Shown here: positions 1 to 33,942 of the stretch, piece after piece
Numbering within the stretch: the first letter of the stretch is position 1
Layout of the letters: every line of letters begins with the position of its first letter
From: a virus
Direction: 5' to 3' (one strand)
DNA: 33,942 nt
IMG/VR virus record: IMGVR_UViG_3300027805_000046
Coordinates: 1-33,942 of that record
Made by a program: the position numbers and the translations under genes
The notes under the pieces: generated by a model
Told to the model about the DNA's origin: nothing
The model's input: only the letters and a program-made list of their open reading frames with translations
Database searches by the model: none

Positions 1-408
1 ACTGTATATGGCGGTGGAGGTGGAGGTGGTGCTGGTGCGGTAGGATCTGCTGGTTCTAGTTCTGCTGGAGGAGCAGGTGGAGTTGGTTTAAATTGGCAAT
101 CACTCGGGACATTTTACGCTGGCGGTGGTGGTGGTGGTGGATACCAATCTGCCACAGGAGGAGCAGGTGGGAATGGTGGTGGTGGAACTGGTGGCGGTAA
201 TTCAACTGGTTCTAACGGCACAGTAAATACTGGTGGTGGTGGTGGTGGAACTGGCTCAGGGAGTTCAAATCTTGCATCTGGCGCTGGCGGTTCAGGCATT
301 GTTATTATTCGCTATCTTGGTGCTCAAAGAGGCACTGGTGGAACAGTTACATCGTCTGGTGGTTACACATACCACACATTCACCAGCTCTGGCACATACA
401 CTGCTTAA
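1..408 (+). CDS. Glycine-rich tail fibre/adhesin, 3' part (5' end outside window)
   Basis: An open frame from base 1 to the TAA at 406-408 gives the last 135 residues of a protein. It consists almost entirely of Gly-rich runs (GGGGGGG, GGAGG) broken by Ser/Thr/Asn stretches. It ends in a short beta-type tail containing GSGIVIIRYLGAQRGTGG and then HTFTSSGTYTA. This ending is typical of the Gly-rich domain of phage tail fibres and adhesins, where glycine helices form a receptor-contacting tip. The next gene carries the same 15-residue segment GAQRGTGGTVTSSGG, so the two are paralogues. A role in host adsorption is inferred from family and position. The start lies upstream of the window. Confidence 0.8.
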   Translation, partial: TVYGGGGGGGAGAVGSAGSSSAGGAGGVGLNWQSLGTFYAGGGGGGGYQSATGGAGGNGGGGTGGGNSTGSNGTVNTGGGGGGTGSGSSNLASGAGGSGIVIIRYLGAQRGTGGTVTSSGGYTYHTFTSSGTYTA

Positions 409-421
409 AAAGGAATAGAAA

Positions 422-1519
422 ATGACATCAATTATTAAAGCAGACAATGGTGCGATTTCTGGAGTAACAGGAATAACCAGCACAGCGGACAACAGCGGAA
501 CGCTAGAGTTCCAAGCGACAAGTGGCATTGTTGAAATGGACAGCGTCACTGGTGCTTTAGCGATGCCTGTTGGCACGACTGCACAGCGACCCAGTACACC
601 TATCATTGGTATGCAACGCTGGAATACAACACTTTCTTCAATGGAAACTTATAACGGAACTGATTGGGTTCGTTTTTCTACAACTTCATACAACTACACA
701 GTAGATTTTCTTGTGATTGCTGGCGGTGCGGGTGGTGGTGCTGTTCGAGGCGGTGGTGGAGGTGCTGGTGGATATAGAACTTCTGCTGGAACATCTGGCG
801 GGGGAGGCTCTGCCGAATCTTCAATTACCTTGTCGTCTGGAACTGTTTACACAGTCACAGTAGGTGCTGGGGGTGCTGGCTCAGCCTCAGAGAACACTAA
901 AGGAACTAGCGGATCAAATTCTGTGTTTAGTAGCATCACATCAATCGGAGGCGGTGGCGGTGGTGCGGCAAATAACAGGTCAGGCGTTTCGGGCGGTTCT
1001 GGAGGCGGTTCTTCGCAAGTTAATACAGAACCTGGAGGATCTGGAACTGCAAATCAAGGATTTGCAGGTGGTGTTGGTTTTGACGGAGGCGGGACAAACG
1101 AAGGTGGTGGTGGCGGTGGTGGCGCTGGTGGCGCTGGTGGTAATCGTGTTAATGCTGGAGCGGCAGGCGCTGGCGGTAGCGGAGTTTCATCAAGCATTAC
1201 AGGCTCGGCTGTAACTCGCGGAGGCGGTGGTGGTGGTGGTGACAATGGTTATTCGCGAGGTCTGGGCGGTTCTGGCGGTGGTGGCGACGGTGCATCAACC
1301 AATGGAGGAACCACCGCTGGCTCTGGAACAGCCAACACTGGCGGTGGTGGTGGTGGTGGCGGTCAAGTATCAACCGCACAAGCAAATGGCGCACAAGGCG
1401 GTTCTGGCGTTGTAATCATTTCTTACGCTGGCGCACAGCGAGGCACTGGCGGTACGGTTACTTCTAGCGGTGGTAACACTATCCACACTTTTACTTCATC
1501 TGGCACTTACATTGCCTAA
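422..1519 (+). CDS. Glycine-rich tail fibre/adhesin (paralogue 2)
   Basis: 365 residues. The first ~100 residues resemble phage fibre N-terminal modules: a sequence starting GTTAQRPSTP, then GMQRWNTT and YNGTDWVRF, as in many tail proteins. From about residue 95, DFLVIAGGAGGG opens a long Gly-rich domain with YTVTVGAGG and SGVVIISYAGAQRGTGG elements. It closes with HTFTSSGTYIA, nearly identical to the end of the preceding gene. No enzyme motif is visible. The start is preceded by AAAAGGAATAGAAA, a usable ribosome binding site 13 bases after the previous stop. The likely role is a virion-surface adhesin; the Gly-rich architecture is clear and receptor binding is inferred. Confidence 0.85.
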   Translation: MTSIIKADNGAISGVTGITSTADNSGTLEFQATSGIVEMDSVTGALAMPVGTTAQRPSTPIIGMQRWNTTLSSMETYNGTDWVRFSTTSYNYTVDFLVIAGGAGGGAVRGGGGGAGGYRTSAGTSGGGGSAESSITLSSGTVYTVTVGAGGAGSASENTKGTSGSNSVFSSITSIGGGGGGAANNRSGVSGGSGGGSSQVNTEPGGSGTANQGFAGGVGFDGGGTNEGGGGGGGAGGAGGNRVNAGAAGAGGSGVSSSITGSAVTRGGGGGGGDNGYSRGLGGSGGGGDGASTNGGTTAGSGTANTGGGGGGGGQVSTAQANGAQGGSGVVIISYAGAQRGTGGTVTSSGGNTIHTFTSSGTYIA

Positions 1520-1546
1520 TCAATCTTTTTAAAGGAGCAATCTAAC

Positions 1547-1906
1547 ATGGCACATTTCGCAAAAGTAGTCGACGGCAAGGTAACGCAAGTAATCGTTGCT
1601 GAGCCTGAGTTTTTCGCAACATTCGTGGACTCCTCTCCTGGTGAGTGGATTCAAACTTCATACAACACTGCTGGTGGCGTGCACAAAAATGGTGGCACTC
1701 CGTTGCGTAAGAACTACGCTGGGATCGGTTTTACTTACGACCGCACCAAAGATGCGTTCATCCCACCTAAGCCATTCGCATCTTGGGTGCTGGACGAGCA
1801 GACTTGCTTGTGGAATGCACCTGTGGCAATGCCAACAGACGACAAGCGCTACAACTGGGACGAGGCAACAACTTCTTGGGTTGAAACAGAAACTCAAGCA
1901 GCTTAA
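1547..1906 (+). CDS. Conserved phage structural-region protein
   Basis: 119 residues beginning MAHFAKVVDGKVTQVIVAEP. The body contains WIQTSYNTAGG, RKNYAGIGFTYD, KPFASWVLD and a closing YNWDEATTSW. I recognise this pattern from small proteins common in aquatic phage tail regions, but I know of no demonstrated function. It is rich in aromatic residues and short beta segments, with no membrane helix or catalytic motif. A strong AAAGGAG lies about 10 bases before the ATG. Its position between two glycine-rich fibre genes suggests a fibre-associated or fibre-assembly role, which is inference only. Confidence 0.75.
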   Translation: MAHFAKVVDGKVTQVIVAEPEFFATFVDSSPGEWIQTSYNTAGGVHKNGGTPLRKNYAGIGFTYDRTKDAFIPPKPFASWVLDEQTCLWNAPVAMPTDDKRYNWDEATTSWVETETQAA

Positions 1907-1924
1907 TTAAAAGAGGACAGTCTC

Positions 1925-2971
1925 ATGGCGATCATATTAAATGGCTCTACAGGTGTTGCTGCTCAGTCTACAACTGAGTCGCTAAATCTTCCTTCTGGGA
2001 CAACAGCCGAAAGACCTGCCTCTCCCGTAAATGGAGCGATGCGCTACAACACAACTACAAGCCAATCTGAAATTTATCAAAGTGGAGCATGGGTTCAATT
2101 TGCTATTTCTTCTGCAAATTCTGTAAATTATTTAGTGATTGCTGGCGGTGGCGCTGGTGGGGGAATTTCTAGTGCATTGGGCAACAATGTTGGCGGTGGC
2201 GGTGGCGGTGCTGGTGGGTATAGAGAGTCTACTCTTGCTGTTGTTCCAAATTCAATCCTTACTGTTACTGTTGGGGCGGGTGGTGCTGGAACGTCAACAG
2301 ACCCATCATATGGTGGGAATGGAAGTGATTCAGTATTTTCTACAATTACTTCCGTAGGTGGCGGTGGTGGTGGCGCACAAAGCACTTCTACCTCTATTGC
2401 AAACGGGCGAGCAGGTGGCTCAGGCGGTGGTGGTGCTGGATATGACGGTAACTATGTAGGTACTGGTGGCTCTGCAACATCTGGTCAAGGCAGTGCTGGT
2501 GGAGGCGGTAACTACACTTCACCTAACTACGGTGGCGGTGGTGGTGGCGGGGCAAATGCTGTAGGTGTTGCTGGAACAAATACTACTGGGGGCAATGGCG
2601 GTGCTGGAACTGCTTCCTCTATTACAGGTTCTTCTGTAACTAGAGCTGGTGGTGGAGGTGGTGGAACTTACAACCTTAGTGGTAGTGCTGGAACCGCTGG
2701 CACGGGAGCAAATGGCGGTGGAAATGGTTCTGCTGGATATGGTGTTGGCTCAAATGCAACTGTTAATACTGGGTCAGGCGGTGGCGGGGCTGGTGGCGGA
2801 AATAATAATTCTAGTAATCCTTTTGTTGGTGGTAATGGTGGTTCTGGAATTGTTATTATTTCATACTCAAATTTATTAAAACTTGCGACAGCAACAGGAA
2901 CTTACACACAAACCACTGCTGGTGGAAATTACATCTTCACTTTCACAGGTTCTGGCACGATAACATTCTAA
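1925..2971 (+). CDS. Glycine-rich tail fibre/adhesin (paralogue 3)
   Basis: 348 residues with the same plan as the two other glycine-rich genes. The N-terminal segment has GTTAERPASPVNGAMRYNTT and YQSGAWVQF. NYLVIAGGGAGGG begins a Gly-rich domain of about 220 residues containing LTVTVGAGGAG and SGIVIISYS. It differs from the other two at the extreme C-terminus (TQTTAGGNYIFTFTGSGTITF region), lacking the shared GAQRGTGG segment. The start follows GAGGACAGTCTC. It is probably an alternative or additional receptor-binding protein. Whether all three are built into one virion cannot be decided from sequence. Confidence 0.84.
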   Translation: MAIILNGSTGVAAQSTTESLNLPSGTTAERPASPVNGAMRYNTTTSQSEIYQSGAWVQFAISSANSVNYLVIAGGGAGGGISSALGNNVGGGGGGAGGYRESTLAVVPNSILTVTVGAGGAGTSTDPSYGGNGSDSVFSTITSVGGGGGGAQSTSTSIANGRAGGSGGGGAGYDGNYVGTGGSATSGQGSAGGGGNYTSPNYGGGGGGGANAVGVAGTNTTGGNGGAGTASSITGSSVTRAGGGGGGTYNLSGSAGTAGTGANGGGNGSAGYGVGSNATVNTGSGGGGAGGGNNNSSNPFVGGNGGSGIVIISYSNLLKLATATGTYTQTTAGGNYIFTFTGSGTITF

Positions 2972-2992
2972 TTTTAACAACGGAGAAAAGTA

Positions 2993-3145
2993 ATGGAAAA
3001 AATCACTTTGAGCACGAACTTAGTCAACGCAATCATTGGCTACCTTGGCACTCGTCCATATCAGGAAGTGTTTCAGTTAGTCGAGGCAATGCAAAAAGAA
3101 GCGAAAGAGCATGGCAACCAGGAAAACAACAGTTCAGCAAGTTAA
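2993..3145 (+). CDS. Small conserved phage protein, 50 aa
   Basis: A 50-codon frame starting MEKITLSTNLVNAIIGYLGT and ending NQENNSSAS. An ACGGAGAAAAGTA ribosome binding site precedes the ATG. The sequence looks like a short helical protein of the kind found next to phage lysis genes. No function is known to me. Its last 35 bases overlap the start of the next gene in another frame, which supports both being translated from one transcript. Confidence 0.62.
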   Translation: MEKITLSTNLVNAIIGYLGTRPYQEVFQLVEAMQKEAKEHGNQENNSSAS

Positions 3146-3305
3146 GAGCGTGATCGACAGCCACATCGACGTATGCGCTGTCCGCTACGAAAGTATCGGA
3201 GTGGAGATGCGTGGTGTGAATGCCCGACTCAAACGCTTAGAAACTATTCTCATCGGCACTGCAGGTTCCATCATTTTGCTTTTGGTGGGGCTGGTGCTCA
3301 AGTAG
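3111..3305 (+). CDS. XhlA-like small membrane protein
   Basis: 64 residues. An N-terminal charged helix of about 40 residues is followed by NARLKRLETILIGTAGSI and the hydrophobic end IILLLVGLVLK, a single C-terminal membrane span. A coiled or charged helix with an RLxRLE-type segment leading into one membrane helix is the layout of the haemolysin XhlA family. Those proteins often accompany holins and endolysins. It lies four genes upstream of the lysozyme, so a part in lysis or membrane association is plausible. The match rests on layout only. Confidence 0.6.
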   Translation: MATRKTTVQQVKSVIDSHIDVCAVRYESIGVEMRGVNARLKRLETILIGTAGSIILLLVGLVLK

Positions 3306-3320
3306 GAGAAAAGATGAGCT

Positions 3321-3773
3321 ATGGCGGACGATCTCGGGCTGTCGGCTGGTGCAAAGGGCATCAGCGAAGGATTTAAGACTGGTAGGGAAGCTGGTCGTGA
3401 GATCGGCAAGAACATCGAAGATGTTCAAAAAGAAGCAGTAGACGTAGCGAAAGAACGTGCGAATGCAAGGATTCGCGAGCGCAGAGAAGCAGAGTTAAGA
3501 AAAGAACGAGCCATCTTCAAGGCTCTTGAAGAGTATAAGCATCGGAAAAAGATCTCCGACGAAGAATACAAATTAAGGGTCGAGTTCGTCAAGAAGTATG
3601 GAACCAAAGAGTGGGAAAAGGTTTTAGACATAAAAACCGAAATCGAAAAGACGGAAAAGAAAGACCGAGAGTATTTCGATTCTGAACTTTCAAGAGTTAG
3701 GCAAGTGCAGTTTTGGTGCTTTTTTGTAGCAACTTGGATTGCTTATTACGTCGTTTGGGGAGTTAAGAAATGA
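3321..3773 (+). CDS. Coiled-coil protein with C-terminal membrane anchor
   Basis: 150 residues. A Gly-containing N-terminus (about 1-30) leads into a long, highly charged helix (about 35-125, rich in Arg, Glu and Lys) likely to form a coiled coil. The protein ends with one membrane span, FWCFFVATWIAYYVVWG (about 131-147). It sits in the lysis block, overlaps the next membrane-protein gene by 4 bases, and precedes the endolysin. A spanin-like or holin-regulating role is possible, but there is no lipobox or signal peptide to prove it. I do not recognise a named family. Confidence 0.7.
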   Translation: MADDLGLSAGAKGISEGFKTGREAGREIGKNIEDVQKEAVDVAKERANARIRERREAELRKERAIFKALEEYKHRKKISDEEYKLRVEFVKKYGTKEWEKVLDIKTEIEKTEKKDREYFDSELSRVRQVQFWCFFVATWIAYYVVWGVKK

Positions 3774-4123
3774 ATGAACATGAAACCGCTAAAGAAGTCG
3801 CTGGTAAATACATCGGTAAACAAGGTCTTTTCTATATCACCTTTATCGTCGTTATTGGCGTAGGTGCTTCTATAGTCCTTGAAGAATCTAAGATGGCTGC
3901 TGTAATGGGCTTGCTCGGTGCTTCTTTAACAGCGTTGATTTCAATGCTAAATGGAGTTGCAGGTGCGACCCCAAAACAAGAAAAGCCTGAATTTGAAATC
4001 ATGAAAGAGCTAATCACTCGTTTAGACAAGATGGCTGATCGTGATCCGATGAGTGTTGTCGTTGACAAAGACAGAGTTCTTGTTTCCAAAGGTGGAAACG
4101 AAACAGCGATCGGGAGAGAATAA
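3770..4123 (+). CDS. Putative holin-like two-helix membrane protein
   Basis: 117 residues. After a short polar N-terminus come two hydrophobic helices, GLFYITFIVVIGVGASIVL (about 19-37) and a second at about 42-65 ending in SMLNGVAGA. A charged C-terminal tail of about 50 residues follows. Two close membrane spans with a polar tail fit a class II-like holin. The gene overlaps both neighbours (ATGA upstream, TAATG downstream), so it is co-translated with the 3TM-holin-like gene. Which of the two makes the lethal hole is not decided by the sequence. Confidence 0.62.
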   Translation: MNEHETAKEVAGKYIGKQGLFYITFIVVIGVGASIVLEESKMAAVMGLLGASLTALISMLNGVAGATPKQEKPEFEIMKELITRLDKMADRDPMSVVVDKDRVLVSKGGNETAIGRE

Positions 4124-4608
4124 TGCTTACCCTTTTTACAACTCTTATTTCTTTCCTCTCGGGTGGATTGCCTAACCTTTTAGGATTCTTTCAAGACAAG
4201 TCAGACAAAAAGCATGAAATGGAAATGGCTCGCTTGCAAACCGAGCGAGAACTCCAAATGATGGAAAAGGGTTTCCAAGCCCAAGCGCAAGTTGAAGAAA
4301 TAAGAACTCAGCAAATAGAAATGCAAACCCAAGCGCAAGAGCGAGCCTCGTTATACGCCCACGACATTGAAATCGGTAAAGGTGCAAGCCAGTGGGTGGT
4401 GAATGCTAGAGCAATGGTCAGACCTGCCATTACCTACGGAATGTTCTTAATGTTTATGTTCGTAGAAATATTCGGTTTTTGGTTCGCTTACCATCGGGAA
4501 GTTTCTTTCGACATAGCGCTTGATCTTTTGTGGGATAACGAAACTCAAATCATTTGGGCTAGTATTGTTTCTTTTTGGTTCGGTACTCAGGCATTTAGCA
4601 AGAAATGA
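4123..4608 (+). CDS. 3TM-type holin (GTA-holin-like)
   Basis: 161 residues. A hydrophobic N-terminus (about 1-24) is followed by a Gln/Glu-rich helix (about 25-85). Two membrane helices come next: VRPAITYGMFLMFMFVEIFG with flanking aromatics, and one containing IIWASIVSFWFGTQAF at the end. The sequence A-M-V-R-P ahead of the second span and the FWFG ending match the three-helix holin family first described in gene transfer agents (Holin of 3TMs). Its stop overlaps the lysozyme start by 4 bases, the classic holin-endolysin order. A role in inner-membrane permeabilisation for lysozyme release is inferred from family and position. Confidence 0.75.
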   Translation: MLTLFTTLISFLSGGLPNLLGFFQDKSDKKHEMEMARLQTERELQMMEKGFQAQAQVEEIRTQQIEMQTQAQERASLYAHDIEIGKGASQWVVNARAMVRPAITYGMFLMFMFVEIFGFWFAYHREVSFDIALDLLWDNETQIIWASIVSFWFGTQAFSKK

Positions 4609-5081
4609 ATGTAAGCGAAAAAGCCATCAAAATGATAAAGCATCACGAAGGTGTAAGGCAAAAACCCTACCGCTGCCCAGCTAAACTCTGGACGATCGGG
4701 GTTGGGCATGTGCTTTATCCTCGTCAGGGTGCTTTGAAGATAGATGAGCGAGACGCTTACGCATTAGAAGAACGAGACAACCGCACTTTTTCGATGGAGG
4801 AAGTAGATGGAATTCTTAGAGACGATCTTAATCGCTTTGAGCGAGGTGTGGAACGCTACTGTCCCGTCAAGCTCACTCAAGGTCAGTTCGATGCTCTTGT
4901 TAGTTTTGCTTTCAATGTTGGTTTGGGAACATTACAGCGCAGCACCCTCCGTCAGAAGGTTATTCGCAACGACATGGAAGGTGCTGCGGAAGAGTTTTTG
5001 AAATACACGCTTGCAGGTGGGAAAGTGCTAAAAGGTTTAGTCACTCGCAGGAATGACGAACGTGCTTTGTTTTTATCATAG
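4605..5081 (+). CDS. Endolysin, GH24 lysozyme
   Basis: 158 residues, close to the usual length of a T4/P21-type muramidase that cuts the glycan backbone of peptidoglycan. The catalytic Glu is in KHHEG (E15), followed by YRCPAKLWTIGVGH. Thr30 lies 15 residues after E15, matching Thr26 of T4 lysozyme. The position of T4 Asp20 is occupied by Cys24, a variant seen in a GH24 subgroup with CPAG-like motifs. A typical second half includes LTQGQFDALVSFAFNVG and a closing RRNDERALFL. No signal peptide or SAR helix is evident, so export should depend on the adjacent holin. Confidence 0.93.
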   Translation: MNVSEKAIKMIKHHEGVRQKPYRCPAKLWTIGVGHVLYPRQGALKIDERDAYALEERDNRTFSMEEVDGILRDDLNRFERGVERYCPVKLTQGQFDALVSFAFNVGLGTLQRSTLRQKVIRNDMEGAAEEFLKYTLAGGKVLKGLVTRRNDERALFLS

Positions 5082-5094
5082 GACGAAGTATAAT
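5067..5094 (+). promoter_or_regulatory. Candidate sigma70-like promoter for the tail operon
   Basis: TTGTTT (5067-5072), a 16-base spacer and a perfect TATAAT (5089-5094) lie at the end of the lysozyme gene and just before the tail adaptor gene. The predicted start point, near 5101, leaves room for the GAGG ribosome binding site before the ATG at 5119. It would drive the long run of genes to the terminator at 18.15 kb. This is a consensus match only; read-through from upstream is also likely. Confidence 0.45.
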
Positions 5095-5118
5095 GAACAG
5101 TAAAAAAGAGGCTCAAAA

Positions 5119-5754
5119 ATGACAGTTGCAGCGGTTATGACCTACGATACACTGACTGAAAATATTCAGTCCTATCTCGAGCGTACCGACACTGCTACGC
5201 TGGACAAGATCCCTCTTTTCATTATGTTGGCTGAGCAAGTAATCGCCAGCGAAATAAAGTTCCTCGGCAACCTGACTGTGAACACCAGCAACATGGTCAT
5301 TGGGCAACCCGTGATCGACAAGCCTGCACGCTGGCACAAAACTGTTTCCATGAACGTGACTGTTGGCGGTGTTAAGCAACCCGTGCTGCTCCGCAAGTAT
5401 GAATATCTGCGTGAGTATTGGCCAAACCAAACCCTAACAGACTCACCACTTTACTACGCTGACTACGACTATACCCATTGGCTCGTAGCGCCCACACCCG
5501 ATCAGGCTTACTCGTTCGAAGTTCTTTACTACGAGCGTGTGCAACCTTTAGACAGCACGAACCAAACAAATTGGTTCACGATTTACGCACCGCAGGCATT
5601 ACTGTATGGCTCGCTGCTACAAGCGATGCCCTTCCTCAAAAACGACGAGCGAACTCCAATGTGGCAAGCGCAATACTCTGCGATCATGCAGACGTTGAAA
5701 GCTGAAGACGTTTCCCGCATTGCTGACCGCCAAGCCATAGTCCTCGACACATGA
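5119..5754 (+). CDS. Head-tail adaptor / tail tubular protein A-like
   Basis: 211 residues. The N-terminus has an NIQSYLERTD helix and IPLFIMLAEQVIASEI, the helical signature of SU10- and T7 gp11-type adaptor proteins. These sit between the portal and the tail. A beta-rich middle follows (WHKTVSMNVTVGG, YEYLREYWPN, YYADYDYTHWLVAPTP). The C-terminal helix contains WFTIYAPQALLYGSLLQAMP, also typical of the family. It is the first gene of the tail block and overlaps the next by ATGA. The family assignment is by pattern recall; the position directly upstream of the gp10-like tail module supports it. Confidence 0.75.
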   Translation: MTVAAVMTYDTLTENIQSYLERTDTATLDKIPLFIMLAEQVIASEIKFLGNLTVNTSNMVIGQPVIDKPARWHKTVSMNVTVGGVKQPVLLRKYEYLREYWPNQTLTDSPLYYADYDYTHWLVAPTPDQAYSFEVLYYERVQPLDSTNQTNWFTIYAPQALLYGSLLQAMPFLKNDERTPMWQAQYSAIMQTLKAEDVSRIADRQAIVLDT

Positions 5755-6995
5755 CACTTTCATACGTTTCTCCATTCACTGGCGACGTAATCCAGCCAAC
5801 AGACGTCAGTTTTGCTGCGTATACGATCAATGCTGCTTTCCAGCTAGAATGGCCATCTGCTGCTGCACCTGCGGAAAATCCTGCAGCAAGGATTATGGAC
5901 ATCACTGCGAGTGCAGCTGGTTACAGCCTTATCATGCCTCCAGCGAACCAAGTGTCGGTTGGTCAAGACGCACTGATCCGCAACCTAAGTGCTAATACCT
6001 TTACAGTTAAAGACTACACTGGTGGGACAATTTGCACAGTCACCGCTGGACAAGCACAATACATTTACATAACCAGCAACAACACCACTGCGGGTGTTTG
6101 GGGCATAATCGCTTTTGGCGCTGGCACTTCCTCGGCTGATGCTGCTACGTTGGCTGGCTACGGATTGATGGCAATTTCCAGCACGCTAAACCAAAGTCAC
6201 CCTGCAGCTGCAATAACAAGTCCTTACACCTTCGTTGCTGCTGACCGAGCACAAACTAAAGTCTGGTCGGGTGGTGTTGGCACTGGCACGTTGCCTTTAG
6301 CTTCCACGCTGGCTAACAATTGGTTCACGCTAATTAAGAACAACGGCACTGGCACTTTTACAGTTTCAACGACCAGCCCACAGCTAATCGACGGACAAGT
6401 TAGCAAACAGTTTAACCCTGACGAGTCAGCGTTTATAATCTGCACAGGCTCAGAATACATAACTGTTGGCTACGGAATTAGCGCTAATTACACCTTTACA
6501 GTGTTGACGAAACCTGTGACTGGCGGTGCTTATTCGCTCACCTCGAACGAAGCTGGCAACCTTATCCAAGAATACGTTGGCACGTTGGTTAGCAACGTCA
6601 CAGTGACTTATCCACCTGTGGTGAACTTGTATGTTGTTTCTAACCAAACAGTCGACAATGGATTCACGCTAACGCTAACTACAGGGATTACAGGCGCAGC
6701 AGTCGCAACGATCCCTCCAGGACAGCAAGCCACGCTCATTTGCGACGGCACAAACTTTTTGAACGCTAACACAGTGCAAGCTGGTGCGACTTCTTTGAGC
6801 ATCGTCAACGGAACAGTCGGAACACCTGCGATCAACTTTGCAGCAGAAACGAACACTGGTATTTGGAGAGCTGGCGCTGGCGAGTTCGACATCGCTGTTT
6901 TGGGTGTGAATCGTTTTTCGCTAACTGCTCTTGGACTGGCTATAACAGGCACTGGTAATTTCACAGGTGGAATTTCAGGAGGCACGTTTACATGA
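5751..6995 (+). CDS. Virion-associated beta-rich protein, putative tail fibre
   Basis: 414 residues, low in charge and rich in Thr, Ser, Gly and Ala. It begins MTLSYVSPFTGDVIQPTDVS and contains SLIMPPANQVSVGQDALIRN, a segment I recognise from virion proteins of marine and freshwater podoviruses. Two further beta-type modules (about 130-235 and 235-340) include phrases such as NNGTGTFTVSTT. The C-terminus (about 345-414) has GIWRAGAGEFDIAVLGVNR, reminiscent of fibre or chaperone-linked modules. No enzyme motif is visible. It lies between the adaptor and gp10-like genes, so it is probably an appendage or fibre-anchoring protein; the exact role is unknown. Confidence 0.68.
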   Translation: MTLSYVSPFTGDVIQPTDVSFAAYTINAAFQLEWPSAAAPAENPAARIMDITASAAGYSLIMPPANQVSVGQDALIRNLSANTFTVKDYTGGTICTVTAGQAQYIYITSNNTTAGVWGIIAFGAGTSSADAATLAGYGLMAISSTLNQSHPAAAITSPYTFVAADRAQTKVWSGGVGTGTLPLASTLANNWFTLIKNNGTGTFTVSTTSPQLIDGQVSKQFNPDESAFIICTGSEYITVGYGISANYTFTVLTKPVTGGAYSLTSNEAGNLIQEYVGTLVSNVTVTYPPVVNLYVVSNQTVDNGFTLTLTTGITGAAVATIPPGQQATLICDGTNFLNANTVQAGATSLSIVNGTVGTPAINFAAETNTGIWRAGAGEFDIAVLGVNRFSLTALGLAITGTGNFTGGISGGTFT

Positions 6996-8992
6996 GTCGT
7001 AAAGTATTCGCCTTAGACACTCTTCCTGGAATCCAGCGAGACGGAACTGTTTTCGACCGCAACTATTACGTCGATGGTCGTTGGGTGCGATTCCAGCGTG
7101 GTCGTCCTCGTAAGATGGGTGGCTATAGAGAAATTGTAAACAATTTGGCTGGTCCATCCAGAGGCATTTACGTAAACCCACAGAACAACTTCAACAATGT
7201 TTACAGTGGTTACAATAACGGATTGCAGTTGGTGCCGATCGACAACAATGGTGTTGGTTCGGGTGTAACAGATATAACACTCAGTGGATTTACACCGAAC
7301 GTCAACAACCTTTGGCAATTTGACACTTACACCGACACAAACGGCACAGGTAACCAACTCCTGCTCGCTCATCCTGGACAAAACCTTACCGATATAAACA
7401 ATTCAGTAAACACCCCAGTGCTCGGCAACGTAATCGGCACAACCACTGCTAGCCCAATCGGTGTGTTTACAATCGCTGCAACGCTAAACTCTACGACAAC
7501 TGTAACAGTTGCTTCAACGACGCAAATTGGCGCTGGTCAGTCTGTTTCAGGCACTGGTATTCCATCGGGTGCGACTGTTACTGTGGTGAATACCGCTACC
7601 ACGTTTACAATATCCGCTGCAGCTACAATCACTGGGTCTTCCACTCTGACAATCGACAACAATGTTTCGGTTTCTGGCGGTGTGGTGGTTTTGCACCCAT
7701 ACGTGTTCGTTTACGGAAATGCAGGTCTGCTGAAAAACTGCTCAGCAGGTAACATCAATGATTGGGTCTCTGCAGACGCCAACGAAGTAAACGTGGCGAC
7801 TGGTAAGATTGTGCAAGGGTTGCCAGTGCGTGGTGGTACGACTGCACCTTCAGGTTTATTTTGGTCAACTGATTCTTTGATTCGTGTTTCTTACACTCCG
7901 ACCACTGTTAATACAGGTGGCACTCCTTCTACGATCTATTGGCGCTACGACTTAATTTCCAGCCAGTCTTCGATCCTTTCCAGTCAGTGCGTTATCGAAT
8001 ATGACGGAATTTATTACTGGGTTGGCGTTGACCGATTCCTAATGTATAATGGTGTTGTAAAAGAGATTCCAAACGCTTTCAACCAGAACTACTTTTTCGA
8101 CAATTTGAATTATGCAGCTCGTGAAAAGGTTTACGTAACCAAAGTGCCTCGTTTCGGAGAAGTTTGGTGGTTCTTCCCTTCTGGAACTTCTACTGAGTGC
8201 AACGATGCAATCGTTTACAACATTCGTGAAAACTGCTGGTATGACGCTGGCCAAGCAATTGGTTCACGTCGTTCGGCTGGTTACTTCTCGCAGATCTTCC
8301 CCTACCCAATCAACGCAACTTGGGAACCAAATGCGACAGGTGGTGTCGGTGCTTACACAATCAATAACAGTGGCACAGGCTACACCGATGGCACTTATCC
8401 TCTGGTAAACTTGACAGGTGGCACTGGCACTGGCGCTAATGCAGCGGTTACTGTGGTGGGTGGAATTGTTACGAGCTTCGTGTTAGGCTCTCGTGGAACA
8501 GGTTACACTGCAGCTGATGTGCTCGGAATAAACTTGGTCACTGCTGGAACAGCATTCCAGCTAACAGTTACTTCAACGATGAACTTTGTTTCGCTTTACC
8601 AAAATGAATTTGGGACTGACTCGGTGCAAGGTGTTGTTGCCACAGCCATCGAAAGTTACTTCGAAACAAACGACCTTGGCTGGGTTACTGGTGGTCCATC
8701 ACAACCCTCGGCAGTAGGCGAGAATCGTTGGTTGCACATCGAGCGCTTGGAACCCGACTTCGTCCAATCAGGTGCGATGCAGTGCTTTGTCACTGGTCGC
8801 CCATTTGCGCAAGCGACCGACCAAACTAGTTCTGCTTATAACTTTACACCAACAACCAACAAAATCGACATGCGTGAGCAAAGACGAGAATTGCGTCTTA
8901 GATTCGTTAGTAATGTGCAAGGTGGCAATTATCAGCTCGGTAAGGTTATCATTACGTCAGATATCGGCGACGTGAGAGGTTATTCAACATGA
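6992..8992 (+). CDS. P22 gp10-like tail hub/stabilisation protein
   Basis: 666 residues. Residues 11-45 contain LPGIQRDGTVFD, YVDGRWVRFQRG and RPRKMGGY, the hallmark start of phage tail proteins related to P22 gp10, the packaged DNA stabilisation and tail hub protein. The rest is beta-rich, with an inserted Thr/Ser/Val module (about 150-230) that resembles a repeated surface domain and a second Gly-rich insert (about 450-530). The C-terminal part has MREQRRELRLRFVSNVQGG, usual for the family. It follows the adaptor and is ATGA-coupled on both sides. It should form part of the tail machine that closes the portal channel. Confidence 0.8.
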   Translation: MSRKVFALDTLPGIQRDGTVFDRNYYVDGRWVRFQRGRPRKMGGYREIVNNLAGPSRGIYVNPQNNFNNVYSGYNNGLQLVPIDNNGVGSGVTDITLSGFTPNVNNLWQFDTYTDTNGTGNQLLLAHPGQNLTDINNSVNTPVLGNVIGTTTASPIGVFTIAATLNSTTTVTVASTTQIGAGQSVSGTGIPSGATVTVVNTATTFTISAAATITGSSTLTIDNNVSVSGGVVVLHPYVFVYGNAGLLKNCSAGNINDWVSADANEVNVATGKIVQGLPVRGGTTAPSGLFWSTDSLIRVSYTPTTVNTGGTPSTIYWRYDLISSQSSILSSQCVIEYDGIYYWVGVDRFLMYNGVVKEIPNAFNQNYFFDNLNYAAREKVYVTKVPRFGEVWWFFPSGTSTECNDAIVYNIRENCWYDAGQAIGSRRSAGYFSQIFPYPINATWEPNATGGVGAYTINNSGTGYTDGTYPLVNLTGGTGTGANAAVTVVGGIVTSFVLGSRGTGYTAADVLGINLVTAGTAFQLTVTSTMNFVSLYQNEFGTDSVQGVVATAIESYFETNDLGWVTGGPSQPSAVGENRWLHIERLEPDFVQSGAMQCFVTGRPFAQATDQTSSAYNFTPTTNKIDMREQRRELRLRFVSNVQGGNYQLGKVIITSDIGDVRGYST

Positions 8993-9237
8993 CAATTGCT
9001 GTTGTTTACGACCCTCGCAACCTTACTTGGGATCACTGGGCTTCGCTTATGGTGGAAGCCTATGGTAGTCAACAGCTTGCAATCCCCACAGCAGAGTCTG
9101 AGTGGAGGGATTGGGCGACTGGTTTTTGTGGTATTGGTTTGTTTGAAAGTGATGCTGCTCCGAGTCCTTATGCCTTTGAAAAATGGCAAGATTGGGCTTC
9201 GGCAGTGGTCGGTGCTGTTAGTTTACTAAGGGGATAA
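8989..9237 (+). CDS. Small tail-module protein, 82 aa, unknown function
   Basis: 82 residues, ATGA-coupled to the gp10-like gene. It is Trp- and Ala-rich (LTWDHWASLMVEAYG, EWRDWATGF, FEKWQDWASAVVGAV), suggesting amphipathic helices and possibly a WxxWA-type repeat. Motifs with paired tryptophans at similar spacing occur three times, which hints at an internal repeat. I do not recognise a family. It directly precedes the acyl carrier protein gene with a 3-base gap, so it could be either a minor tail protein or part of the acyl cassette. Confidence 0.65.
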   Translation: MTIAVVYDPRNLTWDHWASLMVEAYGSQQLAIPTAESEWRDWATGFCGIGLFESDAAPSPYAFEKWQDWASAVVGAVSLLRG

Positions 9238-9240
9238 GAA

Positions 9241-9528
9241 ATGACTATAAATTTCTTAGAGTTATTCAACGCAGTAGCAGAAGTGGCAAGACCTATTCAT
9301 GTGAAATATAATCCAATTCCGAACATGACGGATAAAATCGCAGACTACGGAATGGACAGTCTCGATATGTTGATGGTGTGCGTTTACATGTGCGAGCTGC
9401 ACGGCATTCCTGAAGAAGTGGGCAAAGATTTGCAAGCCACAAATGTGCAAGAATTCCAAGAATTCATCGATAAGCACAAAACCCAAGACCCTGAGTCGAT
9501 TGAAGCTGCTGTGGAGTATTGCAAATGA
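9241..9528 (+). CDS. Acyl carrier protein
   Basis: 95 residues, slightly longer than a bacterial ACP (about 78). Residues 35-43, DYGMDSLDM, are the phosphopantetheine attachment motif, with Ser40 as the serine that host holo-ACP synthase would load. The surrounding pattern also fits the four-helix ACP fold: a hydrophobic first helix, then the motif, then LMVCVYMCELHGIPEEVGKD and VQEFQEFIDKH. The stop codon overlaps the start of the ketosynthase gene by ATGA, so the two are made together. It would carry acyl chains as thioesters for the adjacent enzyme. No phosphopantetheinyl transferase is encoded here, so a host enzyme must be used if it is active. Confidence 0.9.
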   Translation: MTINFLELFNAVAEVARPIHVKYNPIPNMTDKIADYGMDSLDMLMVCVYMCELHGIPEEVGKDLQATNVQEFQEFIDKHKTQDPESIEAAVEYCK

Positions 9529-10640
9529 AAATCTTCTTAACAGATTACCGCACTGCTTGGTCGCCAAATGTTAAACTAATCGGCGACATAAAATACCCAC
9601 AGTCGGTGCATTTGTTTGAAGACACTTATAAACGAATCGCTACAGGACTGAGCTATGTACCCCATAAAGTCGCAGAGAAAGTTCTTGACCCCGTGCTTTG
9701 CGAGAGCCTACGTCAGGAAGATTGTAAAACTGCTTTTATTCTGGCAAGTGGTAATAGCCATTTTGCTGGCATCGGTGCTCGCTATTATGATAATTCGCTG
9801 AGCTATACCTACAAGTTTTTGCCCTTTACCCTTACCCAAGTTTACGCAGGTCGAATCGCCCAATCTCTTGGCGCTTGCGACCAGATCACGACCGATTCGT
9901 CTGCCTGTGCGTCTTCTTTGAAAGTAATGATGGACGTGCAAAATCTTATCTGGAATTACAAGTTTGATCGGGTGATCGTGCTTTCTGTGGAAGACGGAGT
10001 CTCAAATGCAGTGCTAGAGTTCTTCGGCGAAGCGCAAGCCTCACTTTCCTACTCGGAAGAGCAAAACGACATCCTCCCGTCTGCTTTCGATGGTTCTAAC
10101 TATGGTTTCCGAGTTGCCCAAGGCGCTGTTTTGGCGGTTTTTGAGTCTTCTAGCTATATGGAGCGCTCTGGTCATGCCCCAAAAGCAGAGATGCTCGGTG
10201 CTTATACTGCCTCGGAAAGTTGCAGCAATGCGATCGGGCAACGTGAAGACGGACAAGGATTTATCAACGCCATAAAAGGCACACTGGAGGTGGCAAATGT
10301 TAGCAACAATGAAATCGCTGTGGTCAAAACTCACGGCACTGGTACAAAATCTAATAACCAAGCTGAAAAGTCTGCTCTCGAAAAAAGCCTAACAGGATTT
10401 ATAGCAACATCTTTTAAGCCAACTATTGGGCACACGATGGGTGTTTCGGGACTGCTAGAAACATGTTTGTTGCTCGATTCGATGAAAAAGGGCATAGTTC
10501 CTAAGATAGAAAATAGAACGGAAAATGACGATGTATTCCTCTCCCAAGACCGAGAAATTTCAGGCGGTGTTATTCTTAGTCTGGCTGCTGGGATGGGAAA
10601 TGTTTACTCGTCTGCGTTGTTTGACACGAGGGTCGCATAA
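9525..10640 (+). CDS. Beta-ketoacyl-ACP synthase (KAS I/II-type ketosynthase)
   Basis: 371 residues from the ATG at 9525; a TTG six bases earlier is less likely. It has the thiolase-fold condensing-enzyme signature: active-site Cys128 in TDSSACASSLKV, His270 in VVKTHGTGTKSNNQAEKSAL, and His303 in KPTIGHTMGVSGLLE with Lys298 five residues before it. These match the Cys-His-His plus Lys set of FabF and FabB. Such enzymes join an acyl chain to malonyl-ACP with loss of CO2. The length is a little short of FabF (about 410), mainly at the N-terminus. It overlaps the ACP gene by ATGA and the next gene by TAATG. It is not a chain-length-factor-type inactive partner, since the Cys is present. Substrate and product are unknown. 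Confidence 0.93.
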   Translation: MKIFLTDYRTAWSPNVKLIGDIKYPQSVHLFEDTYKRIATGLSYVPHKVAEKVLDPVLCESLRQEDCKTAFILASGNSHFAGIGARYYDNSLSYTYKFLPFTLTQVYAGRIAQSLGACDQITTDSSACASSLKVMMDVQNLIWNYKFDRVIVLSVEDGVSNAVLEFFGEAQASLSYSEEQNDILPSAFDGSNYGFRVAQGAVLAVFESSSYMERSGHAPKAEMLGAYTASESCSNAIGQREDGQGFINAIKGTLEVANVSNNEIAVVKTHGTGTKSNNQAEKSALEKSLTGFIATSFKPTIGHTMGVSGLLETCLLLDSMKKGIVPKIENRTENDDVFLSQDREISGGVILSLAAGMGNVYSSALFDTRVA

Positions 10641-11134
10641 TGTTTGTAGATAGCAAAAAAGAGATGCTGGACGATATTACTTTACTTCGTCTCGCTTTTG
10701 AAAACTCAAAAACACCATACACAGTAGAAGAGGGGATCGCTGCTGTGCTGGCAGAATCTCGTATGCCGAACTGTATTATGATGCGGGAAGGGAATACTCT
10801 TTTCATTATTCAATATGTTCCAAAGCAGAAAAACCAAGGAATGTTCCGTGCTTTAAATGCGGACACTCCTGCTAATTATTTACAAAACAGTTTAGAATTC
10901 ATCAAAGCTGCTGGTCTTGCGGGTTTTACCCTTTTGGTTAGCCAATTCCAAGACCCAGCATTGCTACAGATTTTTAAGTACATAAGCAGGAAACCACCTT
11001 TTCCAGGAATGGGATATGCCGTTCAGGAGCTGAGAGATGGTGGTTACCAAGTGACAGTTAATTTAGGTACTCCAAAAAGCGCCCATGGTGGCACTTTGCC
11101 TTCTGCACCTAAGAAAGCAAAAGGAGCGCTGTAA
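10640..11134 (+). CDS. Unrecognised phage protein, 164 aa
   Basis: 164 residues beginning [16 protein letters not shown]. An N-terminal helical part leads to [14 protein letters not shown], then [20 protein letters not shown] and [19 protein letters not shown], and a final beta stretch [10 protein letters not shown]. The alternating helix and strand order, with a mid-protein beta bulge, could fit a small acyltransferase-like (GNAT-like) fold. I cannot see a reliable acyl-CoA binding motif, so this is only a thought. A basic, Pro-rich tail (KKAKGAL) ends it. TAATG overlaps link it to both the ketosynthase and the first internal virion gene. Its place resembles that of gp13 in T7-type genomes, just before the ejection proteins. 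Confidence 0.65.
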
Positions 11135-14100
11135 TGGGTGGAGTCGTAGAGGCAATCGGAGATGCAATCGGTGACGTTGTTGAAGCAGTCGGTGACGTTG
11201 CTGAAGCGGTCGTTGATGTAGCTCATGACGTTGTTGAAGTTGTTGCTGACACAGTTGAAAATACAGTTGAAGCAGCTTTAGACGATCCCGTCGGCACGAT
11301 CGCAAAAGTTGCTGCCGTAGCGACAGGTAATGCTTATTTGCTGCCTTACATAAGTGCAGCTAGTGTTGTTGCCAATGGTGGTGATCTTGAACAAGCAGCT
11401 ATTTCATTCGGAACTGCCTACGTTGCGCAAGGTGTAGCGAACTATGTCGCTGCAGACCTAAGCACTGCTAATACTTTCGACACAACTCCGTTCAGCGAGC
11501 AAACTCGTATGCTTGCTGACCAAACAGGGGGCATGATCGCCAGAGATCAACTCTCAACAGCAATCGGTTCAGCTGCTGGTGCAGCGACAAGGACTGGACT
11601 TTCAGGTGGTGACTTTGAAGATATCTTGACTTCTGGTTTGACTAGTGGCGCTGGAAGTTATGTTGGTCAAGAAGTTAAATCTGAAACAGCCGATTTTCTT
11701 GGCAAGACAGGTAGCACGATTGCTGGAAACGTGGCTGGTGCAACTACAGCTGGAGTTTTACAAGGCAAAGATTTAGAAGATGTTTTGGGCAGCTCGTTGG
11801 TCAACAATTTGATCAATGTAAACCTTGCCAATATGAATGTCGGAAAAGGCAACGAGCCTGTTAAGAAAGCAGAAAACGAAACATCATCAGAAGTCATGAC
11901 TGCTTACAACAGTTTGAACGACGTTGACAAACAATTCGTAGACATGGCAGTTGCGACAGGCACAGACATAAGCACTGCTGTTAATTATGCAATGTCTAAC
12001 CCAACTGTTTCGATCAGCAACCTCAACGACGTTCAGTACGCTTCAGTTGACAATGGAGTGCGCACTGATGCAGGTGGTGGTGGTGGCGAGCCAGTCCGTG
12101 AACAAACAGAAGAAAAGCCAGAGTTCAAATACGGAGCAAATGGCGAAGTTTACGCTCTTGAACCAGACGGAACATACGCAAAACTCGATTATGTAAAACT
12201 CGACTCGCAAGGGAAGATCTTAACCTCTGATACGCAAGGCAATTGGACAGAAACAGGCGACTATGCAAAAGGCACAGAGGCATTGCGTACTGCTGACGAC
12301 AATCCTAACAGGCTAACTTCTGAAGAATTAGGAAAAGGTTATTACTACGCTTCTGACGGCACAATGCGTACGCCAGAAGGCTCAATGCTCATCAAGATTT
12401 ATGGAACTAGCGACAATGTAACTTCTCCTGAAGAAGCTGAAGTAACTCCAGGATCAGAGTTCGACAAAGCAATGACCAAGATTGGTGGTTTGCTAGGTCT
12501 TGGTGGTGGCGATCCAAATTCTCCCTATCGTGCATTGTTCGGTGGCGGTGCTTACATAAAAGGTGAGCTCGACATGTCTGCTGCTTCTCCTCTTGGTTGG
12601 GGAACAAAAGAAGAAAAAGACGAAGCGCTTAACTACATGGAAATTGTTTTACAAGATCCAAACGCTACAGTCCAAGACAAACAGTTAGCTCAGCAAGCGA
12701 TAAACCGAATCAACGAAAGCAAAGTGACAGGACGTATAGGTGGTGGCGAGCCTACGACTGGCGGTGCAGAGAAAACTTTAGGTGGCGACACTGGCGGTTC
12801 GAGCGCAACTGCAGGCACGACAAGTGCTTCTAGCTCTTCGAGCGCAATGAGTGCTTCGACTGCAAATTACATTTCTAGCACTGTTAAGAATTTGGAAGAT
12901 TCAGGCTATCAAAATTCAGACATCGTTACGTTGCTTACCAACACATTCGGGTTGGATCAAAACCGAGCAAGCAATTTGACCAACGTGATTGCTAACAATG
13001 GTGTTGACGCTGGCAATGATTTCTTGCTTATGTCTTCTAGTTTGACAGGCACTGGCACGACTGGCACGACTGGAACAGGCACTGGCACTACTGGCACGAC
13101 TGGAACAGGCACGACAAGCACTGGTACGACTGGCACTGGTACGGGTTCGACAACGACAGGCACTGGCACTGGTTCAACCACTGGCACAGGAACAAGCACT
13201 GGGACTGGCACAGGAACAGGCACTGGCACAGGCGATACAGCTGGAACAGGCACAGGCACTGGAACAGGCACCACAGTCGGGACTGGCGGTGGCGCAGGAA
13301 CTGGCACTGGCACTGGTGGTGGCACTGGAGACGGGACAGGCACTGGTGGCACTGGCACAGCTGGAACAGGAACAGGTAGCGGAACAGGCACTGGGACTGG
13401 CACGGGAACAGGCACTGGTAGCGGAAGCACTGGTAGTTCCGCTGTAACTGCTTTGTCTTATGGAACTTCAGGCGCTCCCAGCTCAGGCTCGCAAACAGGC
13501 GCTTTGCCGAAAGGATTAAACGCATCTTATCTTTCTGCTGCACCAATTCAGGACTCAACTATGAACCTCGGACAATTAAAACAACTTTATCCACAATTAG
13601 CTGCAGTTGACCCAAGAATCCTTTCCACCTTGACAGGTAGGAACAACATGAATGTGCCTGCAGGTGGCGCAACAGGGTTTACTTCTGGCAATTTGATTAC
13701 ACCTTCAGCTGGCTATCCTGCTCAAGCATCGGGTCAAAATCCTGGTGGTGTTGCTTCATTCATTCCGACAAATGATTTGATGTCTGGTTCTTACGATGCA
13801 CTTTCTTCTGCTGGACTACGCTCACTCGGTGCTTTGCCAAGTACTGGTTCTGTTTATGGTCTTAAAAAGGGTGGCTCTGTAAAGAACAAACGAGCACTGC
13901 CACATGTGCCAGAGTTTATCACTGGTAAGACTGGTCATTATGTAGAAGGAAAAGGCGACGGACAATCCGACGACATCCCAGCGATGCTCGCAGACGGAGA
14001 ATACGTATTCGATGCAGACACTGTAGCAGCACTCGGCAATGGATCTTCCAAAGCAGGTGCGCAATTGTTAGACCATTTCCGAGAAGCACTTAGAGATCAT

Positions 14101-14187
14101 AAGCGCTCAGCACCGACGGATAAAATCCCTCCAGCTGCTTCGCCATTGGCTTATATGAAAGCAGCATTGAAAAAACACAAAGGATAA
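11134..14187 (+). CDS. Large internal/ejection-type virion protein
   Basis: 1017 residues. It starts with about 50 residues of repeated amphipathic helix ([26 protein letters not shown]), followed by an Ala/Gly-rich domain to about 250. A middle region (about 330-480) contains [14 protein letters not shown]-type beta turns. Residues 638-768 are a Thr-Gly low-complexity linker. The C-terminus (931-1017) has [20 protein letters not shown] and [11 protein letters not shown], a motif common at the ends of phage internal or ejected virion proteins. No lytic domain is visible. It is coupled by TAATG to the preceding gene and followed by three further large virion proteins. Injection into the host with the DNA is inferred. 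Confidence 0.72.
13045..13437 (+). repeat. Degenerate hexanucleotide repeat encoding Thr-Gly linker
   Basis: About 131 codons in the 1017-aa gene are almost only Thr and Gly, with a few Ser, Ala, Val and Asp. The underlying unit is ACNGGN, with all Thr and Gly codons mixed. Because the third positions vary freely, the repeat is being kept at protein level and is not a clean slippage tract. It probably forms a long flexible spacer between virion domains. The reverse strand stays open across it and would encode a Pro-Val chain, which is an artefact. Confidence 0.9.
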
Positions 14188-14190
14188 ATC

Positions 14191-15204
14191 ATGGCATTGA
14201 CACAAGGCTCACCACTACCGAATATAACAACCACGCAAGGTCAAACGACCACTGCGCCAAGTTTTTATACTGACTACCTAAGCAACCTCGCTCAGCAAGG
14301 CACGACAGGTGCGCAGGGAGCGACTTATGTCGGTGCGACTCCGCTGCAACAGCAAGCGTTTGGCGCTACAGCTGCGAATGTTGGTAATTACCAACCTGCG
14401 CTGACAAGTGCTACAAACCTTGCGACTGGTGTTGGTAATCAAAACATTGCGAACAATGTAAGCAATTTCATGACTCCTTACACTCAGAATGTTGTCGACG
14501 CAATCGGCACACTTGGTCAGCGCAACATCCAACAATACCTCGCTCCTGGAGCTACTGCAGCTGCAGTTGGTTCGGGTCAGTTCGGTTCTAAGCGTGGCGC
14601 TGAAGTTCTTGGGCAAGCGCTTAATGCTGGTATGCAAAACATTAATGCCGCTCAGGCACAGGCACTTCAAACAGGCTACAGCCAAGCACTGCAAGCAGCA
14701 CAGAACCAAACAGCGAATCAGTTAGCAGCTAGCCAACAGCTCGGCAACTTAGCAGGTACGACTCAAAACTTAGGTCTTGGCGACGTCAATGCGCTCGCTA
14801 CACTCGGTGCTCAGCAACAGCAAATCGATCAAAATGCAAGCCTGTTCCCATTGCAAACTGCAAACACTGCAGCTGGTATCTTGCGTGGCTACACAATCCC
14901 GACTTCTGTCAATTCGACTTACACTGGTCCAATTCCTGGAGCGTATTCTGCTTCCCCATTGGCTCAGATTGCTGGTCTTGGCTCTGTGCTCGGTGCAGTT
15001 AGCAATACTAAACTCGGTGGAACTATTGGGTCGGGTCTCGGTAGCCTTTGGGATTACTTTGCTAAAGGTGGCACTGGCGCTGAACCTACTTTAGACTTTA
15101 ATAGTGGAGATACGACAGGAAATATAATTTATGACACAGAGGGTGGTTACGCTACTTCTGGTGGAAATGTCGTCGACCCTAACGAATATAGTGAAGGAGT
15201 GTAA
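14191..15204 (+). CDS. Internal virion / ejection protein
   Basis: 337 residues, Ala-, Gln- and Gly-rich and mostly helical. It begins MALTQGSPLPNITTTQGQTT, followed by PSFYTDYLSNLAQQG. The middle has YLAPGATAAAVGSGQFGSKRGAEVLGQAL, then long Ala-Gln helices. The phrase GQFGSKR-AEVLGQAL is familiar from DNA-ejection-type virion proteins of podoviruses. A hydrophobic stretch near 245-275 (IAGLGSVLGAVSNTKLGG) could be membrane active. It lies 3 bases after the previous gene, with AAAGGATAAATC as ribosome binding site. A role in crossing the cell envelope during genome entry is inferred. Confidence 0.7.
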   Translation: MALTQGSPLPNITTTQGQTTTAPSFYTDYLSNLAQQGTTGAQGATYVGATPLQQQAFGATAANVGNYQPALTSATNLATGVGNQNIANNVSNFMTPYTQNVVDAIGTLGQRNIQQYLAPGATAAAVGSGQFGSKRGAEVLGQALNAGMQNINAAQAQALQTGYSQALQAAQNQTANQLAASQQLGNLAGTTQNLGLGDVNALATLGAQQQQIDQNASLFPLQTANTAAGILRGYTIPTSVNSTYTGPIPGAYSASPLAQIAGLGSVLGAVSNTKLGGTIGSGLGSLWDYFAKGGTGAEPTLDFNSGDTTGNIIYDTEGGYATSGGNVVDPNEYSEGV

Positions 15205-15206
15205 TC

Positions 15207-16940
15207 ATGGCACTACCCACTGGGGCAATTCCTGCAGCACCATCAAATCTCGGAGCAGACGAGAGTGGCAAGAAAGAGTATTTTGATGCGCTGACAAAAA
15301 CGCTAAAAGCGCTCGAAGACCGCTCGGCAAACTCTATCAATTTGTGGAATGTGGCTGGGCAGTTTTTGAATCCTGGACGCACAGGCTCGTTCGGCGAAGC
15401 GTTAGGCAACGTGGCAGGTTCTGTCGGACGAGACGTCGAAAAACAATTAGACATGGCACTTCCAATCGCTCAGATGCGTGCTAACATTGCTGGGCAGAAA
15501 TACCAAGTTGAAAACGAAACAAAAGCGCTTAACCTGTTTGCGAATGCAGTTGGTATAACTCCTGCTCAAGCTGCTGGCGCAATCGAGTCTGGCAACGTCA
15601 CACCCGACATGCTTAGCAAGATTCCTTCCAATTTGTTTGTGGCAATTAATAAACTCGACCCTAAACTCGGCGAAAGCATCAACAAAGGTTTCAGCATGGA
15701 CGTTGAGCGTCGCAAGCTGGTAAATGAAGATATCAAGAATGGCTTGAGTGTTGCTGAGATGGTTGCTAAATATGGCGAAGGTATCAAGGTTTATCTGCCA
15801 TCGACTTTACCAAGCAGCAGCAAACCAGCAGAGCCAAAAGCCACAGAGCCAAAAGCTGGAGAAACAAAACCTGCAGAAGAGTCAGTCAAAAAGCTACTCA
15901 CTCCTAAAGATCTCGCTGTGCAAATCGAAAACGATTTCGGGATCAAACTTGGACCACTCGCTTTGGAGCGCACTCGGGAGCAACAGCAAGATCTTATCAC
16001 TCGAGCTGGAAAAGGCGAAAAAGGAATTTACAAACCTGCTCCTCTTGTGGACGGAAAAGACGTTTACCACCAAGGTGCAATCGATGTTCCGCAAAGCGTG
16101 CCAGAGTCTTATTTGCGTGCTCGTGGCTACCACAGACCTGACAAAAACGATCCTGTGCACGCTGTTCCGCTTCCTGGATTTGGCGACACTGAAAAGAAAA
16201 TCGCTGCAACTGCGTCAACAACTTCTAAACCTGTCGACATCAGCAAAGTTACAGTTGGTTCCGACATAAGTGATTTGCCTTTAGCTGCACAGGCTGAAGT
16301 TAAAAAGACTCGTGCGAATAGCCAAGACAAATCATACGAAGTTCATCGTACTGAAATCATTGGTTATACACCGCAAATGACCGAAGCGACTGCAAATCGT
16401 TTACGTGAATTGCACGATCTTGCTGGCAAGAGACCAAACATTTTCGGTTTGATGCAACAAGAAGGATTGCTCTCTGCACTCAAAAACTCTGCACAGGATG
16501 GTGTTCAATTCGGTCGTCTTGGTTCGATTTCTGCACCAGTGCAAACTTTTGAAGAGAAAATGAAACTAAGCCCTGCCGACCAAAGGATTTTGCGTCGTGC
16601 TTCTCAGCTAATCGCTGAGCAGTTTTTTGAAGACGCAAAAGCAGTTAAGTCTGTTCTTGGTCCACAAATCTCGAATGCAGACGCTGAGTTCATGCAGCGC
16701 CCAATGGTTAGCGAAAGAGACGCTGCATCGACTGTTCAGTATTGGGTTAAGAATCACTTGTTGCTCAATGCGCAACGTGGCGAAATGTTTAAAGCGTTAC
16801 AGCAACACGACAAACAGTTCGGAGCAAATGCACCATTCGGCAGTTACTTTGGTTCCGACCCTTACATAAACATTGTTAAGAAATATAGCGATTTGAACAA
16901 GCAATTGCGTCAACGCTATCCTGACTTTGGAGCGAAATAA
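15207..16940 (+). CDS. Internal virion protein with M15-like peptidase domain (tentative)
   Basis: 577 residues. The N-terminal ~190 residues are helical (LWNVAGQFLNPGRTG, VGRDVEKQLDMALPIAQMR). A Pro/Lys/Glu-rich linker at 200-228 leads to a domain at about 230-325 containing VYHQGAIDVP and, 25 residues on, RPDKNDPVHAVPL. His288, Asp293 and His318 are placed like the three zinc ligands of M15-type L-Ala-D-Glu or D-Ala-D-Ala peptidases, which have HxxGxAxD and DPxH motifs. Here the first motif is shortened (HQGAID) and the residues after DPVH are atypical. The domain could therefore be a working cell-wall peptidase for entry or a degenerate relic. The C-terminal ~220 residues are helical and unrecognised. 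Confidence 0.65.
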   Translation: MALPTGAIPAAPSNLGADESGKKEYFDALTKTLKALEDRSANSINLWNVAGQFLNPGRTGSFGEALGNVAGSVGRDVEKQLDMALPIAQMRANIAGQKYQVENETKALNLFANAVGITPAQAAGAIESGNVTPDMLSKIPSNLFVAINKLDPKLGESINKGFSMDVERRKLVNEDIKNGLSVAEMVAKYGEGIKVYLPSTLPSSSKPAEPKATEPKAGETKPAEESVKKLLTPKDLAVQIENDFGIKLGPLALERTREQQQDLITRAGKGEKGIYKPAPLVDGKDVYHQGAIDVPQSVPESYLRARGYHRPDKNDPVHAVPLPGFGDTEKKIAATASTTSKPVDISKVTVGSDISDLPLAAQAEVKKTRANSQDKSYEVHRTEIIGYTPQMTEATANRLRELHDLAGKRPNIFGLMQQEGLLSALKNSAQDGVQFGRLGSISAPVQTFEEKMKLSPADQRILRRASQLIAEQFFEDAKAVKSVLGPQISNADAEFMQRPMVSERDAASTVQYWVKNHLLLNAQRGEMFKALQQHDKQFGANAPFGSYFGSDPYINIVKKYSDLNKQLRQRYPDFGAK

Positions 16941-18106
16941 TGGCTGAACAAAAAAAGAAAGACGAACTAGACGAAGTTTTAGGTGTTGACTCAAAGTCTG
17001 AATCTGATTACAAACTAGACGAAGTCGATCCTCTGTTCGCAAAGAAAGACGAAAAAGAGTTTTCTGACAAACCGATCACAGCACCGAACTACAGCAACGT
17101 CCCCGAAGCTGGTGCTGCGGGTGCTGCGGTAGGCTATGTTGCGGGAAAAGTTTTACCCAAAGTCGAAGTGCCAGAGCCAAGAGGTCTTGACACTGCTAGG
17201 GTAAATGCGTCTGTTGCAGAAAAGTCTGTGCAGCGACAAGTTGAAGCGCTGAAAGACACAAAAGCAAGTCAAACTCTTAAGATAGACGAAACGCTAAAAG
17301 AGCTAAACAATGCGAAAGCAACTGCATCTGAAGCAGAGCGTAAACTCGCACTTGCTCGTGAGAATGCAATTAGGTTGAATGCTTTACCCGAACCACCACC
17401 AAGTGTAGAAGTGCCAAAGGTCGGTTCAACAGTGCCCATTGACGAAGGTGCAATGCGTCACAATACAAAGATGGGTAACATTGTTGACTATAACGCAGTG
17501 CGCAAAGGCATGACAGGCACAACGGCAGAAACGCAAGGCATGGGTCGTCTTTCAGGCTACACGCAAACTGGTCGTATCATTGTTCCACAAGCACTGGCGA
17601 ATGCACCAATTTACAATGCTGAGCAATTGCTGGCGCAAAAACAATTAGCCGAAGCTGAAGCTGCTTACAAAACTGCACAGGCTAACGCAAACAGCATGCA
17701 AGCAAAGTGGAAAGGTCTTTCAGGCTCAACTCCTAAATCTGTCACAACTGCAGAAACTGGAGTGGCTCGTGCTACAGAAAAAGCAGCAACTGCAGCCGAC
17801 AAACTCAAAGCGCTGGAAGCAACTAAACCAACAGGCTTTCAACGAGCTGGCGCACTGGTTTCTAAAATTCCTGGACTTAACGTCCTTGCGGGTGGTTTGA
17901 CTGGTGCTGAGTTGATGAATGCAATCGAGCAAGGCAACCGAGGAGAATATTTTGACGCAGCGATGTCAGGTATGGGCGCTGCAGGTGGAGCGCTTATGAT
18001 GGTTCCGCACCCAATCGCAAAAGTAGGTGGCGCATTGTTAAGCGCACCACCTTTAGCGTATCAAGGCTATCAAGCTGCAAAAGAGTATTTCTCTCCGAAG
18101 CAATAA
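16940..18106 (+). CDS. Helical virion protein, last gene of late operon
   Basis: 388 residues. The N-terminus is very acidic and basic by turns (KKKDELDEVLG, KLDEVDPLFAKKDEKEF). A Gly/Ala hydrophobic segment follows (AGAAGAAVGYVAGKVLP, about 58-74), then long coiled-coil-type helices (about 90-145 and 225-300). The C-terminus has further Gly/Ala hydrophobic helices (GALVSKIPGLNVLAGGLTGAEL, AAMSGMGAAGGALMMVPHP, here joined loosely). This layout suits an ejected, membrane-interacting internal virion protein. TAATG coupling links it to the 577-aa gene, and the operon terminator follows 37 bases after its stop. No family is recognised with confidence. Confidence 0.66.
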   Translation: MAEQKKKDELDEVLGVDSKSESDYKLDEVDPLFAKKDEKEFSDKPITAPNYSNVPEAGAAGAAVGYVAGKVLPKVEVPEPRGLDTARVNASVAEKSVQRQVEALKDTKASQTLKIDETLKELNNAKATASEAERKLALARENAIRLNALPEPPPSVEVPKVGSTVPIDEGAMRHNTKMGNIVDYNAVRKGMTGTTAETQGMGRLSGYTQTGRIIVPQALANAPIYNAEQLLAQKQLAEAEAAYKTAQANANSMQAKWKGLSGSTPKSVTTAETGVARATEKAATAADKLKALEATKPTGFQRAGALVSKIPGLNVLAGGLTGAELMNAIEQGNRGEYFDAAMSGMGAAGGALMMVPHPIAKVGGALLSAPPLAYQGYQAAKEYFSPKQ

Positions 18107-18127
18107 AACACCTCTGTCTCCTTCACG

Positions 18128-18286
18128 TTAGAGAGCGTGTTTTGACCCCACTTCGGTGGGGTCTTTTTTCATCAGCGCTAAAGACCATGCTTCAAGCCAG
18201 ATGTTGTAAGGGTCGTTGAGCATGTCTTCGTTGCCAGTGCGCTTCAACAATGCAACCCAATCTTCAAATTCTTTTTTAGGATCCAT
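18128..18286 (-). CDS. Small protein, 52 aa, downstream of DNA polymerase
   Basis: A 52-codon frame starts with ATG at 18286 and stops at 18128-18130. It begins MDPKKEFEDWVALLKRTGNE and continues through DPYNIWLEAWSLALMKKDP to EVGSKHAL. The start overlaps the last 11 bases of the polymerase gene, so translation would be coupled to it. The peptide looks like a normal soluble helical protein with well-placed Trp and Leu residues, which argues for coding. The plus-strand terminator stem is read here as codons for DPTEVGS. No function is known. A chance frame remains possible. Confidence 0.55.
   Translation of the reverse strand: MDPKKEFEDWVALLKRTGNEDMLNDPYNIWLEAWSLALMKKDPTEVGSKHAL
18144..18169 (+). 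terminator. Rho-independent terminator of the late operon
   Basis: GACCCCAC (18144-18151), loop TTCG and GTGGGGTC (18156-18163) form a perfect 8-bp GC-rich stem with an extra-stable tetraloop, followed by TTTTTT (18164-18169). It acts for the plus strand only, since there is no T-run on the other side. It closes the tail and virion operon, where it meets the convergent replication genes. The hairpin also lies inside the coding sequence of the minus-strand 52-codon gene. Confidence 0.93.
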
Positions 18287-21005
18287 CAGACACTACCTTC
18301 CATTTTTCAATTTGTAACATACGGATGCCATTACCACCCATCCGACCTCGTATCAATAGCACAGCACCGATCGGTACTGCCTCTAAGATTTCTTTGCCCA
18401 TCTTTTCGTAGTCCTTACGACGCACTGTGGCGATTGCTAAGCCAGTGTCGTCTTTGATGGTTACGTTAAGCCAATAACGGAACTGTCGGTCGTAGTCGGT
18501 AATCACGCCACCACGCTTCATCACGTTACCAGTTTCCAGAGCGTCACGCAAGTTCTTTTCCGTTAGCACACCGATCAAAACTCGCTCCGATCCGTCTGCT
18601 TCAAGGTCGTTACACTTTGTGAACTCCCAGCCCTCTTTCAATCCGTGCTTGCGTGGGTTGGCATACCAATCCCCGAAACGAGCAGTAAATGGGTATGGGT
18701 CTGGCCATTTGAGTCTTGGATTTTCAAGTTTGGCGGTTATACTTGGGGGTAGATCTTTTTTTGTAACCCTTGAATCGAGGACTTTTTGCGCCATCTTTGG
18801 ACCAATGCCGTGGACTGCGGTAAGCCCACCATAAATTGCATCTCCTTTAGCTGCCCAGCTGGCTTCCGAACGATCTTTGTCGAACGCTACGTATTTGAAA
18901 CCTTCGGCAGTAATTTCTCGGAGGAGTTTGAGGACTGCATCGTCGTCGGAGGTGTGGCGCAAGGAAGCAGCACTGAACTGCAGTGGATGGTAGTACTTCA
19001 ACCAAGCTGTCCACGCAGAGATGACGGAGTAAGCAGCTGCATGTGCCTTAACGAAAGCATACGACCCAGCATGCATCATTGAGTTCCAAACCTCGAGTGC
19101 GGATTCTTTGTTGATGTTTTGCTGCTCAGCGCCAGCGAGGAATTTGTCTCGGAATTGGTCGAAGTATTCTTTGCCCAACGACTTGGACATTGCTCGACGC
19201 AACGCAGTCAGCTCTGGCCAACCAAGCAAGCCAATGTCCCGACCAAGGAACAAGATCTGTTCTTGATAAACCACAACACCTTCAGTTTGTTCAGTCCACT
19301 TTTTATGAATGTCATGGTGATACAACGGCACATCGTTCCCTCTCCGCACGTCGAGAAACTTCTTCGCACCACCAGATTGCAATGGTCCAGGACGAGCGAG
19401 GGAAGTGAGTGCGACAATGTCGTTGAAGTTCTTGACTTGGAACTGCCTGAGCAACTGCCGAGCAGCATCGCCTTCGAGCTGGAAAACACCAGTGATCTTT
19501 TGACTGTTTAGCAACTCGTAGATCTTTGGGTCGTGCACGTCGATGTCGGTAATCTTTTTGCCGACTTCGTCTAGGGTTTCTTGCACAATGTCGAGCGTCT
19601 TCAGCCCCAATGCGTCCAGCTTCATAAGATTTAACGACTCTGCTTGGTATTTGTCGATCTGCCCAATCCCTTCGGCAGTGACAGAGCAGTAGTCTGCGAC
19701 TGGTGTATTGCAAATGATCACCCCTGCAGCGTGCACACCTGCATGGGATGCGTGTCCTTCGAGCGCACCTGCATTCCTGAATCCAGGATGTTTGTCGAGC
19801 AATTCCCTGCCAGCCTTGAGCGCACCCATTGTGTCTTCAAGACAGAATGCTGCACGTGAGTCGCCTGATGAACGCTCGATCATGTTGTCTCGGATCTCGG
19901 CAGTTTCCCAAACTGGAATCTTCATGCGCTTGCCGACGTTGACGAGGATTGATTTGGGCTTTAACTTGTTGACGTTGCCCAGCCTAGCAATGTTTGTCTC
20001 GCCATACGTGTCTTTTAGGTAAGTAAACAATTCGTCCCTGCGGTCTCCAGGAAAGTCCATATCGATATCAGGTAAGTCGATACGAGTAACGTCCACAAAA
20101 CGCTCGAACAACAATCCGTGCTCAATCGGGTCTAGCTCGGTTATGCCGAGCAGATAACAGATTATCGAACCAGACGACGATCCACGTCCAGGACCAACGA
20201 GCATTCGCTCACGTGCCCAGCGCATTAGGTCATAAACCATCAAAAAGTAGGATTCGAACTGCTTTTCACGAATAACACCCAGTTCACGCTGTAATCTGGC
20301 TTCGTATTCCTCACCGAAACCCTTTGGAAAGCGCCAGCTGATACCTTTCCTTGCCTCTGCCTCTAAATCGCCTTCTACGACCATATTTTTGGCCACTGGC
20401 AGGGTTACAGGCTCAAATCGTTCAGCGATTTCCTCCCAACTGACCGAAACTGGGTGGATTTCATCAATTTCACGCTGTGACCACCAATGTTGCGAGTGTG
20501 CACCCAATCGCACCCCTAAAAGTTCCGCATACTTGCGGTCTGTTGGGGCAGGGTAGCGCACGTCTGAAACAAAGAACAGTGGTAGGCTCTTAGCACGAGC
20601 TACTTCGATATTTATTTTATTCTTCAACGGATTGAGTGGGTGCAAATCCACGACCATGTCTTGCGCTTTGACTCGCTCGATATCGGCAGTGAACGGAAAC
20701 ACCAACAGATTGTCGGAAAACTCTGTGTCGTAAGTTATGCCTGCACTGTGGCGGTAAAGTTCCCGCAGACCTTCCTGATTCTTGGCGAGCACCTTGATGG
20801 AGCGCTCTTCGTCGCCCACGAGCAGTTCTGCGCCAAGAATCGGTTGGATACCTGCCTTTTCTGCAGCCTTGAAAAAAGGCACATGACCCCACGTGCCCAC
20901 GTCACAAATTGCTGCTTTGGTATAACCCAACTCGCTGGCTCGTGCTACGACCCTGCCAATCGGTCCAAAACAGTTACCAAAAGTGAACTCAGTTCTTGTT
21001 ATCAT
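18276..21005 (-). CDS. DnaE-type DNA polymerase (Pol III alpha-like)
   Basis: 909 residues against about 1160 in E. coli DnaE. The PHP region (1-~200) is present, but its usual HxH metal motif is replaced by TEFTFGNCFG, so it is unlikely to bind metal. The palm has VGPGRGSSSGS (270-279) and LPDIDMDF with Asp315 and Asp317, plus Asp464 in MKLDALGLKT; these correspond to the three catalytic aspartates of family C polymerases. LARPGPLQSGG and MHAGSYAFVKAHAAAYS are further signatures. A helix-hairpin-helix lies near 727-745 (GLTAVHGIGPKMAQKVL), and an OB-type domain follows at the C-terminus (about 805-905). The tau-binding tail seems to be missing. It overlaps the DnaQ-type exonuclease gene by 17 bases, which should supply proofreading. 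Confidence 0.95.
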   Translation of the reverse strand: MITRTEFTFGNCFGPIGRVVARASELGYTKAAICDVGTWGHVPFFKAAEKAGIQPILGAELLVGDEERSIKVLAKNQEGLRELYRHSAGITYDTEFSDNLLVFPFTADIERVKAQDMVVDLHPLNPLKNKINIEVARAKSLPLFFVSDVRYPAPTDRKYAELLGVRLGAHSQHWWSQREIDEIHPVSVSWEEIAERFEPVTLPVAKNMVVEGDLEAEARKGISWRFPKGFGEEYEARLQRELGVIREKQFESYFLMVYDLMRWARERMLVGPGRGSSSGSIICYLLGITELDPIEHGLLFERFVDVTRIDLPDIDMDFPGDRRDELFTYLKDTYGETNIARLGNVNKLKPKSILVNVGKRMKIPVWETAEIRDNMIERSSGDSRAAFCLEDTMGALKAGRELLDKHPGFRNAGALEGHASHAGVHAAGVIICNTPVADYCSVTAEGIGQIDKYQAESLNLMKLDALGLKTLDIVQETLDEVGKKITDIDVHDPKIYELLNSQKITGVFQLEGDAARQLLRQFQVKNFNDIVALTSLARPGPLQSGGAKKFLDVRRGNDVPLYHHDIHKKWTEQTEGVVVYQEQILFLGRDIGLLGWPELTALRRAMSKSLGKEYFDQFRDKFLAGAEQQNINKESALEVWNSMMHAGSYAFVKAHAAAYSVISAWTAWLKYYHPLQFSAASLRHTSDDDAVLKLLREITAEGFKYVAFDKDRSEASWAAKGDAIYGGLTAVHGIGPKMAQKVLDSRVTKKDLPPSITAKLENPRLKWPDPYPFTARFGDWYANPRKHGLKEGWEFTKCNDLEADGSERVLIGVLTEKNLRDALETGNVMKRGGVITDYDRQFRYWLNVTIKDDTGLAIATVRRKDYEKMGKEILEAVPIGAVLLIRGRMGGNGIRMLQIEKWKVVSDGS

Positions 21006-21522
21006 TTAGCGCCTTGTAGCATTCCCACAGCGCTCGCACGTCGTCTACTGCTCGGTGAGTTTGGGCGAGGGGTTTGCCTTGTGTGTGTTCGTAGAGTTCG
21101 GTTAGTTTCATACGTCTGCCCTTTATGTGCATCGTTGAATCGACTGTGCATACTTGGTTCGGAGGGAAAGGGAATCTCCTCTCCCAACCAGTGCGGAGTA
21201 ATTCAAAGTATAACACGTCTCGGTCAAACGCAACATTATGCGCAACAAGCGTGTGGGCGCCAAGGAAGAAATCAGCCAGCTCGGGAATGACTTCCTCGAT
21301 CGTGCGTTTGCCCTTTAGCTCTTCTGGCTTGATGCCTGTGATTTTGGTAATCTCGGCAGAGATTTCCTGTCTCGGGTCGATTAGCTCGCCGAGTTCCGCT
21401 ACGACACTGCCCTTGTCGGAGACTTTGATCGCACCGATTTCGATTATCTTCGGTTGCAATACTAAGTCTGACGAACTAGGCAGTATCAAGCCTGTTGTTT
21501 CAAAGTCAAGCAGGATTATCAT
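20989..21522 (-). CDS. DnaQ-type 3'-5' exonuclease (DEDDh)
   Basis: 177 residues. Exo I is LLDFETTGL with Asp6 and Glu8; Exo II is LVAHNVAFDRDVL with Asp100; Exo III is THRAVDD with His156 and Asp161. This is the complete DEDDh set of the epsilon proofreading family. The length equals the catalytic domain alone, with no long alpha-binding C-terminal tail. The gene overlaps the downstream polymerase gene by 17 bases and the upstream 99-aa gene by 17 bases. The most direct reading is that it proofreads for the phage DnaE-type polymerase, whose own PHP site looks dead. Confidence 0.93.
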   Translation of the reverse strand: MIILLDFETTGLILPSSSDLVLQPKIIEIGAIKVSDKGSVVAELGELIDPRQEISAEITKITGIKPEELKGKRTIEEVIPELADFFLGAHTLVAHNVAFDRDVLYFELLRTGWERRFPFPPNQVCTVDSTMHIKGRRMKLTELYEHTQGKPLAQTHRAVDDVRALWECYKALNDNKN

Positions 21523-21805
21523 TAGTCAACTCTTCGAGCATTGCTGCATAAACAGACAGATCGTGCGCAGAGTCTTTGTGCCCACCAGCGTTTATATTCT
21601 CTGCGTAGCGCATGACCTTGCTTATGCACTGCACGAGAATACCGAAACGATTGTGCGACTCAGGCGAGTCCAGCTCTAGCCCTTTCGGGAAAATTGCAGC
21701 CATGACGTGACCATACTTCTTGTAGTTGTCGCCATAGAGTTTGTTGCGTTGTTCGTAAGTTGCAGCGCACTCACGTAACAATTCTGGAACAGATTTGGTG
21801 GTCAT
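21506..21805 (-). CDS. Phage DUF6378/nucleotide-modification-like small protein
   Basis: 99 residues. It contains YEQRNKLYGDNYKKYGHVM, then RFGILVQCISKVMRYAENI and GGHKDSAHDLSVYAAMLEEL. The YGDxxxxY segment, a central all-helical body with SKxxRYA, and a closing HDxxxYxAMLEE are features of phage helical proteins grouped under DUF6378 and similar nucleotide-modification-associated domains. These look distantly like MazG-type helical folds. The exact family call is by recall. It lies between a HAD phosphatase and the polymerase pair (ATGA overlap upstream), so a nucleotide-related task is reasonable. Confidence 0.6.
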   Translation of the reverse strand: MTTKSVPELLRECAATYEQRNKLYGDNYKKYGHVMAAIFPKGLELDSPESHNRFGILVQCISKVMRYAENINAGGHKDSAHDLSVYAAMLEELTNDNPA

Positions 21806-22227
21806 ACTAAAATCCCCCTTACACCGATTGAGTTATACATGTGGACAATGTCTTGCCTGTCGTCGTAGGCTTTTTCTATTTTAAACAACTTGAGTAAGTC
21901 GAGTGTGAATTTGCGCTTCATCTCGGCAGAGTGCTCGTGGTTGTCGTTGGGACGCATAATGAGCGCATCGTAATTTAAGTGGTTGTTCTCTAACCACCGA
22001 CGAGTTTTCAATCGCACATACTCTGGACGAGCAGTGAGGAAGAAAACTTTGCAAGGTGCTTCATCAACGATGTAACGATTCATAACAACGTCACCATCGC
22101 AGTGGATGTGGTAGTTGTGGTACTTCTGCAAGCCATCTGGCTCGGCAGGGTCGATCAACCATTGGCGCCACTCGTCGTTGCTGATGGTAGCGTCCAAGTC
22201 CACGATACGGATTGTGTTCGGTTCCAT
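21802..22227 (-). CDS. HAD-family phosphatase (polynucleotide 3'-phosphatase-like)
   Basis: 141 residues. Motif I is VDLDATIS with Asp10 as nucleophile and Asp12. Motif II is FFLTARPEY with Thr65. Basic residues at 104 and 106 (KRKF) may serve as motif III, and AYDDRQDIV (Asp122, Asp123, Asp126) is motif IV. The LTARP-type motif with DDRxD resembles the phosphatase half of T4 polynucleotide kinase and related phage HAD proteins, but no P-loop kinase half is attached. It lies one base after thyX on the same transcript. It could trim DNA or RNA 3' ends or act on a nucleotide; the substrate is unknown. Confidence 0.82.
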   Translation of the reverse strand: MEPNTIRIVDLDATISNDEWRQWLIDPAEPDGLQKYHNYHIHCDGDVVMNRYIVDEAPCKVFFLTARPEYVRLKTRRWLENNHLNYDALIMRPNDNHEHSAEMKRKFTLDLLKLFKIEKAYDDRQDIVHMYNSIGVRGILV

Positions 22228-22228
22228 G

Positions 22229-22966
22229 TTAGTCCTTTCTGATCAGGTCGATTGCTTTAGCGATTTCCCAGCCCACACCTTTGCCAGTGGTGATGCCCAT
22301 TTCGTTGGCGATGGTCTCAAGCATTTTAACAGCAACGTCTTTGTCAGACTCGAAGAACGGAGTTGCCCATGGCCAAACTTCAAGGATCAAACTTTCCATC
22401 TTGCGGACAATCTCGCCATACTCACCTTGCGCACGCAACGACTTCCGTGCCTTAATGAGGTCAGTGACGGATCGGAAGTTATATTTACAAACAATGTTGC
22501 ACTCGGTGTTCAGTGGCAGGATGCCACGTGCGTCTTCCAGCGCCACACCCATCTCGACCAACTCGGTGTAAGACTGACGAGCAGACTCCACCGCAGTGCG
22601 ATACGCTTCCAGCTGGCGCTCGTCTAACTTCTTGCCTTCAACAACACCCAGCTCGGACGCATTGGTCACACGCATCGACTGCATTGCGTAAGACGCAGTG
22701 CGAGTGCGAGTTATTTGCTGCGCTACAGCTCGGCTAATGCCACTGAGCAGGAATGTAACGTCCACAAACTCCCAAGAGCTCTTGATGGTCTTAGCCATGT
22801 ATTGCAGCTCTTCCTCTTTTTTGCTAATGCCCCAACCCTTGATCTGGCTCATAAGACCAGAGCTAAGGTTCAGACGAGTTTGCTTGGTGAAGATCATCAC
22901 GTCCGCTGCATGCCACATCTGGTCGCTACGACCAATGCCTGTAAAATCGATTAGTTCAACTTTCAT
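22229..22966 (-). CDS. thyX: Flavin-dependent thymidylate synthase
   Basis: 245 residues. The ThyX signature RHRxxSxxxxSxR appears as RTRTASYAMQSMR (Arg87, Arg89, Ser92, Ser97, Arg99), with Thr at the usual His position. GILPLNTECNIVCKYNFRS is the second family hallmark, placing the substrate- and flavin-binding residues. ThyX makes dTMP from dUMP with methylene-tetrahydrofolate, FAD and NADPH. The gene lies in the replication block with a HAD phosphatase downstream and a FAD-type oxidoreductase two genes upstream. The His-to-Thr change is the only departure I can see, and is unlikely to abolish activity given the conserved Arg and Ser residues. Confidence 0.93.
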   Translation of the reverse strand: MKVELIDFTGIGRSDQMWHAADVMIFTKQTRLNLSSGLMSQIKGWGISKKEEELQYMAKTIKSSWEFVDVTFLLSGISRAVAQQITRTRTASYAMQSMRVTNASELGVVEGKKLDERQLEAYRTAVESARQSYTELVEMGVALEDARGILPLNTECNIVCKYNFRSVTDLIKARKSLRAQGEYGEIVRKMESLILEVWPWATPFFESDKDVAVKMLETIANEMGITTGKGVGWEIAKAIDLIRKD

Positions 22967-23198
22967 TTTCTTTACTCACTTTCTTTTGCAATACTGCAAT
23001 GATTTGTAACAATTGGTCAGGGGTGAATCGGTGCTTGATTATGTATTCTTCGAGCACATGACAAGCAAAGTTTACACCCCGATCGAAACAGTCTAACCCT
23101 TTAGCGATTGCAACTTCCTCGTGTACGAGTCGGCATTCACCAGCTTCTTGATCACATTCAGATCCTGAAGGACGTCGTCCAATAATATGTTGCGCCAT
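22956..23198 (-). CDS. Small helical protein upstream of thyX, start uncertain
   Basis: Up to 80 residues from the ATG at 23198. That start overlaps the 3' end of the oxidoreductase gene by 106 bases. The part after the overlap, VNFACHVLEEYIIKHRFTPD and QLLQIIAVLQKKVSK, looks like a genuine helical protein and overlaps the thyX start by 11 bases. No closer in-frame ATG exists; a GTG within CHVLEE would leave only 33 residues. Either the long overlap is real, or an unusual start is used. No family is recognised. Confidence 0.5.
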   Translation of the reverse strand: MAQHIIGRRPSGSECDQEAGECRLVHEEVAIAKGLDCFDRGVNFACHVLEEYIIKHRFTPDQLLQIIAVLQKKVSKENES

Positions 23199-24001
23199 GT
23201 TGCAAATCTCCCTAAAGAATAAACTCCGTGTTGTTGTGAAAGACTTTCAACAACGAACCTACGGAATGGCTCGTCGATCGGTGCAATCTTGCCATACGAT
23301 TGCTTGTGGTTGGCATCGATGACTTCAATGTCGTCTTCCACCAAACCGAATGCATCAAGCACCTCGGTGATGTCGGACTGCACGTAAGCCATGTCGTCGA
23401 CCGACTCAACAATTAGCAAATTGCCAGTGATTGAGGCTCGGTACACAGCAGTGCTCGGAGACGGAAAATAAATCGTCTGGAACACGTCAGCAGATTTGAC
23501 TCGGAAGCGTTGCACCCGAATCGGAGAAAACTTAAACGACACTCCGTCTTTCAACTCCATGCCTGCGAGTTTGAGCGCAATGTTCATCGGTATCGTGCTG
23601 ATGATTGGGTGGTGGTCGGGTAATTTCTCGACAGCAGTTTCCCACTCCACCCGATCACCAACCTGTTCGATCAGGCGCAAGATAAAGTCCTCGGGTGCAA
23701 TGTAACGATCCACTGCATCCGTTTTCCAAATTGATCGGTCAAAGTAACCACCAGCAACCTTATGCGAGTACAAATTCGACAACTGAATGTTTGGCTCGTG
23801 GAACTTGCCATCCACCCAGATGTTTTTGAACACACGAATCTTACGGAATGGAATGCCCACTGCGTCGCCGACAGCAGAGGTGCGGAAGCGCAAGACAGCC
23901 CTGTGGGACTGCCTGTCTTTCGACGAGGCTTCAAACACCTTTGCTTGCGGATTGACCGCAGCAGCGATCAACCCACTCAGCCCAGCGCCAAGTATGATCA
24001 T
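23093..24001 (-). CDS. FAD/NAD(P)-binding oxidoreductase-like protein
   Basis: 302 residues from the ATG at 24001, which forms an ATGA overlap with the DUF932 gene and follows GAGGAGATG; the frame is open a little further upstream. The protein opens directly with MIILGAGLSGLIAAAV, a GxGxxG dinucleotide-binding motif (G5, G7, G10), with Glu24 in VFEAS at the end of strand 2, typical for FAD. The remainder has DFILRLIEQVGDRVEWETAV and a late GVYSLGRFATWRNILLDDVL, the place where amine-oxidase-type and UDP-galactopyranose-mutase-type proteins close over the flavin. Its substrate is not evident. It lies just before thyX, which itself uses a flavin. Confidence 0.75.
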   Translation of the reverse strand: MIILGAGLSGLIAAAVNPQAKVFEASSKDRQSHRAVLRFRTSAVGDAVGIPFRKIRVFKNIWVDGKFHEPNIQLSNLYSHKVAGGYFDRSIWKTDAVDRYIAPEDFILRLIEQVGDRVEWETAVEKLPDHHPIISTIPMNIALKLAGMELKDGVSFKFSPIRVQRFRVKSADVFQTIYFPSPSTAVYRASITGNLLIVESVDDMAYVQSDITEVLDAFGLVEDDIEVIDANHKQSYGKIAPIDEPFRRFVVESLSQQHGVYSLGRFATWRNILLDDVLQDLNVIKKLVNADSYTRKLQSLKG

Positions 24002-24735
24002 AACATCTCCTCGGCGATCTCCCACAATTTCATATTCACCTTGACAGTGTTGTCCATTGCACGGATGCCGTGTGTGCGAGTGTTGCGACCATTTGTCGAA
24101 CGACCAACGATGCCACCTTTGATAAGGTTTTCTTGCACACGATTGAAGATGCGCCAGAGGTCTGAGCCTTGGTCTTCTGGACGACGAGCCTCGAGCAATG
24201 TGTGTGGCATAACACGACCACCCCAGAGCGCTGAAGCCAGCACGGAGAATTGCACTTCCTCGTTCTTGCTAAGGACACGTTGCTTGAAAATGTCAACACG
24301 ACGAGCTGCTTCTTGCGCAGACTTGATGACCTTGTTTGCTTCCTCAAGCACACGCTCAGCAGTTACGTCCACGTGGCGAATGCGAGCGGATGCAATCTCT
24401 TGCGACTTGACGATCAATCCGTTGGAGCAAACAAAACGGAACAAGCCAGCTTCCATGCGCAGAGAAGACGAGCCATCGTTAGCGTTGATGACCATTATCT
24501 CGGGCACAGAGCCATTGATCTCCTTGAGGTAAGACTCGTGGCGCATACGCACAAAGTGACGCACCATGCGTGGGTCACGCTTGCGTGGCTTGAGCGTGTT
24601 GGTTTGCGTTACTGTGAAACCCTCTTCACGCATAAGGTTGACGACCGACTCGGTGCTGATCAAGTCGTACTTGGCAGAAAGTTTTTCGAACTTGATGCCG
24701 TCTGTTGCTGCTTCGGGAAGAATAATTTGTGACAT
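23998..24735 (-). CDS. DUF932 phage/plasmid protein
   Basis: 245 residues. The family signature lies near 95-110, AGLFRFVCSNGLIVKS, preceded by VRMRHESYLK and followed by helical segments rich in Arg and Glu (IKSAQEAARRVDIFKQRVL). DUF932 proteins are widespread on plasmids and phages; their molecular function is not settled. The start is preceded by AACAGGAGCAAAAC, a good ribosome binding site. It is coupled downstream to the oxidoreductase by ATGA. Confidence 0.85.
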   Translation of the reverse strand: MSQIILPEAATDGIKFEKLSAKYDLISTESVVNLMREEGFTVTQTNTLKPRKRDPRMVRHFVRMRHESYLKEINGSVPEIMVINANDGSSSLRMEAGLFRFVCSNGLIVKSQEIASARIRHVDVTAERVLEEANKVIKSAQEAARRVDIFKQRVLSKNEEVQFSVLASALWGGRVMPHTLLEARRPEDQGSDLWRIFNRVQENLIKGGIVGRSTNGRNTRTHGIRAMDNTVKVNMKLWEIAEEML

Positions 24736-24748
24736 GTTTTGCTCCTGT

Positions 24749-25063
24749 TTAGATTGAAAGACCGAGAACTAAAAATAAATACATACCTGTTGCACCGAGT
24801 GCAGCCATCAAGACCATCTGCCACCAATTTGGCTCCCAATTGTCGCTGAATGCTTTTGGTTTGACAATAGAGTCGATTTGCTTGTTGACGTTGGTCATTA
24901 TTTCTTTTGCCTTTTTTGCTTCAAGTTTGCTCAAGCCCAACTCGCAACGGATGTTGTAGATGTAGCCTGTGGTGCAGTTTACTCGCTCAGAAATCTCTTT
25001 GATCGACATGTTGCCCTCGTTCAAGAGTTTGATGATCAACTGCTTGCGGATAGATTCAGCCAT
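24749..25063 (-). CDS. Helix-turn-helix protein with C-terminal membrane helix
   Basis: 104 residues. Residues about 5-50 form a small DNA-binding type helix-turn-helix: KQLIIKLLNEGNMSIKEISE, then RVNCTTGYIYNIRCELGL. A short charged linker and EPNWWQ lead to one membrane span, MVLMAALGATGMYLFLVLGL (about 83-102), which ends the protein. An HTH fixed to the membrane is unusual for a phage regulator. It might tether DNA to the inner membrane or sense envelope state; neither is shown by the sequence. The ribosome binding site is CTGGAGAAAGCAA, part of a leader style shared with neighbouring genes. Confidence 0.75.
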   Translation of the reverse strand: MAESIRKQLIIKLLNEGNMSIKEISERVNCTTGYIYNIRCELGLSKLEAKKAKEIMTNVNKQIDSIVKPKAFSDNWEPNWWQMVLMAALGATGMYLFLVLGLSI

Positions 25064-25466
25064 TTGCTTTCTCCAGTTTAGCGTTAAAGAGTGCCAATAA
25101 TTCTGGCGGTGTGGTGGCTCGTATACCGAGCTTCTTGTCTAGTTTTTTGTAATGAGAATTGATCAAGGCTTGCATCTTGCGACTCCGATCTAGCACATGG
25201 TGCACGAGCTCAACAGCGTCAACACTCTTGCCACCGATGTGCCAGTAGTAGCGGTGCAAAGGAGTTTCCTGCTCCTTCCAGTCGTAGATGGTGGCGATGG
25301 TGCCGTCTTCGAACTGCAAGCGCCAGCAGCAGGTAACCTTATCTGCTTGGCGGTCGTCTGGACCTTCGTCAGGCTGACCGAAAGCGTCGAACAGCTCGTC
25401 GTAAGTAGCGATTACATAACCCTTGAGCGAAGTGCGTTCAATGATTGCGTCGTTTGTAAATTTCAT
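25056..25466 (-). CDS. Conserved phage protein of unknown function, 136 aa
   Basis: 136 residues. It begins MKFTNDAIIERTSLKGYVIA, then TYDELFDAFGQPDEGPDD and a beta segment CWRLQFEDGTIATIYDWKE. This start (FGxPD followed by W-x-FxDGTxATIYDWK) is familiar from many phage genomes, where it is left as hypothetical. The C-terminal half is helical and basic (SRKMQALINSHYKKLDKKLG). It is preceded by the 24-base leader that also precedes the 98-aa gene. No enzymatic motif is seen. Confidence 0.75.
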   Translation of the reverse strand: MKFTNDAIIERTSLKGYVIATYDELFDAFGQPDEGPDDRQADKVTCCWRLQFEDGTIATIYDWKEQETPLHRYYWHIGGKSVDAVELVHHVLDRSRKMQALINSHYKKLDKKLGIRATTPPELLALFNAKLEKANG

Positions 25467-25467
25467 T

Positions 25468-25491
25468 TCTGTTTCTCCAGTTTGGTTAAGG
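25468..25491 (-). repeat. Leader repeat copy 1 (ribosome binding region)
   Basis: Read on the minus strand this is CCTTAACCAAACTGGAGAAA followed by CAGA, ending two bases before the ATG of the 136-aa gene. It is an exact 24-base match to 25866-25889. It carries the GGAGA ribosome binding site. Confidence 0.9.
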
Positions 25492-25493
25492 GG

Positions 25494-25561
25494 TAGCGAG
25501 CCAAGTCTTTTTAGTCTTATCTTCGTATAGACATCGAGCTGAATAGTGTCGAGGCTCGCTA
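25494..25561 (-). promoter_or_regulatory. Inverted repeat between the 98-aa and 136-aa genes
   Basis: TAGCGAGCC (25494-25502) and GGCTCGCTA (25553-25561) are perfect 9-bp inverted repeats enclosing 50 bases. In the transcript they would form a closing stem in the intergenic leader, just upstream of leader repeat copy 1. No T-run follows, so it is not a standard terminator. It may be an RNA element, an mRNA stabiliser or a protein-binding site. Confidence 0.6.
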
Positions 25562-25568
25562 GTAAACT

Positions 25569-25865
25569 TTACGCAACGTGCGCAACACGCTCGGTCTTCA
25601 CAGTGATGATCGAGCTAACTTTGGTGTGCTTCTGAATCTGCTCGGCAGTGGCGCCAAGTTCTGCTGCGAGACCTTTGCCGTCGAGCGTGCCACGCTGAGA
25701 CAAGATAACTTTTGCAACATACTCGTTACCAGCAGTAGCACCTTCACCGAACTCGTTGGCCACGTGGGCTTTGAGTTCTTTGGCACGTGCTTCGAGCGCT
25801 TTGATTTGGTCGTTGATAGAACCGAGTTCGTCGACGATTGATACGATTTGGTTATTTGCTTTCAT
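25569..25865 (-). CDS. Small coiled-coil phage protein, 98 aa
   Basis: 98 residues. An N-terminal coiled coil (IVDELGSINDQIKALEARAK and on to about 45) is followed by NEYVAKVILSQRGTLDGKGL and a C-terminal segment ending ITVKTERVAHVA. The layout, a coiled coil and then a short DNA- or protein-binding-like tail, is frequent in early phage genes, but I recognise no named family. It is the first gene after the promoter at 25.92-25.95 kb and is preceded by leader repeat copy 2, so strong early expression is likely. Confidence 0.72.
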   Translation of the reverse strand: MKANNQIVSIVDELGSINDQIKALEARAKELKAHVANEFGEGATAGNEYVAKVILSQRGTLDGKGLAAELGATAEQIQKHTKVSSIITVKTERVAHVA

Positions 25866-25889
25866 CTGTTTCTCCAGTTTGGTTAAGGT
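25866..25889 (-). repeat. Leader repeat copy 2 (ribosome binding region)
   Basis: This is an exact copy of 25468-25491, lying directly against the ATG of the 98-aa gene. It contains GGAGA at ribosome-binding distance. Looser relatives (CTGGAGAAAGCAA before the HTH gene, CAGGAGAAACCGAG before the 164-aa gene) suggest a shared leader style in this operon. Confidence 0.9.
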
Positions 25890-25923
25890 TTCAACCTCTC
25901 ACAAAATCGTTCGAGGTAAGACA

Positions 25924-25952
25924 ATTATCTCTCTAAAAATTCGTTACGGCAA
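25924..25952 (-). promoter_or_regulatory. Sigma70-like promoter for the leftward operon
   Basis: On the minus strand TTGCCG, a 17-base spacer and GATAAT lie about 60 bases upstream of the 98-aa gene. Spacing and hexamers are close to consensus. It would drive the leftward replication block. This is sequence evidence only. Confidence 0.6.
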
Positions 25953-25957
25953 CAACT

Positions 25958-25983
25958 TTTTCACTTATTTTTACCAGTGAAAA
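25958..25983. promoter_or_regulatory. 8-bp inverted repeat next to the -35 box
   Basis: TTTTCACT (25958-25965) and AGTGAAAA (25976-25983) are perfect inverted repeats with a 10-base gap. They end 5 bases from the -35 box of the promoter at 25924-25952 and directly follow the stop of the 164-aa gene. It could be an operator for a dimeric regulator or a weak terminator of the upstream gene. Confidence 0.5.
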
Positions 25984-25990
25984 CCCTTGA

Positions 25991-26485
25991 TCAGGCAAAT
26001 TCTGGGGAATTTAGCCATAAAGGTGCGCCACCAGCACGCTCCCAGCTCATCCAGTCGGTCGTATCGAGCTTGTGGCGGTAGTAGTTACGATACGACTCAA
26101 CAGGGTCGTCGGTCTTGCACTCGTCAGGCATGCACAGAGCAAATGGGACGCTAGGCGCTTTGTTTAGCGCAGGTGGTGCCTTGCTCAGCTCGCCAGAGAA
26201 CAACTCAGCGCAAGCGTGGTATTTACCATAGCGCAACTTGTATTCCCGAGCAAGGTATTGCCCAAGAGTCAAAAGCCAGCGATAATTCATGAGGGAAGCA
26301 GCAGCCCACTGAACGCAAGGATGGTTCTCGTGGGTGGGTTTGTATGTTACGTTAGCGCCATTGCCGTGGATGTGGTGCACAGTAGCAAGAATCTGCGCTG
26401 TTTCGAGCGTCATCTTAACAACGTGTTTGTCGCAGTGCATCTTGGCTGCAAGTGGTGCGGATTGGTGTAGTACAAAAATGTTCAT
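25991..26485 (-). CDS. Phage protein resembling pyrimidine dimer DNA glycosylase group
   Basis: 164 residues. It begins MNIFVLHQSAPLAAKMHCDK, followed by HVVKMTLETAQILATVHHIH, then THENHPCVQWAAASLMNYRW and a late SYRNYYRHK. This run of conserved His, Cys and aromatic residues is familiar from a phage family often labelled pyrimidine dimer DNA glycosylase-like. I cannot confirm catalytic residues, so the function stays tentative. Family members have a characteristic MHCDKHVVKM motif. It is the first leftward gene, preceded by CAGGAGAAACCGAG and the promoter at 26534-26561, so it is probably expressed early. Confidence 0.6.
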   Translation of the reverse strand: MNIFVLHQSAPLAAKMHCDKHVVKMTLETAQILATVHHIHGNGANVTYKPTHENHPCVQWAAASLMNYRWLLTLGQYLAREYKLRYGKYHACAELFSGELSKAPPALNKAPSVPFALCMPDECKTDDPVESYRNYYRHKLDTTDWMSWERAGGAPLWLNSPEFA

Positions 26486-26620
26486 CTCGGTTTCTCCTGT
26501 TGATATCGACTGAACTTTTCAATCGATGAAAGAATTATGCCTCAATTTTCACGAAAAGCAAACAATTTTTGTAAATATTTTTCATCTTTTTTGTAAGTCG
26601 TTGTTTTTTATAAGGATTTT
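26486..26620. promoter_or_regulatory. AT-rich divergent intergenic region
   Basis: These 135 bases separate the leftward and rightward early blocks. The centre (about 26545-26620) is very AT-rich, with runs such as TTTTTGTAAATATTTTTC. A good leftward promoter is present. I see no convincing rightward promoter, though the ribosome binding site TAAGGA stands before the ATG at 26621. AT-richness at a divergent switch point in a replication block could also mark an origin; I see no clear iterons. Confidence 0.5.
26534..26561 (-). promoter_or_regulatory. Sigma70-like promoter for the 164-aa leftward gene
   Basis: On the minus strand TTGCTT, a 16-base spacer and CATAAT lie about 50 bases upstream of the ATG at 26485. 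The flanking DNA is AT-rich. This is a consensus match only. Confidence 0.5.
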
Positions 26621-27082
26621 ATGAAGGAATCAGCCCTCTGGAGTAGCCTAAAAGACTCAGGTGAGCTGCCTTTTTACGTCCGAATTGAGTCGCCAGCCAG
26701 TCCTGGAGTGCCTGACGTGTACTTTTCCCTCAACAACGGAGTCACGGGCTGGCTCGAGCTGAAAGTTGTTCCCGACACACACAAGAAAATTTTAACGCAA
26801 GGCACGGGAGTCGGACAACTCCGTCCTCTTCAGGTTTTATGGGCTCGGCAAGCCAGCGACAAAAATATTTTCACGAATGTGTTGCTCTTCGTCCAAAAAC
26901 GAGCGATACTTCTGTCAGGTCGAGACGTTTCCGCTCTGTTGGGCGCACCGATCGACCAAGTGTTAGCGAAGGCATTGTGGGTTGGTTCTACCTCTCCACG
27001 TGAGCGCTGGCAAGGACTACAGGAGAAACTGGATAAACATGGAAGAGAAACAATTATTCACTTGGCAGCAGAAGGCTCTTGA
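26621..27082 (+). CDS. PD-(D/E)XK (VRR-NUC-like) nuclease
   Basis: 153 residues. The core is RIESPASPGVPDVYFSLNNG, followed by GWLELK: Asp32 in GVPD, then Glu46 and Lys48 in ELK, the catalytic PD...ExK set. The small size and SPGxPD motif fit the VRR-NUC or phage endonuclease group that cuts branched DNA. A basic C-terminal helix (about 120-150) follows. The gene overlaps the helicase gene by 44 bases. It probably works with that helicase in recombination or in processing replication intermediates. Confidence 0.8.
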   Translation: MKESALWSSLKDSGELPFYVRIESPASPGVPDVYFSLNNGVTGWLELKVVPDTHKKILTQGTGVGQLRPLQVLWARQASDKNIFTNVLLFVQKRAILLSGRDVSALLGAPIDQVLAKALWVGSTSPRERWQGLQEKLDKHGRETIIHLAAEGS

Positions 27083-28325
27083 CGAGTCAGCTAAACGCAC
27101 GTCCTACGGATTGTTTTCCGATCCAGGAACAGGCAAGACCTACTGCGCCTTACGCATCGCACAACGCTGGACAGACAACGCTCTAGTCGTGTGCCCTTTG
27201 TCTGTAAAAGAGCAGTGGGCAAAGGAAGCAAAACTGGTGGGTGTGCCTACGGAAATCTATCACTACGAGCAAGTGCGCAACAAGCGCTACTTCGACGTAA
27301 TCGTGAACAAACTCCGTGCTGGTCAAACCACGTTCATCCTCGACGAAAGCCACCGCATAAAAAGCCCAAGCACCGCAACAACCAAAGCAGTGCTCAAGTT
27401 AGCGCCACTCGCCACAACAAGACTCGCACTCACTGGCACACCGACAGCAAACTCGCCAGCAGACTTGTATACGCAACTCAAGTTCTTGCAACCTGAGCGC
27501 AAGATGGAAACGTATCGTGACTTCCAAAGCGAATACATCGAAGCACTACCAGCAAACCACCCACTCATGAAGCGCATTGCTGGTCGTCCGTTCATTGCAC
27601 AAAAGCGCAAGGATGGGTCGCTGATGACAAAGAACATCGACAAGCTGAAGAAGCGTGTTCACGAATACGGCATCACAGTCAAGTTGGACGAGGTGGTGGA
27701 GTTGCCTGAGCGCACGATGTTGACACGCATGTGCACACCCGACAGCGAGTTGCTCAAGACGTATAAAGAATTGCAAAAGAATTACATCGCCAAGTTCAAG
27801 TCTGAGGAAGTAACAGCGCAAAATGCCGCAGTATTGGCTGGACGCTTGACACGTTTGTCCTCGGGTTATGGTCACGCTGACTTTGACGTTTCATTTCCGA
27901 ATCCAAAATTACAAGAGCTCGTCGACGACATTGGCTCATTCGTGGCTGCAGGGAAATGCATCGTCTGGTCAGTGTGGACTGCCGAGCGCAATGACGCAAT
28001 GGACGCACTCAGTGCACGTGGTTGCCGAGTGACGCTTGACCCAGATGAATTTATAAATGGTGACTACCAGATCTTGCTCGGTTCACCCAAGATGTATGGC
28101 ACAGGCTTAAACTTGCAATGTGCCAAGTATCAACTGTGGCTCTCTCGGTCATGGTCGTTGTTGGAAAGGGAACAAGCACTGGCAAGGAACTACCGAGCTG
28201 GACAAACGGAGAAAACAGTTGTTGTGGATTACCTAACAGAAGGAACAATCGATGCAAGAGTTCTGAATGCTTTGGAAAACAAAACAGATTTACTAAACGA
28301 AATAATGACAACAGGAGCATTTTGA
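27039..28325 (+). CDS. SNF2/superfamily 2 DNA helicase
   Basis: 428 residues from the ATG at 27039, chosen because AGGAGAAAC stands at the right distance; a TTG at 26982 would add 19 residues lying only in the nuclease gene. Motif I is DPGTGKT (28-34), motif II is LDESH (102-105 for DESH), and motif III is LTGTPTANSPADLYTQLKFL. Motif VI is EREQALARNYRAGQ, followed by TIDARVLNAL. These are the marks of SNF2-type superfamily 2 ATPases, common in phage replication modules next to VRR-NUC nucleases. It likely translocates on or unwinds DNA. The stop overlaps the next start by one base (TGATG). Confidence 0.9.
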   Translation: MEEKQLFTWQQKALDESAKRTSYGLFSDPGTGKTYCALRIAQRWTDNALVVCPLSVKEQWAKEAKLVGVPTEIYHYEQVRNKRYFDVIVNKLRAGQTTFILDESHRIKSPSTATTKAVLKLAPLATTRLALTGTPTANSPADLYTQLKFLQPERKMETYRDFQSEYIEALPANHPLMKRIAGRPFIAQKRKDGSLMTKNIDKLKKRVHEYGITVKLDEVVELPERTMLTRMCTPDSELLKTYKELQKNYIAKFKSEEVTAQNAAVLAGRLTRLSSGYGHADFDVSFPNPKLQELVDDIGSFVAAGKCIVWSVWTAERNDAMDALSARGCRVTLDPDEFINGDYQILLGSPKMYGTGLNLQCAKYQLWLSRSWSLLEREQALARNYRAGQTEKTVVVDYLTEGTIDARVLNALENKTDLLNEIMTTGAF

Positions 28326-28660
28326 TGCCACGAGTATTTATCACGTCCAACCGCATGCGCAAGGACACATACACGAGGGAACTAAAGCCCATCGTCGACT
28401 TGCGCCCAGCCGAACAATACGGAAGTCTTGTTTCGGTTTTTGACCATGACATGGATCCAAGCAAACGTGAAGACGTAATGGTTGCTTCCGAGCGCTTGCA
28501 GGACTTTGACCCAGAGCAGGATTACATTCTGCCCAATGGCTCGCCAATCGCCACGCTAACAACAGGCTTGTTGCTGCGAGAGAAAAACGTCGAATCTGTC
28601 CAGACCCTTGTGTGGGACAAGATCTATCTTAAATATTTATTGAATGTGATTGAACTATGA
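28325..28660 (+). CDS. Unknown protein, 111 aa, between helicase and DUF2800 gene
   Basis: 111 residues from the ATG at 28325, which overlaps the helicase stop by one base; the frame is open further upstream, but that part lies inside the helicase gene. The protein contains MRKDTYTRELKPIVDLRPAE, then FDHDMDPSKREDVMVASERL and DYILPNGSPIATLTTGLLL. The last part has the ring of a short beta-sheet protein. I recognise no family. It is ATGA-coupled to the DUF2800 gene, so it belongs to the same recombination group. Confidence 0.68.
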   Translation: MPRVFITSNRMRKDTYTRELKPIVDLRPAEQYGSLVSVFDHDMDPSKREDVMVASERLQDFDPEQDYILPNGSPIATLTTGLLLREKNVESVQTLVWDKIYLKYLLNVIEL

Positions 28661-29628
28661 GCGAACACGCAAAACTTTCTCCGTCTGGCTCTGCTCGTTG
28701 GTTGTCTTGTCCAGGATCGTATTGGCTCTCCGAGCAAGCACCGAAGCAACCGAGTTCAGCTGCAGCGGACGAAGGCACCGACGCACACGAGTGGGCTGCA
28801 AAAATGCTTTATGGCGACGACGGATTCGACAATCCATACTCTGGCATCGAGTTGTATGTCGACCGAGTGAAAGCAACCGCAGAGCGCAAGGGTGCGGTGC
28901 TTTGGGTCGAGAAAAGAGTTTACCTCACAGAGCAAATCCACGGCACACCCGACGCAGTTGTTGCGCATAAGAAAACAGTCGACGTGTTCGACCTGAAGTA
29001 TGGCTACAACAAAGTCGAAGCAAAAGACAATTCACAGTTGCTTATTTATGCAGCTGGCGCAATCAAGACCTACGATTTGAAACCAACCAAAGTCAACATG
29101 CACATTGTGCAACCGAGAGCAGGTGGCATTCGGTCTGCGAGCATGCCTGTCAAACTCTTTTGGGCACGTGTCAACGCAATCACCGAAGCAGCGGACAACC
29201 TGTTAGCAAACCCCGAAGCACCACGCAGAGCTGGCGACCATTGTCAATACTGCCCAGCTGCACCAATCTGCCCAGAGCGCAAAGCCGAAGCACAAGCTGC
29301 AGCTGCAGTGGCTTTCCGTAGTGTCACAGAAGTCGACGAGGACACAATGCTTTGGGCAATTGAAAACAAAAAGCGAATCCTCGATTGGTTCGAGCAACTC
29401 AACACCTACGCACTCGACAAACCGCCACGTGGCTACGCAGTGGTGCAAGGTCAAGGCAGAAGAGTTTGGCGCACCGACATCGAAGTGCCAATGATTCTAA
29501 AAGCCATGACGCTATCGGAAGCAGAAAAAGCAGGACACAACCTTGACGACCTTACTGTCAAGAAACCAGGACCACTAACTCTCGTGCGTAAGGAAGTGGA
29601 CGCAAGTTCATTCCCTGACGTCGAGTAG
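28657..29628 (+). CDS. DUF2800 PD-(D/E)XK nuclease with Fe-S cysteines
   Basis: 323 residues. The family start LSPSGSARWLSCPGSYWLSE contains Cys18. GTDAHEWA (His44, Glu45) follows, then HGTPDAVV (Asp99) and VFDLKYG (Asp112, Lys114), giving the PD...DxK core. Cys196, Cys199 and Cys205 in CQYCPAAPIC complete a four-cysteine set like that of Cas4/AddB-type Fe-S nucleases. DUF2800 members are phage exonuclease-like proteins, probably acting on DNA ends in recombination. It is next to the DUF2815 ssDNA-binding protein, a frequent pairing. Confidence 0.9.
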   Translation: MSEHAKLSPSGSARWLSCPGSYWLSEQAPKQPSSAAADEGTDAHEWAAKMLYGDDGFDNPYSGIELYVDRVKATAERKGAVLWVEKRVYLTEQIHGTPDAVVAHKKTVDVFDLKYGYNKVEAKDNSQLLIYAAGAIKTYDLKPTKVNMHIVQPRAGGIRSASMPVKLFWARVNAITEAADNLLANPEAPRRAGDHCQYCPAAPICPERKAEAQAAAAVAFRSVTEVDEDTMLWAIENKKRILDWFEQLNTYALDKPPRGYAVVQGQGRRVWRTDIEVPMILKAMTLSEAEKAGHNLDDLTVKKPGPLTLVRKEVDASSFPDVE

Positions 29629-29646
29629 TTGTGCGGTGCAACAGGT

Positions 29647-29682
29647 ATGGCTGTAACTGTGCGCACCTTCATTCCCAGCCAT
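29647..29682 (+). promoter_or_regulatory. Inverted repeats in the DUF2815 leader
   Basis: ATGGCTG (29647-29653) and CAGCCAT (29676-29682) pair perfectly around a 22-base loop that contains the 8-bp palindrome GTGCGCAC (29659-29666). It lies in the 76-base gap before the ssDNA-binding protein gene, ahead of the ATTGGAGTAATT ribosome binding site. It may be an mRNA structure or an operator controlling an abundant protein. Confidence 0.5.
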
Positions 29683-29704
29683 GTGTAAATTGGAGTAATT
29701 AACT

Positions 29705-30259
29705 ATGAGTAACATTAGCCCTATCGGTCGTATTTCTTTCCCTCACTTGTTCAAGCCACAGCAGAATGACCGTGGCGAGAATGTTTGGTCAGTTGTTATT
29801 GTCTTTGACAAAAAGGCGCAAGACACTGCCGAATATAAAGCGATGGAAGCTGCGATCCAAACTGCAGCAACAGAGCGCTTTGGAACAAAAGTGCCAGCAG
29901 GTGTAAAACGCAAATCCTTGGAACCAAAGAGCGGATATCCATTCACGCTCTGCGAAACCAAGACTGAGTGGTTCGGTTGGGCGCCAGAAGGCGCAACAAT
30001 GGCCACGTTCAGTAGCAAGTATGCACCTGTCGTCATTGATCGCAACAAGACTGAGATCTTGGATCAAGCCGAAGTGTATGCAGGTCAGTACGGACGTGTG
30101 CAGTGGACGAACTACGCTTACGATGCCTCAGGCAATCAAGGTGTGTCGTTCGGTTTACGTGCGTACCAAAAAGTAAAAGACGGAGAGGCTCTGTCAGGTG
30201 GTAAACCTGACATTGACGCTTTCGGGGAAGTTGACGAAGCAGCTGTCGAAAACTTCTAA
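29705..30259 (+). CDS. ssDNA-binding protein, DUF2815 family
   Basis: 184 residues. An OB-like beta body has GRISFPHLFKPQQND, NVWSVVIVFDKKAQD, a central KSGYPFTLCETK and AEVYAGQYGRVQWTNYAYD. The C-terminus is acidic and ends in Phe (DIDAFGEVDEAAVENF), as in T7 gp2.5 and other ssDNA-binding proteins that use this tail to recruit partners. DUF2815 proteins are gp2.5-like in phage replication. A good ribosome binding site and a downstream terminator suggest high-level expression. Confidence 0.88.
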   Translation: MSNISPIGRISFPHLFKPQQNDRGENVWSVVIVFDKKAQDTAEYKAMEAAIQTAATERFGTKVPAGVKRKSLEPKSGYPFTLCETKTEWFGWAPEGATMATFSSKYAPVVIDRNKTEILDQAEVYAGQYGRVQWTNYAYDASGNQGVSFGLRAYQKVKDGEALSGGKPDIDAFGEVDEAAVENF

Positions 30260-30268
30260 TTGTTGGTG

Positions 30269-30298
30269 GGGTCACTGGGGCAACTCAGTGACCCTTTT
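30269..30298 (+). terminator. Rho-independent terminator after the ssDNA-binding protein gene
   Basis: GGGTCACTG (30269-30277), an 8-base loop and CAGTGACCC (30286-30294) form a perfect 9-bp stem followed by TTTT. It lies only 5 bases before the primase-helicase ATG. With just four T residues it is probably partial, lowering expression of the downstream genes. Confidence 0.85.
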
Positions 30299-30303
30299 AC
30301 TTT

Positions 30304-32400
30304 ATGGCCACTATGAAAATTATTAAACTGGAAAGACAAACGAAGGAAATGCATCTGCCTGATGACCTGATGGCAGAAAAGCGTTGGCTCGTTTGGCGGG
30401 AGGAGGATGGACGGAAAGTCCCCTACTACCCAACAACACACAGACGCAGATCTGGAACAATGGAGACTGCGCAAGATTTTGCCGCAATGGGTAGCCATGC
30501 GGATGCAATGGATTCGCTTAAGAACCACGTGCCACACTACACTGGGCTGGGCTACGCAATTACGAATGGTAGCATTCTTATCGACCTTGACGATGTGTTG
30601 GGCGAGGGTGGTAAGTTCACCGACGAGTGGGCAGAGAAGTTTACATACAAGGCGATTGCCTCGGGTGCATTTGTAGAGATTTCGTATTCAGGCACAGGCA
30701 TACACGTCATCGGTCGTGGTCACGCTCGCAAGGCTGGCGCAAAGGGAATCGCAATCGAAGTTTACCCAGACAAGCGCTTTGTGGCGATTACTGGCGAGCT
30801 AATGGCCAATACGGAATGTCCCGACGCAGTCACCGACATAACCGACTTAGCCGAGGAAGCGCTCCAAGAGTATCAGCGCAGGTGCGACGAGAAAGGTTTA
30901 AACAATCTGTCCTCCGCAATGGCGAGCGAAGAGGAACTGGCTTACATAAAGGGACAAGTCGAAGGCGACACCCTCACGCAAGTGCGCACGTTGTTGCAGG
31001 TGTTCTCTCCCGACGAGCGTGACCAGTGGTTCAAAGTCGGGCTGGCGCTGGGTCGGGCATTCCCGAACGACAAAGGTGTATACGAAGAGTACGCAAAGTG
31101 GTCACGTGCCTCGCCGAACTACAACGCCAAAGCCGACGACAAGACCATGCACGACTTGTTCTATCGGCAAGCACTGTTACCCACGAAAAGCAAATACACG
31201 CTCGACACAATGATCGCTCAGGCGCAGAGCGTGGGTGTGCAGCTCAAGTTGTTCACGCAAGCATTCGACGACTTGCCTCCGACAGACGAGGAAATAAAAG
31301 TCAAACGATTGCTCGGCTGGGACAACAACAAGCACGACGCACGGAACTTGTTCGCCAACCCTCCACCGCCAATGGAGTTTATCATCGAAGACATTCTGCC
31401 GAGGCATCGGACAACTTTTGCAGCTCCAGGAGGAACTGGTAAGACGCAGATGACGTTGTGGATGGCGTTGCACGTGGCAGCAGGTAAGGCACTGTTCGGC
31501 AAATACGAAGTCAAGCGTCCAGGAAAAGTATTGGTCATGAACGCAGAAGACCCCAAGCGTCAGCTACAAAGACGTTTGATTCAACTTGCTAACCATATGG
31601 AGTGGGACAGCGACGAGCAGAAGTTCGAAGCATTCGAGAATGTTGCCTTTGTGGACTTCGAAATCGATACAATCTCGCTGTCTGCGCAAGTTGCTCGCAC
31701 AAACCACTACGACATAACCAAAACAGTCGAAGAAATAATCAAAGCCTACAAGGAAGTCGGTCTGAGCTGGGTCATCTTCGACCCGATGACCTTGTTCGGG
31801 TTCGACGAGGCTGGTGGGAATGACTCAGCCTCGGCAATGATGAAGGCTTCGGGCATCCTCGCAGACCAACTCAGTTGCGCAGTGACTTACGTAACGCACA
31901 CGACTAAAGCTGGCGCACGATCAGGCGAAGCAGACATGCACACCACTCGTGGAGCTGCAGCATTCGGCGACTTAACACGAGCGCATTGGAACTTAGTGAA
32001 CTTCCGTCCATACGACGCAATGACTAAGACTCGTTACTTGCAGATGTCGTTCGACAAGGCTAGTTATGCCGCACCGCAACCACCAGTGCACATAATGGCA
32101 ATCGAGAACAACACATTCGTAACGTATAACCCAGAGGACGAGGACGACGGAGAGTTCGACGAGACATTGTGGGAAGGTGTCAAGAAGGCAATCGACTTCC
32201 TGCGCAAGGCTGGCGAGGCTTGCTCGGTCGATACAGTTTCAACTTACGGATACGAGGTCAACGGACAACATGTCGGTAGGACACGTGCTAAGCCGAAGAT
32301 TCGTGAGTGGTTGGAGGAAGGACGCTTAGAAGTAATAAGCGAGGGACGCAGAAGGCAACAACTGCGTGTGAACAAGACGTGGGATGATTCAAACTTTTAA
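30304..32400 (+). CDS. Primase-helicase (AEP primase + PriCT-2 + RepA-type ATPase)
   Basis: 698 residues. Residues about 20-175 form an archaeo-eukaryotic (Prim-Pol) primase domain: ILIDLDD (Asp94, Asp96), SYSGTGIHVIG (Ser129, His134) and AIEVYPDKRFVAITG. Residues about 230-290 match the PriCT-2 module (QWFKVGLALG, YAKWSRASPNYN). From about 360 a RecA-type ATPase follows, with Walker A APGGTGKT (Lys380), MNAEDPKRQ and Walker B VIFDPMTLFG. The C-terminal tail has a winged-helix flavour (DFLRKAGEACSVDTVS). This fusion lays primers and unwinds DNA at the fork. An alternative start exists at codon 4; no strong ribosome binding site is visible for either. Confidence 0.93.
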   Translation: MATMKIIKLERQTKEMHLPDDLMAEKRWLVWREEDGRKVPYYPTTHRRRSGTMETAQDFAAMGSHADAMDSLKNHVPHYTGLGYAITNGSILIDLDDVLGEGGKFTDEWAEKFTYKAIASGAFVEISYSGTGIHVIGRGHARKAGAKGIAIEVYPDKRFVAITGELMANTECPDAVTDITDLAEEALQEYQRRCDEKGLNNLSSAMASEEELAYIKGQVEGDTLTQVRTLLQVFSPDERDQWFKVGLALGRAFPNDKGVYEEYAKWSRASPNYNAKADDKTMHDLFYRQALLPTKSKYTLDTMIAQAQSVGVQLKLFTQAFDDLPPTDEEIKVKRLLGWDNNKHDARNLFANPPPPMEFIIEDILPRHRTTFAAPGGTGKTQMTLWMALHVAAGKALFGKYEVKRPGKVLVMNAEDPKRQLQRRLIQLANHMEWDSDEQKFEAFENVAFVDFEIDTISLSAQVARTNHYDITKTVEEIIKAYKEVGLSWVIFDPMTLFGFDEAGGNDSASAMMKASGILADQLSCAVTYVTHTTKAGARSGEADMHTTRGAAAFGDLTRAHWNLVNFRPYDAMTKTRYLQMSFDKASYAAPQPPVHIMAIENNTFVTYNPEDEDDGEFDETLWEGVKKAIDFLRKAGEACSVDTVSTYGYEVNGQHVGRTRAKPKIREWLEEGRLEVISEGRRRQQLRVNKTWDDSNF

Positions 32401-32411
32401 CAGGAGTAATT

Positions 32412-32636
32412 ATGAAACATACAAAAGAAGATCACATCTGGACACCGAGCGGAACAGACGTAAGCGAACGCTGGCGCAAGATTTATGGCTGGGTTCCACC
32501 GAGCGAACTCCCTGAGTACCAAAAGAAATGGGCATACTTCCAAGAACTGCCATTGCGCAAACTCGACGACAAGGCTCGTGAAGAATTCGAACGCATGATG
32601 AAACAAAACAAGGTCGTGCGATGGAAAACAGTTTAA
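32412..32636 (+). CDS. Small protein, 74 aa
   Basis: 74 residues, beginning MKHTKEDHIWTPSGTDVSER and containing KIYGWVPPSELPEYQKKW and LRKLDDKAREEFERMMKQ. It is charged, Trp-rich and probably soluble. AACAGGAGTAATT precedes the ATG, 11 bases after the primase stop. No family is recognised; it belongs to the run of small early genes. Confidence 0.68.
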   Translation: MKHTKEDHIWTPSGTDVSERWRKIYGWVPPSELPEYQKKWAYFQELPLRKLDDKAREEFERMMKQNKVVRWKTV

Positions 32637-32694
32637 GACCTCGCAAGTCGAAAACAAAAATGGCTTGCCACAGACGTGGTGCGCTTTTTATGGG

Positions 32695-32709
32695 CGGTCG
32701 GTTCGACCG
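32695..32709 (+). other. Short hairpin in intergenic gap
   Basis: CGGTCG, loop GTT, CGACCG form a 6-bp stem in the 102-base gap between the 74-aa and 130-aa genes. No T-run follows, so it is not a clear terminator. It could protect mRNA ends or be chance. Confidence 0.4.
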
Positions 32710-32738
32710 ATTTCATTCATTCAAACTAAGGATCAAAC

Positions 32739-33131
32739 ATGGAAGACGTAAAAACATCCACTGGTGGGAAAAGTAAAAAGCCTAAAAAGATAGTCGTTGC
32801 CGAACCAATTGTGGAGCCTGAATCAATTGTTGAGCCTGAGCAGGAAATAATCCCCGAGCAGTGGGTGAAACCTGAAAGTGAATACACTCCGACCGACTGG
32901 GCAGCGCTTAACGATCCACCCGAGCCAGGAGTGACAGACGTAGCTACAGCGCCAACAGGGGTGAACGTGGTGCGCAGAGGCTTTACGACTTTACAAATGG
33001 CGCTTGCGTTCAGGAACTCGCTACGTGACCCTGCAGATTATTTAATCGTGGAGGTGCGTGAGAGTGCAGGCTTCGCACTCGAGGGACCAATCCTTTGCCA
33101 TTATGTGGCGCATAAAACGGAGGAATTGTGA
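32739..33131 (+). CDS. Acidic-linker protein, 130 aa
   Basis: 130 residues. A basic start (TSTGGKSKKPKKIVVAEP) is followed by repeated acidic Glu-Pro units (IVEPESIVEPEQEIIPEQ). A compact C-terminal domain (about 72-130) contains VNVVRRGFTTLQMALAFRNS and YLIVEVRESAGFAL. The Pro-Glu repeat is likely a flexible spacer. I do not recognise the domain. The ATG follows CTAAGGATCAAAC. Its stop (TGATG) overlaps the next small gene by one base. Confidence 0.68.
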   Translation: MEDVKTSTGGKSKKPKKIVVAEPIVEPESIVEPEQEIIPEQWVKPESEYTPTDWAALNDPPEPGVTDVATAPTGVNVVRRGFTTLQMALAFRNSLRDPADYLIVEVRESAGFALEGPILCHYVAHKTEEL

Positions 33132-33241
33132 TGTTGGACTTTTTCGTAACGCTTATGTTTGTGATCGGGTGCGCAACGACCATTGCTTGCGTAGTTGGTT
33201 TTGCGATTTGGTTTTTCATTTGGCGAGGGACGAACCGATGA
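33131..33241 (+). CDS. Mini-membrane protein, 36 aa
   Basis: A 36-codon frame with almost only hydrophobic residues (MLDFFVTLMFVIGCATTIAC, then VVGFAIWFFIW) and a basic end RGTNR. It forms one membrane helix. The start overlaps the previous stop (TGATG) and its own stop overlaps the next start (ATGA), which supports translation. The role is unknown; single-span phage peptides often act on host membrane proteins or exclusion. Confidence 0.55.
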   Translation: MLDFFVTLMFVIGCATTIACVVGFAIWFFIWRGTNR

Positions 33242-33447
33242 GTGCATACGAGTTAGCAGACCAAGTTGAAGAGTGGGGCAACGACTTTGTTGCGCTCAGC
33301 CCGAAGGGTGGTGCTTGTGTTATTGAAGCTGCAAAAATGCTACGTCATCAAGCCAACTACATCGCAATGTTAGAAAAAGGGTTGGAATCCAGCATCGAAC
33401 TTAACAAAGCGCAAGCAAGCAAGGAGATAAAACATGGCGGTTATTGA
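33238..33447 (+). CDS. Small helical protein, 69 aa
   Basis: 69 residues from the ATG at 33238 (ATGA overlap with the mini-membrane gene); the frame is open further upstream, but only as a shadow of other genes. It contains MSAYELADQVEEWGNDFVAL, then IEAAKMLRHQANYIAMLEKG. This is the style of small phage proteins with an N-terminal helix and a C-terminal coiled coil. No family is recognised. It overlaps the next gene by 14 bases. Confidence 0.65.
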   Translation: MSAYELADQVEEWGNDFVALSPKGGACVIEAAKMLRHQANYIAMLEKGLESSIELNKAQASKEIKHGGY

Positions 33448-33763
33448 ATCCCCATTTTGGCATACGTTACAACGTGAAATTAAAAACCGAAAGGAAGACG
33501 GAATGAAAGAACTAAGCCCACTGGCGAAGCAACTGCTCGGCAACAGCGGAGCCATCGACGTATACACGCAAAAAGAATACGACGATGCATTGGCGATTGG
33601 TAAGGCAGAGATTATGAAAATCGCGATCGACACAACCAAGACCGCAATCAAAATCGAGCGCAACGAGTGCGCCAAGATTGTGCGGGAATGGAAAGGTGAA
33701 CTGGATTTGGAAGCCATTGCGAAAGCGGTGGAAGATAGACTTGCCTCTCAGGTGACGCAATAA
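33434..33763 (+). CDS. Small charged protein, 109 aa
   Basis: 109 residues from the ATG at 33434, which is preceded by AAGGAGATAAAAC, a strong ribosome binding site. An internal Met (codon 24) is a less likely start. The protein contains FWHTLQREIKNRKEDGM, QLLGNSGAIDVYTQKEYDD and a long C-terminal helix (KTAIKIERNECAKIVREWKG). It is helical and soluble. No family is recognised. Its stop overlaps the next start (TAATG). Confidence 0.66.
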   Translation: MAVIESPFWHTLQREIKNRKEDGMKELSPLAKQLLGNSGAIDVYTQKEYDDALAIGKAEIMKIAIDTTKTAIKIERNECAKIVREWKGELDLEAIAKAVEDRLASQVTQ

Positions 33764-33942
33764 TGGCTACGATAATTCCAGCAAAAGATGTCTCAAAACT
33801 AATAAACGATGAATGGGAAGAGTGGGTGAAGGCTCGTAAAGCATTCTTAGGCGAGCATCACGTTTGGTGCAATTTCTTTTTGGAAGAGCCAGCTGCAACT
33901 TGCTCAATGTGCTCTGGCCTTAAAAAGGATTACCCAATTCAA
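33763..33942 (+). CDS. Unknown protein, 5' part (3' end outside window)
   Basis: The first 60 residues of a gene that runs off the window, starting by TAATG overlap with the previous stop. It begins MATIIPAKDVSKLINDEWEE and includes HHVWCNFFLEEPAATCSMCS. The Cys-x2-Cys pair at about 49-52 might be half of a metal-binding knuckle. Nothing further can be said. Confidence 0.6.
   Translation, partial: MATIIPAKDVSKLINDEWEEWVKARKAFLGEHHVWCNFFLEEPAATCSMCSGLKKDYPIQ

Follow-up and report, generated by a model that had tools for sequence, protein, structure and literature searches.

The locus examined here raises the question of whether a C-family DNA polymerase and a small exonuclease, encoded side by side by a phage, work together as a replicase, and what would hold such a replicase on DNA. 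Both genes lie on a viral sequence of 33,942 nt (hereafter the window, meaning the whole stretch of DNA analysed, itself a genome fragment). A preliminary description, made from the letters, had proposed a compact two-gene phage replicase with a degenerate PHP domain that has shed its clamp-loader contacts. The features discussed are collected in Table 1.

Table 1. Coordinates and evidence for the polymerase, its domains, the exonuclease and presumed replisome partners in the window
Feature	Position	Strand	Evidence
C-family (Pol III alpha-like) DNA polymerase, 909 aa	18276..21005	-	ATG start; Pfam, PHROG, alignment, model
PHP domain, residues 1-203, fold retained, 2/9 consensus metal ligands	20397..21005	-	Z 17.8 to E. 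coli PHP in 4gx8; ligand table
Polymerase core, DNA_pol3_alpha, residues 214-467, with D315, D317, D464	19605..20366	-	Pfam, alignment
Fingers domain, residues 471-630	19116..19595	-	Pfam
Single weak helix-hairpin-helix, residues 728-744	18774..18824	-	18.6 bits, below Pfam cut-off of 24
C-terminal OB fold, residues about 789-907	18285..18641	-	Model, structure match, alignment
DnaQ-like DEDDh 3'-5' exonuclease, 177 aa, without epsilon-type tail	20989..21522	-	ATG start; Pfam, PHROG, motifs, alignment
Gp2.5-like single-strand binding protein, acidic tail ending in Phe, presumed replisome partner	29705..30259	+	phrog_112, 2.4e-38
Primase (AEP type)-PriCT-2-RepA-like helicase fusion, presumed replisome partner	30304..32400	+	Pfam, PHROG, AEP primase and RepA matches

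Searches against Pfam, PHROG and PDB sequences were concordant in identifying the larger protein as a Pol III alpha-like polymerase of family C and the smaller one as an exonuclease of the DEDDh type. The polymerase matched DNA_pol3_alpha (7.4e-64), DNA_pol3_finger (1.6e-34) and PHP (3.9e-10) in Pfam, and phrog_405 'DNA polymerase' (3.3e-212) in the PHROG search. The three palm aspartates singled out in the preliminary description aligned with E. coli D401, D403 and D555 and were present in every row of the alignment, placing the protein, with its Pol III alpha core, among the C-family DNA polymerases. An AlphaFold2 model built from 57 sequences (pLDDT 88.5, pTM 0.79) corresponded to E. coli alpha over residues 1-766 (Z 39.9), with the OB fold standing separately at 769-907. 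The preliminary description was also right about the missing tail: in both alignment and model the chain terminates after the OB fold, and the tau-binding end of the E. coli and Taq enzymes has no counterpart. Bacterial DnaE1-type polymerases are ordered PHP, Pol3, (HhH)2, internal clamp motif, OB, C-terminal domain; the window polymerase departs from this plan in lacking the C-terminal domain and the clamp motif, and in having one weak HhH only.

The polymerase of a relative, L003, is 90% identical to that of the window. Compared with L003, the polymerase and exonuclease genes had low dN (about 0.077 and 0.074, respectively) and saturated dS (about 2.0 and 2.8); both genes are therefore under strong purifying selection. 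A pseudogene or chance open reading frame (ORF) was ruled out by a dN/dS far below 1 and by full-length relatives at 80-90% identity. Bacterial genome contigs scanned with the polymerase yielded no close match, only distant bacterial relatives at 25-36% identity.

The PHP domain has kept its fold and lost most of its metal ligands. We scored nine ligand positions from the list in PMC3666897, counting consensus letters, and found E60 and D148 as the only matches in the window, compared with four of nine in E. coli DnaE. The HxH motif reads R4-T-E6, the TEFTFG that had been taken as a sign of degeneration occupies residues 5-10, and alignment did not recover an intact set of metal ligands. At a core identity of 40-50%, PHP domains were 29% identical within the degenerate class versus 39% within the intact class. 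The degenerate class nonetheless has near-invariant PHP positions, including D35, T38, W39, G40 and H41 (93-100%); these may point to a role in structure or in docking.

The exonuclease is a complete, separate protein, as first described, with ORFs, motifs and profiles in agreement. Its ORF overlaps that of the polymerase by 17 nt, both on the minus strand; it matched RNase_T in Pfam (1.1e-22) and phrog_192 'DNA polymerase exonuclease subunit' in PHROG (1.4e-40), and the DEDDh catalytic set is complete (D6/E8, D100, H156 and D161). PolC enzymes hold the exonuclease within the PHP domain; here it is a separate ORF, and no ORF in the set tested matched both exonuclease and polymerase profiles. 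The protein aligns to residues 9-182 of the 243 of E. coli epsilon and ends there. E. coli epsilon has a clamp motif at 182-187 and an alpha-binding tail (PMC3642679 and PMC4703070); the phage exonuclease, ending at about epsilon residue 182, thus lacks both and is not an E. coli-type epsilon.

The same gene pair recurs in many phages. A tblastn search of 50,697 phage records gave 1307 matching the polymerase and 428 matching the exonuclease, all below 60% identity. We opened 16 of these phage records, 12 from a closer group and four more distant. Each of the 12 closer named phages, among them members of Pbunavirus, Carpasinavirus and Wifcevirus, has the exonuclease gene upstream of the polymerase gene, and in all 12 the aligned PHP domain is degenerate. 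These DnaE-DnaQ cassettes (phrog_405 plus phrog_192) have the gene pair and order of the window, with the exonuclease mostly ending at or just before the polymerase start (in BcepF1 a 207-nt ORF lies between them). They also share a polymerase that ends after the OB fold, and often have ThyX and PNK genes upstream; the window polymerase is only 34-38% identical to those of the named phages opened. The four distant phages had no adjacent exonuclease, by annotation or by profile; three retained 9/9 PHP ligands, and in the fourth, Microbacterium phage FreddieHg, the annotation splits the DnaE-like polymerase between two adjacent ORFs, the PHP part apparently apart from the core and the second ORF without PHP. 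Intact-PHP phage DnaE-like polymerases (Streptomyces phage Lizz, Bacillus phage vB_BpsS-36 and others) are likewise family C and replicase-like but, unlike the window's, combine all nine ligands with no adjacent exonuclease, and a few are accompanied by clamp-like or loader-like genes. One 84-kb record (G011, locus L012) encodes both a DnaN-like clamp and a clamp-loader-like ATPase alongside a family C polymerase of intact PHP, the reverse of the window's arrangement.

A survey of viral contigs, after removal of near-copies (at least 95% in the core), comprised 236 polymerases. Of these, 210 had their N-terminus complete and 700 nt or more of upstream sequence; the 26 rows dropped were 16 with the N-terminus missing, nine with less than 700 nt upstream and the E. 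coli reference. Scan pattern A2 held two PHP ligand positions and so favoured intact PHP, whereas patterns A1, A4 and A5 did not. With a supplementary pattern added for the final calling of PHP states, a DnaQ-like gene was found within 4 kb at 101 of 104 degenerate-PHP loci versus none of 105 intact-PHP loci among the 210 non-redundant viral loci; one locus of middle PHP state, counted apart, had no exonuclease match. Wherever the distance between exonuclease and polymerase was measured (103 loci), the two genes were on the same strand (103/103). The locus L017 was intact in PHP by its own sequence. Across whole records the association was weaker, RNase_T matches occurring in 2 of 50 intact-class records and also in the BpsS-36 and L014 records.

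Three degenerate-PHP loci had no exonuclease match within 4 kb. In L007, whose polymerase is 86% identical to that of the window and whose contig ends 1.95 kb upstream, a 104-aa ORF of unassigned family sits in the exonuclease's place (1671-1985), overlapping the polymerase start; it had no PHROG and no phage match. The family C polymerases of L015 and L016 are extended by about 120 aa at the N-terminus and have a degenerate PHP domain but no adjacent exonuclease, and a search of the whole 58.9-kb L016 record found none. A FastTree phylogeny of the polymerase core, in which long branches were noted and earlier state calls were used, required no more than two changes in PHP state and two in exonuclease presence, so the pairing appears to be, in essence, one old split rather than repeated co-evolution.

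In bacteria, PHP ligand loss accompanies a separate exonuclease (PMC3666897), a PHP-for-epsilon rule extended by PMC3919608 and PMC12926913. The open-access literature searched, incomplete in coverage, yielded no paper giving the PHP/exonuclease rule for phages. The arrangement itself is not new: the two-gene cassette is a known, widespread phage gene set, and a degenerate PHP domain with a separate DnaQ is the arrangement of E. coli (PMC3666897), so any claim of novelty for the pair was not borne out. Like E. coli Pol III alpha and epsilon, the window proteins have a family C palm, an inactive PHP and a separate DEDDh exonuclease; unlike them, they have no tau-binding domain, no internal clamp motif that can be recognised and no epsilon tail bearing a clamp motif.

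Consistent with the preliminary description, profile searches found no DnaN or clamp-loader domain in the window, and longer relatives had none either. Among the 39 records searched, the 22 of the window's clade (10 virus and 12 phage) had no clamp middle domain, loader domain or polA above cut-off, and the 10 clade virus records searched had no clamp C-terminal domain. Two clade records of 55,943 and 55,944 bases are probably near-complete. T4-type clamps were absent from all 27 records searched for them, and 50 further records obtained through pattern A1, nearly all of the degenerate class, gave one sub-threshold match (11.6 bits). A polA-type polymerase, raised in the preliminary description as a finding that would speak against its reading, was absent from the window and its clade relatives: PF00476 had no match above cut-off in 39 records, and a single 9.9-bit sub-threshold match containing a stop was dismissed as noise.

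The preliminary description had also suggested a search for a clamp-binding motif, and no Qxx[LM]x0/1F-type motif was found in the window polymerase or exonuclease. In the polymerase tail, the motif occurred in 3/95 sequences of the degenerate class (3.8 expected) and 6/79 of the intact class (6.0 expected); these counts being close to expectation, phage polymerases of both classes, as groups, showed no clamp motif above chance. The scan is able to detect real clamp motifs, since 34/80 polymerases from bacterial genomes carried one (11.9 expected). MAFFT paired E. coli QADMFG with FTARFG of the window, which we rejected as a surviving clamp motif because the letters differ and the segment is a modelled helix. 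In the alignment to 5fkv the last aligned residues were 775 of the model and 952 of the chain, range ends that suggest that most of the E. coli QADMFG segment has no counterpart in the window. The new detail to emerge from these comparisons is that neither subunit has a recognisable clamp-binding motif and that the exonuclease lacks epsilon's tether to alpha and the clamp. The proposal that the pair has shed its clamp-loader contacts fits the sequence, which goes further than that proposal in that clamp-binding motifs are missing too. A loss of clamp use itself would be a step beyond this, and the host clamp may still be engaged by the phage through a different contact.

Phe is the last residue of the SSB tail both in the window and in the four other records compared. 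The primase-helicase, 80-89% identical throughout among relatives, contains a clamp-motif-like QLKLF at residues 313-317, between PriCT-2 and helicase, kept in seven of seven records (the window and six others); the chance probability of at least one such motif in 20 early proteins is 0.13, so it is only a lead. The structure model of this protein was unusable (pLDDT 38). Among 27 records searched, SSB and strong helicase matches were confined to the window's own clade, which in having its own primase-RepA-like helicase fusion and Gp2.5-like SSB differs from the named-phage cassettes. By analogy, these two proteins suggest a small T7-style replisome around a family C core. Elsewhere in the window, two minus-strand ORFs at 21506-22227 match the N- and C-terminal parts of phrog_4889 (polynucleotide kinase/phosphorylase) and look like a split gene, the counterpart being a single ORF in Pseudomonas phage Ab27; two neighbouring plus-strand genes at 422-1519 and 1925-2971 both hit one and the same stretch of phrog_2295 and probably represent a tail fibre gene that has been duplicated.

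We consider it very probable that the pair constitutes a two-subunit phage Pol III-type core, an alpha-like polymerase with a trans-acting DnaQ-like proofreader, that probably copies the phage genome. The alpha-like subunit would synthesize DNA; its PHP domain would be a dead nuclease retained as a structural scaffold and probably a docking site; and the exonuclease, a putative proofreading subunit by virtue of gene linkage, would bind the polymerase and proofread in trans, the overlap with its gene just upstream allowing both proteins to be produced together. Such a core would probably copy a genome of about 56 kb, the length of the longest relatives, with the phage primase-helicase and Gp2.5-like SSB. 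Family and domain matches, the structure model, a PHP fold with two of nine ligands, gene linkage and purifying selection all support this reading, and the PHP-for-epsilon exchange, a published bacterial rule (PMC3666897, PMC12926913), was counted in its favour. Against it stand the reduction of the pairing to one tree event and the three loci, L007, L015 and L016, without an adjacent exonuclease. An accessory or repair polymerase, with the host replicase copying the phage genome, is highly unlikely: bacteria use DnaE2 and other related polymerases of inactive PHP in accessory roles (PMC12926913), and the polymerase gene may be dispensable, but the polymerase is paired with a proofreader and conserved in many complete phages, a search for one further polymerase family (PF00476) gave nothing above cut-off, and the phage encodes its own helicase-primase and SSB.

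How the two-subunit core would stay on DNA is less settled; it appears not to be clamp-held in the E. coli way. That the host beta clamp is still engaged, with the OB domain or the surface of the exonuclease, for example, making a contact that would not be recognised as Qxx[LM]x0/1F, is a serious possibility, if somewhat short of probable. The E. coli OB domain also contacts the clamp, alpha with a mutated internal motif still binds weakly (PMC4703070, PMC3642679), and the window polymerase has retained its OB domain; the canonical motif is, however, absent from both proteins, the degenerate class lacks the excess of tail motifs seen in bacterial polymerases, and the exonuclease lacks the region in which E. 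coli epsilon has QTSMAF. We think it unlikely that the core works with no sliding clamp at all, neither a phage one nor that of the host, and owes its processivity to coupling with the helicase-primase and Gp2.5-like SSB, in the manner of T7 with an unrelated polymerase. Quite unlikely, too, is that the helicase-primase rather than the polymerase contacts the host clamp through QLKLF, or that the SSB tail links polymerase to fork as in T7. Conservation of QLKLF and of the Phe-ending tail favours this, but the motif's chance probability, the high identity of the whole protein, its unusable model and the restriction of SSB and strong helicase matches to one clade among the 27 records searched weigh against it.

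By kind, this is an ordinary phage replicase pair, and the preliminary description of it was correct. Kazlauskas and Venclovas (2011) reportedly related the parts of viral replicases to genome size. The pair mostly extends known facts, and is useful more than surprising: it brings phages under the rule, known from bacteria, that one proofreader, PHP or DnaQ, usually goes with a C-family polymerase. Because it has lost every E. coli-type tether looked for, the phage pair offers a small test, provided by nature, of what share of the Pol III holoenzyme long-range synthesis needs, and the question of processivity and exonuclease retention applies to the whole family.
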